DNA of 64,000 nucleotides, taken from the NCBI RefSeq assembly GCF_003610455.1, contig NZ_RAQK01000001.1, forward strand, positions 372,001-436,000, in the 5' to 3' direction. Under the pieces are notes generated by a model. It worked only from the letters and a program-made list of their open reading frames with translations. It did not search any database and was not told the origin of the DNA. Positions within the stretch are counted from its first letter, which is position 1, and each line of letters starts with the position of its first letter. The DNA is from Sulfitobacter guttiformis (GTDB taxonomy: Bacteria > Pseudomonadota > Alphaproteobacteria > Rhodobacterales > Rhodobacteraceae). The position numbers and the translations under genes are program-made. Positions 1 through 64,000 of the stretch are shown piece by piece.

Positions 1-909
1 CTGCTGGTCATTCTGGTAAAAGGTGTGATCCTCTTTGTGTTGGGGCGCATGTTCAATTTACGGGGACGCGATCAGTGGCTGTTTGCGCTAGGACTGGCAC
101 AGGCGGGCGAATTCGGCTTTGTCCTCGTGAGCTTTTCTGTGGCGACGGGCGTGATGCCTGACGGGGTGGCCGAGACCCTGCTCCTGGTCATTGCACTCAC
201 CATGCTGATCACGCCTTTGCTGTTTATTCTGCATGATGTCATCTCGAAACGCAGTGCCGATGCCACCGTGCGCCCCCCCGATGACGAAATCGACGAAGAA
301 GGGCCGGTGATTATTGCGGGGATTGGCCGCTTCGGTCAAATCGTCAACCGTCTGGTGCAGGCTTCGGGGTTCGAAACTGTGGTACTGGATCATAACCCCG
401 ATACCATCGCCGTTATGCGCCGCTTCGGGTTCAAAGCGTTTCTGGGGGATCCCACGCGTGCGGATGTCCTGCGCAAGGCCGGGCTTGCCGATGCGCGGGT
501 TCTGGTTGTAGCGCTAGATAACCGCAAGGCAGCTCGCCAACTGGTGGCATATGCCCGTGCGCAACGCCCCGACCTTCATATCATTGCACGTGCCCATGAC
601 CGCACAGATGTGTACCACCTGTATCAGGCCGGTGCCAATGACATCGTCCGTGAAATGTTCGACGGGTCCTTGCGGGCGGGGCGGTACGCGCTCGAAAATC
701 TCGGCCTGTCGGAATACGAGGCGGCAGAAGCGCAACGGATCTTCTACCATCACGACCGGATGTCGGTCCGTGAGCTGGCAGGCCTTTGGCGCCCCGATGT
801 GGCGCCCGCTGACAATCCAGCCTATGTCAAACGCGCAAAAGAGCTGGAAAAAGATCTGGAAACCGCGTTTCTGAACCGCTCTGATGAAGACGAGGAAAAG
901 CAAGCGTGA
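1..909 (+). CDS. CPA2-family monovalent cation:proton antiporter with RCK domain (KefB/KefC-like), 5' end outside window
   Basis: The reading frame is open from base 1, so about 302 C-terminal residues are visible. The first part is hydrophobic and carries the AQAGEFGFV helix typical of the CPA2 exchanger core. After a short charged linker comes a TrkA-N/RCK nucleotide-binding domain with a GIGRFGQ (GxGxxG) loop, an acidic residue at the end of the second strand (VVLDHN) and the LGDPT segment. The family exchanges K+ or Na+ for H+ in the inner membrane under control of the cytoplasmic RCK domain. The tail is acidic (SDEDEEKQA). No ancillary KefF/KefG-type gene follows; the next gene is convergent. 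Substrate ion cannot be told from sequence. Confidence 0.9.
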   Translation: MLVILVKGVILFVLGRMFNLRGRDQWLFALGLAQAGEFGFVLVSFSVATGVMPDGVAETLLLVIALTMLITPLLFILHDVISKRSADATVRPPDDEIDEEGPVIIAGIGRFGQIVNRLVQASGFETVVLDHNPDTIAVMRRFGFKAFLGDPTRADVLRKAGLADARVLVVALDNRKAARQLVAYARAQRPDLHIIARAHDRTDVYHLYQAGANDIVREMFDGSLRAGRYALENLGLSEYEAAEAQRIFYHHDRMSVRELAGLWRPDVAPADNPAYVKRAKELEKDLETAFLNRSDEDEEKQA

Positions 910-965
910 GGCGCTTGCGCGTCCCGCGGTCCGCTGCGTAGTTCCCGCTTTATGTTCCGGCGCTC

Positions 966-1976
966 TTAACTGCCGCTGACTCCAGCCTCGGCGAACGTAG
1001 CCATTCCGCTGTGGCATTCGAGCGCTGCTTTCACAATCTGGATGGCAAGCGCCCCGCCAGAAGCTTCGCCCAGCCGCAAGCCGAGCGACAAAAGCGGTGA
1101 TTTGTTCAGGGCAGCCAGCAGGCGGTCATGCCCCCCTTCGGAGCTGAGATGGCCCGCGAGGCAGTGGTCAAGTGCGCTGATATGCGTATGCGCAAGGCAC
1201 GCTGCGGCGGCAGTGCAGATAAACCCGTCAAGGATAACGGGAATACGCAGGCTGCGCGCGCGCGCAATCGCCCCCGCCATCGCAGCCAGTTCACGACCGC
1301 CCAGACGGCGAAGCGTCTCAATTCCGTCGCCTTTCCCTTTGTGCAGCGCCAGCCCTTCATCCACCACACGTGTTTTATGGGCAAGGCCGGTATCGTCTAC
1401 GCCTGTTCCCCGCCCTGTCCAGTCCGCAGCATCGCCCCCAAGAAGGGCGGCGGCGAGAGCAGCGGCGGGAGTTGTATTGCCAATGCCCATCTCTCCAACC
1501 ACCAGCAGATCGGCATTTGTGCGCACAGCATTCCAGCCCGTGCTGAGGGCGGCGAGCATATCTTCCGCCGACATGGCGGGCCCCTTTGTAAAATCATCCG
1601 TAGGGCGGTCAAGCTCGAGCGCGTGCACATCGAGCTGCGCACCGGCTGCGCGCGCCAGCTGGTTGATTGCGGCCCCCCCATGCTCGAAATTCATCACCAT
1701 CTGTGCAGTCACCTCGGGCGGAAAGGCGGACACGCCTTGCGCCGCCACGCCATGATTCCCGGCAAACACAATAATCTGCGGGGCTGAAATGCGCGGCTGC
1801 GAATTACCGCGCCAGCCTGCGTACCACTGCGCAATATCCTCCAGCCGTCCCAGCGCGCCGGGCGGTTTGGTTAGCTGGCTATTGCGATCTGCGGCACCGT
1901 CGCGGGCCGCTGCGTCAACATCGGGCATATCCGCCAGCGCAGCGCGAAACGCGTCTAAATCAGAAAACTCGACCAT
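966..1976 (-). CDS. cobT: Nicotinate-nucleotide--dimethylbenzimidazole phosphoribosyltransferase
   Basis: This 336-residue enzyme makes alpha-ribazole phosphate from nicotinate mononucleotide and DMB for the lower ligand of cobalamin. Family signatures are seen in order: the N-terminal [10 protein letters not shown] segment, FAGNHGV, the VTAQMV stretch, [13 protein letters not shown], and a C-terminal [10 protein letters not shown] carrying the catalytic-type glutamate. An in-frame start 7 codons upstream exists, but the ATG at 1976 (MVEFSDLD) gives the usual length. The gene is divergent from cobS with about 80 bases between starts, so both probably share a control region. No cobalamin riboswitch fits in that gap. 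Confidence 0.95.
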
Positions 1977-2056
1977 TTTGATAACCTTCATTGCCACAGT
2001 GCTTGTGCCTGTTTACGCAATAGGGCGCAGCTCACAACCGTGGAAAAGGCTCCTTG

Positions 2057-2806
2057 ATGGATAAAAACGACCCCCTGCGCCAGCTTTGGCTGGCCTTCGT
2101 GCTATTGACCCGCTTGCCGCTGCCGCATTTGCCGGAGAACGCGTTCTCTCAGGGGCCGCGCGCGGTCTGGGCCTATCCACTTGTCGGGTTTGTGGTGGGC
2201 GCTATCGGTGCGCTGACAGGACAGATTTCCCTGTCGCTCGGGCTGCCGGTAACAGGGTCTGCGGTGCTGGCGCTGGGGGCGATGATACTGCTCACTGGTG
2301 CGATGCACGAGGACGGACTCGCCGACATGTTTGACGGGTTCTGGGGCGGCACCACAACGGCGCGGCGGCTGGACATCATGCGCGACAGCCAGATCGGAAC
2401 CTATGGTGTGTTGGCATTAATCCTTGTCTGTCTGGCAAAAATCAGCGCTCTGAGCGTGCTGCTGGGCAGTGGCGGCTGGGCCATAGTGGCGGCAGCGGCG
2501 CTGTCACGGGGCATTATGCCCGCATTGATGCACGGCCTGCCCCATGCGCGCGTTGACGGCCTCTCGCGCAGCGTAGGCGTGCCCCCACGCAGGGCCGCAG
2601 TCACGGCAGCGGCTATCGGAGCGTTAGCGGCACTTTTGTGTTTGGGGTCGCTCGGTATCGCGGCCATCTGCGTTGCTGCTCTCGTCGGTCTCGCAACTGC
2701 CTTGCTTGCAAAGCGGAAGATCGGCGGACAGACCGGCGATGTTTTGGGCGCTGCGCAACAGCTGGGCGAGACGGCGATCCTGTTGATCTGTGCAGCCGCC
2801 CTTTAA
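2057..2806 (+). CDS. cobS: Adenosylcobinamide-GDP ribazoletransferase (cobalamin synthase)
   Basis: This 249-residue polytopic inner-membrane enzyme joins adenosylcobinamide-GDP to alpha-ribazole(-phosphate), the final assembly of cobalamin. It shows the family's N-terminal LLTRLPLP stretch and the acidic motif GAMHEDGLADMFDGFWGG followed by RRLDIMRDSQIGTYG, then several hydrophobic helices. A TTG lies directly before the ATG at 2057; the ATG is preferred because AAAGG sits 8 bases upstream. It is divergent from cobT, which makes its second substrate. A hairpin terminator follows the stop. Confidence 0.95.
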   Translation: MDKNDPLRQLWLAFVLLTRLPLPHLPENAFSQGPRAVWAYPLVGFVVGAIGALTGQISLSLGLPVTGSAVLALGAMILLTGAMHEDGLADMFDGFWGGTTTARRLDIMRDSQIGTYGVLALILVCLAKISALSVLLGSGGWAIVAAAALSRGIMPALMHGLPHARVDGLSRSVGVPPRRAAVTAAAIGALAALLCLGSLGIAAICVAALVGLATALLAKRKIGGQTGDVLGAAQQLGETAILLICAAAL

Positions 2807-2812
2807 AATAAA

Positions 2813-2844
2813 AAACCGCGCCACGGCAGGGCCGGACGCGGTTT
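2813..2844. terminator. Bidirectional hairpin terminator between cobS and carD-like gene
   Basis: The 8-bp perfect stem AAACCGCG / CGCGGTTT (2813-2820 with 2837-2844) surrounds a 16-base loop and has A-rich sequence on one side and T-rich sequence on the other. It lies between two convergent stop codons, so it can serve both transcripts. Confidence 0.8.
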
Positions 2845-2863
2845 CATGTAGTTTTCAAACCAA

Positions 2864-3376
2864 TCAGGCTGCGATGCGGCTTTCCAGAACATCACCGATC
2901 TGCTTCGCTGCGGCCAGTTCGTCGCCACTTGCGACGGCAGCAACTTCGCGGGTCAAACGCTCCAGTGCCGCTTCGTATAACTGACGCTCGGAATAGGACT
3001 GCTCGCGCTGGTCGTCTGTACGGTGCAGATCGCGCACCACTTCGGCAATCGCGATCAGATCACCCGAGTTGATCTTTTGCTCGTATTCCTGTGCCCGGCG
3101 GGACCACATCGCACGCTTTACCTTTGCTTTCCCCTTGAGGGTCTTCATCGCATGCGCGATCACATCTGGAGAGCTGAGAGCACGCATGCCGATTTCGGTG
3201 GCCTTGTGGGTTGGAACCCTCAACGTCATCTTGTCTTTCTCGAATGCGATCACGAACAGTTCAAGCGTGATGCCCGCGACTTCCTGCTCTTCAACCGATA
3301 CGATCTGGCCTACGCCATGAGCCGGATAAACGACAAATTCGTTGGGGCGGAAGTCGAGTTTTTTTGTTTTCGTCAT
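2864..3376 (-). CDS. CarD/CdnL-family RNA polymerase-binding regulator
   Basis: The 170-residue protein opens with the CarD_CdnL_TRCF module (FVVYPAHGVGQIVSVEEQEV), a Tudor-like fold that contacts the RNA polymerase beta subunit. It continues with an all-helical C-terminal half (KVKRAMWSRRAQEYEQKINSGDL) typical of DNA-contacting CdnL. The family stabilises open complexes at housekeeping promoters. An upstream extension of 20 codons is open, but the ATG at 3376 is chosen because AGGAG lies about 10 bases before it and the family starts here. It is the last gene of a helicase-S4-fdxA-carD run on this strand. Confidence 0.92.
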   Translation of the reverse strand: MTKTKKLDFRPNEFVVYPAHGVGQIVSVEEQEVAGITLELFVIAFEKDKMTLRVPTHKATEIGMRALSSPDVIAHAMKTLKGKAKVKRAMWSRRAQEYEQKINSGDLIAIAEVVRDLHRTDDQREQSYSERQLYEAALERLTREVAAVASGDELAAAKQIGDVLESRIAA

Positions 3377-3638
3377 GCTGTTCAAGCTCCTGAAATGGCC
3401 CTGCCTGCAAGAGGCAACGCGCAACAAACACGGCACCCACCGGGCTATCGCCCGCGAGACCCGCGTCTAATATTTAATGGTCAAATGCGCCGTGGCAGGG
3501 CGGCGTCTGTGGGTGTTAATCGTATTATCATCGAAAGAATCATAACACAAAAATGCCCCCCTTTAAAGGGAGACAATTTTTCAGCGCAACACAAGCCTAA
3601 GCTGGCCAAAAGTATTGAACAACCAGTCCACTTTAAGG

Positions 3639-3974
3639 TTAGCCGCCCTCGCCGGGCGTCTCGGAGAAAAGGTCCATTTTGCCCTCTTTTCCGTCCATCT
3701 CTTCTGCCGATGGCAGAGGATCCTTCTTTGTAATAATAACCGGCCAGAGTATTGAATACATGCGGTTGAATTCGACCCACTTTTCCATGTCCGGCTCAGT
3801 GTCGGGACGGATCGCATCAGCAGGGCATTCCGGTTCGCATACACCGCAGTCAATACATTCATCGGGATGGATCACGAGCATGTTCTCCCCCTCGTAGAAA
3901 CAATCCACGGGGCATACCTCGACACAGTCGGTATATTTGCAGGCGATACAGGCGTCGTTCACGATATAAGTCAT
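3639..3974 (-). CDS. fdxA: 7Fe ferredoxin (FdxA type)
   Basis: This 111-residue cytosolic electron carrier has two cluster-binding segments: C9, C12, C17 and C21 in the first and C40, C43, C46 and C50 in the second. The spacing is that of FdxA proteins, which hold one [3Fe-4S] and one [4Fe-4S] cluster. The C-terminal extension with [19 protein letters not shown] is also typical of the subfamily. It lies between the S4-domain gene and the carD-like gene on the same strand, an arrangement I know as common in alphaproteobacteria. Its redox partner cannot be told from context. Confidence 0.95.
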
Positions 3975-4026
3975 GGGTTTGTCTCTGTCAGGTTATCCTG
4001 CCCAGTAGCTAGAACAGCCACGCCCA

Positions 4027-4416
4027 TCATTCAAGGTGGCGTGCCTTAGAAAGATCAAGCTGACGGCGGTCGCGCTTTGTCGGGCGACCTTTTCCCTCAA
4101 ACGCCGGATTATGCGCAATTTTGTCCCTGTCAGCGCGTTCAGGCGGCGCCATATCGGTATAAAGTGCCTGCGCTTCGGGTGCAGGGCCGCGCCGCATGCC
4201 CAGTGCATCTATCTGGATCACACGAATATGATCATCTTTGGGGAAAGTCAGCACATCGCCGGGCGTAATTGTCGCACTGCGTTTGTAAGCGGGTGTGCCG
4301 TTCACCCGCACATGCCCCCCGGCGACAGTACTTGCCGCCAGAGTGCGTGTTTTAAAAAACCGCGCGTACCACAACCACTTATCCAGTCGGAGTTTTTGCG
4401 CAGGGGTTTCTGTCAT
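4027..4416 (-). CDS. S4-domain RNA-binding protein (HslR-like)
   Basis: The 129-residue protein begins with a classical S4 fold (LRLDKWLWYARFFKTRTLA, then GHVRVNG and TPGDVLTF). It ends in a basic, charged tail of about 45 residues. Relatives such as Hsp15/HslR bind stalled 50S subunits; whether this one does is inferred. Its start lies 9 bases after the stop of the SUV3-type helicase, so the two are probably co-transcribed and both linked to RNA metabolism. Confidence 0.88.
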   Translation of the reverse strand: MTETPAQKLRLDKWLWYARFFKTRTLAASTVAGGHVRVNGTPAYKRSATITPGDVLTFPKDDHIRVIQIDALGMRRGPAPEAQALYTDMAPPERADRDKIAHNPAFEGKGRPTKRDRRQLDLSKARHLE

Positions 4417-4425
4417 ATCAGCCTG

Positions 4426-7326
4426 TTATTTATCATTCTTGAGGCCCATCAGGGCCGCAGCAAACGGGTTGTCAGGGTCGATCTTCTTTTCGGGTTTTGC
4501 AGGGCGAGCAGAGAAGTTCTGTACCTTACCGCTCTTATCTCCGTCGCGTGGTCCTTTTTTGTTCCCGCGCTGGTTTGGTTTACCCTTACCTTTAGGACGG
4601 TCCCCGCCTGCAGGTGGCTGGCGGCGCGGCGCACGCGCCCACGTGAAGGTATAAAATGTCTCCATCTCGGCGCCCGCGATCTGCGCATCCGGTGCAGTGC
4701 CTTGTGGCGTTTCCGTTTCAGACATGTCCGGAATCGCGGCTGCGACCTCTCCCCCCTCGGACGGCTCCGAGAGGATCGGTGCGATACCTTCATCCTCGAT
4801 AGCCGCCACCGCTTCATCGATGTCTGCGGGCATTGCAGGAGAAGGATCATCTATGATCGCGCCTTCAGGAGGCGTGTTTACATCCATAATCGGCGTATCG
4901 GCTGGAATGTCTTTCGCTGCTTTCGGCATCACCTCGGTCACTATTTTGACTTTTGTGCGCTCGCCCGCCTCGGCCTTGTATCCAAGGCCGCGCATGAGAT
5001 CGGCGAATTGTTCCAGCGTTGTGCCTGATATCGACAGCATATCGGCCTTTGCCTCAAAACCGCCGCGCGAATCCTCTGCGCGCAACATGTCTGCCAGACG
5101 CTCCAGCATGTCGATGCGGATGGCCCGCGTACCCGCATTACGGTAGCCCGACATTGTGTCGGCCCCGGCAGGCGCACCCTGCTCTACAGGGATGGTTACG
5201 AGACCCGGAGGAGGCGATTCGGGGAATTCCGACAAGCCCTTGGTCAATGACCATAACACCAGCCGCAACCGTGTTGGCGCAGGCTTTAGCAAAAGGGGCA
5301 TAAAAATTGTAAACTGGCCAAAACGGATACCGTGTTTGCGAAGCGCACCACGTGCATCCTGATCAAGCGATTTGACTTCCTCGGTCAACTCCGCCCGTGG
5401 CAAAATACCAAAGCCCTCAACCATGCGGAAGGCAAAGCCCCGCGCCAACCCCGTCAGAGCCTCATCATTCTTGAGGGCTAAAAGCGGCTCAAACAAGTTT
5501 GCGATCTTGCGATCAACGAAATGTTGCAAGCGGCGCTGCACCTTTTGTGCAACCTCCGGCCCGGCAACATCGTCAACAAACACTTCAACCTGAGGCTTCA
5601 GGCCATCGGATCCAGTAACCAGCTTCCCAACAGCCGAGCTGCCCCACATCAGGCCACCCTGCTCGGTGAAATCAATTTCTGTATCCGGCGCATTATAAAA
5701 ACGGTCAGCCCTCAAATGGAACTGAGGCGCCAGCGCCTGAAGCGCTGCCGTCTTGATCGTTTTATTCTCAGCCGTGCCTGCGCCTTTGTCAGCGCGGAAC
5801 CGGAAACCGTCCAGCTTGCCTACAAATTCACCTTCAACGGTTACTTCACCGGTCTCGTTATTCACTTCGGCCACCATGGCTTCCTTCTGTCCTAGCCGGC
5901 GCAAAAGCACGGATGTGCGCCGGTCTACAAATCTTTGGGTCAAACGTTCGTGCAAGGCGTCCGACAGTCTGTCTTCTACGACACGTGCTTCCCCGCGCCA
6001 ATGGCTTTCGTCATTTGTCCATCCTTTGCGCTGGGTCACATATGTCCACGTTCGGATAAAAGCCAGTCGCTTGCTCAACGCATCAATGTCGCCATCGGTT
6101 CGATCAATACGTTTTATTTGTCGCGCCAGCCAGTCGTCAGGGATGCTGCCGCGTTGATGGAGATGGTTGTAAATATGCTCCAGCAGGTTCGCATGCTCGG
6201 CATTCGAGATACTGCGAAAGTCCGGTATCCGGCAGACATCCCACAGCAGCTTAACAGAAGGGCCGTCGGTGCAGCGCGCGGCGATTTCCGCATCCTCGCC
6301 GAGCGTCTTGAGCACGCGTAGGTCATCCGCCTCCCGTGCCCTGACCAGCCGCTCATGATCGGGGCCCACCTCCAATGATTTGATCAAAGCGGCGATTGTG
6401 CCGAATTGAAGGTTCGGATTGCGCCAGTTGATTTTGGTCTGGGGCGTGAATTTATGATCCATGATTGCACGCGCCACACCGTCATCCATCGGGGGAACAT
6501 CGCCTGTTACGCCGAAAGTGCCGTTCTTCATGCCGCGCCCTGCCCGCCCTGCAATCTGCGCCAGCTCATTGGGGGCAAGGGGGCGCATACGTCGCCCGTC
6601 AAATTTCGAAAGGGAGCTGAACGCCACATGATCGACGTCCAGATTGAGACCCATCCCGATGGCATCCGTGGCCACCAGATAATCGACCTCGCCGTTTTGA
6701 TACATATCGACCTGCGCATTACGCGTGCGTGGGCTGAGCGCGCCCATAACCACTGCTGCCCCCCCTTTTTGGCGGCGGATCAGCTCTGCAATTGCATAAA
6801 CATTCTCAACTGAAAACCCCACAATTGCGCTACGGGGACGCATCCGGCTTATCTTTTTCTGACCTGCATAGGTTAATTCAGACATCCGCTCGCGGTGTAC
6901 GAATTGCGCCTCGGGTACCAGTGCGGCAATGGTGCCGCGCATGGTGTCAGACCCCATGAACAACGTCTCATGCAGGCCCCGCGCGCGCAAAAGACGATCT
7001 GTAAAGACGTGGCCGCGCTCAGGATCAGCGCAGAGCTGGATTTCATCTACGGCGACGAAATCAGCACCCATGCCCTCAGGCATCGCCTCGACAGTACACA
7101 CCCAATATTGTGTGCGCGGCGGCACGATCCGCTCCTCGCCCGTGACCAGCGCCACCACGGATGGTCCTCGCGCCTTTACAATCCGGTCATAGACTTCGCG
7201 TGCAAGCAAACGCAAAGGCAGGCCAATAACACCTGTCCGGTGCCCCAGCATCCGCTCGATCGCGTAGGTCGTTTTGCCGGTGTTGGTCGGGCCCAAAACT
7301 GCCACAACCCTGCCTTGCGTGTTCAC
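4426..7326 (-). CDS. SUV3-type DExH-box RNA helicase
   Basis: This 966-residue superfamily 2 helicase has, in order, Walker A GPTNTGKTT (residues ~13-21), the DEIQ box (~95), SDTMRG, a helicase C domain with ALSPRTRNAQVDMYQNGEVDYLVATDAIGMGLN, and motif VI QIAGRAGRG. This DEIQ-type core is that of mitochondrial Suv3p and its alphaproteobacterial homologues, which unwind RNA. The last ~130 residues are low-complexity: an acidic/Ala/Pro stretch, then a basic K/G/R-rich segment that may bind nucleic acid. It heads a probable operon with the S4 protein, FdxA and CarD. Its RNA substrate is unknown. Confidence 0.9.
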   Translation of the reverse strand: MNTQGRVVAVLGPTNTGKTTYAIERMLGHRTGVIGLPLRLLAREVYDRIVKARGPSVVALVTGEERIVPPRTQYWVCTVEAMPEGMGADFVAVDEIQLCADPERGHVFTDRLLRARGLHETLFMGSDTMRGTIAALVPEAQFVHRERMSELTYAGQKKISRMRPRSAIVGFSVENVYAIAELIRRQKGGAAVVMGALSPRTRNAQVDMYQNGEVDYLVATDAIGMGLNLDVDHVAFSSLSKFDGRRMRPLAPNELAQIAGRAGRGMKNGTFGVTGDVPPMDDGVARAIMDHKFTPQTKINWRNPNLQFGTIAALIKSLEVGPDHERLVRAREADDLRVLKTLGEDAEIAARCTDGPSVKLLWDVCRIPDFRSISNAEHANLLEHIYNHLHQRGSIPDDWLARQIKRIDRTDGDIDALSKRLAFIRTWTYVTQRKGWTNDESHWRGEARVVEDRLSDALHERLTQRFVDRRTSVLLRRLGQKEAMVAEVNNETGEVTVEGEFVGKLDGFRFRADKGAGTAENKTIKTAALQALAPQFHLRADRFYNAPDTEIDFTEQGGLMWGSSAVGKLVTGSDGLKPQVEVFVDDVAGPEVAQKVQRRLQHFVDRKIANLFEPLLALKNDEALTGLARGFAFRMVEGFGILPRAELTEEVKSLDQDARGALRKHGIRFGQFTIFMPLLLKPAPTRLRLVLWSLTKGLSEFPESPPPGLVTIPVEQGAPAGADTMSGYRNAGTRAIRIDMLERLADMLRAEDSRGGFEAKADMLSISGTTLEQFADLMRGLGYKAEAGERTKVKIVTEVMPKAAKDIPADTPIMDVNTPPEGAIIDDPSPAMPADIDEAVAAIEDEGIAPILSEPSEGGEVAAAIPDMSETETPQGTAPDAQIAGAEMETFYTFTWARAPRRQPPAGGDRPKGKGKPNQRGNKKGPRDGDKSGKVQNFSARPAKPEKKIDPDNPFAAALMGLKNDK

Positions 7327-7345
7327 CGCAATGTCCTAACTTGGA

Positions 7346-7909
7346 TTAGAGGGTGCGACCAATACCGATCGTTTTAAGTTGTTCAAGCGCCTTTTCGGCG
7401 TTTTCATGGTGCGGGTTCAGCGCCAGCACACGGCGGTAAAGTTCGGCAGCGCGGCGTTCGTTGCCAAGCTCCTCAAACAAAACGCCAAGGCCGAAAATTG
7501 CGTTGAAATTGTCGGGGTTGAGCGCGAGGGCCGTTTCCAGATCATCGAGCGCAGGACCATATAACCCGGCGCGGTAGAATGCAGTTGCGCGCGCGTGATA
7601 CCCTTCGGGGAAATCAGGTGCGTGATCCGTCAAGGCAGTCAAATGGCCGATCGCTACATCGAAATTACCTACGGCCATCGCATCCCGCCCGCGCTTGAGC
7701 AACAGATCCATCGCAGCAGAGCCGGAGCGTGACCACTCGCGCTCAACATTACGCACTGCAGCGGCTGATTGCTCGGGCGGCGCGGTGCGCAACGCCTCCA
7801 AAAGTTCGGATATCTGCGGCGCCTGCTGCCCACTTGCGGGGCCAGACAGCAACACAGCACATCCAAGTGCCGTAACGGTATGTTTGAGGTTGACGATGTA
7901 TCTGACCAT
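7346..7909 (-). CDS. Exported TPR-repeat protein
   Basis: The 187-residue product starts with a signal peptide (hydrophobic TALGCAVLLSGPASG before QQAP), so it is likely periplasmic. The mature part holds about three tetratricopeptide repeats; the last two (AFYRAGLYGPALDDLETALALNP and LFEELGNERRAAELYRRVLALNP) are clear. TPRs scaffold protein-protein contacts; no partner is evident. The open frame runs 110 codons further upstream, but that extension is the antisense of the SCP2-like gene. The ATG at 7909 directly before the signal sequence is therefore preferred. It lies 20 bases upstream of the helicase start and could be co-transcribed with it. Confidence 0.85.
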   Translation of the reverse strand: MVRYIVNLKHTVTALGCAVLLSGPASGQQAPQISELLEALRTAPPEQSAAAVRNVEREWSRSGSAAMDLLLKRGRDAMAVGNFDVAIGHLTALTDHAPDFPEGYHARATAFYRAGLYGPALDDLETALALNPDNFNAIFGLGVLFEELGNERRAAELYRRVLALNPHHENAEKALEQLKTIGIGRTL

Positions 7910-7985
7910 AACAACAGTGAATGTAACAGGTGGGGGAGCGATTTCTAGTGACGACCGCCACCATTTGCCAAAAAAGGGCCAAATA

Positions 7986-8276
7986 ATGAGCGACATGATC
8001 AACGAAGCGGTAAAAGTACTGTCTGCAAAGATGGACGGCGTTGAAATCGGCGGCACTGTGAAATTCGAGATCGAGGGTGAAGGCTCTGTAATGGTTGATG
8101 ATTCCGGCGTGCGTGCTGGCGACGAAGAAGCTGATGTGACCCTCACCGCCGATCCGGAGACATTCCAGGGCATCATGTCGGGCGATACGAACCCGACATC
8201 GGCCTTCATGACCGGCAAGCTCAAGGTCGATGGTGACATGGGGATGGCGATGAAGCTGGCCTCTGCGTTGGCATAA
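7986..8276 (+). CDS. SCP2 sterol-carrier-like protein
   Basis: This 96-residue protein is a minimal SCP2 domain. The VKFEIEGEGSVMVDDSGV strand pair, ADVTLTADPETFQGIMSG and the closing GKLKVDGDMGMAMKLASAL helix are all family hallmarks. The fold binds lipids or acyl-CoA in a hydrophobic tunnel. The start at 7986 matches the domain boundary; an upstream in-frame extension has no family similarity. It is divergent from the TPR gene and 13 bases upstream of an alpha/beta hydrolase, so a joint lipid-related role is possible but inferred. Confidence 0.9.
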   Translation: MSDMINEAVKVLSAKMDGVEIGGTVKFEIEGEGSVMVDDSGVRAGDEEADVTLTADPETFQGIMSGDTNPTSAFMTGKLKVDGDMGMAMKLASALA

Positions 8277-8289
8277 CCGACCCAACCCT

Positions 8290-9237
8290 ATGACCCTTAC
8301 GCCTGCCCCTCTGTTCACCGACATTTACCCCGGCCCTGACAACGGCCAGGCGTATTGGCTCAAAACATCCGACGCAAAGCAGATACGGCTTGGTGTTTGG
8401 GCGGCGGAGCAGGCGAAGGGCACGGTCCTGATTTTTCCGGGCCGTACCGAATATATCGAAAAATATGCAAATGCAGCGGCGGAGTTTGCGGCGCGGGGCC
8501 TGTCGTGCGCGGCGATCGACTGGCGGGGTCAGGGCCTTGCTGACCGAATTCTCGACGATCCGCTTATCGGCCATGTCGACCATTTCCCGGATTATCAAAA
8601 AGACGTAGCCGCTCTTATTCGTTCTGCACGCAGCCTTAATCTGCCACGCCCCTATTTTATGGTCGCCCACTCAATGGGTGGCGCCATCGGCCTGCGCGCC
8701 GTTATGGAGGGGCTGTCGGTACAGGCCGCCGCCTTCACCGCGCCAATGTGGGGTATTCATATCGCGCCGCATATGCGGCTGCCCGCAAAACTCCTCAGCA
8801 GCCTGATGCCAAAGCTGAACCAAGGTCACCGCATGCCGTTGGGCACCACCACAACGCCATACCCGCTGACAGCGCCCTTCGACGATAACATGCTGACCAC
8901 AGATGCAGAAATGTATGACATGATGCGCGACCAGATCACCGCGCATCCCGCACTGCAGCTTGGCGGCCCCAGCTATGTCTGGCTGCGCGAAGCTCTGGCA
9001 GAGACACAGCATCTGTCACAGCGTGCCGCCCCGAACCTCACCAGCCTCACATTTGTGGGGACCAACGAGCGGATCGTCGACGTACCACGCATCCACGCCC
9101 GCATGCAGGGTTGGAAAGGCGGGCAACTGCGCATCGTTGAAGGGGCCGAACACGAAGTGCTGATGGAAGTGCCTGAAATACGTCTCCCGATTTTCGATGA
9201 AATTGCCGGTATGTTTCTTAACACAACCACAGGCTAG
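8290..9237 (+). CDS. Alpha/beta hydrolase, lysophospholipase/monoacylglycerol lipase-like
   Basis: The 315-residue protein belongs to the PldB-like (Hydrolase_4) group. The nucleophile elbow AHSMGG places the catalytic serine at residue 128. An oxyanion-side segment FPGRTEYIEKY, DWRGQGLADR, a late acid (NERIVDVP) and the terminal GAEHEVLME histidine complete the triad. No signal peptide is seen, so it is probably cytosolic. It follows the SCP2-like gene by 13 bases, with no room for a promoter, suggesting co-expression. The exact substrate cannot be assigned. Confidence 0.9.
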   Translation: MTLTPAPLFTDIYPGPDNGQAYWLKTSDAKQIRLGVWAAEQAKGTVLIFPGRTEYIEKYANAAAEFAARGLSCAAIDWRGQGLADRILDDPLIGHVDHFPDYQKDVAALIRSARSLNLPRPYFMVAHSMGGAIGLRAVMEGLSVQAAAFTAPMWGIHIAPHMRLPAKLLSSLMPKLNQGHRMPLGTTTTPYPLTAPFDDNMLTTDAEMYDMMRDQITAHPALQLGGPSYVWLREALAETQHLSQRAAPNLTSLTFVGTNERIVDVPRIHARMQGWKGGQLRIVEGAEHEVLMEVPEIRLPIFDEIAGMFLNTTTG

Positions 9238-9275
9238 GGCTGGCACAGCCAGTTTTACCTCCTACATATTAATGC

Positions 9276-10301
9276 ATGCAGCATGATCCGGTTCTTACAT
9301 TTACTCCTGAAGGCATTTATTGCCCTGCTGGCGATTTCTATATCGATCCGTGGAGGCGGGTGGACCGTGCACTCATAACCCACGGCCATTCGGATCACGC
9401 CCGTTGGGGGATGGGCAGCTATCTGGCCACACATGACGCCCTTCCTGTGATGCGCCACCGTCTGGGCGACATTACCGCCGAAGGCATCGCCTACGGCGAA
9501 CAGCGTATCATCGGCGGTGCCACGGTATCCTTCCATCCGGCCGGACACGTCCCGGGATCCGCGCAAATCCGCGTCGAAGTGGGCGGCGAGGTTTGGGTCG
9601 CGTCGGGTGATTACAAGATCATCGACGATGGACTGTCCACCCCGTTCGAGCCCGTCCGTTGCCACCATTTCATCACCGAAAGTACCTTTGGTCTCCCCGT
9701 TTTTAACTGGGCGGCACAAACGGAGGTTGCAGCCCAGCTTAACGATTGGTGGCGCAGCTGCGCTGCAGCCGGTAAAACTGCACTTCTGGGGGCCTACTCG
9801 CTGGGCAAGGCGCAGCGCCTCATGTCCATGCTTGATCCCGATCAAGGCCCGATTTTGTGTCATACGGCAGTTGAAAACACCAATGCCGTCATGCGTGCCC
9901 AAGGCATCATACTGCCCGAAACGCGGCTCGCAAATAAAGAAGTCACTGCAAAAACCCACCCAGGGGCCATTGTTATCGCGCCTCCCTCCGCACTTGGTTC
10001 TGCGTGGTCCAAAAAATTCGGTCCTCAAGAGAGCGGTTTCGCCTCTGGCTGGATGGCAATGCGCGGGGTGCGCAGACGACGTGCAAGCGACCGTGGTTTT
10101 GTCATTTCCGACCACGCTGACTGGCAAGGACTACTGTGGGCGGTCAAGCAAACCGAGGCTGAAAATATATATGTAACACATGGTTACACCGACACCTTCA
10201 CGCGATACCTTAATGAACAAGGATATAATGCACAGGTTGTCCCGACCCAATTCGAGGGCGAAAATCTGGATGCCGCCGACGACAACGGAGAGGCCACATG
10301 A
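9276..10301 (+). CDS. Ligase-associated MBL-fold DNA exonuclease
   Basis: This 341-residue metallo-beta-lactamase/beta-CASP-like protein has the metal motif HGHSDHARWG (residues 36-45), the later AGHVPGSAQ and SGDYK segments, and the C-terminal SDHADW and THG pieces. It is of the YSH1-like type found directly upstream of bacterial ATP-dependent ligases and is thought to trim DNA ends. Its stop overlaps the start of the ligase gene in an ATGA, strong evidence for translational coupling in DNA repair. No separate Ku or LigD is visible in the window. Confidence 0.92.
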   Translation: MQHDPVLTFTPEGIYCPAGDFYIDPWRRVDRALITHGHSDHARWGMGSYLATHDALPVMRHRLGDITAEGIAYGEQRIIGGATVSFHPAGHVPGSAQIRVEVGGEVWVASGDYKIIDDGLSTPFEPVRCHHFITESTFGLPVFNWAAQTEVAAQLNDWWRSCAAAGKTALLGAYSLGKAQRLMSMLDPDQGPILCHTAVENTNAVMRAQGIILPETRLANKEVTAKTHPGAIVIAPPSALGSAWSKKFGPQESGFASGWMAMRGVRRRRASDRGFVISDHADWQGLLWAVKQTEAENIYVTHGYTDTFTRYLNEQGYNAQVVPTQFEGENLDAADDNGEAT

Positions 10302-11896
10302 AAGCGTTTACGGCCCTCTTTACAGCAATTGATCAAAGCACGAAAACAACAATAAAGGTCAATGCGTTAGCAGAGTATTTCAAGCAGGCGCAAGACATGG
10401 ACAAGCTTTGGACAATCGCGCTGTTCTCTGGCCGCCGTCCAAAACGCGCTGTAACAACGACCCGCCTGCGCGAATGGGGTGCGGAGGTGGCTGACATTCC
10501 GCTGTGGCTTTTTGAAGAATGCTATCCGGTGGTGGGTGATTTGGCCGAAACTATTGCCCTTGTCCTGCCGCCGAACCAGACCAGCGACAATCGCTCACTG
10601 TCCCAATGGATCAATGACTTGCGTGAGGTTTATAAAGCAGACGAGCCAACCAAAAAGGCCTTTGTCCTAGACGCGTGGGCGCGTCTCGGCGGGACGGAGC
10701 GTTTCATCTTCAACAAGTTGATAACCGGAGGGATGCGGGTCGGCGTAAGCCAGAAGTTGATGACCCGCGCTCTGGCCCGCGCAACAGATCAGGACGAAGC
10801 TCAGCTTGCGCATCGCCTCATGGGCAACTGGCACCCTGACGATACCACATGGCATGCGCTGATCGAGGCACAAGACGCCTCTGCGGATGCTTCGCGTCCC
10901 TACCCTTTCTACCTCGCCTACGCGCTGGAGGACGGGCCTGAGTCCCTCGCCAATCCAGATGATTGGCGCGCCGAATGGAAGTGGGACGGGATCCGTGGCC
11001 AGCTCATCGTCCGCGGGGGTGAGCATTTCGTCTGGTCGCGCGGCGAAGAGCTGATGACCGATCGTTTCCCAGAGCTCGCCCGCGCTGTTGACTACCTCCC
11101 CGATGGCACAGTGCTGGACGGGGAACTGCTTGTCTGGCACACGGATCAGGCCTTTCCCGCCAGTTTCAACACCTTACAACCTCGTATCGGACGTAAGATT
11201 GTTCCGAAAAAGATGCTTAAGGACGCCCCGGTGGTGCTGCACGCCTATGACATGCTGGAGTGGAAGGGCCAAGATATCCGCACGCTGCCGTTTAGGGAGC
11301 GCCGCGCCCTATTGGAGGCGGCCTGCGTGGACCTTCCGCCGGATGCACCGATAAAACTGTCGCCGCAACTCCCTTTCACAACGCCCCAAGACCTCCATGC
11401 GTACCGCGACGGCGCACGTGATGCGCAAGCGGAAGGCCTGATGCTCAAACGCAGCGACAGCCCCTACCTCGCAGGACGCAAAAAGGGTGACTGGTGGAAG
11501 TGGAAACTGGCACCGCTGACAATCGATGCGGTGATGATCTATGCCCAATCAGGATCGGGTCGCCGTGCCAACCTGTTCACCGATTACACCTTCGCCGTCC
11601 GCGACGGCGAGGCGCTGGTTCCGTTCACCAAAGCTTATTCCGGCCTGACTGACGCCGAGTTTCGCAAGATCACTGCATGGGTTCGCAAAAATACGCTCCA
11701 GCGTTTCGGGCCCGTGCGACAGGTCACGCCACATCATGTGTTCGAGATCGCCTTCGAGGGCATTCAGGCCTCGCCGCGCCATAAATCCGGTGTCGCCCTG
11801 CGCTTTCCGCGAATGCTGCGCTGGCGGCAGGACAAGCCGGCAACTGAGGCGAACACCCTCGAAGATCTCAATGAAATGCTGCGTATTTACGGCTGA
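10298..11896 (+). CDS. ATP-dependent DNA ligase (LigB/LigC type, repair-associated)
   Basis: The 532-residue enzyme carries an N-terminal DNA-binding domain and the adenylation motif KWDGIRG with the AMP-accepting lysine at residue 228. Further nucleotidyltransferase motifs are VWSRGEE, VLDGELLVW, EGLMLKR and WKWK, followed by an OB-fold domain. These bacterial ligases seal nicks during repair, separate from the essential NAD-dependent LigA. The gene overlaps its exonuclease partner by four bases. The helicase and phosphoesterase genes that often complete this cluster are not next to it; oligoendopeptidase F follows. Confidence 0.93.
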   Translation: MKAFTALFTAIDQSTKTTIKVNALAEYFKQAQDMDKLWTIALFSGRRPKRAVTTTRLREWGAEVADIPLWLFEECYPVVGDLAETIALVLPPNQTSDNRSLSQWINDLREVYKADEPTKKAFVLDAWARLGGTERFIFNKLITGGMRVGVSQKLMTRALARATDQDEAQLAHRLMGNWHPDDTTWHALIEAQDASADASRPYPFYLAYALEDGPESLANPDDWRAEWKWDGIRGQLIVRGGEHFVWSRGEELMTDRFPELARAVDYLPDGTVLDGELLVWHTDQAFPASFNTLQPRIGRKIVPKKMLKDAPVVLHAYDMLEWKGQDIRTLPFRERRALLEAACVDLPPDAPIKLSPQLPFTTPQDLHAYRDGARDAQAEGLMLKRSDSPYLAGRKKGDWWKWKLAPLTIDAVMIYAQSGSGRRANLFTDYTFAVRDGEALVPFTKAYSGLTDAEFRKITAWVRKNTLQRFGPVRQVTPHHVFEIAFEGIQASPRHKSGVALRFPRMLRWRQDKPATEANTLEDLNEMLRIYG

Positions 11897-11958
11897 TCAC
11901 GCCTTGCCCCTCCGGGTGGCGACCCCTACCTATGACACAAATGTTTAAAGGATTTCCC

Positions 11959-13779
11959 ATGTTCTCACTGCCTTTTCCCGTCCGTGACGCCAATGCCTCA
12001 AGTGCAAAACCATCCTTTGGCGATCTGCCTGAGTGGAACCTCGACGATCTTTATACCGCAGAGGACGCCCCCGAGCTCAAGCGCGATCTCGATTGGCTGG
12101 AGCAAGCCTGCGCAAGTTTCGCAGCGGACTATGAGGGCAAGCTTGGCACGCTTGACGCTGCAGGTCTGCTCGATTGTGTGTTGCGTAATGAAAAGATCAA
12201 CCAGATTGCCGGTCGCATCATGTCCTACGCTGGCCTTCGGTATTACCAGCTGACCACCGATTCCGGTCGCGCGAAATTTATGTCCGATATGCAGGAAAAC
12301 ATCACCAGCTTCACCACCCCTCTTGTGTTTTTTACGCTCGAACTGAACACACTTGCGGATGCACACCTCGACGCGCTGTTGGGCCAGAACGCCGATCTGG
12401 CGCGCTACACCCCCATATTCGAGCGTATTCGCGCGATGAAACCTTATCAGCTGAGCGATGAGATGGAGAAGTTTCTACACGATATGGGCGTCGTGGGGGA
12501 CGCATGGGAGCGCTTGTTTGACGAAACCATCGCGGGCCTGCAATTCGACGTGAACGGTGAGACGCTGGGCATTGAAGGCACGCTGAACCTGCTGACTGAT
12601 CCCGACCGGGACAACCGCGAGGCCGGTGCCCGTGAGCTTGCAGAGGTTTTCGGAGAGAATATCAAAACCTTCGCCCGTGTTCACAACACCCAAGCTAAAG
12701 AGAAAGAAGTGATGGACCGTTGGCGCGGAATGGAAACACCCCAAACCGCCCGCCACCTCAGCAACCACGTCGAGCCTGAGGTTGTAGAGGCGCTTCGTAA
12801 TGCTGTGGTTAAGGCCTACCCCAAGCTGTCGCACCGCTACTACGCGCTTAAGAAAAAATGGTTGGGGCTGGACACGATGCAGGTTTGGGACCGCAACGCG
12901 CCCCTGCCGATGGAAGACCCGAAAATCGTCGATTGGCCTCGCGCCGAGAAGATGGTGATGGACGCTTATACTGCCTTTGATCCACGTATGGGGGAGCTGG
13001 CAGAGCCTTTCTTCCGCAAAGGTTGGATCGACGCGGGCGTAAAGCCGGGCAAAGCGCCAGGTGCATTCGCGCATCCGACCGTCACCGATGTGCACCCCTA
13101 TGTAATGCTCAACTATCTGGGTAAACCCCGCGATGTAATGACGCTGGCGCATGAGCTGGGACACGGAGTGCATCAGGTCCTCGCCGCCGGTCAGGGCGAG
13201 ATGCTGTCCTCCACGCCGCTCACTCTGGCGGAAACGGCCTCTGTGTTTGGCGAAATGCTAACGTTCCGAAAAATGCTCGAGAACGCCAAGTCAAAGTCGG
13301 AGCGCAAAGTCCTGCTTGCGGGCAAGGTGGAGGATATGATCAACACCGTCGTCCGCCAGATTGCGTTTTATGATTTCGAATGCAAACTCCATGCCGCCCG
13401 CCGCAACGGTGAACTAACGCCCGATGACATCAACGCACTGTGGATGAGTGTTCAGGACGAGAGCCTTGGGCCAGAGTTTGAGTTCATGGACGGCTACGAG
13501 ACCTTCTGGGCCTACATCCCGCATTTCATCCACTCGCCCTTCTACGTCTATGCCTACGCCTTCGGGGATGGCCTCGTGAATGCACTCTACGCGGTCTACG
13601 AAAGCGGCCACGAAGGGTTTGAGGATAAATATTTCGACATGCTCAAGGCTGGCGGGTCCAAGCACCACAAGGAATTGCTCGCCCCCTTCGGCCTCGATGC
13701 TTCGGATCCTGCGTTCTGGGATAAAGGGCTGAGCATGATTTCAGGCTTTATCGACGAACTGGAAGCGATGGAAGAATAG
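11959..13779 (+). CDS. pepF: M3-family oligoendopeptidase F
   Basis: The 606-residue zinc metallopeptidase carries the M3 motif LAHELGHGVHQ with a downstream glutamate in LAETASVFGEML that completes the metal site. The N-terminal SFGDLPEWNLDDLY segment is typical of PepF. It degrades short peptides in the cytosol. The start at 11959 is chosen over an ATG nine codons earlier because AAAGGA lies 6 bases before it. It is followed by a strong hairpin, and no other gene appears co-transcribed with it. Confidence 0.93.
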   Translation: MFSLPFPVRDANASSAKPSFGDLPEWNLDDLYTAEDAPELKRDLDWLEQACASFAADYEGKLGTLDAAGLLDCVLRNEKINQIAGRIMSYAGLRYYQLTTDSGRAKFMSDMQENITSFTTPLVFFTLELNTLADAHLDALLGQNADLARYTPIFERIRAMKPYQLSDEMEKFLHDMGVVGDAWERLFDETIAGLQFDVNGETLGIEGTLNLLTDPDRDNREAGARELAEVFGENIKTFARVHNTQAKEKEVMDRWRGMETPQTARHLSNHVEPEVVEALRNAVVKAYPKLSHRYYALKKKWLGLDTMQVWDRNAPLPMEDPKIVDWPRAEKMVMDAYTAFDPRMGELAEPFFRKGWIDAGVKPGKAPGAFAHPTVTDVHPYVMLNYLGKPRDVMTLAHELGHGVHQVLAAGQGEMLSSTPLTLAETASVFGEMLTFRKMLENAKSKSERKVLLAGKVEDMINTVVRQIAFYDFECKLHAARRNGELTPDDINALWMSVQDESLGPEFEFMDGYETFWAYIPHFIHSPFYVYAYAFGDGLVNALYAVYESGHEGFEDKYFDMLKAGGSKHHKELLAPFGLDASDPAFWDKGLSMISGFIDELEAMEE

Positions 13780-13789
13780 GATCCGCACA

Positions 13790-13814
13790 GGCGCCCCTCT
13801 GAAATAGGGGCGCC
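13790..13814 (+). terminator. Hairpin terminator after pepF
   Basis: A 9-bp perfect GC-rich stem GGCGCCCCT / AGGGGCGCC (13790-13798 with 13806-13814) closes a 7-base loop just after the pepF stop. The T run after it is short. Confidence 0.7.
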
Positions 13815-13852
13815 TTGCCACGGACCCCGAACCAACATGTGGAAATAGAAAT

Positions 13853-13874
13853 GCCGCCCCCAAAAGGGAGCGGC
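13853..13874. terminator. Hairpin terminator downstream of rpoH (likely bidirectional)
   Basis: The stem GCCGC / GCGGC, extended inside by CCC / GGG around an AAAA-type loop, is flanked by TTTTGTATTTT on the plus side and by ATTTCTATTT when read from rpoH. It sits 28 bases after the rpoH stop. Confidence 0.7.
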
Positions 13875-13901
13875 TTTTGTATTTTCGGTGCGGTTTATCT
13901 G

Positions 13902-14798
13902 TTAATCCGCGACGGCCATACCTTTTACGCCAGCAAGTTCCTGCATCCGGTGTTGCAACTTTTCGAAAGCGCGCACCTCAATCTGTCTAATCCGTTCGCG
14001 GCTCACATTGTATTCGCCGCTCAAATCCTCAAGCGTGATTGTCTCGTCTGACAACCGCCGCTTCATCAGGATATCCTTCTCACGGTCATTCAATACGTCC
14101 ATCGCTTCGGCCAGCATCTCGCGGCGCGTCTCAAGCTCGTCGCGTGCCTCGTAGTCCCCCGCTTGATCGGCGTCCTCGTCCTCTAGCCAGTCCTGCCATT
14201 GCATTGTCCCCTCGCCCTCGGAGCCGACAGTCGCGTTGAGCGAGGCATCCCCGCCCGACATCCGCCGATTCATCGATATGACCTCGGCCTCCGTGACGCC
14301 CAATTGGGTTGCGATGGTCGTAACATTCTCGGGTCGTAGATCGCCTTCTTCCAGCGCGCCTATCTTATTCTTGGCCTTGCGCAGATTGAAGAACAGCTTT
14401 TTCTGGCCCGATGTGGTGCCGAGCTTCACCAGTGACCATGACCGCAGGATATATTCCTGAATCGAGGCCCTGATCCACCACATCGCATAAGTCGCAAGGC
14501 GGAAACCCTTTTCAGGATCAAAGCGTTTAACCGCCTGCATCAGGCCAACGTTGGCCTCCGAAATTACTTCCGCTTGCGGCAACCCGTAACCACGGTAGCC
14601 CATGGCGATTTTCGCAGCGAGTCGCAGGTGGGAGGTGACCATCCGGTGTGCAGCGGCTGTATCTTCCTTCTCCACCCACGCTTTGGCGAGCATGTATTCC
14701 TCTTCCGGCTCCAGCAACGGGAACTTCCGGATTTCCTGCATATAGCGGTTGAGACCGCCTTCGGGCGTTGGTGCCGGCAGATTTGCATAATTGGCCAT
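13902..14798 (-). CDS. rpoH: RNA polymerase sigma-32 factor RpoH
   Basis: The 298-residue heat-shock sigma factor has region 1.2/2 (LNRYMQEIRKFPLLEPEEEYMLA), region 2.3/2.4 (FDPEKGFRLATYAMWWIRASIQEYILRSWSLVK) and the RpoH box (QKKLFFNLRKAK) that distinguishes sigma-32 from RpoD. Region 4 ends with [24 protein letters not shown]. The Shine-Dalgarno AAGGAAGG lies about 10 bases before the ATG at 14798. It is downstream of rluD on the same strand but with 184 bases between, so it should have its own promoter. Rhodobacterales often carry two rpoH paralogues; only one is here. Confidence 0.96.
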   Translation of the reverse strand: MANYANLPAPTPEGGLNRYMQEIRKFPLLEPEEEYMLAKAWVEKEDTAAAHRMVTSHLRLAAKIAMGYRGYGLPQAEVISEANVGLMQAVKRFDPEKGFRLATYAMWWIRASIQEYILRSWSLVKLGTTSGQKKLFFNLRKAKNKIGALEEGDLRPENVTTIATQLGVTEAEVISMNRRMSGGDASLNATVGSEGEGTMQWQDWLEDEDADQAGDYEARDELETRREMLAEAMDVLNDREKDILMKRRLSDETITLEDLSGEYNVSRERIRQIEVRAFEKLQHRMQELAGVKGMAVAD

Positions 14799-14982
14799 GG
14801 TGTTCGTCCCTTCCTTGGCGCCCTTCTTTTACAAGCATGTAACAGAGCTTAACATCAATATGGGATTGCCGGTCTTGCCTTACAAGATCGGAGATCACCG
14901 TTTTGCTTACAGTTACACAACAAAGAGGAAGGCAAAACGATCCATCAAATTCTTCACAGTCTTGTGCAATTTATGACAGGTA

Positions 14983-16017
14983 TCAGGCCCGTGTAGGCTC
15001 CAGCGCGTCAAGCAATTCGGTCATATCCGCAGGAAGGGGCGCCTCGAACCGGATCGCCGCTCCACTGACGGGATGCACAAACCCCAGAACGGCTGCGTGC
15101 AGGGCCTGACGCGGGAACTCCTTGATCCTCTGCGCGAGAGTTTCTGGCAGTGCCGCGCGCGCCAGCTTCCGCTTGCCGCCATAGGTCGGATCCCCGACCA
15201 GCCCGTGACCCGCATGTGCCATATGCACACGAATCTGGTGTGTGCGCCCGGTTTCTAACCAGCACTCCATCAACGCCAGTACGGGCGGCGTGCCGAACCG
15301 CGCAACCGTGCGCGCCCGCGTGACCGCATGACGCCCCGCATTGAAAATAACCGCCTGCCGCTGCCGGTCGGTTTTGTGCCGCGCAAGGCCGGTGGTCATC
15401 TTGAGGATATTTCCCGCCTCGAAGTTGACTCCCTTCACTCCGCGCAAGCGCGGATCATTCGCATCTGGCACGCCGTAAACGAGACAACGGTAGTACCGCT
15501 CGACCGTATGCGCCTCGAACTGCTTTGCCAGCCCGTGATGCGCAGCATCCGATTTCGCCACGACCAAAAGGCCGCTGGTTTCTTTATCGATCCGGTGGAC
15601 GATTCCCGGGCGCTTCATGCCGCCCACGCCCGATAAATCGTCACCACAATGGGCCAGCAGTGCATTGACCAGCGTGCCAGAGGGCGATCCGGGTGCGGGG
15701 TGTACGACCATGCCAGCAGGCTTGTTAATCACCACAAGGTCAGCATCCTCGAATATAATCTCGAGCGGTATATCCTCGGGCAGGATGTGGCTTTCCTGTG
15801 CTTCCTCTACATCGATGTCAATCTTTGTGCCTTCGCCTACAACAGCACGTGGATCGCGTTGGACCTCGCCATTCACAAACACCACGCCCTGATCAATCAA
15901 CTTCATCAGGCGGGTGCGCGAAAGGTTCGCATCCTCTGGCACATCACGGGCAAGCGCCTTATCAAGGCGCGGCGGGGGTGTTTCCCCCAAGATAAACGAT
16001 ATACGGCGGTGCGACAT
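14983..16017 (-). CDS. rluD: RluA-family pseudouridine synthase (RluD-like)
   Basis: The 344-residue enzyme has an N-terminal S4 RNA-binding domain (LSRTRLMKLIDQGVVFVNG) and the catalytic motif HRIDKETSGLLVVAK, whose aspartate attacks the target uridine. LETGRTHQIRVHM and VGDPTYGG complete the RluA/RluD core. RluD modifies helix 69 of 23S rRNA; this assignment is by family. The frame is open 67 codons further up, but the ATG at 16017 (MSHRRISF) starts the family sequence. The upstream stretch is antisense to the divergent gene, whose ATG shares two bases with this one. Confidence 0.93.
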   Translation of the reverse strand: MSHRRISFILGETPPPRLDKALARDVPEDANLSRTRLMKLIDQGVVFVNGEVQRDPRAVVGEGTKIDIDVEEAQESHILPEDIPLEIIFEDADLVVINKPAGMVVHPAPGSPSGTLVNALLAHCGDDLSGVGGMKRPGIVHRIDKETSGLLVVAKSDAAHHGLAKQFEAHTVERYYRCLVYGVPDANDPRLRGVKGVNFEAGNILKMTTGLARHKTDRQRQAVIFNAGRHAVTRARTVARFGTPPVLALMECWLETGRTHQIRVHMAHAGHGLVGDPTYGGKRKLARAALPETLAQRIKEFPRQALHAAVLGFVHPVSGAAIRFEAPLPADMTELLDALEPTRA

Positions 16018-16318
16018 GGATGAACTTCCCGAACTTACCGATCTGGCAGAGCCGGCAAACCTGCGTTTTTTGCGGCGCATGGTCACGGTCCTGACAACGG
16101 TCATGGTTTTTGGGGTCGTAATCGTTATCGGCCTGCTTGTCACGCGCCTGACCAGCGATATGCCAATTTTGCCGAGCGAGATCACATTGCCCGATGGCGC
16201 AAAGGCAATTGCTTTCACACAAGCCCCTGATTGGTATGCGATCGTAACAGAAGCAGGCGAGATTTTGGTGTATGACCGGATGACTGGCGCGCTACGACAA
16301 ACTGTTGTGGTGGACTGA
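16016..16318 (+). CDS. Small single-span membrane protein (DUF6476-like)
   Basis: The 100-residue protein has an acidic N-terminus, one transmembrane helix (about residues 22-45, VTVLTTVMVFGVVIVIGLLVT) and a C-terminal part of about 55 residues with a strand-rich look (GAKAIAFTQAPDWYAIVTEAGEILVYDR). It resembles a family of uncharacterised Rhodobacterales proteins found next to rluD. The orientation and role are unknown. Its ATG overlaps the rluD ATG within the palindromic bases CATG, so the two genes diverge with no untranslated spacer between starts; leader sequences must lie inside the opposite coding region. Confidence 0.85.
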   Translation: MDELPELTDLAEPANLRFLRRMVTVLTTVMVFGVVIVIGLLVTRLTSDMPILPSEITLPDGAKAIAFTQAPDWYAIVTEAGEILVYDRMTGALRQTVVVD

Positions 16319-16418
16319 GGGAAATATGGGCTGACTGATATTCCATCAAAGGTGAGCCGAGTTGCTTAAGCAAAGTACCCTGTATCCCACACATTCAAAA
16401 AGCATTAATTTTTGAAGG

Positions 16419-16495
16419 TGGTACCGGAGGATGGTTTCGAACCAACTACCTCGTGGACCACAACCACGCGCTCTAACCGATTGAGCTACTCCGGC
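16419..16495 (-). tRNA. tRNA-His (anticodon GTG), CCA encoded
   Basis: The 77-base gene folds as a cloverleaf: acceptor GCCGGAG / CTCCGGT, D-arm starting TAGCTC, anticodon stem CGTGG / CCACG around the loop TTGTGGT (anticodon GTG), and T-loop TTCGAAA. The discriminator base is A73, followed by CCA. The base before G1 is T, so the G-1:C73 pair that marks tRNA-His in most bacteria is absent, as known for a group of alphaproteobacteria. One T-stem pair (50-64) reads T-T. Confidence 0.95.
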
Positions 16496-16505
16496 ACTGC
16501 GGTGG

Positions 16506-16534
16506 TGATTAGAGGGCTACTGCGCGCCCGTCAA
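16506..16534 (-). promoter_or_regulatory. Sigma-70 promoter of tRNA-His
   Basis: On the minus strand TTGACG (-35, 16529-16534) and TAATCA (-10, 16506-16511) are separated by exactly 17 bases. The -10 ends about 10 bases before the mature tRNA 5' end. Confidence 0.7.
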
Positions 16535-16606
16535 CTCCTATTGGCAGGGTTTTTTCATCCATTCGCCCGGCACTGAGTATCAAATGCAGACTTTGCACGC
16601 GCGCAC

Positions 16607-17100
16607 CTACTGTGGCCGCCGCATCGTCTGCTCGATCAAATCCTGACCGAACGAGACAATTGCCTTCTGATCGATGACCTGCCAACCGTTGCGCAGATAA
16701 AGAGTACAGGCTGCTGCATGGCTTTCATGGGTTCAAAGCTGCTTCTCGTGATAGCCCTGCGGCCTCACCTATGCCGTGCGTGTGTCCGGCATTCGGCCCT
16801 CCCTCTCCCCAAGCAAAGGGCGGCTGGTGCCAAATGGAACAGGCGCAACTATGCTCTGCTACCGTCCAACCGCCCACAAAAAATCCAGTCGAGGCGAACA
16901 CCACCCTACCATGCGATCCAAACCCGCTCACGCTTGGGGTCGTAGCCAGAGATATAGTCATCTAAAATCTGGCCTACCCGAACGCCAAAAATTCGCATCC
17001 ATGCCCTCTGACCGGCAGTATTGCGCGATGTGGCGATCCATTATCCAATCACGGTCGCCGGGGAGAACGTGCGCAAATCAAACTTGCTCGTGGCAAGATC
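16607..17100 (-). pseudogene. Decayed GNAT acetyltransferase (C-terminal half of a MarR-GNAT type protein)
   Basis: Translation of this otherwise gene-free stretch gives recognisable pieces of one protein in order: RTFSPATVIG, a histidine-tyrosine segment (HIAQYCRSEGMDANF), then DDYISGYDPKRERVWIA, a TAG stop, GGVRLDWIFCGRLDGSRA, another TAG, and LRLFHLAPAALCLGRG. After a frame change comes LYLRNGW and a natural-looking C-terminus ending in a stop at 16607. The order and spacing match the acetyltransferase part of MarR-GNAT fusions (WIAE, GSIF, AKLRLLLVEP, GLG). At least two nonsense codons and two or more frameshifts are present. The MarR half is not visible. Confidence 0.7.
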
Positions 17101-17174
17101 CTATCCCCGCACCACTTGCCATTCAAGCGCGCCGGCGCTAGCGATATCTTCGGATCAGATAAGGAAATACCGCC

Positions 17175-17375
17175 ATGGGTATCAACGACGAACGCGATAT
17201 TGAAGCCAACCTGCAAATCGGGCCTACAGACAAAGGCATGGTGCGTCTGTTTATTGAAGGCGCAGGCATCGAAATCCCGATGGATTTCACCCCCGATGAG
17301 GCCCGCGAGATCGCCGAAGAGATCACAGCCGCCGCAAAAGCCGCCTCGCAGATGGGCGGAAAAAAACGCCGCTGA
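17175..17375 (+). CDS. Small conserved hypothetical protein (DUF6324-like)
   Basis: This is a 66-residue acidic protein with a Shine-Dalgarno AAGGAAA before the ATG. It has the pattern QIGPTDKGMVRLFIEGAGIEIPMDFTPDEAREIAEEI followed by a short basic tail (GGKKRR). The strand-helix composition and the conserved look resemble a small Rhodobacterales family of unknown function. It is convergent with mmcB, 36 bases away. No membrane segment or cysteine is present. Confidence 0.8.
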   Translation: MGINDERDIEANLQIGPTDKGMVRLFIEGAGIEIPMDFTPDEAREIAEEITAAAKAASQMGGKKRR

Positions 17376-17411
17376 GACTTGTTATTTGGGATGACACTGC
17401 GCTGTCAGTCA

Positions 17412-17864
17412 CTAATCTCGGTCCGGGTTCATTTCCGGGTCGCGCATTAGCTGTAAGCGTCGCGCGGCTGTCGTTGCAAATTTCTGCACCATGACCTTGC
17501 GCCGCGCCGGCGCCAGTTTCGCCTCCGGTGCCATACGTAAAATCTCTGCTGTATATCCGTCCGCAATGATCAAACCCTGATCATCAGGCAATAGTTCGAC
17601 TGGAAAATGCTCGTCCACGGCGAAGAAAAACCTGTCCGCCCACTCCAGATAACCCTGCCATTTACAATCCGAGGTGAAGTCGACACGGCTCGATTTGCAC
17701 TCAACCACCCACACCTCTCCTTTGGGTCCCAAGGCCATTACATCAACCCGCAAACCGCGCGCGGGAATTACCTCCTCCACGCAGGCAAAGCCGTAGCTGG
17801 CCAAGTGGCGCGATACGCCGCGCTGCAACAGCTGGCCGGGTTGGAGGATAGAACGCTCGATCAT
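17412..17864 (-). CDS. mmcB: MmcB-type putative DNA repair nuclease
   Basis: The 150-residue protein has a restriction-endonuclease-like core: GLRVDVMALGPKGEVWVVECKSSRVDF gives the D-(x)n-E-x-K metal motif, followed by DCKWQGYLEWADRFFFAV. It matches MmcB, a DNA repair protein first linked to mitomycin C resistance in Caulobacter. The ATG at 17864 (MIERSIL) is chosen; an ATG six codons earlier would lie inside the LexA site. The longer open frame upstream is antisense to the divergent membrane-protein gene. A consensus LexA box sits 12 bases upstream, so it should be SOS-induced. Confidence 0.88.
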   Translation of the reverse strand: MIERSILQPGQLLQRGVSRHLASYGFACVEEVIPARGLRVDVMALGPKGEVWVVECKSSRVDFTSDCKWQGYLEWADRFFFAVDEHFPVELLPDDQGLIIADGYTAEILRMAPEAKLAPARRKVMVQKFATTAARRLQLMRDPEMNPDRD

Positions 17865-17876
17865 CCCCAATATTAT

Positions 17877-17891
17877 GAACATATCGTGAAC
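17877..17891. promoter_or_regulatory. LexA (SOS) box upstream of mmcB
   Basis: The sequence is GAAC-N7-GAAC on the plus strand (GTTC-N7-GTTC read toward mmcB), the direct-repeat LexA operator of alphaproteobacteria. It lies 12 bases before the mmcB start and about 78 bases before the divergent membrane-protein gene. Confidence 0.8.
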
Positions 17892-17968
17892 ATGCACAAG
17901 CCCTTGTCTGCCTTGGCCTTTTGCCCCGCAGCGCTTATCTGTTAACTTCTCAACGATAGGATTCCCGC

Positions 17969-19252
17969 ATGAGCGATCTCGAAGACCCCTCCACCCGCGC
18001 CCGTGGTGTGCGCTACGCGCGCGAGCTTGAGGGTCACCTGACATGGCTCGACACCTTCTCCGGCACCGCCCTTGGCGTGTTGGCTGTGGCCTCGGGGATT
18101 TATACCTATCTCGGGGTTTCATCGCTTCTGGATGATAACGGGGCTATGTCTGCCTTTGCCGCAATTGCGTATTCCGTGGCCGTATCGGTGGGGATCTTTG
18201 TTTTCTGGTCCTACATGCTACGCCTGTTCCCTGCAGTGCGCGGCGCACGCGCGCGGGTGGGCCTAATGGGCGCGATGGCGCTTGGATCGCTTGCGATTAT
18301 CGCAATGTCGAGCTGGCTGAATGCGGCGGCCCTAGCAGGATCCGCAGCCGTCGAGCAGCATCTGGCAAAGACGGTGCAGGATTATCAGGTCTCGCTGGAA
18401 CGTGCGCACGAAATTGCCCTGTCAGCACAAGGGCTTGAACGTGACGTGGCTCGCGTGCGCCAGTCTTTCGAAGATCTGAGCGAACAAGAGGCCACCGGCG
18501 ATCTATCAGGCCTTGCCGGACGCGGTGCCGTGTTCCGTGTCCTGCGCCAAAAATCATCCGAACTGGCCGGGCTAGAGGCGCAGATCGCCTCCCAGACACC
18601 GCTCGTGAATGCCGCCTTCACCGAAGGGAATGCGATCCTGAGCCGGATGCGCGCACTCACCGTTGAGGCAGGCCCCGTCGAGGCACGCTCGGTCGAGTTT
18701 TCCGAACAAGCCGTCCGCCTTGCCGGTCTCATCACACAAATGCGCCAGCTCTCTGTGGCCTCACTGGTGGAGCGTGCCGCGCAAGACCTCTCTGCCTCGG
18801 TTGTTCTGCCAGAGCTTGACGGCCGCTCTGCCCAGATCCGTAATGACCAGTCTGCTACGATAACCTCTGTCCTCGAAGTCCTGTCCCAGCGCGCGCTAAC
18901 GCTGGCCCGCGCTGCCCAAGCGGTAGAGGCCCTGCCGGCGCCGCCCGAAACCACCTACACCCCTATTTCTTCGGCCGATGCCGTAATCCTCTATGCGCGG
19001 AACTTCATTCCTTCATGGGCTGGCGCAATCGCTATCGACCTGTTGCCCGCCGTACTGGTTTTCATCCTTGCGATCACGCAATCCGCAATTCGCGCAGGCC
19101 GTGAAGGCACTGCCGTTGAGGATAGCATGACACTGGCCGAATTGCGCGCGGCCATCGCCGTCATGAAGGAAATGGAAGACACAATGAAGGCCGGCGCGCC
19201 TGTTCCTGCGTCGCTCCCATCCCCTCCTCCCGTAAAACCCGGTGCGCAATGA
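17969..19252 (+). CDS. Multi-span membrane protein with long periplasmic or cytoplasmic coiled coil, function unknown
   Basis: The 427-residue protein has an amphipathic N-terminus, then three hydrophobic helices (about 30-50, 65-90 and 100-125). About 220 mostly helical residues rich in A, L, E, Q and R follow (coiled-coil-like, e.g. LERDVARVRQSFEDLSEQE). A fourth membrane helix near 345-370 (AGAIAIDLLPAVLVFILAIT) precedes a Pro-rich tail. I do not recognise a catalytic motif. The next gene overlaps its stop by four bases (ATGA) and encodes a Clp-like exported protein, so the two probably work together at the inner membrane. Confidence 0.75.
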   Translation: MSDLEDPSTRARGVRYARELEGHLTWLDTFSGTALGVLAVASGIYTYLGVSSLLDDNGAMSAFAAIAYSVAVSVGIFVFWSYMLRLFPAVRGARARVGLMGAMALGSLAIIAMSSWLNAAALAGSAAVEQHLAKTVQDYQVSLERAHEIALSAQGLERDVARVRQSFEDLSEQEATGDLSGLAGRGAVFRVLRQKSSELAGLEAQIASQTPLVNAAFTEGNAILSRMRALTVEAGPVEARSVEFSEQAVRLAGLITQMRQLSVASLVERAAQDLSASVVLPELDGRSAQIRNDQSATITSVLEVLSQRALTLARAAQAVEALPAPPETTYTPISSADAVILYARNFIPSWAGAIAIDLLPAVLVFILAITQSAIRAGREGTAVEDSMTLAELRAAIAVMKEMEDTMKAGAPVPASLPSPPPVKPGAQ

Positions 19253-19992
19253 GTGACGCCCCAAAACGCAATCCGGTCGCCCGTGTTCTGATGGGCGTCC
19301 TCGGCTTCCAGCTTGTGTTAGGAGGCCTGCTGTTCGTGGGAGACCTGCAAAACGGCTTCTCGCTGCCGCGATTGGGTCCAAAATCACCCAATCTGTCGGA
19401 GCCTGTGCGCCCGGGCGACCAGACCCGCCGCTTTTCTCCCAGCCGCAGCGTGCCAAACAGCGGTGAGCCACTACCGGAGCGTCTGACGCTCACTGTGGTG
19501 TCGGGTGGTGCTGGCATCTTGCTTGAGGGTGAGATCGCGGGCGGAGACGCCCCTCGTATCCTGAAGCAGATAGAAGAACTTCCAACACCCCCCACCCGTG
19601 CGATCCTCAACTCTCCGGGCGGCTCGGTGCAGGACGCGCTGGAACTTGGCCGTGCATTACGCCTTGCAGGGCTGGAGACGGAAATGCGGGACGGCGACAT
19701 CTGCTACTCCGCCTGCCCATATCTGTTGGCAGCAGGTACAAAACGGTCTGTCCCCGAGACAGCCTTTGTCGGCGTACACCAACATTATTTCGGGGAAAAC
19801 ACCTTGCTACCAGCCTTTGTCGCAGTTGAGGACATCCAGCGCGGTCAAGGGCTGGTTATGCGCTATCTCGACGAAATGGGTATCGACCCGCTGGTCATGC
19901 AGCACGCATTAGTTACACCACCCGATGACATTTATGTGCTGCTGCCCGAAGAACTGGTGCGATACAAATTTATTGCGGCCCTCCCCCAGTGA
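19249..19992 (+). CDS. Membrane-anchored ClpP/crotonase-fold protein (COG3904-like)
   Basis: This 247-residue protein has one N-terminal membrane anchor (VLMGVLGFQLVLGGLLFVG), a Pro/Ser/Arg linker and a Clp-like domain. The motif ILNSPGGSVQDALELGRALR is the oxyanion-strand signature of Clp/SppA-type folds. DGDICYSACPYLLAAG holds a serine in the position of the ClpP nucleophile (YSAC), and VHQHYF could supply the histidine. It is probably periplasmic. Such proteins are called predicted periplasmic proteins; protease activity is inferred. It is translationally coupled to the upstream coiled-coil membrane protein. Confidence 0.78.
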   Translation: MSDAPKRNPVARVLMGVLGFQLVLGGLLFVGDLQNGFSLPRLGPKSPNLSEPVRPGDQTRRFSPSRSVPNSGEPLPERLTLTVVSGGAGILLEGEIAGGDAPRILKQIEELPTPPTRAILNSPGGSVQDALELGRALRLAGLETEMRDGDICYSACPYLLAAGTKRSVPETAFVGVHQHYFGENTLLPAFVAVEDIQRGQGLVMRYLDEMGIDPLVMQHALVTPPDDIYVLLPEELVRYKFIAALPQ

Positions 19993-20316
19993 TACCCCTT
20001 GCCGTGGAGCATCTACGCTCCTATCTATGAGGAGTGGCGGGTTCTGCCCTGCGCGACTGACGTTACATTCCAGTGGCCTTAAGCAAATCCGAGGGAGCTG
20101 GCTCTGTCATAGCCCTGGTTACGTTAACCGGCGCCCACCTGTACATACAGGTCCTCGGGAATACAACCGACCCGGCAACGGCGGTCCCGCCACACCTTAT
20201 TTTAGTGATTTTATATAGCGTTCAGCGCTGAGTGGAATGAGCCAAGTGTTCAGTGGCAAATGTCCGTGGTCGAGCAATAGTCTGTAAAGTCTGGGATTGC
20301 CCTGATCGAAGCCGCG
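19993..20316. other. Intergenic region between Clp-like gene and nusB, no gene seen
   Basis: There are 324 bases between convergent stops. No reading frame here resembles a protein I know. The only structure noted is a small perfect inverted repeat ACCTGT-ACAT-ACAGGT at 20137-20152. Stop codons are frequent in all frames; it could be a decayed remnant, but no family is recognisable. Confidence 0.4.
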
Positions 20317-20805
20317 TTAAAACGCTTCTGGGCGCGCCTCGCGGGCCATGTGGTCCAGCACTGCGTTTACAAACCGCGCCTCTTTGCCATCCGGAAAAAA
20401 TGCCGATGCCAGATCGAGATATTCAGCGATCACGACCTTCGGAGGGGTGGCCTCATCGCGCAGCTCGGCTCCGGCGGCACGAAAAAGTCCGCGCAACGTG
20501 GGATCAATACGCCCGAGCGGCCACTTGGCCACCAAAGCGCGGTCGGTAATCTGGTCGATTGATGCCTGATGAGCGATAGCATCCTCAAGAACACGGGTGA
20601 AATGCGCCTCGTCCCCCTCCAGCATCTCTTGCCCGTCCATCATCTCGCCAAAGCGATGGTCGAGGAATTCCAGCCGCACCTTGTCAATGGACAGATTCGA
20701 ATGCTCCATCTGGAAAAGCGCCTGCACCGCATAAAGCCGCGAAGCCGATCGCATCTTGCGTTTCATGTTGCCGGTCATATTGCTGGTGCGGTCAGGCGTG
20801 GTCAT
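20317..20805 (-). CDS. nusB: Transcription antitermination factor NusB
   Basis: This 162-residue all-helical protein shows ASRLYAVQALFQMEHS at the N-terminus, GRIDPTLRGLFRAAGAEL in the middle and VIAEYLDLASAFFPDGKEARFVNAVLDHMA at the end, the NusB/rRNA antitermination fold. With NusE (S10) it binds boxA RNA during rRNA transcription. The start at 20805 overlaps the ribH stop in an ATGA, so it is coupled to lumazine synthase. This ribH-nusB pairing is common in bacteria. The longer upstream open frame is antisense or belongs to ribH. Confidence 0.95.
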   Translation of the reverse strand: MTTPDRTSNMTGNMKRKMRSASRLYAVQALFQMEHSNLSIDKVRLEFLDHRFGEMMDGQEMLEGDEAHFTRVLEDAIAHQASIDQITDRALVAKWPLGRIDPTLRGLFRAAGAELRDEATPPKVVIAEYLDLASAFFPDGKEARFVNAVLDHMAREARPEAF

Positions 20806-21353
20806 AGGGTCGTGTTTCCATCCAATGATCCGGCCATGATGGTATCCGCGCCTTGCGGCTTGAACCCGATGCCCGATGGTGAGGACGACCACTTACGAGC
20901 CAGTGCCACCAGATGCAAGGCCGCCAATGCCGCCCCGCCACCTTTGTTCTGGCCGTCCGGATCGCTGCGCACGTCAGCCTGCGCCTTGTTCTCGACTGTC
21001 AGAATGCCGTTCCCGATGCACAAACCCTGAAGCCCTAACAACTGGAGCGCACGGGAGCTGTCGTTACACACTGTCTCGTAATGGGTCGTCTCACCCCGAA
21101 TTACGCAGCCCAAGGCCACGAACCCATCAAAATTACTATGCCGGTCGGCGATACCGATTGCGGTAGGGATTTCCAGCGCGCCGGGCATCTCGACCACTTC
21201 AAAAGTCGCGCCCGCTGCCTCGAGTGCGGCCTTCGCCCCGCTCAGTAGACCCTTTGCGATATCGCTGTAATAAGGCGAAACCACGATGAGAATTTTCACA
21301 GGCTTGTCGAATTCCGGTGCAGGTAAAACGGTATGCTGAACAGATGCGGCCAT
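20802..21353 (-). CDS. ribH: 6,7-dimethyl-8-ribityllumazine synthase
   Basis: The 183-residue enzyme condenses the pyrimidine intermediate with 3,4-dihydroxy-2-butanone 4-phosphate, the penultimate riboflavin step. Seen are VVSPYYSDIAKGL, VVEMPGALEIPTAI, ALGCVIRGETTHYE (with the catalytic histidine) and IGNGILTVENKAQA. AGGAG lies 9 bases before the ATG. It sits 5 bases after ribBX and overlaps nusB, within the ribE-ribBX-ribH-nusB operon. Confidence 0.96.
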   Translation of the reverse strand: MAASVQHTVLPAPEFDKPVKILIVVSPYYSDIAKGLLSGAKAALEAAGATFEVVEMPGALEIPTAIGIADRHSNFDGFVALGCVIRGETTHYETVCNDSSRALQLLGLQGLCIGNGILTVENKAQADVRSDPDGQNKGGGAALAALHLVALARKWSSSPSGIGFKPQGADTIMAGSLDGNTTL

Positions 21354-21358
21354 TGTTT

Positions 21359-22483
21359 CTACTCCTGCGTAATCGGGCGGTGGCCCACAATTTTGAGGTT
21401 ATAGGCCTCAAGCCCTGTGTATTTTGTTTGTGGATTATCCGTCAGCAAAATCAATTCATGAACACCGAGAGCTGCCAATATCTGCGCGCCCAACCCTGTT
21501 CGCTTGATCGTGCGCGGGGCCTCATCATCCTTGTCGAGGCGCAGTCGCGGGTTCGGCTCGCGAAACAAGAGCACCGCACCGCGCCCTTCTTCGGCGATCA
21601 GACGCATCGCCCGCGGTAATTCGTCCGGCGCACTGGGGCCAAGACCCAGCACATCTTCAAGCGCGTTGAGCGCGTGGGTGCGCGTTAGCACCGGTGCACC
21701 ATCGCCAATCTCGCCCTTGCTCAGCACAACATGATCGGTACCGGAAATCTGGTCCTCAAACACCCGCATCCGCCAATCGCCGCCATCATGCGCCGACACA
21801 ACCATGCGGTCGTCCCGCTGGACCAGCATGTTATCGTGTTTGTTGCGGTAAGCGATCAGATCGCTGATGGTACCGATCTTCATGTTGTGCTCGGCAGCGA
21901 TTTTCACCAGATCAGGCAGGCGCGCCATGGTGCCATCTGGCATCATAATCTCGCAAATCACCCCCGCCGCCGTTAGTCCGGCCAACCGGCTGATATCGAC
22001 CGACGCCTCTGTGTGGCCTGCGCGCACCAGCACACCACCGTCGCGCGCGCGCAGCGGGAAAACATGACCCGGCGTCGCTATATCGGCTGCACCGTTTTCG
22101 GGATCAATTGCTACCGCTACGGTTAGGGCACGGTCCGCAGCAGAGATACCAGTTGTGACGCCCTCTCGCGCTTCGATGCTCACGGTAAACGCGGTCTCGT
22201 GTCGCGAAGAGTTGTTGGTCGCCATCATCGGCAACTCAAGCGTATCAACGCGATCCTGCGTCATCGGCAGACAGATCAAACCGCGACCGTGGGTCGCCAT
22301 GAAATTAATCGCATTTGCATCCGCGAACTCGGCGGCAATTACGAAATCACCCTCGTTTTCGCGGTCCTCATGATCCACCAGAATGTACATCTCGCCTGCG
22401 GCACAAGCGGCGATTATGTCTTCGATCGGTGAAATGGCATTTGCCAGCTCGGCCTCGACAGGACCGGGAGTTTCAAAGCTCAT
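21359..22483 (-). CDS. ribB: 3,4-dihydroxy-2-butanone 4-phosphate synthase fused to degenerate GTP cyclohydrolase II domain (RibBX type)
   Basis: The N-terminal ~210 residues are a complete DHBP synthase: LVDHEDRENEGDFVIAAE, FMATHGRGLIC, GHTEASVDISRLAGL and CEIMM. The C-terminal ~165 residues align with GTP cyclohydrolase II in shape (ILAALGVHELILLTDNP, KYTGLEAYNLKIVG). They lack the zinc-binding cysteines and the RVHSEC-type active site; that position reads VLTRTHALNALEDV. It should therefore supply only the ribulose-5-phosphate-derived C4 unit, and a separate RibA must exist elsewhere. AAGGAG precedes the ATG at 22483 by 7 bases. Confidence 0.92.
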   Translation of the reverse strand: MSFETPGPVEAELANAISPIEDIIAACAAGEMYILVDHEDRENEGDFVIAAEFADANAINFMATHGRGLICLPMTQDRVDTLELPMMATNNSSRHETAFTVSIEAREGVTTGISAADRALTVAVAIDPENGAADIATPGHVFPLRARDGGVLVRAGHTEASVDISRLAGLTAAGVICEIMMPDGTMARLPDLVKIAAEHNMKIGTISDLIAYRNKHDNMLVQRDDRMVVSAHDGGDWRMRVFEDQISGTDHVVLSKGEIGDGAPVLTRTHALNALEDVLGLGPSAPDELPRAMRLIAEEGRGAVLLFREPNPRLRLDKDDEAPRTIKRTGLGAQILAALGVHELILLTDNPQTKYTGLEAYNLKIVGHRPITQE

Positions 22484-22564
22484 CACGAGGCTCCTTTATA
22501 TCTGGCCTTTGCAGTACCGCACACACGGCCCCATGACCAGAGCAACCGCAGCGTCACAGCGCGC

Positions 22565-23152
22565 CTACGTCATCTCGGCCAGCCGCGACACATAGCGGGC
22601 CAGTGTGTCGATTTCGAGGTTTACACGATCACCTACCGCAGTGTCGCCCCATGTGGTCGACAGTTTGGTATGCGGGATGAAATTGATGCCAAAGTCACAG
22701 CCCGCAACTTCGTTCACCGTGAGCGAGGTACCATTAAGAGCAACCGAGCCTTTGGGCGCAATAAACCGCGCCAGCGCCTCAGGCGCACGCAATGTCACGC
22801 GCGTGCTGTCACCCTCGTCGCGCATGGCGATTACTTCGGCCACGCCGTCCACATGACCCGAGACAATATGCCCGCCCAACTCGTCACCCACGCGCAGCGC
22901 CCGTTCAAGATTGACGCGTTTGCCTGTTTTCCAGTCGCCCAGGTTGGTCATATCCACCGTCTCGCGGCTCACCTGCACCTCGTACCAGTCAGGCCCCAGA
23001 TCCACGACCGTCAGACACACACCGTCGCTGGCAATTGACGCCCCCATGTCGATGCGACCGGTATCATATCCACAAGTGATCCGCGCGCGCAGATCGCCCT
23101 CCTGATGAAGGTCGGCTATGGTTCCGATATCGGTGATAATCCCCGTAAACAT
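22565..23152 (-). CDS. ribE: Riboflavin synthase alpha chain
   Basis: This 195-residue enzyme converts two lumazine molecules to riboflavin. The two tandem lumazine-binding barrels are visible: MFTGIITDIGTI with SIASDGVCLTVVDLG and VSRETVDMTNLG; then GGHIVSGHVDGVAEV with GSVALNGTSLTVNEV and HTKLSTTWG. GGAGG lies about 8 bases upstream of the ATG. It is the first gene of the downstream rib block. ribD, its usual partner in such operons, is 4.7 kb away behind three divergent capsule genes. Confidence 0.96.
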   Translation of the reverse strand: MFTGIITDIGTIADLHQEGDLRARITCGYDTGRIDMGASIASDGVCLTVVDLGPDWYEVQVSRETVDMTNLGDWKTGKRVNLERALRVGDELGGHIVSGHVDGVAEVIAMRDEGDSTRVTLRAPEALARFIAPKGSVALNGTSLTVNEVAGCDFGINFIPHTKLSTTWGDTAVGDRVNLEIDTLARYVSRLAEMT

Positions 23153-23254
23153 TTATGTTCCTCCGGTTTAGGGTGCGCAGGCCATTATAATAGCCTTATT
23201 CTCGACAAGGTTTTGAGACTAAATAAGACGAAGAGCAACCAAGGAAAGCCCACC

Positions 23255-24547
23255 ATGGCACCGCACGCCCCCGACAATCGGGTATTTTTGTTCCTGCAAG
23301 GGCCTCATGGTCCCTTCTTTAACCGCTTGGGCAAAATGCTCAGGGCGGCAGGCGCGGATGTGTGGCGTGTAGGTTTTAACGCAGGCGACCGCGCATTCTG
23401 GTTTCATCCGCGCACCTATATCCCTTTTCGCGGCACGGTCGAGGACTGGCCCGCAACCTTCCAGAGCCTTCTAACTGATAAATTAGTAACAGATATTGTG
23501 CTATACGGCGATACGCGGCCAATCCATGCACAAGCGGTGGCACAAGCCCGCGCACGTGGCCTAACGGTCCACGTATTCGAGGAGGGCTATATGCGTCCCT
23601 ATTGGATCACGTATGAGCGCGACGGCACCAACGGCAATTCGCGCCTAATGGATATGTCGATTCCGGATATGCAAAAGGCGCTCGAGAAATCCGATATGGA
23701 GGCTCCCCTGCCTCCCGGCCACTGGGGCGATATGCGCCAGCACATTTTTTATGGCGCGCTCTATCATTGGTTCGTGATGTTTAGAAACGGTGATTACCGC
23801 AATTTCCGCCCCCACCGTGATTTGCCCGTAACAGCCGAATTCGCGCTCTATCTCAAGCGCCTCTTGTTGATGCCGTTTCAGGGGATTGAGCGGCGGATCG
23901 AAACGCTGCGAATCCGCTTGGGTGGCTTTCCCTACCATCTCGCCCTGCTCCAACTCGAACACGACAGTTCGTTCCAAATGCATTCGCCCTTCACTACCAT
24001 GAGCGATTTTCTCGAAGAGGTTATTGCAGGCTTTGCGAAAGGCGCGCCCCGCCATCATCATCTGGTCGTTAAGGCCCATCCGCTGGAAGATGGCCGCGCG
24101 CCTGTGCGCCATGACATCCGGCGTCTGGCAAAAGCCTACGGCGTGAGCAAACGCGTCCATTTTGTGCGCGGTGGCAAACTAGCACAGCTTTTGAATGATG
24201 CGCGCACTGCCGTGACGGTAAATTCCACCGCAGGCCAACAGGTGTTATGGCGCGGCATCCCGCTCAAGGTCTTTGGCCGCGCCGTTTATGACAAGCCCGA
24301 ATTTGTCTCCGAGCAGTCGCTGCCCGAATTCTTCCAGACTGCAACCCGACCCGATAGTCGCGCCTACAAAGATTTTCGCCGTTATCTTCTGGAGACAAGC
24401 CAACTACCCGGTGGATTTTACTCGGCACGCGGCCGCCGCCAGCTGATGCGTCAGGTCGTAGATATGATGCTTGGCCCTGATGATCCCTATGATGCACTCG
24501 ATTCAGGCACCGCCCCCCCGCGCCAGCAGTTGCGGCTCGTGAACTAA
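23255..24547 (+). CDS. kpsS: Capsular polysaccharide export/Kdo-transferase protein, KpsS-like
   Basis: The 430-residue protein matches KpsS/LipB: NRVFLFLQGPHGPFFNRLGKMLRAAGADV at the start, VLYGDTRPIH, then VFEEGYMRPYWITYERDGTNG, VKAHPLEDG and TVNSTAGQQVLWRGIPLKV. KpsS starts the poly-beta-Kdo linker on phosphatidylglycerol that anchors group 2 capsules. The ATG at 23255 with AAGGAAAG upstream is chosen over the longer open frame. It leads a plus-strand capsule block (kpsS, export lipoprotein, kpsC) placed between ribE and ribD. Confidence 0.88.
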   Translation: MAPHAPDNRVFLFLQGPHGPFFNRLGKMLRAAGADVWRVGFNAGDRAFWFHPRTYIPFRGTVEDWPATFQSLLTDKLVTDIVLYGDTRPIHAQAVAQARARGLTVHVFEEGYMRPYWITYERDGTNGNSRLMDMSIPDMQKALEKSDMEAPLPPGHWGDMRQHIFYGALYHWFVMFRNGDYRNFRPHRDLPVTAEFALYLKRLLLMPFQGIERRIETLRIRLGGFPYHLALLQLEHDSSFQMHSPFTTMSDFLEEVIAGFAKGAPRHHHLVVKAHPLEDGRAPVRHDIRRLAKAYGVSKRVHFVRGGKLAQLLNDARTAVTVNSTAGQQVLWRGIPLKVFGRAVYDKPEFVSEQSLPEFFQTATRPDSRAYKDFRRYLLETSQLPGGFYSARGRRQLMRQVVDMMLGPDDPYDALDSGTAPPRQQLRLVN

Positions 24548-24739
24548 CAACCACAACCCCTTGTGCCTTCAGCCGAATCCTGGCCCTCAACGCGGCAGCA
24601 ATGCCACACATTTCACACCTCCCCAGCCAAAACTCGTAGCCTTTGGTAGATTTTGCGGCACAACTCCGATAGGGTCTCTCTTAATACGTCGAAACAATCG
24701 GCGATTTTGAGGCAGAACATAGGTCGAGGAGACCGGGCA

Positions 24740-25870
24740 GTGAAAACCCTTAGCATCCGGTGGGCTCGCCCCATCGCAGTCGTTACGGCCTGTGCCGTGA
24801 TGGCCTCTTGCGGATTGCCGCAGGTAGGTCCAAATAAACGCCAGATTTATTCAGGCTCCGTTCAGCGCGAAGGCGACGCATTTGTCGTCGCAGTCAATGA
24901 CCGTGTCACCCGTGCTACCGCTGTGGTACCGGCACTTGGTTTCTCGTCCGCGTTCAAAAATGCCGGCACACTTGGCTCCGATACGATCCGCGCTGGTGAC
25001 GTGCTTGGCATCACCGTCTATGAAAACGTCGATGACAGCCTGTTGGGCACCGAAGGCGCACCCGCCACGCTGGAAGAAGTACAGGTCGACGGCGCCGGCT
25101 TTATCTTCATACCCTATGCAGGCCGGATCAAGGCGGCGGGAAATTCTCCCGAAGCCATTCGCCGCATCATTACCGCAAAACTTGCCGATCAAACCCCCGA
25201 TCCACAGGTCGAAGTACGCCGCGCCGCCGGTGACGGATCGACCGTGTCATTGGTCGGTGCCGTAGGCGGTCAGGGCGTCTTCCCTATCGAGCGTCCGACC
25301 CGCTCGCTAGCAACCATGCTGGCGCGTGCAGGCGGCATTACCATCTCTCCGGAGATTGCACAGATTACCGTGATCCGCGGTGCAGCGAGTGGCAAAATCT
25401 GGTTTGAAGACCTCTACAAATATCCTGAACTGGACATCGCCCTGCGGGGTGGTGACAAAATCCTCGTCGAGCAAGATACCCGCTCGTTCACTGCGCTCGG
25501 CGCCACGGGTTCTCAGGCCCGTGTCCCGTTCGAGACGCAGAACCTCTCCGCGATCGAAGCTATTGCACAAGTGGGCGGCCTGCTTGCCGCCTCCGCCGAC
25601 CCTACTGGCGTGTTTGTGCTGCGCAACGAGCCGGAGGAAGTGGCCGAGCAAGTGCTCGGTCGTAACGATTTGGAAGGGACACAGCGCCTCGTCTACGTGC
25701 TTGACCTGACAGAGCCGAATGGCATGTTTATGGCGCGTGATTTCGTGATCCGCGACGGAGACACCCTCTACGTCACCGAAGCGCCCTTCACGCAGTGGAG
25801 CAAGGTCATCACAGCCATAACCGGCACCGCAACCTCTGCTGGCAGCATTACCTCACTGTCCGGCGGCTGA
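24740..25870 (+). CDS. Outer-membrane polysaccharide export lipoprotein (Wza/KpsD family)
   Basis: Starting at GTG 24740 (GAGGAG nine bases before), the 376-residue product has a lipoprotein signal ending in VMASCG. A Poly_export domain follows (IRAGDVLGITVYENVD, VDGAGFIFIPYAGRIKAAGNSPEAIRRII). Two SLBB-type beta-grasp segments come next (VSLVGAVGGQGVFPI and FTALGATGSQARVPF). Such proteins form the octameric outer-membrane channel for capsule or exopolysaccharide. It lies between kpsS-like and kpsC-like genes and 4 bases before kpsC. The polymerase and ABC-transporter genes expected for a group 2 capsule are not in the window. Confidence 0.88.
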   Translation: MKTLSIRWARPIAVVTACAVMASCGLPQVGPNKRQIYSGSVQREGDAFVVAVNDRVTRATAVVPALGFSSAFKNAGTLGSDTIRAGDVLGITVYENVDDSLLGTEGAPATLEEVQVDGAGFIFIPYAGRIKAAGNSPEAIRRIITAKLADQTPDPQVEVRRAAGDGSTVSLVGAVGGQGVFPIERPTRSLATMLARAGGITISPEIAQITVIRGAASGKIWFEDLYKYPELDIALRGGDKILVEQDTRSFTALGATGSQARVPFETQNLSAIEAIAQVGGLLAASADPTGVFVLRNEPEEVAEQVLGRNDLEGTQRLVYVLDLTEPNGMFMARDFVIRDGDTLYVTEAPFTQWSKVITAITGTATSAGSITSLSGG

Positions 25871-25874
25871 CACG

Positions 25875-27899
25875 ATGGGCCTTGGTCCTGAAATATATCA
25901 CGAAAGCGCCGCCGGTTCGACGAAGGACCGGCGGCTTTTCGTCTATAATGGCGGGTTCCTTACACAAGAACGCATCCGCCGCATCCTTCAACTGTCAGGC
26001 TATTCCATCCATCTGGGTCTGCCCGCACGCGAAGGCGATGCCGTCGCCGTTTGGGGCAACTCGCCCACCGCCCACCGCGGAGAGGGCGTAGCCATCGCCT
26101 GTGAGGCGCCCGTTGTACGCATCGAAGACGCCCAACTTCGCTCACTCTTTCCGGGCCGCGACGGAGAGCCGCCCCTAGGCCTTGTGATCGACCACCGTGC
26201 CGCGCATTTTGACCCTTCCAAGCCTTCTGACCTCGAGGTGCTGCTGGCCACACATCCGCTTGATGACACTGCCCTGCTCAACCGTGCACGCACTTGCATT
26301 GCGCGGATCAAAGAGGCGCATCTGAGCAAATATGCCGCGATCCCACTCGACACGCCTGTCCCTCCAGCTGGGTATGTGGTGGTCATCGACCAGACGGAAG
26401 GCGACGCTTCGGTCACCGCATCGGGCGCCGACCGCACGCGATTCCTTGAAATGCTGTATTATGCGCAAGAGGAACATCCCGGTGCGCGCATTTTGATAAA
26501 AACCCATCCCGAAACCGCCGCAGGCCACAGAACAGGTTATTTCCGCGATAGCGATCTGAACGAGCGAACGCAGTTCCTGAGCGACCCGATAAGCCCCTAC
26601 GCCCTGTTCGAGGGTGCACTTGGCGTTTATACCGTTTCCTCAGGCTTGGGCTTCGAGGCGATTTTCGCAGGCCACAAGCCGCGAGTCTTCGGCCAACCTT
26701 TCTATGCCGGTTGGGGCCTGACCGAAGATGCCTTCGAGATCCAGCGTCGCCAGCGCATCCTGACCCGCTCGCAGCTTTTTGCCGCGGCAATGATACTCTA
26801 TCCGCGTTGGTATGACCCCTACCGCGATACCCTGTGCACCTTGGAGACAGCGATCGACACACTGGAGGCACAGGCGCGCAGCTGGCGCGAGGACCGCCAT
26901 GGCTGGTGCGCCACAGGTATGAGCGGGTGGAAGCGCGACCACTTGCAAAAATTCTACGGCGGGTACCGGCCGCTTGTCTTTGCCGATGCACCAGTGGATA
27001 TTTCTGACCGTCCACAAATGGTCTGGGCCAGCAAAATCGGCGCAGAGGTCAAAGGGATCACCCGCATAGAAGACGGTTTCATCCGCTCTCGCGGCCTTGG
27101 CGCTTCATTGGTCCCCCCCCTGTCATTGGTGACCGATGATCTGGGTATCTATTATGACCCGGACCGCCCCTCGCGGCTCGAGCGGATGATAGAAGGCCGC
27201 GCTACAGCGCGCCTTGATCAGGAATTACGCGCCGCCCGATTGATCAAATCGCTGATTGCGGCGGGCTTGAGCAAATATAATACCGGAAATCCCCCCGGTG
27301 CTCTGCCTGACGGTCACCGTATCCTTGTGTGTGGACAGGTGGCCGACGATGCCTCTATCCGGAGGGGGACCAGCGACGTGACGACAAATCAGGCCCTTCT
27401 CGACACGGTGCGCGCCGCCCATCCCGATGCAATAATCCTCTACAAGCCCCATCCGGACGTTGAAGCGGGCCTGCGGGAGGGCGCCCTTTCCAATCCCGCC
27501 GCAGCCGACCAGATTATCACCAAAACCGATCCTTCCGCCCTACTGGCGCAAGTCCACGAAGTGCACACAATGACATCGCTGATGGGGTTCGAGGCACTTC
27601 TCAGGGGCATTCCCGTCACAACCTACGGCGCGCCCTTCTATGCGGGCTGGGGGCTCACAACCGACCTGTCCGACGTCCCCCCGCGCCGCCGCGCACGCCC
27701 CAGCCTTGAAGCTTTGGCGCATGCCACACTCATCGATTATCCACGTTATTTCGATCCGAAGACAGGCTTGCCGTGTCCAGCTGAAATCGCAGTACTACGC
27801 CTCGTCGAAAATGACCTGAACAAGCCAAGCCTCGCGAACCGCACCGTTTCAAAGTTACAAAGCAAATTCCGCCGCTACGCACACCTGTGGCGCAAGTAG
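25875..27899 (+). CDS. kpsC: Capsular polysaccharide beta-Kdo transferase, KpsC-like
   Basis: This is a 674-residue protein with two homologous halves, as in KpsC. Each half has a hydrolase/transferase-like segment and the motif PFYAGWGLT (near residues 275 and 595), each followed by an arginine-rich stretch and YPR(W/Y)(Y/F)DP. The central IEDGFIRSRGLGASL and TDDLGIYYDP are KpsC signatures. The enzyme builds the beta-Kdo linker with alternating linkages from its two catalytic modules. Its stop is directly adjacent to the convergent ribD stop with no spacer. Confidence 0.9.
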   Translation: MGLGPEIYHESAAGSTKDRRLFVYNGGFLTQERIRRILQLSGYSIHLGLPAREGDAVAVWGNSPTAHRGEGVAIACEAPVVRIEDAQLRSLFPGRDGEPPLGLVIDHRAAHFDPSKPSDLEVLLATHPLDDTALLNRARTCIARIKEAHLSKYAAIPLDTPVPPAGYVVVIDQTEGDASVTASGADRTRFLEMLYYAQEEHPGARILIKTHPETAAGHRTGYFRDSDLNERTQFLSDPISPYALFEGALGVYTVSSGLGFEAIFAGHKPRVFGQPFYAGWGLTEDAFEIQRRQRILTRSQLFAAAMILYPRWYDPYRDTLCTLETAIDTLEAQARSWREDRHGWCATGMSGWKRDHLQKFYGGYRPLVFADAPVDISDRPQMVWASKIGAEVKGITRIEDGFIRSRGLGASLVPPLSLVTDDLGIYYDPDRPSRLERMIEGRATARLDQELRAARLIKSLIAAGLSKYNTGNPPGALPDGHRILVCGQVADDASIRRGTSDVTTNQALLDTVRAAHPDAIILYKPHPDVEAGLREGALSNPAAADQIITKTDPSALLAQVHEVHTMTSLMGFEALLRGIPVTTYGAPFYAGWGLTTDLSDVPPRRRARPSLEALAHATLIDYPRYFDPKTGLPCPAEIAVLRLVENDLNKPSLANRTVSKLQSKFRRYAHLWRK

Positions 27900-28994
27900 T
27901 CAGGCGCGCCTGCGCACCCAACGGTGCAAAACATCCGGCCCCACAACCTGTGTCTCGACCAGATCAAACCGTGGCGCCTGCCCCAGGCGAGCCAGACCCG
28001 TCGGGCCAACTCCAGCGAGCCCCTCGGCACCGATCACGACGCCGGCGGTAAACCCTGCCAGATGATCCACCAGATCCGCACGCAGCAAACTTGCTGCGAT
28101 CTCCGATCCTCCTTCGGAGAAAATCCGCGTCAAGCCGTGCGTGCCGAGCTTCTGCATCACATCAATCATATCAAGCTGGCCACCGGCGGTGCGGCAGCTG
28201 ATCAGCACTGCCCCCATGCCTGTCCATGCATCCACCAGCGCATCGGGCGCATCAGCCCCATGGCACAGGATCAGCGGCACATCCGCCGCAGTCTGCGCCA
28301 GCTTTGCGCTCAGCGGAATATCCAACCGGCGCGAGATGACTATCCGCGCAGGCTGTTGCACAATTCCCATATCGCGCACTGTCAACGAGGGATCGTCGGC
28401 GCGCACCGTACCGCCACCGACCATTACCGCATCATGTACGTTGCGCATCGCATGCACCAAACGCCGCGCAGGGCCTTGAGTGATCCACTGGCTCTCGCCC
28501 GTCGCCGTGGCAATACGCCCGTCAAAGGACGCGGCAAGCTTGAGGGTGACCATTGGCCGCCCCTGCTCTAGCCGGCTGAAAAATCCGGCATGATCCTGAA
28601 GGGCTTCGGCCTCCATCACGCCTGTCACAACACTGACCCCTGCAGCGCGAAGCATCGAAATCCCGCGCCCCGCGACACGCTCGTCCCTGTCGCGCACGCC
28701 AATGACCACCCGCGCCACGCCTGCATCAATCAAAGCCTGCGCACAGGGCGGTGTCCGGCCATGGTGCGCACAAGGCTCCAGCGTGACAAATACATCAGCC
28801 CCCTTGGCGGCACTACCAGCCTGCGCCAATGCCTCCGTTTCGGCATGCGGGCGGCCCGAAGGCGCGGTCCAGCCGCGCCCCACAATCATTCCATCCGATA
28901 CAACAACACAGCCAACCGCAGGGTTGGGCCAGGTTTTGCCCCACCCCCGCCGCCCCAGCGACAGGGCCAGCGCCATGTAGCGCGCATCGCTCAA
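27900..28994 (-). CDS. ribD: Bifunctional diaminohydroxyphosphoribosylaminopyrimidine deaminase / 5-amino-6-(5-phosphoribosylamino)uracil reductase
   Basis: The 364-residue enzyme carries out steps two and three of riboflavin synthesis. The deaminase half has [11 protein letters not shown] and the zinc motif [16 protein letters not shown]. The reductase half has [29 protein letters not shown] sequence, [18 protein letters not shown] and [15 protein letters not shown]. The start is a TTG at 28994 overlapping the nrdR stop (TTGA); the next ATG six codons in would trim the conserved N-terminus. Normally followed by ribE, here it is convergent with kpsC-like. Confidence 0.95.
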
Positions 28995-29464
28995 CTCTCA
29001 GGCTCACCGGCAGTTTGTGGCCGCAACTCTGCTACGAATTTGTCGAAGTCATCAGCTTGCTGGAAATTTTTGTAAACACTGGCAAAACGCACGTAAGCAA
29101 CGGTATCAATCCGCGCCAGCGCCTCCATCACAATCTCGCCGATCTGTTTGGAGCCAACGTCCGTCTCTCCCATACTCTCCAAGCGGCGTACAATGCCACT
29201 GATCATCTGGTCGATACGTTCAGGCTCTATCGGGCGCTTCTGCATCGAAATCCGGATTGAGCGCTCCAGCTTGTCACGGTCAAAATCTTCCCGCTTGCCG
29301 GAGGATTTGATCACAACCAGATCGCGCAACTGAACGCGCTCGTAAGTTGTAAACCGGCCTCCGCAAGCCGGGCAAAACCGCCTGCGCCGGATGGACACAT
29401 GATCCTCCGCCGGACGGCTGTCTTTTACCTGAGTATCAATATTTCCACAAAACGGGCAGCGCAT
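28991..29464 (-). CDS. nrdR: Transcriptional repressor NrdR
   Basis: This 157-residue protein has an N-terminal zinc ribbon ([17 protein letters not shown] with CPACGGRF) and an ATP-cone domain ([22 protein letters not shown]). NrdR senses ATP/dATP and represses ribonucleotide reductase genes. It overlaps ribD by four bases, and its pairing with rib genes is widespread. Upstream, TTATCCACA (a DnaA-box sequence) occurs at 29517-29525; I see no NrdR box there. Confidence 0.96.
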
Positions 29465-29662
29465 TGGCCTGTCCCCTTATTCCTGATCCGCCTCTGTTGT
29501 GGGATCACCGCCCCACTTATCCACAGGTATAGGGGAAGCCATAGGTTTTGGGTAGTCTAGAAATTCCCTACAACATAAGGGGTCTGGCGGGGGACATTGC
29601 AGACGCCGAAACCAATATGCTGCGTCAGCAAGTCAACAGCCCACAGCCATTTTATCAGCTGG

Positions 29663-30073
29663 TCAGAAGCGGCCGCCAGCCCGCTGTAACTTGTGATCCG
29701 CGCAAAAACCAAAGGCGTGCCCGACGCTCAGGTTTGCACCAGCACGGCCCAAAGACCCGCCCACAATCACCGTCGAAGAGGGCGTCAGACCATTGGGATC
29801 AAGGGTAAATGTGACGGGACCGCGCTGCCCGAACCCGCGCTTTCTATCTTCGGCGATATAAAGGCGTTGCGCCCCTGTAGCTCCTTTGACAGATCGCGCA
29901 TAATCAGCAGCACCACACCAGACGCCACGCGCCCCGATCCCGGCGTCGCCTGTGACATTGAAACCCTTACCAACGGCTGCAACTGTCACACCGTTTCGCG
30001 CGGTGAACTCCTGCGCCGACAGGGGCGCTGCGGTCAAGATAAAGACCGCCAAAAACTTTGATCGGATTTTCAC
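29663..30073 (-). CDS. Secreted protein of unknown function, paralogue of the upstream gene
   Basis: Starting at GTG 30073 (GGAAGGGA upstream), the 136-residue product has a signal peptide (FLAVFILTAAPLSAQ) and a mature domain with GVWCGAADYARSVKGATGAQRLYIAEDRKRG, VTFTLDPNGL and VGHAFGFCADHK. The two cysteines (in WC and FC) probably form a disulphide in the periplasm. The sequence is clearly related to the gene directly upstream, which ends 2 bases before this start. I do not recognise the fold or activity. Confidence 0.8.
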   Translation of the reverse strand: MKIRSKFLAVFILTAAPLSAQEFTARNGVTVAAVGKGFNVTGDAGIGARGVWCGAADYARSVKGATGAQRLYIAEDRKRGFGQRGPVTFTLDPNGLTPSSTVIVGGSLGRAGANLSVGHAFGFCADHKLQRAGGRF

Positions 30074-30075
30074 GT

Positions 30076-30513
30076 TCAGTCCCTTCCGGGCAGATTGAGA
30101 GAAATGTCGAAGTCTTCCTTGCGGCAAAACTGGCGCGCATGGGCAACCGGAAGGCCCAGACCCACCTGCGATGTGCCGATCGTGATCGACTGAAACGGCC
30201 CTTGGCTCAAGGTTGAGGGATCAATTGTGAATACCACCGAATTGCGGCCCGGTTCCACGCGGGAGGGTCCCCGCGCCTCGCTGATGTAAACACGGCTCGT
30301 CGCACCCAATCGCCGCTCGGCGTATTCTGCCGCGGCACACCACATGCCCTGAGGTCCTTCGCCCCGCGCCTCGATGACCGCGAATGAAGTGGCACTGATC
30401 GGTACAACGTCCAGATCATTTACAGATCGGAACACATGAGTATTGGCATACGCAGGCAGTGTCGACGCAAAGGCGGTGGCAACAATTGCCGAGTATAGAA
30501 ACGATCGTCGCAT
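30076..30513 (-). CDS. Secreted protein of unknown function, first of a tandem pair
   Basis: The 145-residue product starts at ATG 30513 with AGGAGA upstream. It has a signal peptide (YSAIVATAFASTLPAYA) and a mature domain with GMWCAAAEYAERRLGATSRVYISEARG, VVFTIDPSTL and VAHARQFCRKED. Positions of WC, AA-YA, GA, the YI strand, FT-DP and FC match the following gene, so they arose by duplication. Roseobacter genomes carry similar small secreted proteins; no function is known to me. Confidence 0.8.
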   Translation of the reverse strand: MRRSFLYSAIVATAFASTLPAYANTHVFRSVNDLDVVPISATSFAVIEARGEGPQGMWCAAAEYAERRLGATSRVYISEARGPSRVEPGRNSVVFTIDPSTLSQGPFQSITIGTSQVGLGLPVAHARQFCRKEDFDISLNLPGRD

Positions 30514-30672
30514 AGTAGGCTTCTCCTCTAAGGGGTAATCCATAGATAGCCCCCCTCACCCGCAGGTCAAAATCAAAGCCCCGTGAAGAGCAGACTGCCT
30601 TCCTTAATGTTCACTCCAACAATCAGGTTTGACGTCAGGCACGCACCTCACGCCACAATGTACCGCAGGCAT

Positions 30673-30712
30673 AAAAAAACCCTGCCCAAGTTGACCTTGG
30701 ACAGGGTTTTTT
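30673..30712 (-). terminator. Terminator of rpoD
   Basis: A long near-perfect inverted repeat (AAAACCCTG(T/C)CCAAG with its complement around a 4-base TCAA-type loop) is followed on the minus strand by a run of Ts. It ends 14 bases after the rpoD stop codon. Confidence 0.85.
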
Positions 30713-30725
30713 CCGAACAATGAGC

Positions 30726-32711
<1,986 letters not shown>

Positions 32712-32881
32712 AAAGAGCTCCTATCTGTCCCTAAGCGAATCACCGGCAGGCGATTCGTTTTCCGAATCATGCGGGGTTTGAGGTGATTCTTAAACCCGTA
32801 TCCTAATTTTTCCGCTAATTGCGGAGATTTGGTAACCCGCGCGCCACAATTCCGGCCCTCGTGTCACAAACCAAGCCCCTG

Positions 32882-34873
32882 TTAGGGCCTCTTTTTTCCG
32901 CCTTTGGAGAAGTCGATCTGGTCGAACATGCTCCGGCTTTTCGCCACCTGCTCGCGATCGAGCCGTGCACCATTATCTGCTATTACATATTCTGCTTTGT
33001 CTTCCTGACCAGCGCGCTGCGCTAAATCTGCTGCTTTTGCCGCCTCGGCAAGGCGCCATGTCAGGCCTTCATCCGCTTCTCCGGTCAAATCATCCGCTGC
33101 GTCCTGCACCTCGTCCTTAAGACCGCGCACCGCCGCCAGCTTGGCCAACTCCTCGGCGATGGTCATTTTAGTGATCTCGATGTCGCCCGGCTTTCTAATG
33201 CAAGGCGTTATTGCGACATGGCGTTGACCCATAAGTGTTTCAAGGGCATCCGCACCCAAATCCGCCGCAATTTTCGCACGCAACACCGCCACGCCTTCAC
33301 CTGCATTGTTCAGAACCAGATCGCGCAGCCGGCGATGGTCCCCGTCCAAACAGGCCATCCTCTCCAGCCCGCTCTCGAAAGACTCAACCAACTGAGGGCA
33401 GCTGATGCAGGCCGCCAGAATGACTGCTTCACGCAGATGATCCGTGGCCCGCGAATCCGCTGCCGTTGCAAGCATGGATGCTTTTGCCCCTGCAGACGGT
33501 CCTTGCGGCGCTTTGCTTCCCCATGGCTGGCCCCATTGTCCGCTGCTGCGCGGCTGTGCCACACGCATGCCGCCGCCGGCTTTGGGCTTGGACCGGAAAA
33601 GGTCCCAGCGCATTTCCTTGAGTGCCTGTTCATAATGACTGCGAATGCTTGGATCTTTGATCAGCATTGTTTTTTCACGCAGAGATTTGTCCAGTGCCGC
33701 CTTGCGCTCGGGGCTGTCGAAATTCTTGCCCTCGATCTCGCGGCTCCACAACAGTTGGACCATCGGCACCGCCTGATCCAACAGCGTCTGCACCGCACCG
33801 GCCCCGCTTGATTTCAGCAGATCATCAGGGTCTTTACCCTCCGGCATCATAGCAAAGCGCAAGCTCCGGCCTGCTTCCAGCAGCGGTAGCGCCAGATCAA
33901 TCAGTCGCAATGCGGCGCGCTGCCCCGCCGCATCCCCGTCGAGGGTAATTATAGGCTCGTCGCTTATCCGCCACAGCATCGCCAGCTGGTTTTCGGTAAT
34001 GGCCGTGCCAAGCGGCGCCACCGATGCACCAAATCCCGCCTCGCTCAGCGCAATTACATCCATATATCCTTCGGCCACCAGCAAGGGCTGTCCCTTGCCC
34101 GCGGCAACCCGCGCATCCTTGACGTTATAAAGGCTGCGGCCCTTGTCAAAAAGTTCAGTCTCGGGCGAGTTAAGGTATTTCGCCTTGTCTTCGGGGTCCA
34201 TAGCGCGACCGCCAAATGCAATTGCGCGCCCTCGCGCATCACGGATCGGATACATGATCCGGCCCCGGAATGTGTCGTAGGGCTTGCTTCCCTTGTTAGA
34301 TGGCTTGGCCAGACCCGCGCCTATAATCAGGTCATCGGGAATATCCTTACCCTTGAGGGCATCCCACAATCCCTGCCAGCTGTCGGGCGCAAAGCCGATT
34401 TCCCAACGGTCACAGACCTGCTGCGGCAGGCCGCGCCGCTCCAGATACTCCCGCGCGGCACCAGCAGCTCCCGTGCGCAGTTGCAGGCGAAACCATTTGA
34501 CCGCCAGCTCCATCACATCGGCCAGATCCTTGCGCACATCGGCCTTCTCAACCGCACGCGGATCGCGTTCGGGCATGGGCATCCCGGCTTCGCCGGCCAA
34601 TATCTCGACTGCCTCCATAAAGGTCACATTCTCCGTCTCTCGCACAAAGGAAATCGCATCCCCCTTGGCGTGACAGCCAAAGCAGTAATAAAATCCCTTG
34701 CGGTCATCGACGTGGAAACTGGCAGACTTTTCCTGATGGAAGGGGCACGGCGCCCACATGTCGCCCTTACCCTGGTTGGATTTGCGCGCATCCCACACGA
34801 CTTTTTTGCCCACAACCTGTGACAGGCTGGAACGGGTGCGCAACTCATCTAGGAATCCGGGTGGAAGGCTCAT
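32882..34873 (-). CDS. dnaG: DNA primase
   Basis: This 663-residue enzyme lays RNA primers at the replication fork. The zinc-binding domain CPFHQEKSASFHV with YYCFGC, the catalytic core (YPIRDARGRAIAFGGRAMDPEDKAKYLNSPET) and a TOPRIM domain (LLVAEGYMDVIAL and ITLDGDAAGQRAA) are all present, followed by a DnaB-interacting C-terminal part. The start MSLPPGFLDELR at 34873 fits the family better than the ATG three codons earlier. It lies directly upstream of rpoD. Confidence 0.97.
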   Translation of the reverse strand: MSLPPGFLDELRTRSSLSQVVGKKVVWDARKSNQGKGDMWAPCPFHQEKSASFHVDDRKGFYYCFGCHAKGDAISFVRETENVTFMEAVEILAGEAGMPMPERDPRAVEKADVRKDLADVMELAVKWFRLQLRTGAAGAAREYLERRGLPQQVCDRWEIGFAPDSWQGLWDALKGKDIPDDLIIGAGLAKPSNKGSKPYDTFRGRIMYPIRDARGRAIAFGGRAMDPEDKAKYLNSPETELFDKGRSLYNVKDARVAAGKGQPLLVAEGYMDVIALSEAGFGASVAPLGTAITENQLAMLWRISDEPIITLDGDAAGQRAALRLIDLALPLLEAGRSLRFAMMPEGKDPDDLLKSSGAGAVQTLLDQAVPMVQLLWSREIEGKNFDSPERKAALDKSLREKTMLIKDPSIRSHYEQALKEMRWDLFRSKPKAGGGMRVAQPRSSGQWGQPWGSKAPQGPSAGAKASMLATAADSRATDHLREAVILAACISCPQLVESFESGLERMACLDGDHRRLRDLVLNNAGEGVAVLRAKIAADLGADALETLMGQRHVAITPCIRKPGDIEITKMTIAEELAKLAAVRGLKDEVQDAADDLTGEADEGLTWRLAEAAKAADLAQRAGQEDKAEYVIADNGARLDREQVAKSRSMFDQIDFSKGGKKRP

Positions 34874-34933
34874 ACCGTCCAATATGGGCAGCGCAGGCTC
34901 AGAGTCCAGATGCGCCGCCCATTGCTACGGTGC

Positions 34934-35239
34934 TTATTCTTGCGCCAGACACATCTCGTTCCATGCGGCCTTGAGATCGGCTTTGCGCACTTCGCCCATT
35001 TTCATGGTATAAACCCAAGGAGTCACCAGTGGCACAATCGCATTATATTTTTCGGGCCACTCAGGCGTTGTGCCTGCAATATGTTCGGCCACTTCACGCT
35101 CGCCCACGCGGGCGACACGCGCCGCCTGCACCGCAGCGACAACATCCCCCTGATAACCGCAATCCTCGATTCTCACGGTTTGGGCAAACAATGGTGTCGC
35201 CACAGCGACAGATAAAATAAAACTCAGTACACGGATCAT
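34934..35239 (-). CDS. Small secreted protein, function unknown
   Basis: The 101-residue product has a signal peptide (VLSFILSVAVATPLFAQ) and a short helical mature part with two cysteines (IEDCGYQGD near the start and EMCLAQE at the very end), which may pair in the periplasm. It falls between soxG and dnaG on the same strand, 33 bases after soxG. Co-transcription with the sarcosine oxidase operon is possible, but no functional link is evident. Confidence 0.75.
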   Translation of the reverse strand: MIRVLSFILSVAVATPLFAQTVRIEDCGYQGDVVAAVQAARVARVGEREVAEHIAGTTPEWPEKYNAIVPLVTPWVYTMKMGEVRKADLKAAWNEMCLAQE

Positions 35240-35272
35240 TACATTCTCCAGAACAATAACTCTGTGCGCACC

Positions 35273-35809
35273 TTATGCCCGCGCTGCGACCGCTTCCAGT
35301 GCGGTTGTCAAATCGTGAACTAGTGTCGCCGCCATTGAGCGAAAAACTGCGATCATGAACTGGTCTTCGCCCGTTCGGGTGATACTGGCGTTCATGTGCC
35401 CCAGTTGCGTGCGAACTGTCGCGCCTACTCCGAAGGCCCGCAGGCGCATGTCAACCGGCACCAACCGCGCCAATGCGTCCGACCCGCCTGCACCGGTCAG
35501 CGTCACAACAGCCCATGCATCAGACTGATCCACCACCGCAGCATACGCCCCGAGAGCGGGATCAGGCACTGCGCCCGTCAACAGCGCCTCCCCCCGTCCG
35601 ATCCAGATACAGCGCCGATCGCCTGCGGCACTGGTGCCCAGCGGCGGGGGAAACGGCAGACCCAGCGCACGGCCCAGCGCCGCACCCGAAGCGGCAGCAA
35701 ATGGCGTCACAGATGCAATCGGCCCCAGATCAATTTCGGCCACTGTCAAAGTTCCGATCGTGACCGGCAACAGCCCCTCACAGGGGCTCGACGCTTGCAA
35801 TCTATCCAC
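35273..35809 (-). CDS. soxG: Sarcosine oxidase gamma subunit
   Basis: This 178-residue protein of the SoxG family shows the GDRRCIWIGRGEALLTG segment, VVDQSDAWAVVTLTGAGGSDALARLVPVDMRL and a C-terminal MIAVFRSMAATLVHDL. It is a subunit of heterotetrameric sarcosine oxidase. The start is a GTG at 35809 that overlaps the end of soxA by 8 bases; AAGGAGG lies 8 bases before it. The ORF extends further up in another frame of soxA, which is ignored. Confidence 0.88.
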   Translation of the reverse strand: MDRLQASSPCEGLLPVTIGTLTVAEIDLGPIASVTPFAAASGAALGRALGLPFPPPLGTSAAGDRRCIWIGRGEALLTGAVPDPALGAYAAVVDQSDAWAVVTLTGAGGSDALARLVPVDMRLRAFGVGATVRTQLGHMNASITRTGEDQFMIAVFRSMAATLVHDLTTALEAVAARA

Positions 35810-38720
35810 GCACACGCCCTCCTTCAGGATCCACAAACAAGGGGCTGCAAATCTCGACCTCAACGGTCAGATCGCGCATATGGTCGCGTACAACCACCCT
35901 CTCCCCCATCCGCTCAGGGCCATTCTTCACAAACCCCAACCCGATCATGGTTCCCACATCGGGTGAGAAACATACGGAAGTAACATACCCCTGATCCTGC
36001 GCATGAACATGCGCCGCATCTGTGTTAAAGATATGCGCACCAGCACTCAACTGTTGGACCGCGCCCACAGGCCGCAGACCCACCAGCCGCGGACGCGCGG
36101 GATCGACCAGCCCCTCGCGCCCTGCCAGCACCTTGCCCACGCAATCCTTCTTGGGTGAGATCATCCTCGCCATTCCCACATCAAAGGCAGTCACCCGACC
36201 ATGGATCTCGGAATGTGTGATGTGCCCCTTCTCAATCCGAAGCACATTGAGCGCTTCCATCCCATAGGCGCCTCCCCCTAAAGCTTCAGCGCGTGCGACC
36301 AGCTCGGCAAAGAGCCCCGCCCCAAAACGCGCAGGCACGGCAACCTCGTAGGCGTGCTCCCCCGAGAATGAAATGCGGAAAAGCCGCCCCGCGACACCCA
36401 TCACGCCTATCTCGCCGCAGGCCATAAACGGCCAACTCTGGTTATCAACAGGCGCATCGAGCAGCCCGTTCAACAACTCCCGTGATTTTGGGCCCGCCAC
36501 AGCAAATTGTGCCCAATGCTCCGTCACGCTGGTAAATGCCACCACCCATTCGGGGTGCAACATCTGGGTCACGAACTCCAGATGCCGCATCACATCCCCC
36601 GCTGCCGCAGTGGTGGTGGTCATCACAAAGTGCTCTGCCCCCATCCGCGCACAGGTGCCATCGTCCATCACCGTTCCGTCCTCGCGCAGCATTAGGCCGT
36701 ATCGCACGCGCCCCTCTTTGAGCGTCGAGAACATGCCGGTATAGACGAAATCCAGAAGATTACCGGCGTCAGGACCCTGAATATCGATCTTGCCGAGCGT
36801 GCTGACATCACAGACACCGACAGTGCGCCGGACATAGCCCACCTCACGGTCGCATGAGTGCCGCCAGATTGTCTCACCCTCGCGCGGAAAATAGCTGGGC
36901 CGGTACCAGAGCCCCGCCTCGATCATCGGTGCGCCCATCTCAACCGAGCGCTTCTGCGATGTGGTGAACCGCTGCGGAGCAAATCCTTTACCCTGCGCAC
37001 CAGCCCCCATCGCGGCAATCGCCACAGGACTGTATGGTGGTCGAAATGTCGTCACCCCCGTTTCGGGAATTCCCCGGCCCGTGGCATCCGCCAGCACGGC
37101 CAATGCGGCCACGTTCGAGTTCTTGCCTTGATCCGTCGCCATGCCCTGAGTGGTATAGCGCTTCATATGCTCGACCGAGCGGAAATTCTCCGCCGCTGCC
37201 TGCTTCACATCCTTGACCGACACATCATTCTGGAAATCCAGCCATGCGCGCCCCTTGCCCGCGACCGCCCAAAGGGGCGCAATTCGGTAGGGCGCATCCT
37301 CTGCCGCAGGCAATTCCACTGCGGCTTCCCCTCCCAGCGCCTCGATGACACGCCCCGCAGCAGCAGCCCCTTGGGCCAAACATGCCGCCGTCGAGAATGC
37401 GCCATTACACGCTCCCGCCGCCTCCAAATTCGGAATCATCCCCGTCACCGGCACAAACGCCGCAATTTCCTCGCGCCATTCGGGCCGCCCGTTCATATGA
37501 CAGGTCAAATGCACCGTAGGGTTCCATCCACCCGACATTGCCAGACAATCCGCTGCAATCGTAATCTCGCCGCTCGCATTGCGCACCCTCACGCTGCGCA
37601 ATGCCCCGCGCCCCGAAGATCCGCACACTTGCGCACCCAGATGCACCGGATATGGCACATCCCCCACTGCCGCATCCGCACGGCTGTCGATTAACGCGGC
37701 CACTTTCACGCCCGCAGCATGCAAATCCCGCGCTGTACGGTGAGCATCATCGTTATTGCCGAAGACGGCCACGGACTTGCCCGCTGCAATACCCCAGCGG
37801 TTCAAATAGGCCCGCACCGCCCCTGCCATCATGATGCCCAGCCGGTCATTATTCTCGAAGGCAATCGGCCGCTCCAGCGCGCCCGCTGCCAGAACCGTAC
37901 GTCGGGCCGTAATCCGCCAGAAACATTCAAGCGGGGCGGCGCTGCGCGGGACATGATGCGTCACCCGCTCAAGCGCGCCGAATACGCCGCCGTCATAGGC
38001 TCCCGTCACAGTAGTACGCTTCATCAGGCGCACATTGGGCATCGTCGCCAGCCGCGCAACCTCTCTTGCCGCCCAGTCCGCAGCGGGGATCCCCCCCACA
38101 TCCTCGACCTCGGCAAGCATCCGTCCCCCCATGCGACTATCCTCGTCGCACACGATCACATCAAGTCCGGCATCCGCCGCCACACGCGCCGCCATGAGCC
38201 CCGACGGGCCACTGCCCACCACCAACAGATCGCAAAACGCAAACGCCCGGTCATAGGTGTCGGGATTGTGCTTGCCGCTCAAACGCCCCAAACCTGCCGC
38301 CCGCCGGATCACCGGCTCATAGACTTTCTCCCAGAAGGCGCGTGGCCACATAAACGTCTTGTAATAAAATCCCGCCCCCAGAAACGGCGCGGCTAGATCA
38401 TTGATTGCCATCGCGTCAAAGCGCAATGATGGCCAAGACGACTGCGAAAACACTTCCAGCCCGTCATACACCTCCTGCACGGTTGCGCGTACATTCGGCT
38501 CCGCGCCCGCGCCGCGCCCGACCGTGATCAGTGCATTAGGCTCCTCGCTCCCCGCTGTTAAAACCCCGCGCGGGCGATGGTATTTGAAGGATCGTGCAAC
38601 AATCCGCACGCCCGCGGCCAACAATGCCGAGGCCACGGTGTCACCTGAACGCGCCGTGTATCCGACCCCGTCGAACCGAAACCTGATCTTCTCCCCCGAG
38701 CCGATTTCCACAACCCTCAT
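35802..38720 (-). CDS. soxA: Sarcosine oxidase alpha subunit
   Basis: The 972-residue large subunit begins with a ferredoxin-like module (FRFDGVGYTARSGDTVASALLAAG). A nucleotide-binding Rossmann fold follows (VVGSGPSGLMAARVAADAG, residues ~168-186) with the ATG-like AMSGGWNP segment. It ends in a GcvT-like aminomethyltransferase domain that takes up the methylene group on tetrahydrofolate. The complex oxidises sarcosine to glycine with formation of 5,10-methylene-THF and H2O2. It overlaps soxD by four bases (ATGA) and soxG by eight. Confidence 0.96.
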   Translation of the reverse strand: MRVVEIGSGEKIRFRFDGVGYTARSGDTVASALLAAGVRIVARSFKYHRPRGVLTAGSEEPNALITVGRGAGAEPNVRATVQEVYDGLEVFSQSSWPSLRFDAMAINDLAAPFLGAGFYYKTFMWPRAFWEKVYEPVIRRAAGLGRLSGKHNPDTYDRAFAFCDLLVVGSGPSGLMAARVAADAGLDVIVCDEDSRMGGRMLAEVEDVGGIPAADWAAREVARLATMPNVRLMKRTTVTGAYDGGVFGALERVTHHVPRSAAPLECFWRITARRTVLAAGALERPIAFENNDRLGIMMAGAVRAYLNRWGIAAGKSVAVFGNNDDAHRTARDLHAAGVKVAALIDSRADAAVGDVPYPVHLGAQVCGSSGRGALRSVRVRNASGEITIAADCLAMSGGWNPTVHLTCHMNGRPEWREEIAAFVPVTGMIPNLEAAGACNGAFSTAACLAQGAAAAGRVIEALGGEAAVELPAAEDAPYRIAPLWAVAGKGRAWLDFQNDVSVKDVKQAAAENFRSVEHMKRYTTQGMATDQGKNSNVAALAVLADATGRGIPETGVTTFRPPYSPVAIAAMGAGAQGKGFAPQRFTTSQKRSVEMGAPMIEAGLWYRPSYFPREGETIWRHSCDREVGYVRRTVGVCDVSTLGKIDIQGPDAGNLLDFVYTGMFSTLKEGRVRYGLMLREDGTVMDDGTCARMGAEHFVMTTTTAAAGDVMRHLEFVTQMLHPEWVVAFTSVTEHWAQFAVAGPKSRELLNGLLDAPVDNQSWPFMACGEIGVMGVAGRLFRISFSGEHAYEVAVPARFGAGLFAELVARAEALGGGAYGMEALNVLRIEKGHITHSEIHGRVTAFDVGMARMISPKKDCVGKVLAGREGLVDPARPRLVGLRPVGAVQQLSAGAHIFNTDAAHVHAQDQGYVTSVCFSPDVGTMIGLGFVKNGPERMGERVVVRDHMRDLTVEVEICSPLFVDPEGGRVRG

Positions 38721-38986
38721 GTGCCCGCATCCTTCGCAAATTTTGCCGCCAGCTCGACTCCATAAATCTCGTGGGTCACCGTATCACGCGTTACCACCAG
38801 CCACGCCCGACAGCCCGCATCATGCTGCCACAAGTCGCGCGTACGGCCAGCAGGATTTTCGCGCAAATGCACATAAGCGTCCCACGCGTCCGGTTCGGCA
38901 TCTACCGAAGGTCGCAGCAGCGCGGCGCCACGATAATAAAACTCGCGGCGATCCCGCGCCCCGCAGAGCGGACAAACGATCCTCAC
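38717..38986 (-). CDS. soxD: Sarcosine oxidase delta subunit
   Basis: This 89-residue zinc-binding subunit has CPLCGARDRREFYYRG with two cysteines, then WQHDAGCRAWLVVTRDTVTHEI with a histidine and a third cysteine, the conserved zinc set of SoxD. The start is a GTG at 38986. It overlaps soxA by four bases, and the gap to soxB is 69 bases. Confidence 0.94.
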   Translation of the reverse strand: MRIVCPLCGARDRREFYYRGAALLRPSVDAEPDAWDAYVHLRENPAGRTRDLWQHDAGCRAWLVVTRDTVTHEIYGVELAAKFAKDAGT

Positions 38987-39055
38987 AAAAACACCCCATA
39001 ACGCCGTTTTCTTATTTGGGAACCAGACACCAATCCCGCACCCGACACGGGCACC

Positions 39056-40309
39056 TCAATGCAAATTATGCTGCGCACCAGTACCCTCCTCATCCATAAT
39101 GCCACGCCCTGTACGAAACCGGTCCAGCCTGTAGCGCGCTGCGGGCGCATGATGCTGCCCAGTGGCCATCAGATGCGCAAAGGAATTGCCCGATCCCGGG
39201 ATCGCCTTGAACCCGCCGTAGCACCAGCCGCAGTTGATGAACAAACCTTCAGTTGGCGTTTTGTCGATGATGGGCGAGCCATCAGGCGTCATATCCATAA
39301 TCCCGCCCCAGCTGCGCAACACCTTGGCTTTCCCGATCATCGGCATCAGGGTCATGCCCGCCTCCATCACATGCTCGGCCATAGGCAGGTTCCCGCGGCT
39401 CGCGTAAGACGCATAGAAATCGAGATCGCCGCCAAATACCAATCCCCCCTTATCCGACTGGCTGATATAGAAATGTCCCATCCCGAAGCTGATCACGTTA
39501 TCAATCACGGGCTTGAGCCCTTCGGTCACAAAGGCCTGCAACACATGGCTCTCGATGGGCAGGCGCATCCCCGCCATCGCCGCTACTTGACTAGAGCGCC
39601 CGGCAACCACAATTCCCACTTTCTTGGCCCGTATCGCCCCGCGTGTGGTCTGAACCCCGCGCACGACACCATTCTCGATATCGATGCCCGTGACTTCACA
39701 CTGCTGGATCAGATCAACACCCCGCTCGGACGCCCCACGGGCATAGCCCCAAGCCACCGCATCATGCCGCGCCGTGCCTGCACGCTTTTGCAACAAGCCG
39801 CCATAAATCGGGAACCGCGTATTCTCGAAATCCAGATAAGGCGCGATGCGCTTTACCCCCGCCACATCCAACAGCTCCGCATCATCGCCCTGCCCCACAA
39901 TGCTATTGCCCCGTCGCGCATAGGCGTCCCGCTGCCCGTCCGAATGGCACAGCATCAACTGCCCGCGCTGGGACAACATCACGTTGTAATTGAGGTCCTG
40001 CTCAAGGCTCTCCCATAGCTTCAGCGAGTGCGAATAAAACTGCGAGTTGCCATCAAGAAAATAGTTGGCGCGCACGATGGTCGTGTTGCGGCCCACGTTG
40101 CCGCCGCCCAGATACCCCTTCTCGATCACGGCAATGTTCGTCATCCCATGCTCTTTGGCGAGGTAATAGGCCGTCGACAAGCCATGCCCGCCACCGCCGA
40201 TGATGATCGCGTCATACTCTGATTTCGGCTCGGCATCGCGCCAATGGGGCTGCCAGCCTTTGTTGCCGCTTAATCCCTCGCGCAGAATACGCCAACCCGA
40301 AAACCGCAT
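39056..40309 (-). CDS. soxB: Sarcosine oxidase beta subunit
   Basis: The 417-residue FAD/FMN-binding DAO-fold subunit has the dinucleotide motif IIIGGGGHGLSTAYYLAKEHG, RNTTIVRANYFL, and VVAGRSSQVAAMAG. The C-terminal DGSPIIDKTPTEGLFINCGWCYGGFKAIPGSG is characteristic. It carries the sarcosine dehydrogenation site. The ATG at 40309 is preferred because AGGAGG lies 6 bases upstream; a GTG two codons earlier is too close to it. It heads soxB-D-A-G. No folate genes or serine hydroxymethyltransferase lie next to the cluster. Confidence 0.96.
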   Translation of the reverse strand: MRFSGWRILREGLSGNKGWQPHWRDAEPKSEYDAIIIGGGGHGLSTAYYLAKEHGMTNIAVIEKGYLGGGNVGRNTTIVRANYFLDGNSQFYSHSLKLWESLEQDLNYNVMLSQRGQLMLCHSDGQRDAYARRGNSIVGQGDDAELLDVAGVKRIAPYLDFENTRFPIYGGLLQKRAGTARHDAVAWGYARGASERGVDLIQQCEVTGIDIENGVVRGVQTTRGAIRAKKVGIVVAGRSSQVAAMAGMRLPIESHVLQAFVTEGLKPVIDNVISFGMGHFYISQSDKGGLVFGGDLDFYASYASRGNLPMAEHVMEAGMTLMPMIGKAKVLRSWGGIMDMTPDGSPIIDKTPTEGLFINCGWCYGGFKAIPGSGNSFAHLMATGQHHAPAARYRLDRFRTGRGIMDEEGTGAQHNLH

Positions 40310-40462
40310 GGTCACCCTCCTGTGCAGATTTGGTCAGTCTGGCAAACATGCACCAGCCTCGCAATCGCCAAATGCCCCTGCGGCCCAATCGCTCCCACAG
40401 CCCCTTAAACTAAGCAACGCGACAGCCCGATCACAAACATGCCCCCCCCGACCAAAGCACAA

Positions 40463-40498
40463 ATAAAAAAGGGCGGCGACTATCGCAGCCACCGCCCC
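40463..40498 (-). terminator. Terminator of glutamate dehydrogenase gene
   Basis: On the minus strand GGGCGG and CCGCCC pair around a 15-base loop and are followed by TTTTTTATTT. It sits about 50 bases after the dehydrogenase stop and before soxB. Confidence 0.75.
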
Positions 40499-40548
40499 CT
40501 CTACCCGCCACAAATCAAGCGGTTATTAAGTCCGCTAACGCAGTCAGA

Positions 40549-41982
40549 CTACAGCCCTTTGGCGTGGTAGCTTGCTGCGACCTTCCCGATTGCGACCAGA
40601 TAAGCGGCAGTGCGCAAATCCGTTACATCATCGCGCTCGTGCCAGACCTTCGCCATCGATTCGTAGGCTGCCCGCATGGTGTCATCAAGCCCCGAGCGCA
40701 CCAGCTCAAGCTCGCCCGCCCCACGCAGATACTGCTCCTTGAAGTTTGGGCTGAGCGTCCAATTGATCGACGTATCTCGGCTGATCCGCTCAAGCTCGTC
40801 CACAATAAGCTGGTGGCGGTTCTCTTCCTGCCGCCGCTGCATCCGGCCAAAACGGATATGGCTCAGGTTCTTGACCCATTCGAAATAGCTCACTGTAACA
40901 CCACCGGCGTTTGCGTACATGTCGGGGATAATCACCGTGCCCTTGTTGCGCAAAATCTCGTCTGCACCTGCTGTGGTGGGACCGTTGGCCGCCTCGATAA
41001 TCAGCGGCGCCTTGATCCGGTCAGCGTTGCCCAGATTGATCACCCCCTCAAGAGCGGCAGGGATCAGGATGTCGCACTCGCGCTCCAGCAGGGTCTCACC
41101 GTGCGCGATAAATTCACCCCCTGCAAACCCCTCGGGAGAGCCGTGCTCCGTGATATATTGCTTGAGATCCTCGATATCGATGCCGTCCTCGTTCCAGATC
41201 GCACCGTTGTACTCGATCACACCGATCACTGGTGCGCCATCTTCCTCGCTCAAGAACTTTGCCGCATGGTAGCCCACGTTTCCGAGACCCTGAACAATCA
41301 CCCGTTTGCCGTCCAATGTGCCAGACATGCCTGCCTTCTTCACGCCCTGCACATCGCGGAAAAACGCACGCAAAGCGTATTGCACGCCTCTGCCCGTGGC
41401 TTCTGTGCGTCCCTGAATACCACCAATATTGATCGGCTTGCCCGTCACGCACGCGGCCGAGTTGATGTCGGTTGTGTTCATCCGCTTGTACTGGTCCGCG
41501 ATCCACGCCATCTCGCGCTCGCCCGTGCCCATGTCGGGCGCAGGGACGTTTTGCGCGGGGTTGATCATATCGCGCTTGATCAGCTCGTAGGCAAAGCGGC
41601 GCGTGATCAGCTCCAGCTCGGCTTCGGTGTATTCCTTGGGATCAATACACAAACCGCCCTTGGATCCGCCGAACGGCGCTTCGACCAGCGCGCATTTGAA
41701 CGTCATCAGGGCTGCAAGCGCCTCTACCTCGTTCTGGTTGACCCCGAGAGAGTAGCGGATGCCCCCCTTCACAGGCTCCATATGTTCGGAGTGAACCGAG
41801 CGGTATCCAGTGAATGTATGGATATCGCCCCGCAGGCGCACGCCGAAGCGCACGGTATAGGTGGCGTTGCACACACGAATTTTCTCGACCAGACCGGGCT
41901 TCAGGTCCATCAGCTCAACGGCACGGTTGAACATGATTTCTACACTGTCGCGAAAGCTCGGCTCGTTCTGGATTTGGCTCAT
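40549..41982 (-). CDS. Glu/Leu/Phe/Val family dehydrogenase (glutamate dehydrogenase)
   Basis: The 477-residue enzyme has the substrate motif VHSEHMEPVKGGIRYSLGVNQNEVEALAALMTFKCALVEAPFGGSKGGL. It also has the catalytic aspartate segment VPAPDMGTGEREMAWI and the Rossmann motif VIVQGLGNVGYHAAKFL. It interconverts glutamate and 2-oxoglutarate plus ammonia; NAD rather than NADP use is likely but not proven. It has its own terminator and a 660-base upstream region. The spacing to AAAGG is long, so the start is less certain. Confidence 0.93.
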   Translation of the reverse strand: MSQIQNEPSFRDSVEIMFNRAVELMDLKPGLVEKIRVCNATYTVRFGVRLRGDIHTFTGYRSVHSEHMEPVKGGIRYSLGVNQNEVEALAALMTFKCALVEAPFGGSKGGLCIDPKEYTEAELELITRRFAYELIKRDMINPAQNVPAPDMGTGEREMAWIADQYKRMNTTDINSAACVTGKPINIGGIQGRTEATGRGVQYALRAFFRDVQGVKKAGMSGTLDGKRVIVQGLGNVGYHAAKFLSEEDGAPVIGVIEYNGAIWNEDGIDIEDLKQYITEHGSPEGFAGGEFIAHGETLLERECDILIPAALEGVINLGNADRIKAPLIIEAANGPTTAGADEILRNKGTVIIPDMYANAGGVTVSYFEWVKNLSHIRFGRMQRRQEENRHQLIVDELERISRDTSINWTLSPNFKEQYLRGAGELELVRSGLDDTMRAAYESMAKVWHERDDVTDLRTAAYLVAIGKVAASYHAKGL

Positions 41983-42645
41983 GGGAAAGATCTGCCTTTG
42001 TAAGGTGTAAAAATTGGGATCACGCGGGCCGCTGCGGGAATCATTCCCGCGCCCTGCCCGACACTAGATCGAGAGTTTTCAAAGTGCCACTTTTTTGAAC
42101 ACTTCGTTCACAATCTTAAACACCCGCAGACGAGCGGAAGGTCAGATAGGCCATCGATGTGCAAACCCTTCCTTTAATCCCCACCCCACATGTTGCCCTA
42201 TTAGGCAATATTGATCGAAGCAAAGCAAGATGGGAAATCACGGCCAAATAGGTCAACCGTGGTAAAGAGCCGGCGTTTGACGGCGCTCTCATGACCCAAT
42301 TAGTAAATTAGCCTGCCAGTGCACGCAACGCAGCGGATAATCGAGAGGTTGAAACAGTATTCGAGGTGGTCCGCGAACCCTGACATTAACCGTCAAGCCC
42401 ATCCAAGCCGAACACCGTGACTGGCAACTGTATCTCCAGAAACATCGGCAAGGCCAGAAAAAGGCATATTGTTAACCTGTCAGAAACACTGAACGTAAAC
42501 ATGCCGCATTGTGCCTAATTATTGATTAAAATTCGTTATTTTTCATTTATTTCGCCCAAATTTAACCACCTTCATCCGTCATTTAAACGGGTGAAATCTG
42601 CCAAAGACCGTGTCGTTCAGACAGGGCCGGGCCTGAAAGGTGACG
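41983..42645. other. Long intergenic region between divergent glutamate dehydrogenase and tadG-like genes
   Basis: About 660 bases without a convincing reading frame. It contains a perfect 7-bp hairpin GCGGGAA-TCA-TTCCCGC at 42034-42050, about 50 bases ahead of the dehydrogenase start. Near the tadG-like side (42520-42570) it becomes clearly AT-rich, with several TTAA tetramers, probably the promoter. I see no small RNA or riboswitch signature that I can name. Confidence 0.5.
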
Positions 42646-44178
42646 ATGATGAAAAAACTATTCTCGACAACCTGCATCCCTGCTGATGCGAGAAAGATGC
42701 ACAAGGCGTTCCTGCACCGCTTTGTACGAGACGAAGAAGGGAACGTTACGGTTGTAGCAATCACGCTGATCGCAATGACAGCCCTTCTTGCAGGCGTCTC
42801 ATGGGATCTCAACAATTACGAGTATCACCGCGTCAAACTGCAACAGCTTGCCGACCGCGCCGTTCTGGCCGCCGCCGATCTGGACCAGACGATGCCCCGC
42901 GAAGAGGTCGTCCGCGATTACTTTGACAAAAGCAACTATCCAGATCTGGTGACAACGGTAAACGTGGCAGAGGGCCTGAACTATCGCACCGTCGGGGTTA
43001 ACGTCTCGGGTGTGATCGCAACAAACACCGTGCGCGGCGACTATACCGGTAGCGTCCAGTGGCAGGGTACGGACCTTAATCGCGATATGACTGAAGCCGA
43101 GAAAGCCGCTGCGGGCCTGGATGACCGCAACAAGGTCTCCGATGCCCTGCGTGTCCACGCCTTTGCCGAAGCCGAAGAACGCGTGAACAACGTGGAAATT
43201 TCACTTGTTCTCGATATTTCCGGCTCCATGGGCTGGAACAATAAGATGAGCAATTTGCGTGATGCCGGCAATTCCTTTGTGGATGCTGTGATCAACCCGT
43301 CAACCGAGGATCTGGTGTCGATCTCGATCGTGCCCTACGCCGAGCACGTCAGTGCCGGGCAAGATATCATGACAGAGCTGAACGTCAGGCAGGTGCATAA
43401 CTACAGCCACTGTGTGGAATTTTCGGACAGCGATTTCGGCACCACCACCCTTGGCCTCAACTCGAATGGCACGGCCAAACAGTACGACCAGATGCAGCAT
43501 TTTTTCTGGGGCAACTCGAACTCGAATGACCGCTCCAATCCGGCCTGCCGCTATGGCCAATACGACGACATTGAGGCCTTCAGCCAAGATACAACAGCGC
43601 TGAAGAACAAAATCGCACGGTTGTCTCCGAACGGGAACACCTCGATCTTTCTGGGGATGAAGTGGGCCGCAGGCTTGCTCGATCCCAGCTTCCAGCCGAT
43701 CAATGCCCGTCTCGCCTCCAAAGGCAAAACCGACCCGACATTTGCCAATCGCCCCGTGGCATTTAACGATAATGAGACGCTTAAAACCGTTATTCTCATG
43801 ACGGACGGAGAGAACACCTCCTCCAACCGCATCAATCCACAGGTGTACGCAAACTCCAGTCACTATGCACACTGGAACTCGTACAGCTTCGACTGGTATG
43901 TGCGAAATTACGTATCGTCGAGCCAGCGACACCTCTGGAGCGAGTCGAAATACTGGGCCTCGTTTGGTGACAGCCTGCTCAACAACATCTGCACCGCCGC
44001 CAAGCAAAAGAACATCGTGATCTGGTCTATCGGCTTTGAGGTCACGGACCAGGGTGCAAACGTCATGCGCAACTGCGCTTCCTCCCCCAGCCACTTCTTC
44101 CGGGTCGAGGGTGTCGAAATCAAAGAGGCGTTCACCGCGATTGCACGCCAGATCAACCAGCTGAGGCTCACACAATGA
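42646..44178 (+). CDS. tadG: TadG-like pilus assembly protein with von Willebrand factor A domain
   Basis: The ~510-residue protein starts with the Tad-type N-terminus: a basic/acidic stretch (FVRDEEGNVTVVAITLIAMTALLAGVSWDL) with one membrane helix. It then has a VWA domain with a MIDAS motif DISGSM and the later ILMTDGEN. TadG proteins assist assembly of Flp-type tight-adherence pili in the envelope. AAAGG lies 5 and 8 bases before ATG 42646 and ATG 42649; either may be used. It overlaps the next gene by four bases and forms an operon with two TadE/F-like proteins. The Tad ATPase and secretin genes are not in the window. Confidence 0.85.
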   Translation: MMKKLFSTTCIPADARKMHKAFLHRFVRDEEGNVTVVAITLIAMTALLAGVSWDLNNYEYHRVKLQQLADRAVLAAADLDQTMPREEVVRDYFDKSNYPDLVTTVNVAEGLNYRTVGVNVSGVIATNTVRGDYTGSVQWQGTDLNRDMTEAEKAAAGLDDRNKVSDALRVHAFAEAEERVNNVEISLVLDISGSMGWNNKMSNLRDAGNSFVDAVINPSTEDLVSISIVPYAEHVSAGQDIMTELNVRQVHNYSHCVEFSDSDFGTTTLGLNSNGTAKQYDQMQHFFWGNSNSNDRSNPACRYGQYDDIEAFSQDTTALKNKIARLSPNGNTSIFLGMKWAAGLLDPSFQPINARLASKGKTDPTFANRPVAFNDNETLKTVILMTDGENTSSNRINPQVYANSSHYAHWNSYSFDWYVRNYVSSSQRHLWSESKYWASFGDSLLNNICTAAKQKNIVIWSIGFEVTDQGANVMRNCASSPSHFFRVEGVEIKEAFTAIARQINQLRLTQ

Positions 44179-44714
44179 TTACCCGCTTGAAAAACCACCT
44201 GTCGCGGTTCCGCAAAGAAGACAGCGGCGCCGTCTACACCCTCGAATTCGTGATCATGCTCCCCTTGTTGTTTGTAACATTTGCCTTTGGCGTGGAGCTT
44301 ACAACCCACTCGAACCGCCAGTTCCAGCTTGATCACGGCCTCGAAGTCACTACGCGCGCCATCCGGCTCAACACAGCCGCACAGTTCACCCACGATAACC
44401 TGAAGCAGCAAATCTGCATCAATTCGGGCGGCCTGCCAAACTGTGAAGAGCGCATCCGCCTTGAGATGGTCCCCGTTAACCCGCGCAGCTTTGTAGGCTT
44501 GCCCGCCCTGCCGGATTGCACCAACGCACCACATCCGGTGACACCGGTGCGCGGCTGGTCACTGGGTCAACAGCACGAACTGATGCTGCTGCGCGCCTGC
44601 TATAAGTTCAGCCCCGTCTTCGGAGCCCTTGGCCTTGGCCAGTTGCTGGGAACAGATGACAAAGGTCTGGGAACCATGGTCTCGATGAGTGCCTTCGTAC
44701 AGGAGCCAAGATAA
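44175..44714 (+). CDS. TadE-like minor pilin
   Basis: The 179-residue protein has the class signature: a charged leader (KNHLSRFRKEDSGAVYTLEFVIMLPLLFVTFAFGVEL) leading into one hydrophobic helix with the glutamate at position 5-like spacing. The soluble part has three or four cysteines (QQICINSGGLPNCEE, ALPDCTNA, RACYKF). TadE pseudopilins are cut by the TadV/CpaA prepilin peptidase. Starts overlap the tadG stop (ATGA) and its stop overlaps the next start (TAATG). Confidence 0.82.
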   Translation: MITRLKNHLSRFRKEDSGAVYTLEFVIMLPLLFVTFAFGVELTTHSNRQFQLDHGLEVTTRAIRLNTAAQFTHDNLKQQICINSGGLPNCEERIRLEMVPVNPRSFVGLPALPDCTNAPHPVTPVRGWSLGQQHELMLLRACYKFSPVFGALGLGQLLGTDDKGLGTMVSMSAFVQEPR

Positions 44715-45295
44715 TGTTTATGCCTAAAATAAAATCCCTGCTGAAGGCGCGGTTTACCCGCGAAGAAGCCGGCGCCGCGCACATCGAAGCAATGGTGATG
44801 ATCCCGCTGATGTTTCTGGTGATGATCTCCTCGATCACGATGCTTGATCTTGTTCGCCAGCATGGCGCACACCAGAAGGCCGCATTTACCATCGGTGACA
44901 TGATCTCCCGCGAGACTTTGCCGCTGGACGGCGACTATCTCACCGGTACGCACCATCTGCTGAACTCCCTGACCCGCACGCCACAAGACAGCTCGCTCAG
45001 GGTGTCGGTTGTACGCTACGACGCAACCAACAAAATCATGAAGCTGGACTGGTCGAAAGTGACAGGAGGTTATACCGCCCTGAGCAACCAGAACGTGCGC
45101 AACTGGACAGAAAAGCTGCCGCACATGGTTCACAACGAGCGGATGATCGTGGTCGAAACATTTGCCCGCTACGAGCCGCCATTCAACATAGGTCTGGGCA
45201 CGCAGGAGATCGACAACTTTGTCTTCACCCGCCCCCGCTATGCGCCGCAGGTGCTTTGGGTCGATCTGCCGGACAACCAGTATCCCGGCACCTGA
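44714..45295 (+). CDS. TadE/TadF-like minor pilin
   Basis: This 193-residue protein starts with ARFTREEAGAAHIEAMVMIPLMFLVMISSITMLDLVRQ, again a pseudopilin-type leader plus one membrane helix. A soluble domain without cysteines follows (VSVVRYDATNKIMKLDWSKVTGGY). It is third in a translationally coupled module with the VWA-type TadG protein and the TadE-like protein and is followed by a terminator. I infer that the three form a minor-pilin complex for a Tad system encoded elsewhere. Confidence 0.8.
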   Translation: MFMPKIKSLLKARFTREEAGAAHIEAMVMIPLMFLVMISSITMLDLVRQHGAHQKAAFTIGDMISRETLPLDGDYLTGTHHLLNSLTRTPQDSSLRVSVVRYDATNKIMKLDWSKVTGGYTALSNQNVRNWTEKLPHMVHNERMIVVETFARYEPPFNIGLGTQEIDNFVFTRPRYAPQVLWVDLPDNQYPGT

Positions 45296-45324
45296 TCGAA
45301 TACTTCGCTCATAACAACAAAAAG

Positions 45325-45351
45325 CCCCCGCACGGTTCAACCTTGCGGGGG
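45325..45351 (+). terminator. Terminator after the tad module
   Basis: The perfect 8-bp stem CCCCCGCA / TGCGGGGG (45325-45332 with 45344-45351) is followed by TTTT and lies 30 bases after the last stop. The convergent gene ends just beyond it. Confidence 0.85.
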
Positions 45352-45364
45352 TTTTCTATGTGCC

Positions 45365-45880
45365 TCAGCGGTTATTCTCGATCTCGCGCTTGGCCATGAT
45401 AACGGCCAGAATTTCGGCGATCTGCTTGCTCTGGTGTGCGGGCATCATCCCGCCCACGCCGATACGCCGCCCCGCACGCCACCACATGCCCGGGCGCCAT
45501 TCGTTGGCCCCTTTGGTCGTTGTACGCACCAGAAAACCATTTGACGGTTTGAACGCGAAAAAACCGCGGTCCAGTCCGTCAATATCCGCCACCAGCGCGA
45601 TTACCGTGCCGTCGCTGTCGCGCAACTCGGTTTCGGTCAGCTCAATCCGGCTGGACGTGGCGCGGCGCATCCGGTCCACCAGCCACAGCGATCCAACCCC
45701 CAACACCAGCAAAAACAGCCGCCATTCGAGCGCGGGCGACTGCACCACCGCAATATAGATCAGCATCAGTCCCAGTACCCCCATGGACACGAGGCCCAAA
45801 AACCGGCGTCCCGCCGAGGCCCCCGCAGAGGCAAGTACTTCATTCGGGTCAAATTCCGGCAGCTCTTCATACGGTGTCAT
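45365..45880 (-). CDS. Predicted inner-membrane protein, function unknown
   Basis: The 171-residue product has two transmembrane helices (about residues 28-46 and 51-68: LVSMGVLGLMLIYIAV and WRLFLLVLGVGSLWLV). A PH-like or strand-rich C-terminal part follows (RIELTETELRDSDGTVIALVADIDGLDRGFFAFKPSNGFLVRTT). The pattern is that of small DUF-type bacterial membrane proteins conserved in Rhodobacterales; I cannot name a family with certainty. It is convergent with the tad module. Confidence 0.7.
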   Translation of the reverse strand: MTPYEELPEFDPNEVLASAGASAGRRFLGLVSMGVLGLMLIYIAVVQSPALEWRLFLLVLGVGSLWLVDRMRRATSSRIELTETELRDSDGTVIALVADIDGLDRGFFAFKPSNGFLVRTTTKGANEWRPGMWWRAGRRIGVGGMMPAHQSKQIAEILAVIMAKREIENNR

Positions 45881-46070
45881 TACAGCACTCCTTTGCCAAA
45901 CCCCCTAGCTGCAGTTCCGCGCACGGGCAAGCATATCCACCAATCACTCCGCTGCGGGCCCGTCAGGTGCAAGCGCCCAAAAGCAGAGTGTACAACACCA
46001 ATCGCGTGTAATTTTGAACCATTGTCCGATCAATCCGAACCAAAGCACCTCGACTACTGCCCGCCCGCGG

Positions 46071-47024
46071 TTACCGGATCCTTCTTTTGGGCTGCACCTC
46101 GCATCCGCGCTCCTCCGGCTCATCATCCACCAGCTCTGTCGGGAATCCATCTGCCAGAATTTGCAGACCTGTTGCCTCCTCCAGTCGCTCGATCATCCTG
46201 TCGCTCTGCGCGCGCATGCCATAACGCGCTTGCCCGTCACTCATCATCGCAATGATCAAGGGCGAGATTTCCAGCGGGACGGCAGCCTCGTCCGCCAGCT
46301 GCTGAAACAGGCCAATGTCCTTTTGTATTAGGTCCATGGTGAAATTCACATCCCGCGACCCCGACAGGATAAGTTGGCTTTCCGTCTCATGAACAAAGCT
46401 GTTTCCCGACGACATCGCAATCGCCTCATAGGTCATGCCCAGATCCATCCCCTGTGCCTTCATCACCGTCAGCGCCTCGCAGAGCGTAAGCAGGTTCGCC
46501 GTAGCGAGGTAGTTGGTCATTACCTTGAGAATACTGGCATTTCCCACCTCGCCCACGTGCAAAATCCGCCTCCCCATATGCGTGAGTATGGGCAGTACCC
46601 GCTCAAACGTGGCGCGCGCGCATCCCGCGTAAATGCTGATATTTCCGGTATCCGCACGGTGACATCCGCCCGACACGGGGCAATCCACGGCTTCGCCGCC
46701 CGCCGCCTGCACCAACGCGCCGAGCCGCTTGATCTCGGACGAGTCCGTAGTTGACATCTCAAGCCAGATTTTCCCAGCTGTCACTTGTGGCAGCATTTCC
46801 GCCACGACCGCCGCACTTGCCGCAGGGCTGGGAAGGCATGTAATCACCGCATCACAGTCCCCCATCATGTCCGCAGGGCTACCACCCGCCCGCGCACCTG
46901 CTGCGACCTTCGCATTTACCAATTGGTCATCAAGGTCAAAAACGCTCAGATCCACGCCGTTTCGCAGCAAACTTCCCGACAGCTTGCCGCCCACATTTCC
47001 CAATCCGATAAATCCGATTTTCAT
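46071..47024 (-). CDS. 3-hydroxyisobutyrate dehydrogenase-family NAD(P)-dependent oxidoreductase
   Basis: This 317-residue beta-hydroxyacid dehydrogenase has the Rossmann motif GFIGLGNVGGKLSGSLL, the substrate segment DCPVSGGCHRADTGNISIYAG and the catalytic lysine in SILKVMTNYLATANLLTLCEAL. The start at 47024 (MKIGFIG, with AGGGGGA upstream) is chosen over a longer frame. The family reduces or oxidises small 3-hydroxy acids such as 3-hydroxyisobutyrate, tartronate semialdehyde or sulfolactate-type compounds; the substrate here is not clear. It is divergent from the pirin gene, and no pathway partner is next to it. Confidence 0.85.
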   Translation of the reverse strand: MKIGFIGLGNVGGKLSGSLLRNGVDLSVFDLDDQLVNAKVAAGARAGGSPADMMGDCDAVITCLPSPAASAAVVAEMLPQVTAGKIWLEMSTTDSSEIKRLGALVQAAGGEAVDCPVSGGCHRADTGNISIYAGCARATFERVLPILTHMGRRILHVGEVGNASILKVMTNYLATANLLTLCEALTVMKAQGMDLGMTYEAIAMSSGNSFVHETESQLILSGSRDVNFTMDLIQKDIGLFQQLADEAAVPLEISPLIIAMMSDGQARYGMRAQSDRMIERLEEATGLQILADGFPTELVDDEPEERGCEVQPKRRIR

Positions 47025-47215
47025 TTCATCCCCCTTTTCATCTACTGCTAAGATTTGCCTGTTGTTAAACCTCACTGCTCGCGCGCACCCTGTCCTGTCC
47101 AAAAACGACCGTGTTCAAATCTGATCATCCGCGCACAGACACCCTGCACCAGCACCCATTGCCCCGATCGCTACCCCCTCCTACATTCGAGGAAACCGCG
47201 ATGAGGAGCCGCAAC

Positions 47216-48127
47216 ATGTCCATTCGTCCCACTCTCGAGACCCGCGCCGCCCAGCCAACCATGGAAGGCGCAGGCGTCAAACTACATCGCGCTTTCGGTT
47301 TTCAGGACCCAAGCGAGCTTGACCCCTTCCTGCTGTTTGACGACTTCCGCAACGAGCGCCCGATCGACTTTGAGAAAGGCTTCCCATGGCACCCGCACCG
47401 CGGGATCGAGACGATCACCTACGTCCTTGAGGGGACGGTCGCGCATTCAGACAGCCTTGGAAACAACGGCACTTTGGGTGCAGGTGACGTGCAGTGGATG
47501 ACTGCAGGCAGCGGCATCCTGCATCAGGAAATGCCCCATGGAAACGCGCGCGGCCAAATGCACGGCTTCCAGCTGTGGGGCAATCTGCCCTCGGCGCAAA
47601 AAATGACCGCGCCGCGCTATCAGGATGTCACCTCCGATGCGATCCCAGAGGTTATCGACGATGACGGCACGATGGTCCGCGTCATCACGGGCGAGTTCTG
47701 GGGTAAGCGCGGGCCTGTCGACGGCATCGCCGCCGACCCGCAATACCTTGATGTGACCGTGCCCGCCGGTGTGCGAAAAACATTTAAGATCGACACATAT
47801 CGCCGGGCCTTCGCCTATATCTTTCAGGGGGCTGGCGCGTTTCTGGATGCCTCGCGCCCGTCAGGTATCTTGTTGGAAAAGGAAGTTGCGGGCGAAGAGC
47901 TGAACATCCGTGACATGTCTGGGGACCGCACGCTGGTGCGGTTCGGCACAGGTGACGAGGTGACGGTGCAGGCCGGCCCTGATGGCCTACGCTTCTTGCT
48001 GATCTCCGGCGCCCCAATAGATGAGCCTGTCGCCTGGCACGGTCCCATTGTGATGAACACCCGAGAGGAGCTAATGCAGGCTGTGCGGGAGTTGAACAAC
48101 GGTACTTTCATAAAGCCTGCACATTAG
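47216..48127 (+). CDS. Pirin family protein
   Basis: The 303-residue bicupin shows the pirin core: FLLFDDFRN, FPWHPHRGIETITYVLEG, VQWMTAGSGILHQEM with the metal-binding histidines and glutamate, and a second cupin ending in PVAWHGPIVMNTREELMQA. Pirins include quercetinase-like dioxygenases and redox-sensitive regulators. An AGGAG is 7 bases before ATG 47216; a further in-frame ATG 5 codons upstream also has a weak site. It is convergent with the TetR gene 5 bases away. Confidence 0.9.
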   Translation: MSIRPTLETRAAQPTMEGAGVKLHRAFGFQDPSELDPFLLFDDFRNERPIDFEKGFPWHPHRGIETITYVLEGTVAHSDSLGNNGTLGAGDVQWMTAGSGILHQEMPHGNARGQMHGFQLWGNLPSAQKMTAPRYQDVTSDAIPEVIDDDGTMVRVITGEFWGKRGPVDGIAADPQYLDVTVPAGVRKTFKIDTYRRAFAYIFQGAGAFLDASRPSGILLEKEVAGEELNIRDMSGDRTLVRFGTGDEVTVQAGPDGLRFLLISGAPIDEPVAWHGPIVMNTREELMQAVRELNNGTFIKPAH

Positions 48128-48132
48128 GATTC

Positions 48133-48714
48133 TCAGCTCACCGCGCGGCGCACCATGTCCCAATACTGCGCGGTGACTTCCTCGATCGACAGCCGCCCAC
48201 CGGCACGGAACCACGTATTCACGCCGGTGAGCATAGCAATAATGGCAAGAGTCGCGATCTTGGTGTCGGCCACGCGAAATATGCCCGCTTCGACCCCCTC
48301 GCGCAGGATGCTCTCCAGCCCGTTTTCGTATTCGCGCCGCAGCGCTTCGACGCGGGCAAAGTTCTCGGGCGACAGATTGCGCAACTCCATATAAGCGATG
48401 AAAACCGCGTCAGGCCGCGCATGGTGAAACCGGATGTGAAATGCGACGAACGCCTGCAACCGTGCCTCCGCCCCCAGCGCCGGATCGTCCACACCAGCCG
48501 CCAGAAGCTCGGTCATGTGGCCTTCCATCAGGTCAAACAGCAAGGTCTGCTTGTCAGGCGTGTAATTATAAAGGGCGCCCGCCTGCACTCCGACCTCGGC
48601 CGCAATGGCCCGCATGGACACTGCTGCATATCCGCCACGTGCAAACAACCGCAGTGCGGCCTCGCGCACGCGCGGGCCTGTAATGTCCGAATGTGATCCT
48701 GCAGTGCGTGCCAT
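48133..48714 (-). CDS. TetR/AcrR-family transcriptional regulator
   Basis: The 193-residue protein has an N-terminal helix-turn-helix (REAALRLFARGGYAAVSMRAIAAEVGVQAGALYNYTPDKQTLL) and an all-helical ligand-binding C-terminal domain with FNLS-type EMELRNLSPENFARV. A perfect palindrome (TGAAC-N4-GTTCA) lies 13 bases upstream of its start, so autoregulation is likely. It may also regulate the divergent lipoprotein gene. The ligand is unknown; the sequence resembles regulators of acyl-CoA metabolism only loosely. Confidence 0.88.
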   Translation of the reverse strand: MARTAGSHSDITGPRVREAALRLFARGGYAAVSMRAIAAEVGVQAGALYNYTPDKQTLLFDLMEGHMTELLAAGVDDPALGAEARLQAFVAFHIRFHHARPDAVFIAYMELRNLSPENFARVEALRREYENGLESILREGVEAGIFRVADTKIATLAIIAMLTGVNTWFRAGGRLSIEEVTAQYWDMVRRAVS

Positions 48715-48727
48715 GGTTACCAATATC

Positions 48728-48741
48728 TGAACACACGTTCA
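48728..48741. promoter_or_regulatory. Palindromic operator, probable TetR-family binding site
   Basis: TGAAC-ACAC-GTTCA is a perfect 5-bp inverted repeat with a 4-base spacer, the size and symmetry of many TetR-family operators. It lies between the tetR start and the divergent lipoprotein start (about 90 bases away). Confidence 0.6.
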
Positions 48742-48830
48742 AAAAGTAAACCCGTTCCGCACCTTCGACTTGGGTTCAACGTGCCCAAGACCCTTGCATG
48801 GCACGCCCAAGGTGGTGCAAACCGTATGGT

Positions 48831-49127
48831 ATGAAAAACGCGCTCCGTATTGCGGCCCTTGGGGTCAGTCTGGCTCTTACCGGGGCCTGCACCCAGTTTC
48901 CGGAGCTTGACAGAACGCTGACCCCCGAGCTGACATCAGCAGATTATCCCAACCTTGTTCCGATTGCGCCTATTCTGGCCGCCGCCCAAACCAGCGCTGT
49001 AGAGCCGGCGCTCGCAAGCGCCGAAATAGATGCGCGAGTTACTGCGCTCAAGGCGCGCGCCGCACGGCTCAGCGGCTCCGTGCTCAGCGGACCCGAACGC
49101 CAACGGCTGGCTCAAGGCTTCAGATAG
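48831..49127 (+). CDS. Small predicted lipoprotein
   Basis: The 98-residue product from ATG 48831 has a lipoprotein signal (IAALGVSLALTGAC) with the cysteine at residue 20. A short Ala/Pro-rich mature part follows with a helical end (EIDARVTALKARAARLSGSVLSGPERQRLAQGF). It matches the pattern of small roseobacter lipoproteins upstream of hom, but no function is known. It shares the intergenic region with the TetR gene. Confidence 0.75.
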   Translation: MKNALRIAALGVSLALTGACTQFPELDRTLTPELTSADYPNLVPIAPILAAAQTSAVEPALASAEIDARVTALKARAARLSGSVLSGPERQRLAQGFR

Positions 49128-49214
49128 CCCGCATTTGCGCGCTTTGCTGCGTTGCGTGGCAGTGCCGAACGGGATACATCGGCGCAAACGTCACTCACGC
49201 AAAGGAAACACCCC

Positions 49215-50501
49215 ATGTCAAAGCCACTTCGCCTCGGGATTGCGGGTTTGGGAACGGTGGGTGCCGGTGTTGTACAAATTCTGCGCAAACAGGCCGCTCT
49301 GCTGGAAACGCGTACCGGTCGCCCCCTTGTGATCACCGCCGTTTCTGCGCGCTCGAAGGAAAAGGACCGTGGCGTCAATCTGTCGTCCTATGCGTGGGAA
49401 AATGATCCTGTCGCATTGGCCAAGCGTGAAGATGTAGACGTGTTCGTCGAATTGATGGGCGGTGAGGACGGCCCGGCAAAAGACGCGACAGATGCGGCAC
49501 TTGCTCTTGGGAAAGACGTTATTACCGCCAATAAAGCGATGCTTGCCATGCACGGACAGGCCTTGGCCGAAGCAGCCGAGGCAAAAGGCAGCGTAATCAA
49601 ATACGAGGCCGCCGTGGCAGGCGGCATCCCCGTGATCAAGGCATTGGGCGAAGGTTTAGCCGGCAACCAGATCACCCGCGTGATGGGGGTCATGAATGGC
49701 TCGTGCAACTATATCCTGACGCGAATGGAGGATGCAGGCCTGCCCTATGCGGATGTCTTTGCCGAAGCTGACGGTCTTGGCTATCTCGAGGCTGATCCAC
49801 AGCTTGATGTCGGCGGCATTGACGCCGCGCACAAGCTTGCGATCCTGTCGTCGCTGGCTTTCGGGACGCAGGTAAATTTCGCAGGTATCGAACTGGAAGG
49901 AATCGAGCGTGTCTCGATCGAGGACATTCGAGCAGCCGCCGATATGGGGTACAAGATCAAGCTGTTGGGCGTGGCTCAGGTCACCGGTCGCGGTCTTGAG
50001 CAACGGATGCAGCCTTGTCTGGTCCCCGACACTTCACCGCTGGGGCAGCTTTCGGGCGGGACAAACATGATCGTTCTCGAAGGCGATGCGGTCGGCCAGA
50101 TCGTGTTGCGCGGTGCAGGAGCCGGTGCCGGCCCCACGGCGAGTGCGGTGTTGTCGGATATCTGCGACATCGCGCGCGGCTACCGCGGCCCCACGTTTGG
50201 CCAACCCGCAACCACCCTCACTGCCGCAGTGCCCGCCACGAGTCAGCGGCCCGCTGCCTATTACCTGCGCATGACGCTGATGGACAAACCGGGTGCCTTG
50301 GCGAAGGTCGCGTCGGTGTTGGGCGATGCTGCTGTCTCTATCGACCGCATGCGCCAATATGGCCATGTAAAAGACCGCGCACAGGTTCTGATTGTGACCC
50401 ATAAAACCACCCGCGCCGACATTGATCATGCCCTCGCTGCATTCGGTGCAACAAGCGTCGTGTCGGGCGATCCGGTTGCCCTGCGGATCGAGGAAGTCTG
50501 A
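49215..50501 (+). CDS. hom: Homoserine dehydrogenase
   Basis: This 428-residue enzyme reduces aspartate semialdehyde to homoserine for methionine and threonine synthesis. It has an N-terminal Rossmann fold (LGIAGLGTVGAGVVQIL), the catalytic segment VMGVMNGSCNYILTRME and DVGGIDAAHKLAILSSLAFG. A C-terminal ACT domain (YYLRMTLMDKPGALAKVASVLGDAAVSID) suggests feedback control by an amino acid. AAAGGA lies about 9 bases before ATG 49215. recJ follows 41 bases after the stop. Confidence 0.96.
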   Translation: MSKPLRLGIAGLGTVGAGVVQILRKQAALLETRTGRPLVITAVSARSKEKDRGVNLSSYAWENDPVALAKREDVDVFVELMGGEDGPAKDATDAALALGKDVITANKAMLAMHGQALAEAAEAKGSVIKYEAAVAGGIPVIKALGEGLAGNQITRVMGVMNGSCNYILTRMEDAGLPYADVFAEADGLGYLEADPQLDVGGIDAAHKLAILSSLAFGTQVNFAGIELEGIERVSIEDIRAAADMGYKIKLLGVAQVTGRGLEQRMQPCLVPDTSPLGQLSGGTNMIVLEGDAVGQIVLRGAGAGAGPTASAVLSDICDIARGYRGPTFGQPATTLTAAVPATSQRPAAYYLRMTLMDKPGALAKVASVLGDAAVSIDRMRQYGHVKDRAQVLIVTHKTTRADIDHALAAFGATSVVSGDPVALRIEEV

Positions 50502-50542
50502 AGGGCAGACTATGCCCGCAACCTGAAAAGGTGGAGAGCCAA

Positions 50543-52294
50543 ATGGACAATGCCACCACATTTCTGGGCGTCGATGCCTCGCTGACTGGACGCCGCTGGA
50601 TCGGACCTGATGTCAGTGCCGTCCGCGCCTCCGAGGCTTTGCACCAGCAGACCCAGCTGCCCATGGCCGTTTGTCAGGTGCTTGCGCGTCGTGGCGTCGA
50701 AGCGCCCGAGGCAGAGGCCTTTCTCGCCCCCTCCCTGCGCGACCTGCTGCCCGATCCACGATCCTTGCGTGACATGGAAAAGGCGGCGGCAAGGTTTTTG
50801 ACGGCCGTCAAAAACAAGCAGCGCATTGCCGTTTTTGCGGACTACGATGTCGACGGCGGCAGCTCTGCCGCGCTCCTGCTGGTCTGGTTACGCCAGATGG
50901 GGCGGGTGGCCACGCTCTATGTTCCCGACCGTATCGACGAGGGCTATGGCCCCAACGATGAGGCAATGGCCGAACTTGCCGCCGCTCATGATCTGATCAT
51001 CTGTGTCGATTGCGGCACCCTGTCCCACGGCCCCATCGCGGCGGCCAAAGGTGCGGATGTTATCGTCCTCGATCACCATTTGGGCGGGGAGACGCTGCCC
51101 GACTGCCATGCTGTTGTGAACCCAAACCGGCAGGACGAGGATGGCGCACTGGCACACCTGTGTGCCGCCGCTGTTGTGTTTCTGATGCTCGTGGAGGCGG
51201 GGCGCCAATTGCGGGGGGTCGAAGTAAAAGGGCCCGATTTGATGGCCATGCTTGATCTGGTGGCCCTTGCGACTGTGGCCGATGTCGCCCCCCTTGTCGG
51301 GGTGAACCGCGCATTTGTGCGCCAAGGCCTCAAGGTGATGGCCCGCCGCGAGCGTGTCGGCATTTGCGCCCTGTCCGACATTGCCCGTATGGATACTGCA
51401 CCCGCCGCCTATCATCTGGGGTTCATGCTGGGGCCACGCATTAATGCGGGCGGGCGCGTGGGTAAGGCGGATCTGGGCGCGCGTCTGCTTGCCACGGATG
51501 ACCCGCACGAGGCGGCCGCCTTGTCCGAAAAGCTGGATCTGCTCAACACAGAACGCCGCGAAGTCGAAAATGCGGTTCGTGCAAGCGCCCTTGCGCAAGC
51601 CGAGGAGCGCGGAACTTCCGGCGCGTTGGTATGGGCCGCCGGTGCAGGCTGGCACCCCGGCGTGGTCGGAATCGTCGCCGCCCGCCTCAAGGAAGCGACA
51701 GGCCGCCCTGCCGTGGTGATCGGATTGGACGGCGGCATCGGAAAAGGATCGGGACGCTCGGTTTCGGGTGTCGATCTGGGGGCCTGCATCCAGAAACTGA
51801 GCATGCAGGGTGTCCTGCTCAAAGGTGGCGGCCACAAGATGGCCGCCGGATTGACTGTGGAAGAAAATAAGCTGGAGGACGCGATGGCCCAGCTGACATT
51901 ACTACTGGAGAAACAGGGCGCACATCTGCGGGGCCCCTCCGATCTGCGTCTCGACGGAATGCTGATGCCCGCAGCCGCCAGTGTCGAACTGACCGAGGCC
52001 GTCGAATCAGCGGGGCCCTTCGGTGCCGGTGCTTCGGCACCGCGCTACGTTTTTGCCGACATGCGTATTTTCTCTGCCCGCCGCGTCGGGGAGACCCATC
52101 TCAAGGTGAGTTTTGGTGATGGTCACGGCAGTCGTATTGATGCGATCTGCTTCGGCGCTTTTGATTCGTCACTTGGTCCTGCGCTCGAAGGGCATGGCGG
52201 GGCCCGTTTTCACCTTGCCGGACGTCTGGACATAAACTCTTGGCAGGGCCGCCAAACGGTACAACTGCGACTGGAAGACGCAGCACGCGCCTGA
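50543..52294 (+). CDS. recJ: Single-stranded-DNA-specific exonuclease RecJ
   Basis: The 583-residue enzyme degrades single-stranded DNA 5' to 3' in recombination and mismatch repair. DHH-family motifs are present: FADYDVDGGSSAALL, VDCGTLSHGP, LDHHLGGETLP, and the DHHA1 part FMLGPRINAGGRVGKADLGARLL with GGHKMAAGLTV. The ATG at 50543 (GGAGA upstream) is preferred over a GTG four codons before it. It is probably co-transcribed with hom. Confidence 0.96.
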   Translation: MDNATTFLGVDASLTGRRWIGPDVSAVRASEALHQQTQLPMAVCQVLARRGVEAPEAEAFLAPSLRDLLPDPRSLRDMEKAAARFLTAVKNKQRIAVFADYDVDGGSSAALLLVWLRQMGRVATLYVPDRIDEGYGPNDEAMAELAAAHDLIICVDCGTLSHGPIAAAKGADVIVLDHHLGGETLPDCHAVVNPNRQDEDGALAHLCAAAVVFLMLVEAGRQLRGVEVKGPDLMAMLDLVALATVADVAPLVGVNRAFVRQGLKVMARRERVGICALSDIARMDTAPAAYHLGFMLGPRINAGGRVGKADLGARLLATDDPHEAAALSEKLDLLNTERREVENAVRASALAQAEERGTSGALVWAAGAGWHPGVVGIVAARLKEATGRPAVVIGLDGGIGKGSGRSVSGVDLGACIQKLSMQGVLLKGGGHKMAAGLTVEENKLEDAMAQLTLLLEKQGAHLRGPSDLRLDGMLMPAAASVELTEAVESAGPFGAGASAPRYVFADMRIFSARRVGETHLKVSFGDGHGSRIDAICFGAFDSSLGPALEGHGGARFHLAGRLDINSWQGRQTVQLRLEDAARA

Positions 52295-52330
52295 AAATGC
52301 TAAAAAATGTGCTGGAGCGAAAATTTCGAC

Positions 52331-52359
52331 TTGCGCCATTCCCGTCAATTGCCTAAAGA
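52331..52359 (+). promoter_or_regulatory. Promoter candidate of tRNA-Glu
   Basis: TTGCGC (52331-52336) and TAAAGA (52354-52359) are 17 bases apart and lie just before the tRNA gene at 52376, a fair sigma-70 match. Confidence 0.5.
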
Positions 52360-52375
52360 CGGCTTCACAAAGTGT

Positions 52376-52450
52376 GGCCCGTTCGTCTATCGGTTAGGAC
52401 GTCAGGTTTTCAACCTGAAAAGAGGGGTTCGACTCCCCTACGGGCTGCCA
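52376..52450 (+). tRNA. tRNA-Glu (anticodon TTC), CCA encoded
   Basis: The 75-base gene folds with acceptor GGCCCGT / ACGGGCT, anticodon stem TCAGG / CCTGA around the loop TTTTCAA (anticodon TTC) and T-loop TTCGACT. It ends in G73 and an encoded CCA. Confidence 0.95.
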
Positions 52451-52809
52451 CCTTGACCCTCCGGAAATTGTTAGCTTTTTGATCCAGAGGGAAATTTTTT
52501 GTGAGAAGTGTACCAGTATGAAACAGTTTGTTTCGAAAATTCCCCCTGAAATGTGTCGAAAATCTGTTATCTAAGTGTCGAGGATTAGCTGGATTAGTTT
52601 TCCGGACTATTACAGGGTGGCATGTGCCATCCCACTCAAAAAACTTTCCAACGCCTTCTAAGGGCAGCGGAATCGAGAGACGCTTTAAACGCCATGCCTC
52701 TTCTGCCTTGGGAGGCCCCCGTTAAACCGATTCTCGCGAGATAAAAGAGGCCCCGGATGTACCGGAGTGTCTGTGCAGAATGCTACATGACCCTTGGGGG
52801 TTTTGGACT
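52451..52809. other. Leader/control region of the exopolysaccharide cluster
   Basis: There are 359 bases between tRNA-Glu and the priming transferase gene. The first part is AT-rich. A hairpin GGGTGGCA-TG-TGCCATCC lies at 52615-52632, followed by CAAAAAACTTT. A palindrome CTCGCGAG occurs near 52732. No protein-like reading frame is convincing. It probably carries the promoter and an untranslated leader for the plus-strand genes. Confidence 0.5.
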
Positions 52810-53583
52810 ATGAAGAAATTTGATGCGGATCAGCCCGGTTACGGCTTGAGAAGACTTGCTTCGGCAACGTGTGACACGACGGTGCAAGGAATGCTTGCCC
52901 GTGCATCCGACCCGTTTTTCATCCTGCCCGATCAGACTGTAGCTCCGGCAACGCGTCCTGCGCAGATCGCAGGCAGTGTATATCGCAATGGTGGAAAGCG
53001 GTTGCTCGAGACGGTACTCGTCGTGCTGAGTCTTCCATTCTTTTTGCCAATAATGGCGGTGTGCATGATTGCGCTGTGGGTCGAAGGCGGAAACCCATTC
53101 TATCGCCAGGACCGTTTGGGCCGCAACGGCGAGCGCTTTTCGATATTGAAGTTGCGCACGATGGTGCGCGACGCCGATGCGGTCCTAGAAGATTACCTCG
53201 CGAGCGATCCCGAAATGCGCCGCGAGTGGGACGAGAAACAGAAGTTAATCCATGACCCTCGCGTTACCCGCGTTGGTGCATTCCTGCGCTCGTCTTCGGT
53301 CGATGAGCTGCCGCAGTTGTGGAACGTTCTGACCGGCGAGATGAGCCTGATCGGCCCACGCCCGATGATGCCTGAACAGCTCCCGATGTACGGTAATCCG
53401 GCGCATTACTTTGCGCTGCGTCCCGGCATAACCGGTCTGTGGCAAATCTCTGCCCGCAATGAAAACCGCTTTTCGTTCCGCAACGAGGTTGATGCGACTT
53501 ATAACGAAGGCCTTTCTGTTGCAGGCGACGTTGGGATCATCTTCAAAACTGTTGGTGTGATGCTGCGCCGTACAGGCTGCTGA
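52810..53583 (+). CDS. Undecaprenyl-phosphate sugar-1-phosphate transferase (ExoY/WcaJ C-terminal type)
   Basis: The 257-residue protein carries an N-terminal cytoplasmic stretch of about 60 residues and one membrane hairpin (LLETVLVVLSLPFFLPIMAVCMIALW). The bacterial sugar transferase domain follows with FSILKLRTM (about residues 111-118), SSVDELPQLWNVLTGEMSLIGPRP, and LRPGITGLWQISAR. The family transfers a hexose-1-phosphate to undecaprenyl phosphate and so starts the repeat unit. It is of the short ExoY type, without the large five-helix N-terminal part. A start ten codons earlier is possible. Confidence 0.9.
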   Translation: MKKFDADQPGYGLRRLASATCDTTVQGMLARASDPFFILPDQTVAPATRPAQIAGSVYRNGGKRLLETVLVVLSLPFFLPIMAVCMIALWVEGGNPFYRQDRLGRNGERFSILKLRTMVRDADAVLEDYLASDPEMRREWDEKQKLIHDPRVTRVGAFLRSSSVDELPQLWNVLTGEMSLIGPRPMMPEQLPMYGNPAHYFALRPGITGLWQISARNENRFSFRNEVDATYNEGLSVAGDVGIIFKTVGVMLRRTGC

Positions 53584-53656
53584 AGCGCTTGGCGAACAAC
53601 GTCTTCTTACGTCGCCTACCTTTGAAACTACACCGACATAGGTTATATTAAAGCCT

Positions 53657-54604
53657 ATGTTCAAAATCCGAAAGTCTGGCACCATGAAGGATACATTTGC
53701 ATCCTCGACCGAAGACCGTGTGGAAGCACGCAGCGATCTGATGGTCCCTGCGCAAGGCAGTTTCACCCGTCCCCGTCGCTTTGCCGAAACTCCGCCAGCG
53801 GAGATAGAAGAAGCCGATGCGGTAATTGAGGCAGGGCCAAAAGCGATCACTGCGCGTCTGGATTCCAATGCAGGCGTGACCGCAACCACGCCTCGCGATC
53901 TGTGGGGTCTTTTGCACGAGCAGGTGCCCGGCACCGACCAGCATATCCTCGCTGGCAGTCAGGCCGAAGAGGATTTCCGCGCGACCGATGTGTCCCGCGC
54001 ATTTGACCTGCTGCGCACGCGCCTTCGCCAAACTGTAAAACAACACGGCTGGGTCAACATTGGCATTGTCTCGCCTACGTCGGGCTGCGGCAATACATTT
54101 ACAGCCGCCAATCTCGCTGCGAGCCTGTCGCGCGTCCCCTCTTCGCGCACCGTCTTGATGGATTTCAACATGCGCACTCCAGGTCTTGCGCAAATGCTAG
54201 ATCTTGATGCATCCGAGACAGGCAATCTGCGCGATTTTCTAGCAGGCGATGTGGCGATCAGCGATTATATTCTCCGCACCAGTGATACCCTTGCGGTTGG
54301 CCTGTGCGCCACGCCGCAAAACGATGCTGCTGAAATCATGCAAGACCCTGCAACCTTGGCCAGCCTTGCGGAGATGCGCGCGGGACTTAACCCCGACATC
54401 GTGTTATTCGATCTGCCCCCTATGCTCACGTTTGATGACACATCCGCCTTTCTGCCACAACTGGACGGCGTTCTGCTCGTCTCCGACGGGACCCGCACCA
54501 TGGCTAAGCATCTGGCCGAGTGCGAGCGTATTCTGGGCGGTCAGGTGCCGCTGCTCGGCGTGATCCTGAACCGCGCGCGCGCCTCCAGCATTGAACGGTT
54601 CTAG
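53657..54604 (+). CDS. CpsD/CapB-like BY-kinase family ATPase with altered Walker A motif
   Basis: The 315-residue protein has a poorly conserved N-terminus of about 105 residues, then a MinD/BY-kinase P-loop domain (FDLLRTRLRQ, WVNIGIVSPTSGCGNTFTAANLAASL). In Walker A the lysine expected after the second glycine is asparagine (N146, codon AAT at 54092-54094). Walker A' reads VLMDFNMRTPG and Walker B IVLFDLPPML. The C-terminus has no tyrosine cluster. BY-kinases govern chain length together with Wzz-type partners, and the Wzz-like gene follows by 143 bases. Loss of the lysine suggests weak or no ATP hydrolysis, so it may be a regulator only. Confidence 0.82.
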   Translation: MFKIRKSGTMKDTFASSTEDRVEARSDLMVPAQGSFTRPRRFAETPPAEIEEADAVIEAGPKAITARLDSNAGVTATTPRDLWGLLHEQVPGTDQHILAGSQAEEDFRATDVSRAFDLLRTRLRQTVKQHGWVNIGIVSPTSGCGNTFTAANLAASLSRVPSSRTVLMDFNMRTPGLAQMLDLDASETGNLRDFLAGDVAISDYILRTSDTLAVGLCATPQNDAAEIMQDPATLASLAEMRAGLNPDIVLFDLPPMLTFDDTSAFLPQLDGVLLVSDGTRTMAKHLAECERILGGQVPLLGVILNRARASSIERF

Positions 54605-54747
54605 CGCTGCCGCGCTCTTCGCGCTTTATGCAGAAGCAAAGACGTCATATAATCGCCTGAATTTATCGGCATTTATTAAAAAATGTCGTCCTTTAGGGCG
54701 ATATGTTCCAATTCAGGGACGATACAGCAGGTTCGAGGCAGGCGACT

Positions 54748-56046
54748 ATGGGTCCCATCTATACTTGGCAGGATTTTATCGACATGACCCGCCGCAGGAT
54801 CGGCGTGATCGCGTTTGTGATCCTCGCAGGCAGCATCGCAGGGCTTTACTGGGCGATGAGCCATGTGCATCTCTACCAGTCTTCGGAAGTTATTCAGATC
54901 GAGCAGCCCAAAATCAACGACGAACTAGCCCGGTCAACCGTCGAAGGCTCCTCGGCGCGCCGTCTCCAGCTGATCCAGCAACAGCTAATGGCGCGCGCCA
55001 GCCTTCAGGAAATCATAGATAAATACAATATTTACAGCAATCTCGCCGCGTTGAAGCCCAGCGAGAAGGTCCAGCTTTTGCGGCAGGCGGTCACGATCAA
55101 CGGCGTTGCTGCTGCGCGCGAGGGCTTTGCAGATGATGGTACCATCTCTGTCCTTACTATCACCGCACAGATGGAACAGGCCCAGCTTGCCCGTGATGTG
55201 GCGCATGAATTCGCCGAGCAAACCCGCAATCTGATGGCCGCACAGCGCCGCGACCAGACCGAACAGACCCTCGCGTTTTTCCAAAATCAGGAACAGGTCG
55301 TTCTGGATAATATCGCCTCCCTCGAGGCCGAGCTTGAGACATATCGCAACGAGAACGACCTAACGGTTGATGGTGGTGTGGAATTCCGCCTTTCGGAGGT
55401 CGCCCAGTTGAACGAGGCAATTCTGGGACTGGACCGCGAGATCATCACCACACAGACGGCCCGAACGCAGATAGATCGCGCGGGTCGCGCCTCTACGGTG
55501 GACCGTGAGGAACGGGCGCTTGATGCAGAACTTCGCACCTTAACGGAACAGCGCAGTCTGCTGGATGCCCGCCGCATTGCCCTGCGTGAGACGATACAGG
55601 GCTCACCGGAGATCCAGCGCGCATTGGCCGATTTTGACCGCCGCATGGAACAGCTGCGCACCCAACTCGAGGTGATTGCGACACGCCGAAACGAGGCGCA
55701 GGTTGGTTTCAATCTCGAAGTCGGTTCGCAGGGTGAGCGGCTGACCACCATCGAAGAAGCACAGGTACCCGATTACCCGATCACAATGAGCAAGAAAAAG
55801 CGCGCTATCATGGGGGCAGCAGCCTCTACCGTTCTCGCATTTGTTATTGCATGGTTGCTGGAGCTGCGCCGTCCCATCATCCGCTCTGCCCGCCAGATGC
55901 AGCGTGAAACCGGCGTGATGCCTGTTGTCTCCATCCCCGAGCTTGCACCGAAATACCAAAGTTCTAAGTGGCGGATGGCCCGCGAAAAGCGGCGCCAGTC
56001 GGGCAAGGCAGGTCGTGCTGCCCGCCTTGAATCGCGCCAGACCTAA
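54748..56046 (+). CDS. Wzz/GumC-family polysaccharide co-polymerase
   Basis: This 432-residue protein has a short cytoplasmic N-terminus (YTWQDFIDMTRRRIGV), the first membrane helix (about 18-37) and a large periplasmic region with long coiled coils (LEAELETYRNEND, QLNEAILGLDREIITTQTARTQI). A second membrane helix near 353-370 and a basic cytoplasmic tail follow. This is the PCP layout that sets polymer chain length. The start at 54748 is the best fit; a longer frame runs further up. Its stop overlaps the convergent flippase stop. Confidence 0.85.
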   Translation: MGPIYTWQDFIDMTRRRIGVIAFVILAGSIAGLYWAMSHVHLYQSSEVIQIEQPKINDELARSTVEGSSARRLQLIQQQLMARASLQEIIDKYNIYSNLAALKPSEKVQLLRQAVTINGVAAAREGFADDGTISVLTITAQMEQAQLARDVAHEFAEQTRNLMAAQRRDQTEQTLAFFQNQEQVVLDNIASLEAELETYRNENDLTVDGGVEFRLSEVAQLNEAILGLDREIITTQTARTQIDRAGRASTVDREERALDAELRTLTEQRSLLDARRIALRETIQGSPEIQRALADFDRRMEQLRTQLEVIATRRNEAQVGFNLEVGSQGERLTTIEEAQVPDYPITMSKKKRAIMGAAASTVLAFVIAWLLELRRPIIRSARQMQRETGVMPVVSIPELAPKYQSSKWRMAREKRRQSGKAGRAARLESRQT

Positions 56047-57389
56047 GTCAGCGCAGAAAGCGCCACGATCGCATCCCAGTGCAGCCATAGGGCAGCAGCA
56101 CCCAGCGCGCCTGCGACCAAGGCGCAGGCCAGATCATGGCGTACGTCCCATGCACCATGGTGCAGCGCCAGCCAGATAATGACCGGATGCGTGGCCAGAT
56201 GCGCAAGCCCGATGCCGATAATCGCACCCGTGATGCCGTAGTAGCTTACTCCGATGAGCAAAAAACCGATCTGGAACACGGCACGACTCGCAGAGACGAC
56301 AAAAAACCGGCGCGAATCTCCCGCTGCCAGTGCCGCTTGATCATAGCTCATGCCAATGACCTGCGGGATCAACGCCACCGCCAGTAATGTCACGATGGCC
56401 CCGCCCGCCCCGTATCGCGGATCGTAGAGCACCTCCACCAGCCAAGGCCCCGCCACAGCCATCGTCAACAGAAGCGCGAGCGTTACCACGCTGATACCAA
56501 AGCGGAGTTTTGCGATCTTGCCCACTTCATCTTTCGCGTCGCGGTAGACGGGGATCATCACCCGCCCTGTCACTGCTGTGCCCAGTTGCATGGCAAATGT
56601 AGCAAGAAAAAAGGCAATATTATAAATGCCGAGGCTCTCGAGGCTGAGGAATTTTCCCAACACAGCACGGTCCCCTTGCGAGGCGAAAAACCAGAAGGCC
56701 GTGCTTAGAAATATCCACTTTCCGAAAGTGACCAGTTCGCGCACTGCCGAGCGTTCCCAGCGAAACCTGTTGGGCGCCCCTGGCAGGTAGACCCATGTCA
56801 GCCCCAATTTCGCCAACGATGTAACAACGCCCCCCAGCACAAGCGCCCAGACCGATTGAAACCACCATGCAAGGGCAACCATAACAGCGATGCCGATGAC
56901 TTGGGCCGCCAGATCAAGAACCGTCAGGCGCCCCATCAGCAAATGGCGGTGCGCCGTCTCGATCCGCGTTGGATTGAAACCTGTGATCAACAGCGCAAGC
57001 GCAGCAACAGGCAAATATGCCGCCAGTTCAGGCGCGTCATAAAATGCGGCAAACGGCACGGCCAGCGCGCTTGCGATACCCCATAAAACCGCGCCTCGTA
57101 TGACCTGAATGCTCCATGCGGTATTGAGAAAATCAGGATCATCACCCCGTTTGCTTTGCGCAATCGACGGTGAAATTCCCACATCGGAAAAAAGCATTAG
57201 CCCTACCGTGACCAGCCCGACCAGCGCCATCATGCCAAAGGCTTCGGGAAAGAGCATTCGCGTCAGGATCAGGTTTGAGGCGAGGCGCAGACCCTGAGAG
57301 CCACCGTAACCGAGCAAGATCCACGAGGTGCTGCGTATCACGCGTGCCATCAAACGCCCGCCTCGCAATTGCTGCAAAAGACCACCCAT
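56043..57389 (-). CDS. Oligosaccharide flippase, Wzx/MOP superfamily
   Basis: The 448-residue polytopic membrane protein has about 12 predicted helices. The family N-terminus (ILLGYGGSQGLRLASNLILTRMLFPEAFGMMALVGL), LARWGFGW-like middle parts and FGKWIFLSTAFWFFASQGDRAVLG are typical of polysaccharide transporters. It flips lipid-linked repeat units across the inner membrane. The ATG at 57389 is kept because relatives have about 15 residues before the first helix; an ATG at 57350 also exists. Confidence 0.88.
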   Translation of the reverse strand: MGGLLQQLRGGRLMARVIRSTSWILLGYGGSQGLRLASNLILTRMLFPEAFGMMALVGLVTVGLMLFSDVGISPSIAQSKRGDDPDFLNTAWSIQVIRGAVLWGIASALAVPFAAFYDAPELAAYLPVAALALLITGFNPTRIETAHRHLLMGRLTVLDLAAQVIGIAVMVALAWWFQSVWALVLGGVVTSLAKLGLTWVYLPGAPNRFRWERSAVRELVTFGKWIFLSTAFWFFASQGDRAVLGKFLSLESLGIYNIAFFLATFAMQLGTAVTGRVMIPVYRDAKDEVGKIAKLRFGISVVTLALLLTMAVAGPWLVEVLYDPRYGAGGAIVTLLAVALIPQVIGMSYDQAALAAGDSRRFFVVSASRAVFQIGFLLIGVSYYGITGAIIGIGLAHLATHPVIIWLALHHGAWDVRHDLACALVAGALGAAALWLHWDAIVALSALT

Positions 57390-57495
57390 TTGCCGTATTT
57401 ATCTCCGGATTTACTGCTACAACCTTGCTAACGCCCCTACCGCGCTTGTGCCAGAGCCAAGGTTGCCGGAATGACACCAGACGAAGGATGCCCCG

Positions 57496-58695
57496 TTGAA
57501 CATCGCTTATATTCTCAACAGCTATCCCCAGCCCAGCCATAGTTTTATCCGCCGCGAAATCCGCGCCCTTGAAGCGCAGGGTCATGTTGTGACACGGCTG
57601 GCGATGCGCGCAGGGGATATGGCGCTGGTCGATACCCAGGATCTGGAGGAGGCCGCCGCGACCCAATATGTGTTGCGCGCAGGTATCACCGCATTGTTGC
57701 ATGCCGTGTTTCAAAACTTTTGTGCCGATCCAAAGCGCTTTGCCCGCGCTCTCAAACTCGCAATTGCCTGTGGCCGCCGTTCCGAGTCCGGTATCCTCAA
57801 ACATCTAATTTATATGGTTGAGGGTGCCTATGTCGTCCAAGTGGCCAGAGCGGCGCAAGCCACACATGCCCACGCCCATTTCGGCACGAATGCGGCAAGT
57901 GTTGCGATGCTTTCGCAGGCTCTTGGTGGCCCGGACTATAGCTTTACCGTGCATGGACCCGAGGAATATGATGCACCGCGGGCCCTGTCATTGGGCACAA
58001 AAGTCCAGCGATCCAAATTTACCGTGGCGATCACCAGTTATGGCCGCAGCCAGCTGAGCCGTTGGGTAGGGCCGGATCATTGGAGCAAGATCAAAGTTGT
58101 CCACTGCGGCATTGATGCCGCCCGCTTCCCCACACCGCACCCTCTGCCCGATGGCAGCATGCGATTTGTAGCCGTCGGACGGTTCGTTGAGCAAAAAGGG
58201 CAATTATTAGCACTCGAGGCGATGTCGGATCTGCTAAAATCACACCCGACATCCCACCTGACCCTGATCGGTGATGGCGAGATGCGCGGCGAAATCGAAG
58301 GCCGGATAACCCATCTGGGCCTTGGCGACCATGTCACCCTGACCGGTTGGCTCGACGAGGACCAATTGTTGGAAGAATTACAAAAAGCGCATGCGCTGGT
58401 CATGCCAAGCTTTGCAGAAGGTCTGCCCATGGTAATTATGGAAGCAATGGCTGCAGGTCGTGTTGTGATCGCCACGTATATTGCTGGCATTCCGGAGTTG
58501 GTGCAGCAGGGCGAAACCGGCTGGTTGGTGCCTGCGGGCGATGCTGGGGCTCTGGCCCAGGCGATGGCGGAAATGGCAGATACCGCGCCACAGGTGCTTG
58601 AGCAGATGACAAAAGCCGCGCGTACGCGCGTGCTGGCCCGCCACGATGTGGACGCCGAGGCTGCAAAACTCGCTGCGCTGATTGCAGCGCCCTAA
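57496..58695 (+). CDS. Glycosyltransferase family 4
   Basis: The 399-residue GT-B-fold enzyme has an N-terminal NIAYILNSYPQPSHSFIRREIRALEAQGH, the donor-binding half with RFVAVGRFVEQKGQLLALEAM, LTLIGDGEMRGEIE, and the acidic EGLPMVIMEAMAAGRVVIATYIAGIPELV motif. It transfers a nucleotide-sugar residue to a lipid-linked acceptor at the cytoplasmic face. The start is a TTG at 57496 with AAGGA 7 bases upstream. It lies between the flippase (divergent) and the GT2 gene (convergent, 4-base stop overlap). Confidence 0.88.
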   Translation: MNIAYILNSYPQPSHSFIRREIRALEAQGHVVTRLAMRAGDMALVDTQDLEEAAATQYVLRAGITALLHAVFQNFCADPKRFARALKLAIACGRRSESGILKHLIYMVEGAYVVQVARAAQATHAHAHFGTNAASVAMLSQALGGPDYSFTVHGPEEYDAPRALSLGTKVQRSKFTVAITSYGRSQLSRWVGPDHWSKIKVVHCGIDAARFPTPHPLPDGSMRFVAVGRFVEQKGQLLALEAMSDLLKSHPTSHLTLIGDGEMRGEIEGRITHLGLGDHVTLTGWLDEDQLLEELQKAHALVMPSFAEGLPMVIMEAMAAGRVVIATYIAGIPELVQQGETGWLVPAGDAGALAQAMAEMADTAPQVLEQMTKAARTRVLARHDVDAEAAKLAALIAAP

Positions 58696-59528
58696 CGACC
58701 CCGCGCCCAACGCTCCTGACGCGAATGGGGCAGGCGCACGGCAATACCAACAAAGGCAAATGCCGAAAAACCTATCGGATCGCGCAGCGCACGCTGCCAC
58801 ATCGGCAGTACATCCTCGGACAGTTGATCATGGTTTGCCCAAAGCGCAGGGTAGAGCGCCTTTACCTCTGCCACACCAATATCCTGACGCCGCCGCACCT
58901 TGATAAGCCGCGATGCTCCTTCAATCATCGGCCAGCGATAGGTGGCGGGGACGCGCACCCGCTCTGACGGGGCGAAGCTGAGACGCACAAAGGTATCATC
59001 CGAGATAATGTCGGGGAATGCGCCCCAGCGCGCGCGCCCTGCCCCGTTCACTGCAAATACGCCGAAGCCGGGTACGCCGTGGGTGCAAAATGGCAGACTT
59101 TCCCAGAAACGCGCGTAGATCCGGGTGAACGCGCTTTGGGCAACAGTTACAACCGGCCCGCCGCTGGCATATCGCGGCACATCCGTCTCAAGGATTTCGG
59201 CAAGCTGTGCAACCAGAAGGGGCGACACGATCACATCTGCATCCACGTAAATACGCGCCGCATGACGCGCCGTGGCATCACCGGCATTGAGTGCACTCAT
59301 CTTCCCGCCCTGCGCAATATCCAGCACGGTGAGGGGCCAGCCCTTGGTCGTAAACCGCGCCTCGTAACCCTGCGCAGTATCCACCGTGGCATCGGTACAG
59401 CCATTGGCCATCACAATCACCTCGACTTGCGCACCGGTTACATCACTGGCCAGCAGCGCCTCGAGGCAAGCCTCGATATACCCGACCTCGTTATGGGCGG
59501 GGATCAGAATACTGCAATCAATACTCAC
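58692..59528 (-). CDS. Glycosyltransferase family 2
   Basis: The 278-residue GT-A enzyme has CSILIPAHNEVGYIEACLEALL, VEVIVMANGCTDATVD, KMSALNAGDATA and the metal-binding IYVDADVIV (DxD-like). The DDTFVRLSFAPSERVRV acceptor region follows. A short hydrophobic stretch near the C-terminus may sit on the membrane. The start is GTG 59528 overlapping the upstream stop in GTGA, so it is the last gene of a tightly coupled minus-strand operon with the SGNH proteins, PPTase and the carrier protein. Confidence 0.87.
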   Translation of the reverse strand: MSIDCSILIPAHNEVGYIEACLEALLASDVTGAQVEVIVMANGCTDATVDTAQGYEARFTTKGWPLTVLDIAQGGKMSALNAGDATARHAARIYVDADVIVSPLLVAQLAEILETDVPRYASGGPVVTVAQSAFTRIYARFWESLPFCTHGVPGFGVFAVNGAGRARWGAFPDIISDDTFVRLSFAPSERVRVPATYRWPMIEGASRLIKVRRRQDIGVAEVKALYPALWANHDQLSEDVLPMWQRALRDPIGFSAFAFVGIAVRLPHSRQERWARGR

Positions 59529-62122
59529 TGTCCGGCCACCAGCGCGTCCCAGCGCGGATTAACGTCGTCCAGATGCCGCAGCGCGCCCCAGCTGCCCCAT
59601 TTGGTGGGAACGTACACATCAGCATAGGCGTTGAACAATCGCCCGCCTGATGCGGCCCACCCCTCCAGCAGCGCGGTATAAAGCGCGCCCATTTGCGGGG
59701 TATAATTGAAATGCTCGAAAAACGCAGCGAGGCGGGGATCATCCACCTGCGCGCCGATACCGACAATATGGGTGCCGCCTTCATACATGATAAGCTCAAG
59801 GCCTGCCGCCGCTGCCACCTGTGCATGATACGGGAAAACCCGCCCCGCCAGATCGCTTATGGTATCCGCATTCTGTCCGCTAACCGATCCGTTCTCGAGC
59901 TCCTGCGCGGCAAGCATTGTGGCGTAATCATATTGTGTGGCTTCGATCCTTTCCTGAAGACCTGCACCCGTTAACCCTTCAGCCTGCGCTGCTTGTGTTG
60001 CGCGCTTAACGCTTTCGTCAAGCCAGCTTTCCATCTGTTCGCCGCGCGCCTCCAGCCCCAGAATGCCGCCGAAATAACCTGTAACGGCATAGGCATCAAA
60101 CGCCTCCACCGGTTTGGGCAGCCCCTCGGCAACGACCAGAGGTGCGTTAAGGATGTTTGCTTCCAACCCGAGCCAGCCAGTCTGGGTCGAGATCACATTG
60201 ACCAGCTTTGCCTGTCCTGCGGCAAACGCCTGCGACCAGATCCGCGCTACATCCGCCGCTCGCATCGCATAAAACTGTGTTCCGACATCCGCCTGCCCCC
60301 AGCGCGCTTGTGCCTGCTCGTCAGCCCAGCGGGTCTGGGCGAACTGGAAATTCCACACCTCGTTCGAATACTCCACGTAAGCGGTGCGCGCAGGATCAAT
60401 CCCACCCTGAACCAGTTTTGCAAAATTGCGCACAAAGGTATCATCGGCGAGATGGGGCATGTTGAACCACGCATTTTTGCCCAGACTGTTGATCAGCGCC
60501 AGCATTACCTCAAGCGGGACACCCTTATGCGCCCAACTGGCGTCAGTGACCAATGGCCGGTCTTCCCATAGCGCCTGGGTCGAGTTGTTGGTCTCCATCC
60601 AGTCCATAAACCGCAGTGTGTCGAACGCAGCCAGCCTGTCAGTCCAGTCGGGATTGAACAGGGCACCGGAGTCAAACAGCGCCAGACGGTCCTCGCGGAC
60701 CACAGTGATGTCACGTATGGGGTTAGCGAGGTTGGTGCGCTGGATGCGCAGCTCCACACTGCCCGGCCCCGGTGTGTAATCGAACTGCACCTCGCCGCGC
60801 GCGTACCTTATGTTTGTCGCACGCCCCGCAGGCTCGATTACACCTGCTCCGTCATAGCGTAGCACATACCGCCCCTGCAAAGACGGAGCCGCCGCCGCCG
60901 GCAAATCTGTGAGGATAAGTGTACCCACCGACACCGCTTCGCGCGGCATGCTACGCACCCAGCCATCCGCGTCGATGTGCCCGCCGGCAACCAGCGCCTC
61001 GTTCTCGATGCCGCCAAACTGGTTTTTGAGATGCCCAAGCCATGGCCGCGCGGTTTTCATCACATCAAGGAAAGGCTGCTGTGCCGCCCAATCCGTCACT
61101 GGCGCAAGGCCAACCGCAATGGCACCCGCTGGCGCTTCGCGGGATGTGGACTGCGGCTGTGGGGCTGGCGTTGCTTGCGTCTGCTCTTGTGTTGGCTCCG
61201 GTTGCGCAGGCTTTGGGGTCAGTGGTTCCTTTGCCTCGGATGCTGGGGGGGAAGGAGGAGCACGAGGTGCGACCGGAGCTGCCGCTGGCGTTACCCGCGG
61301 CGAAGCGTCCGCAATCTCGGCACGCGTGTAGGCTTTAACGGCCTCGAGTGCCACGCGCTGCATCGCGTCGGCCATCTCGGCATCCGGCCCGTCAAACGTC
61401 TGCCCGAACCGGTCTTTTACGGTATGGGGCAATCCTATCGGGCTGGCGCCTGTCAGGATCGCATATTGTACCATCGAGACGAAATAATGCCCCCGCGCAT
61501 TGAGGTGAATATCATCATCAAACACATCGCTGATCGACTGTAGACCTGGCACCTCATCCGCCTCAATCGCATCATCGAGCCGACCCAGCGCCTGACCTGC
61601 GGGAATAAGCTGCACGCGCGAATCCGCACCGGCCTGCCCCTTGCGCAGCAACGCAACGATACTTTCCCAGTCAGCCAGGTTTTCCTGCAAACGCAAGCGC
61701 CATGGCGTATCGGCGTTCTCGTCAAATTCGACCACCTCGCCCGTGCCGCTTTTCAGGCTGTGCCATGTTTCCTGAACAAAAACCCGCGCGTCGCTCTTTC
61801 CGCTCAGGGCCAGCCCTGCAAAGGCCTGCGCATAGATTTCGGTCTCGCTCCATTGCAGGTGATTGGCCAGCGGGATCGCCTCTGTGATAATCAGATCGGT
61901 TGTTTTGCCCTGCGGCAGCACACGGCGGGCATCAATTCCCTGTGCCTCGCTCGACTTCTCCCAGTTATATTTGAGCGGTGCCCCATTGATGATCTGCTCG
62001 CGCACCTCGACCTGCGCACTCGTTTCGCGCAGCGCAGCATCCAGCATGTCCGGGCCGGCGGTTCCAAACAAGCTGTGGCCCACCATAACTACCGAAAATA
62101 ATGTGCTCGCCAGATCGCTCAT
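59525..62122 (-). CDS. Fusion of SGNH-like domain and glycoside-hydrolase-like domain
   Basis: This 865-residue protein has three parts. Residues 1-275 resemble an SGNH hydrolase: GHSLFG (S17), QETWH (117-121) and DDIHLNARGHYF (D203, H206). Residues about 275-335 are a Pro/Ala/Thr/Glu-rich linker. The C-terminal ~525 residues look like a TIM-barrel glycoside hydrolase: YVEYSNEVWN contains an Asn-Glu pair (N586, E587) as in clan GH-A acid/base residues, and IMYEGGTH a second glutamate (E780). The enzyme may trim and deacylate the exopolysaccharide. No clear signal peptide lies before S17, so export is uncertain. Overlaps on both sides (ATGA, GTGA) put it in one operon. Confidence 0.75.
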   Translation of the reverse strand: MSDLASTLFSVVMVGHSLFGTAGPDMLDAALRETSAQVEVREQIINGAPLKYNWEKSSEAQGIDARRVLPQGKTTDLIITEAIPLANHLQWSETEIYAQAFAGLALSGKSDARVFVQETWHSLKSGTGEVVEFDENADTPWRLRLQENLADWESIVALLRKGQAGADSRVQLIPAGQALGRLDDAIEADEVPGLQSISDVFDDDIHLNARGHYFVSMVQYAILTGASPIGLPHTVKDRFGQTFDGPDAEMADAMQRVALEAVKAYTRAEIADASPRVTPAAAPVAPRAPPSPPASEAKEPLTPKPAQPEPTQEQTQATPAPQPQSTSREAPAGAIAVGLAPVTDWAAQQPFLDVMKTARPWLGHLKNQFGGIENEALVAGGHIDADGWVRSMPREAVSVGTLILTDLPAAAAPSLQGRYVLRYDGAGVIEPAGRATNIRYARGEVQFDYTPGPGSVELRIQRTNLANPIRDITVVREDRLALFDSGALFNPDWTDRLAAFDTLRFMDWMETNNSTQALWEDRPLVTDASWAHKGVPLEVMLALINSLGKNAWFNMPHLADDTFVRNFAKLVQGGIDPARTAYVEYSNEVWNFQFAQTRWADEQAQARWGQADVGTQFYAMRAADVARIWSQAFAAGQAKLVNVISTQTGWLGLEANILNAPLVVAEGLPKPVEAFDAYAVTGYFGGILGLEARGEQMESWLDESVKRATQAAQAEGLTGAGLQERIEATQYDYATMLAAQELENGSVSGQNADTISDLAGRVFPYHAQVAAAAGLELIMYEGGTHIVGIGAQVDDPRLAAFFEHFNYTPQMGALYTALLEGWAASGGRLFNAYADVYVPTKWGSWGALRHLDDVNPRWDALVAGQ

Positions 62123-63078
62123 ACTGCTATCCCAGTGTATTTATTGGCACGTACCACGTCCCAAACTATTTCCTGCATAAGTGCCCCCGCTTGCGGGTCC
62201 GGTGCTTGCGCCGCCGTGCCATCCGCACGCATCAATGCCAATGGCAGGCCGAGCGGACTGCGCTGGTAGAGCACTGCAAAATGCGTGAGCGCTATGAGAT
62301 AGCCTCCGAGATCGCTCAGGTGGATCGTATCCACTGCCCCCTCCGGCGTGCGGGCCATCAGGGCATCGCGGTTCGCAATATTGCCAACACCGCCCTGCGC
62401 CTCGATGGCGCGCACAAACGCGGCCAGCACCTGACCTCCCGGCACAATATAGATCGGCGCACCGATACGCCCCGCCGCAGGCAGTGCCACGCGTTCCATC
62501 CAGAGCGCCTCGAAATCGGTATCGATCCGGTTGAGCCAACCTGCCGGATCATCGGTGTTATGCCATGTCTCGTAAAGATAAAGGCGCACATCAGGCCGCG
62601 CCTCCCGCGCCAGACCGGCCCAGCGCGCCAGATAAGCGGCACTGTCGTGATAGCGGATTGCATCGGTCAACTCTACCATCTCTGTCAGGACGACTGCATC
62701 GAACCCTGCTCCCTCCAGCGCATCGCGGGCGGGCAAAAAATTCTCATGGTCGTTCTCGGTATCGAATCCGTTCACAGGAACATCCGGCTCCCAATGGGCG
62801 CGAAGCGGTGTGCCCCATCCAAGCTGACTGCGAAAATCATGATCCACAGGCGCAAGTTGCGCCACCATCGCAGGCATATCGCGCCCAACCAGAGAATGGC
62901 CAAGGTGAAATACTCTCAGCGGCCCGTCAGGGGCCGGCAGAGCCTGCCCGTAGCTTTTGCGCGCTTGCGCCAGGCGCCACACCCGCGTGCCTGCAAGCCC
63001 TGCCATCGCAGCGCCCAGACCCACCAGCGCGCCCGCGCCTGCCCGCACTATGCCCCGACGTGTCAGCAATTCGTCCAC
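62119..63078 (-). CDS. SGNH-like protein with Tat-type signal, paralogue of the following gene's N-terminal domain
   Basis: The 319-residue protein starts with a twin-arginine-like leader (TRRGIVRAGAGALVGLGAAMAG). An SGNH-like domain follows: LGHSLVG (S62), YETWH (169-173) and VDTIHLSDLGGY (D250, H253). The same three motifs occur with the same spacing in the next gene's N-terminal domain. An acyl-esterase or acyltransferase acting on the polysaccharide in the periplasm is likely but inferred. The first codon is GTG 63078; a TTG three codons later has AGGAG at better spacing (8 bases) and may be the true start. Confidence 0.75.
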   Translation of the reverse strand: MDELLTRRGIVRAGAGALVGLGAAMAGLAGTRVWRLAQARKSYGQALPAPDGPLRVFHLGHSLVGRDMPAMVAQLAPVDHDFRSQLGWGTPLRAHWEPDVPVNGFDTENDHENFLPARDALEGAGFDAVVLTEMVELTDAIRYHDSAAYLARWAGLAREARPDVRLYLYETWHNTDDPAGWLNRIDTDFEALWMERVALPAAGRIGAPIYIVPGGQVLAAFVRAIEAQGGVGNIANRDALMARTPEGAVDTIHLSDLGGYLIALTHFAVLYQRSPLGLPLALMRADGTAAQAPDPQAGALMQEIVWDVVRANKYTGIAV

Positions 63079-63085
63079 TCCTCTT

Positions 63086-63787
63086 TCAACTGTTGGGTGC
63101 TTGTAGGTCAGAGTGCCTAATCGCGACCCCCGTTACAAGCAAGCCAACCGCATGGGCATAGCTCCCGTGTAGAACCGTGCCCGCGGCAAAAGGGCCTTGG
63201 TCGCATCGGAAGTAAGCTTTAAACCGGTTGTCGCTCCGATCAATCTCCAGTTCAAGCACCTCGAACCCGAACAACCTGCCCGAAACGTTATATTGCGCCT
63301 TATAGGTTGCTTCCTTGGCGGAGAAAATGAGCTTTGCCATAAGCCCCCGCTCCGAGGCCGGTTGCAGCCCCAGCCAGACGCGCTCCGCCCTTGTGCACAC
63401 CACGGCAACGGACAGCGGATCCAGCGGGGTCGCCTCTTCCAGATCGACACCGATGCCTGCCCAATCAGCCGACATCCCCACTGCTGCAACGCAGGCGGTC
63501 TTGGAGTGTGAGATGCTACCCGTAATTCCCGCAGGCCAGACCGGGGACCGGTCAGCCGCCATTTCAACAGACTGTATTGCCACCGAAAGCGATGTCATCG
63601 CCGCCCGCGCAGCACTACGCCCCGCGTGAAACTCGCATTTGCGATGGTCCACGGCCTGCGCCAGTGCCGCCGCCTCGGTCTTGTCCACATCATCCGGCAT
63701 CACGGTCGGGTCCCGCGCTGCAACCCCCAGACCTGTCGGCAAAACCGACCGTGTGAGTGCGCAGACCAATGCGGGGTCAAGGCTCAC
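63086..63787 (-). CDS. 4'-phosphopantetheinyl transferase (Sfp/EntD type)
   Basis: This 233-residue enzyme transfers phosphopantetheine from CoA to a serine of carrier proteins. It has KCEFHAGRSAARAAM, ITGSISHSK, GIGVDLEE (magnesium site, residues 112-118) and FSAKEATYKAQY (155-166), the usual Sfp-type motifs. The start is GTG 63787 overlapping the stop of the carrier-protein gene (GTGA), so its partner is almost certainly that carrier. It lies 7 bases before the SGNH gene. Confidence 0.92.
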   Translation of the reverse strand: MSLDPALVCALTRSVLPTGLGVAARDPTVMPDDVDKTEAAALAQAVDHRKCEFHAGRSAARAAMTSLSVAIQSVEMAADRSPVWPAGITGSISHSKTACVAAVGMSADWAGIGVDLEEATPLDPLSVAVVCTRAERVWLGLQPASERGLMAKLIFSAKEATYKAQYNVSGRLFGFEVLELEIDRSDNRFKAYFRCDQGPFAAGTVLHGSYAHAVGLLVTGVAIRHSDLQAPNS

Positions 63788-64000
63788 GAACCGGCCTTGA
63801 CCCGACCTGCGCGCATCGCACGGCGTTTAGACATCGTTTCAGACCTCGCCGGATCATCCTGCACGTCGATCTCTGGCTCCGCAGGCGCTTTGCCTTTGTC
63901 CAGGTGTGCCGCCAGACCTTCCAACGTAGGGAACCGGAAAATATCGGTAATCCCCAGCTTGTCCAGCCCCAGCGCCGCCTTGATATCGCGGTGCGCTTGC
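63784..64000 (-). CDS. Carrier-protein domain C-terminus of an NRPS/PKS-like protein, truncated by the window edge
   Basis: The last ~71 residues are visible (frame open to base 64000). They begin with AHRDIKAALGLDKLGITDIFRFPTLEGLAAHLDKG, the C-terminal half of a phosphopantetheine-binding (ACP/PCP) domain: the ITDIFRFPTL helix follows the modified serine, which lies outside the window. A tail of about 40 residues, basic at the end (MSKRRAMRAGRVKAGS), follows. What precedes the carrier domain (adenylation or other) cannot be seen. The overlap with the PPTase gene indicates one operon. Confidence 0.8.
   Translation of the reverse strand, partial: QAHRDIKAALGLDKLGITDIFRFPTLEGLAAHLDKGKAPAEPEIDVQDDPARSETMSKRRAMRAGRVKAGS

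Follow-up and report, generated by a model that had tools for sequence, protein, structure and literature searches.

A two-protein NRPS–PKS assembly line lies within a Wzx/Wzy-type exopolysaccharide (EPS) locus of Sulfitobacter guttiformis and, judging from its genes and domains, may supply a short acyl unit to the polysaccharide repeat, a reading to which we assign a probability of about 0.5. The fuller version is more tentative: in about one-third of the sampled Rhodobacteraceae genera (54 of 149 genomes), the repeat would carry, in covalent linkage, an oxidised C4 acyl group that a modular synthase derives from formylglycine, with a glycosyltransferase, flippase and polymerase dedicated to it, and the system would have reached Hydrogenophaga by horizontal transfer. 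What computation established is the gene complement, the order of domains, the conservation of catalytic residues, and the conserved linkage and co-occurrence of the genes. That many Sulfitobacter-related marine bacteria carry a natural-product assembly line in an EPS cluster suggests an unusual polymer decoration and not a free molecule.

The window, that is, the whole 64,000-nucleotide stretch analysed, ends inside the NRPS gene, and Pfam and NCBIfam scans were extended past base 64000. The genes of the locus are as follows, with positions beyond 64000 continuing the numbering of the window.

52780..53583, plus strand: priming sugar-phosphate transferase with a WbaP-like C-terminal domain (Bac_transf PF02397, E 1.9e-54)
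53657..54604, plus strand: BY-kinase-like ATPase (tyrosine autokinase models, all under Pfam/NCBIfam cut-offs)
54703..56046, plus strand: Wzz-like chain-length protein (XrtA chain-length model, E 3.7e-19, under cut-off)
56043..57389, minus strand: Wzx-like flippase (Polysacc_synt_3, E 1.8e-48)
57496..58695, plus strand: GT4 glycosyltransferase (Glycos_transf_1, E 1.9e-37)
58692..59528, minus strand: GT2 glycosyltransferase, called GT2a (Glycos_transf_2, E 6.1e-17)
59525..62122, minus strand: putative 865-aa fusion of SGNH and GH clan-A-like domains (predicted structure, Foldseek, motifs)
62119..63078, minus strand: putative 319-aa SGNH protein (motifs, model, fold matches)
63086..63787, minus strand: 4'-phosphopantetheinyl transferase, PPTase (4PPT_N PF17837, E 1.9e-20; ACPS PF01648, E 2.2e-10)
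63784-68262 (G000:C1:435784-440262), minus strand: 1492-aa NRPS, of which the window holds 63784..64000 (Pfam, NCBIfam)
68259 to a start within 69233-69350, minus strand: GT2b, outside the window
69238-75639, minus strand: PKS, outside the window
75921-77396, minus strand: Wzy-like protein, outside the window
77575-78321, plus strand: WecG/TagA-like protein, outside the window
78323-79264, minus strand: GT2, outside the window
79261-80307, minus strand: second GT2 outside the window

All of the genes that a sequence-only reading had claimed here were found in their places, the BY-kinase and Wzz assignments falling under cut-offs and the SGNH assignments resting on motifs, models and folds. The priming transferase, which scores 264.6 against the 403-bit cut-off of the WbaP model and is therefore below it, is the predicted first step of EPS repeat assembly. 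What had been described as a carrier-domain protein proved to be no separate protein but the last domain of the NRPS, with a PKS gene beyond it. The assembly-line genes sit between EPS genes on either side; no siderophore or lipopeptide cluster runs off beyond base 64000, where the genes past the PKS are Wzy-like, WecG-like and GT2. Neither an exosortase nor a natural-product-type transporter was recognised by Pfam or NCBIfam among the scanned locus proteins.

The window takes in the NRPS only from about residue 1420 onwards and stops just short of the phosphopantetheine serine (residue 1417). Pfam gave the domain order as FT, a region of about 200 residues lacking the condensation motif, an A domain with an inserted LLM monooxygenase, and PCP. 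The inserted luciferase-like monooxygenase matches NCBIfam TIGR04020 with 469.6 bits over residues 737-1087, between FDIS (696-699) and NMYGPTE (from 1167), and thus between A4 and A5. The best PDB match of the NRPS by sequence is the linear gramicidin synthetase LgrA. The FT triad (N97, H99 and D135) was kept in 81 of 81 NRPS sequences, in which the PCP serine and most specificity positions were also conserved. The HHxxxDG condensation motif was found in none of 82 sequences (L245 and L255 being left out by a length filter), as expected if the NRPS is a starter module. In the other sequence set the FT motif was kept in 25 of 26; an orthologue on contig 6 of genome G126 lacks the FT His and Asp, so that formylation may be dispensable there. 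Glycine A domains have the signature DILQLGLIWK. The code found here, DILS[M/L/F/V]GM[I/V]WK (81 sequences), differs from it at three positions. The PKS of the window genome has the Pfam domains KS-AT-KR-DH-ACP-TE, with no match to an enoyl reductase (ER) at E 0.01, and the catalytic residues of KS, AT, KR, DH, ACP and TE were present in all 25 PKS sequences of 1900-2300 aa.

The PKS, GT2b and NRPS genes occurred together in 79 of 80 loci, a set that comprises the best 80 of at least 560 relatives and leans to close relatives. Among these best 80, the PPTase gene adjoins the NRPS gene in 78, Wzz relatives were found in 57, and flanks of up to 10 kb contained an EPS marker in 76 (the four without being L201, L221, L241 and L242), at least two markers in 71, and one reaching 40% identity in 70 (10 lacking such a marker). 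In a second set of 60 loci, all three genes were present in 53 and formed a contiguous, same-strand PKS-GT2b-NRPS block in 52 of those 53; the EPS marker was absent in five of the 60, namely G144 and four stretches of 3.7-21 kb. Among long loci (35 kb or longer, excluding G144), 49 of 49 had all three genes and an EPS marker, 47 had at least three markers, and EPS or GT genes were on both sides in 38 and, within the stretch analysed, on one side only in 11. In one 50-kb control stretch from the same window, 0 of 16 cluster proteins were matched at E 1e-10. The grouping exceeds chance, recurring as it does across dozens of genera. With EPS genes on both sides and the set conserved, the earlier proposal that carrier, PPTase and EPS genes belong together holds.

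Genome content gave a concordant profile in 149 Rhodobacteraceae genomes, 54 NRPS-positive and 95 others. Relatives of the Wzx were present in 53 of 54 NRPS-positive and 4 of 95 other genomes, those of the Wzy in 53 of 54 and 6 of 95, and those of GT2b in 54 of 54 and 6 of 95 (53 of 54 and 0 of 95 at a stricter cut), with the limit that these genomes are related, so that Fisher P values overstate independence. The co-occurrence of Wzx with the NRPS holds where the flippase gene sits elsewhere in the genome (G055 and G034). Three genomes were not classed as NRPS-positive, G144 (41-44% identity, different cluster) and G022 and G147 (partial, divergent), and the fragmentary G118, G085 and G097 were classed as positive by hand; under this classing G147 tells against the profile, since its genome has Wzx, Wzy, SGNH and a relative of GT2b. 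Linkage and profile tie the assembly line to the EPS pathway; they do not place its product in a bond with the polymer.

Related genes also occur further afield. Three Hydrogenophaga records contain PKS-GT2b-NRPS, nested among Rhodobacteraceae in the NRPS tree, with weak EPS markers (26-37% identity). Locus L287, from another alphaproteobacterial family, encodes an NRPS, a PKS and a PPTase that are 46-48% identical to those here and are arranged in a different order; the neighbouring genes include Wzx-, GT- and SGNH-like ones of weak similarity (25-32% identity).

From these data we infer a pathway, including glycine as its substrate, the details of its chemistry, the action of the NRPS before the PKS, the attachment to a sugar and the roles of GT2b and the SGNH proteins. 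The PPTase would arm the carriers. The A domain would load a small amino acid, most likely glycine, which FT would formylate, and the inserted FMN monooxygenase would hydroxylate the alpha carbon of the loaded residue, leaving the carrier with N-formyl-hydroxyglycyl or, after C-N cleavage, glyoxylyl. This starter would pass to the KS of the PKS for one extension with malonyl-CoA, and reduction and dehydration by KR and DH would give a four-carbon unsaturated or hydroxy acyl unit, probably formylglycine-derived. The operon order PKS-GT2b-NRPS is not the proposed assembly order. The TE would then release the acyl group, the acceptor being an amino or hydroxyl group on either a sugar precursor or a lipid-linked intermediate. 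No obvious sugar N-acylation gene was identified among the scanned locus proteins, which leaves attachment to the TE or some further enzyme. The co-conserved GT2b would add the next or the decorated sugar, the dedicated Wzx would flip the repeat, Wzy would polymerise it, and Wzz and the BY-kinase would set chain length. Where present, the SGNH proteins might act on the acyl groups of the polymer, trimming or relocating them.

Neither the 865-aa nor the 319-aa protein had a match to Pfam at E 0.1 or to NCBIfam at E 0.01, and their SGNH assignment follows from motifs, predicted models and fold matches. The 319-aa family has the catalytic Ser and a D..H pair in 18 of 18 sequences, and its fold matches are GDSL and carbohydrate esterases. 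A twin-Arg motif was present in 103 of 115 full-length sequences among its best 120 homologues, consistent with a protein that is probably Tat-anchored in the periplasm. The 865-aa fusion has an SGNH domain at about residues 1-270 and a GH clan-A-like domain at about 330-865, joined by a disordered linker in a model (m3ca6f333deed) of mean pLDDT 76. In Foldseek, the GH-like half gave weak matches to TIM-barrel glycosidases of families GH10, GH39 and GH5, three of them at E 0.001 or below (best 6.7e-5), and the fusion also weakly matched GDSL esterases. The SNE and YEGG glutamates were kept in all 19 sequences of 800-1000 aa (26 extracted). Of 113 full-length sequences among the best 120 homologues of the fusion, 112 have the serine block starting at residue 13-14, which leaves no room for a signal peptide. 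Of the SGNH pair that had been proposed to be exported, then, the 319-aa member looks exported and the fusion does not.

The co-occurrence of the SGNH proteins with the carrier across genomes was borne out in part: relatives of the 319-aa protein track the NRPS (32 of 54 NRPS-positive against 1 of 95 other genomes), but 22 of 54 NRPS-positive genomes have no match. The SGNH genes are thus an add-on to a conserved PKS-GT2b-NRPS-PPTase block. GT2a adjoins SGNH genes at four separate sites (G121, G135, G034 and G026) and seems to travel with the pair. In known O-acetylation systems, an MBOAT or AT3 membrane protein encoded within the same locus serves the SGNH protein as acyl-transfer partner; scanning the proteins of the window locus revealed neither type. 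Among long loci, an AT3-SGNH gene turned up in 12 of the 29 SGNH-negative loci and in 1 of the 20 SGNH-positive ones (Fisher P = 0.007), although this apparent swap of the SGNH pair for an AT3-SGNH acyltransferase may reflect two lineages only.

Alternatively, the NRPS and PKS might make a small free molecule that serves as a signal, chelator or adhesive. Its production would be co-regulated with EPS and, perhaps after glycosylation by GT2b, it might stay in the matrix without a bond to the polymer. Such a product would suit a PKS that ends in a TE, as TE domains of this family usually yield free acids or rings. Genome papers, in the excerpts available, class such clusters as secondary metabolism, and in the one comparison locus G144 a 41-44% identical NRPS belongs to a large NRPS/PKS cluster that has no EPS markers, indicating that this NRPS type can serve other pathways. 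We nevertheless consider a free molecule unlikely, because relatives of the flippase and polymerase occur almost only with the NRPS, even where Wzx is elsewhere (G055 and G034), and because no usual natural-product transporter was recognised among the scanned locus proteins. Somewhat less probable again, by analogy with rkpA/wcbR, the fatty-acid-synthase-like genes of capsule loci, is a role of the assembly line in providing the polysaccharide with a lipid or acyl anchor or with a special carrier. The known PKS genes of capsule clusters (PMC3908369 and PMC7902896, in part) and the possibility of iterative PKS action favour an anchor, but the PKS matches include no ER domain, a fatty anchor would not be expected to need an NRPS bearing FT and monooxygenase, and the Wzx/Wzy-like genes would imply an undecaprenyl-linked route. 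The original proposal, that exported SGNH proteins pass to the polymer a fatty-acyl or aminoacyl group loaded on the carrier, is very improbable as written, given the lack of room for a signal peptide in the fusion, the NRPS-positive genomes without the 319-aa protein, the PKS gene accompanying the NRPS gene, and a cytoplasmic carrier out of reach of a periplasmic enzyme that has no MBOAT or AT3 partner among the scanned window-locus proteins.

If the acyl-decoration reading is true, modular natural-product synthases would provide a new route to polysaccharide decoration and a new class of glycan decoration, and a cluster mined as orphan secondary metabolism would be a polysaccharide pathway. 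Its product would then have to be sought in purified EPS and not in culture extracts. Roseobacters abound as colonisers of surfaces and as partners of algae, and the PKS, NRPS and GT2b genes would offer a genetic handle on the chemistry of marine biofilm matrix. It would also be a caution that assembly-line genes need not imply a diffusible compound.

Several known systems share parts of this locus. As in XrtA/PEP-CTERM EPS loci, the BY-kinase, Wzz-like protein and priming transferase match XrtA-associated models, here below cut-off; unlike those loci, whose carrier-type genes are not NRPS–PKS, no exosortase was recognised among the scanned locus proteins. The N-terminal FT (Asn-His-Asp) fused to A-PCP resembles the formylating initiation module of LgrA, from which the NRPS differs in the monooxygenase within its A domain, the roughly 200 HHxxxDG-free residues between FT and A, and a partner gene that encodes a PKS. 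Glycine A domains with a luciferase-like monooxygenase between A4 and A5 are described for myxothiazol and melithiazol (PMC10204066 and PMC11342130, in part); the insertion is placed likewise here and in the MupA/Atu3671 family (TIGR04020), but here an FT precedes, the condensation motif is absent, a PKS adjoins, and the setting is an EPS locus. A 'T1PKS-NRPS-like hybrid cluster' of Sulfitobacter faviae and the PKS/NRPS genes Inhi_1972/Inhi_1974 of Phaeobacter inhibens, both listed as secondary metabolism (PMC10221251 and PMC4062626, in part), are possibly the same genes, as compared by description and numbering; the P. inhibens numbering leaves one gene between PKS and NRPS, as in the block here, and the excerpts of these two papers mention no EPS context. 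Among titles, abstracts and open-licence texts, a scope that leaves absence unproven, we found no report tying an NRPS–PKS to a roseobacter EPS locus, and the available parts of PMC4062626, PMC4359443, PMC11278168, PMC4148975 and PMC10221251 contain no such link. Type I PKS genes are, in the parts of two papers available, described in the surface-polysaccharide loci of Rhizobium/Sinorhizobium and Burkholderia as rkpA/wcbR (PMC3908369 and PMC7902896). The PKS here likewise lies inside a surface-polysaccharide locus, with EPS markers in every one of the 49 long loci described above; unlike rkpA/wcbR, it has no recognised ER and is joined to NRPS, GT2b, PPTase and Wzx/Wzy-like genes. The rkp system is not known to have an NRPS and has a fatty-acid-synthase-like domain set that includes an enoyl reductase. 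PKS genes in capsule loci are thus already known, and the NRPS–PKS line in an EPS locus is a variant of that arrangement.

The sequence-only reading had placed a carrier protein, a PPTase and an SGNH pair (a 319-aa protein and an 865-aa fusion) beside exopolysaccharide (EPS) genes, and all of the genes that it listed were found in their places within bases 372001-436000 of contig 1 in this genome of 3.98 Mb. The enzyme assignments were upheld, some of them weakly: the BY-kinase-like and Wzz-like proteins fall below the curated cut-offs of Pfam and NCBIfam. The interpretation stands in part. A carrier domain does lie at the window edge, and it belongs to a conserved NRPS set among EPS genes, but it is not a separate protein; it forms the C-terminal domain of an NRPS of 1492 aa, a protein that is cut by the window end and accompanied by a PKS. 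Reading on in the same genome gave the following genes.

Genes at and beyond the window edge, in window numbering continued past base 64000
63784-68262, minus strand: NRPS, 1492 aa
68259 to about 69233-69350, minus strand: GT2 between NRPS and PKS (GT2b)
69238-75639, minus strand: PKS
75921-77396, minus strand: Wzy-like protein, 491 aa
77575-78321, plus strand: WecG/TagA-like glycosyltransferase (GT)
up to 80307, minus strand: two more GT2 genes

The Wzy-like protein was named from its position and its hydrophobic sequence, judged by eye, because it matched no model in either Pfam or NCBIfam. As the Wzy-like, WecG/TagA-like and GT2 genes lie beyond the PKS, the natural-product genes are flanked by EPS genes, which thus stand on both sides of the NRPS and PKS. 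Directly past the EPS locus, an H-NOX (haem NO-binding) gene overlaps a GGDEF diguanylate cyclase gene (81092-82731; L003:11093-12732, minus strand), a pair that is possibly a nitric-oxide/c-di-GMP switch. An MTTB-family (trimethylamine methyltransferase) protein is encoded at 82791-84350 (L003:12792-14351, minus strand; Pfam E 1.2e-214).

To follow the gene set in other genomes, we searched for the NRPS in 149 Rhodobacteraceae genomes and screened the neighbourhoods of clear matches by tblastn for 16 cluster proteins, counting any of the priming GT, BY-kinase, Wzz, Wzx, Wzy and WecG as an EPS marker. This gave 60 NRPS loci in 57 genomes. The set is conserved: 53 of these loci combined PKS, GT2b and NRPS, contiguous and in a single orientation in 52/53, and 55 of the 60 had at least one EPS marker. 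The remaining five were four short stretches and G144, a genome whose NRPS is 41-44% identical and lies inside a large NRPS/PKS cluster where the tblastn screen found no EPS marker. Leaving G144 aside, PKS, GT2b, NRPS and a marker were present in each of the 49 loci that span 35 kb or more; 47 of these had at least three markers, and EPS or GT genes flanked both sides in 38. A second collection supplied 80 loci, the top-ranking ones among at least 560 relatives: the three genes were together in 79, the PPTase adjoined the NRPS in 78 and an EPS marker was present in 76 (at least two markers in 71; one with 40% identity or more in 70). In one control stretch, the window's first 50 kb, 0 of the 16 proteins found a match. 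Two genomes carry two NRPS-PKS/EPS loci each, G126 (contigs 6 and 47) and G132 (contigs 142 and 72), and gene order differs at the G126 contig 47 locus.

We also compared gene content by genome, classing 54 of the 149 as NRPS-positive by hand from the search and the neighbourhood screen. Relatives of Wzx were found in 53/54 NRPS-positive genomes versus 4/95 others, of GT2b in 54/54 versus 6/95 (53/54 versus 0/95 at a stricter cut) and of Wzy in 53/54 versus 6/95. The genomes are related, so the samples behind this profile are not independent. No other result speaks as strongly as this profile for counting the assembly line as part of the polysaccharide pathway. In some genomes, such as G055 and G034, Wzx is present though encoded elsewhere, and G147 has divergent NRPS fragments together with the 319-aa SGNH protein and relatives of Wzx, Wzy and GT2b. 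In five NRPS-negative genomes (G077, G080, G092, G104 and G137), distant relatives of GT2b and Wzy share a contig, and three of these genomes (G080, G092 and G137) have Wzx too; we take the five to have a sister system for EPS, one that lacks the assembly line, and GT2b to have originated as an EPS glycosyltransferase. A role of some kind for the assembly line in the EPS pathway seems likely to us, with a probability of about three in four. It is about as likely as not that the product ends up as a small acyl group bonded to the repeat unit.

Pfam and NCBIfam models resolved the NRPS into a formyltransferase (FT), a stretch of about 200 residues that lacks a condensation motif, an adenylation (A) domain and the carrier, with a MupA/Atu3671-type luciferase-like monooxygenase interrupting the A domain at residues 737-1087. 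The PKS reads KS, AT, KR, DH, ACP and TE, the DH following the KR, and Pfam recognised no ER in that of the window genome. The FT Asn/His/Asp and the carrier serine are kept in all 81 NRPS sequences of a set comprising the window's own, 78 from the 80 loci of the second collection, and the L287 and L288 loci described below; the FT motif is also kept in 25/26 NRPSs of the 149-genome set, the exception being that of G126 contig 6, which is without the FT His and Asp. All six PKS motifs are kept in 25/25 sequences of 1900-2300 aa. As matched in the searches, the NRPS frames of G111 contig 58, G144 contig 1 and G805 contig 1 each contain one internal stop codon, which may reflect sequencing error or decay. 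Among solved structures, the NRPS is closest in sequence to linear gramicidin synthetase, the inserted monooxygenase to PuwE, and the PKS to 8xju and 8xjy; in entry 8xjz, a PKS chain of this kind is accompanied by a peptide synthetase.

Across the 81 sequences the A-domain code is DILS[M/L/F/V]GM[I/V]WK, and the glycine signature is DILQLGLIWK. In the myxothiazol and melithiazol synthases, as described in extracts of PMC10204066 and PMC11342130, a monooxygenase sits inside the glycine-recruiting A domain, between A4 and A5, and hydroxylates the glycine alpha carbon, after which cleavage leaves a glyoxyl thioester. Carried over to the present NRPS, this chemistry suggests that the enzyme would supply a formylglycine-derived starter, which the PKS would extend once.

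The block extends beyond the family. Among 398 genomes sampled across the phylum, the NRPS profile gave nearly full-length matches in ten Rhodobacteraceae and in four genomes of other alphaproteobacterial families (G766, G658, G430 and G805). The G766 locus (L287) has PKS, NRPS and PPTase of 46-48% identity in changed order, adjoining Wzx-, GT- and SGNH-like genes whose similarity is weak (25-32% identity). In G430 (L288), NRPS and PKS of this type adjoin an epimerase and a DegT-type aminotransferase, neighbours that suggest an amino-sugar pathway. Three Hydrogenophaga records (L206, L208 and L216) contain the block (PKS, GT2b and NRPS 51-62%, PPTase 37-41% identity) with weak EPS markers (26-37%), and their nesting among Rhodobacteraceae in the NRPS tree (support 0.95-1.0) points to gain by horizontal transfer. 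The 319-aa SGNH gene occurs in two of these three loci (L206 and L216; 51-55% identity) and in 4/385 genomes of a class-wide sample, all Rhodobacteraceae. An AT3-SGNH acyltransferase (L087:2552-4579 and relatives) was seen in 12/29 EPS loci without the SGNH pair versus 1/20 SGNH-positive loci.

Among the papers listed by our literature search on this question, no title or abstract opening ties the cluster to EPS. Extracts of PMC4062626 and PMC10221251, which together cover Sulfitobacter faviae and Phaeobacter inhibens, list a T1PKS-NRPS-like hybrid cluster in the former and, in the latter, Inhi_1972 and Inhi_1974 as PKS and NRPS genes; both may be earlier listings of the present cluster. A PKS gene within capsule loci is already known from rkpA/wcbR, as given in extracts of PMC3908369 and PMC7902896.
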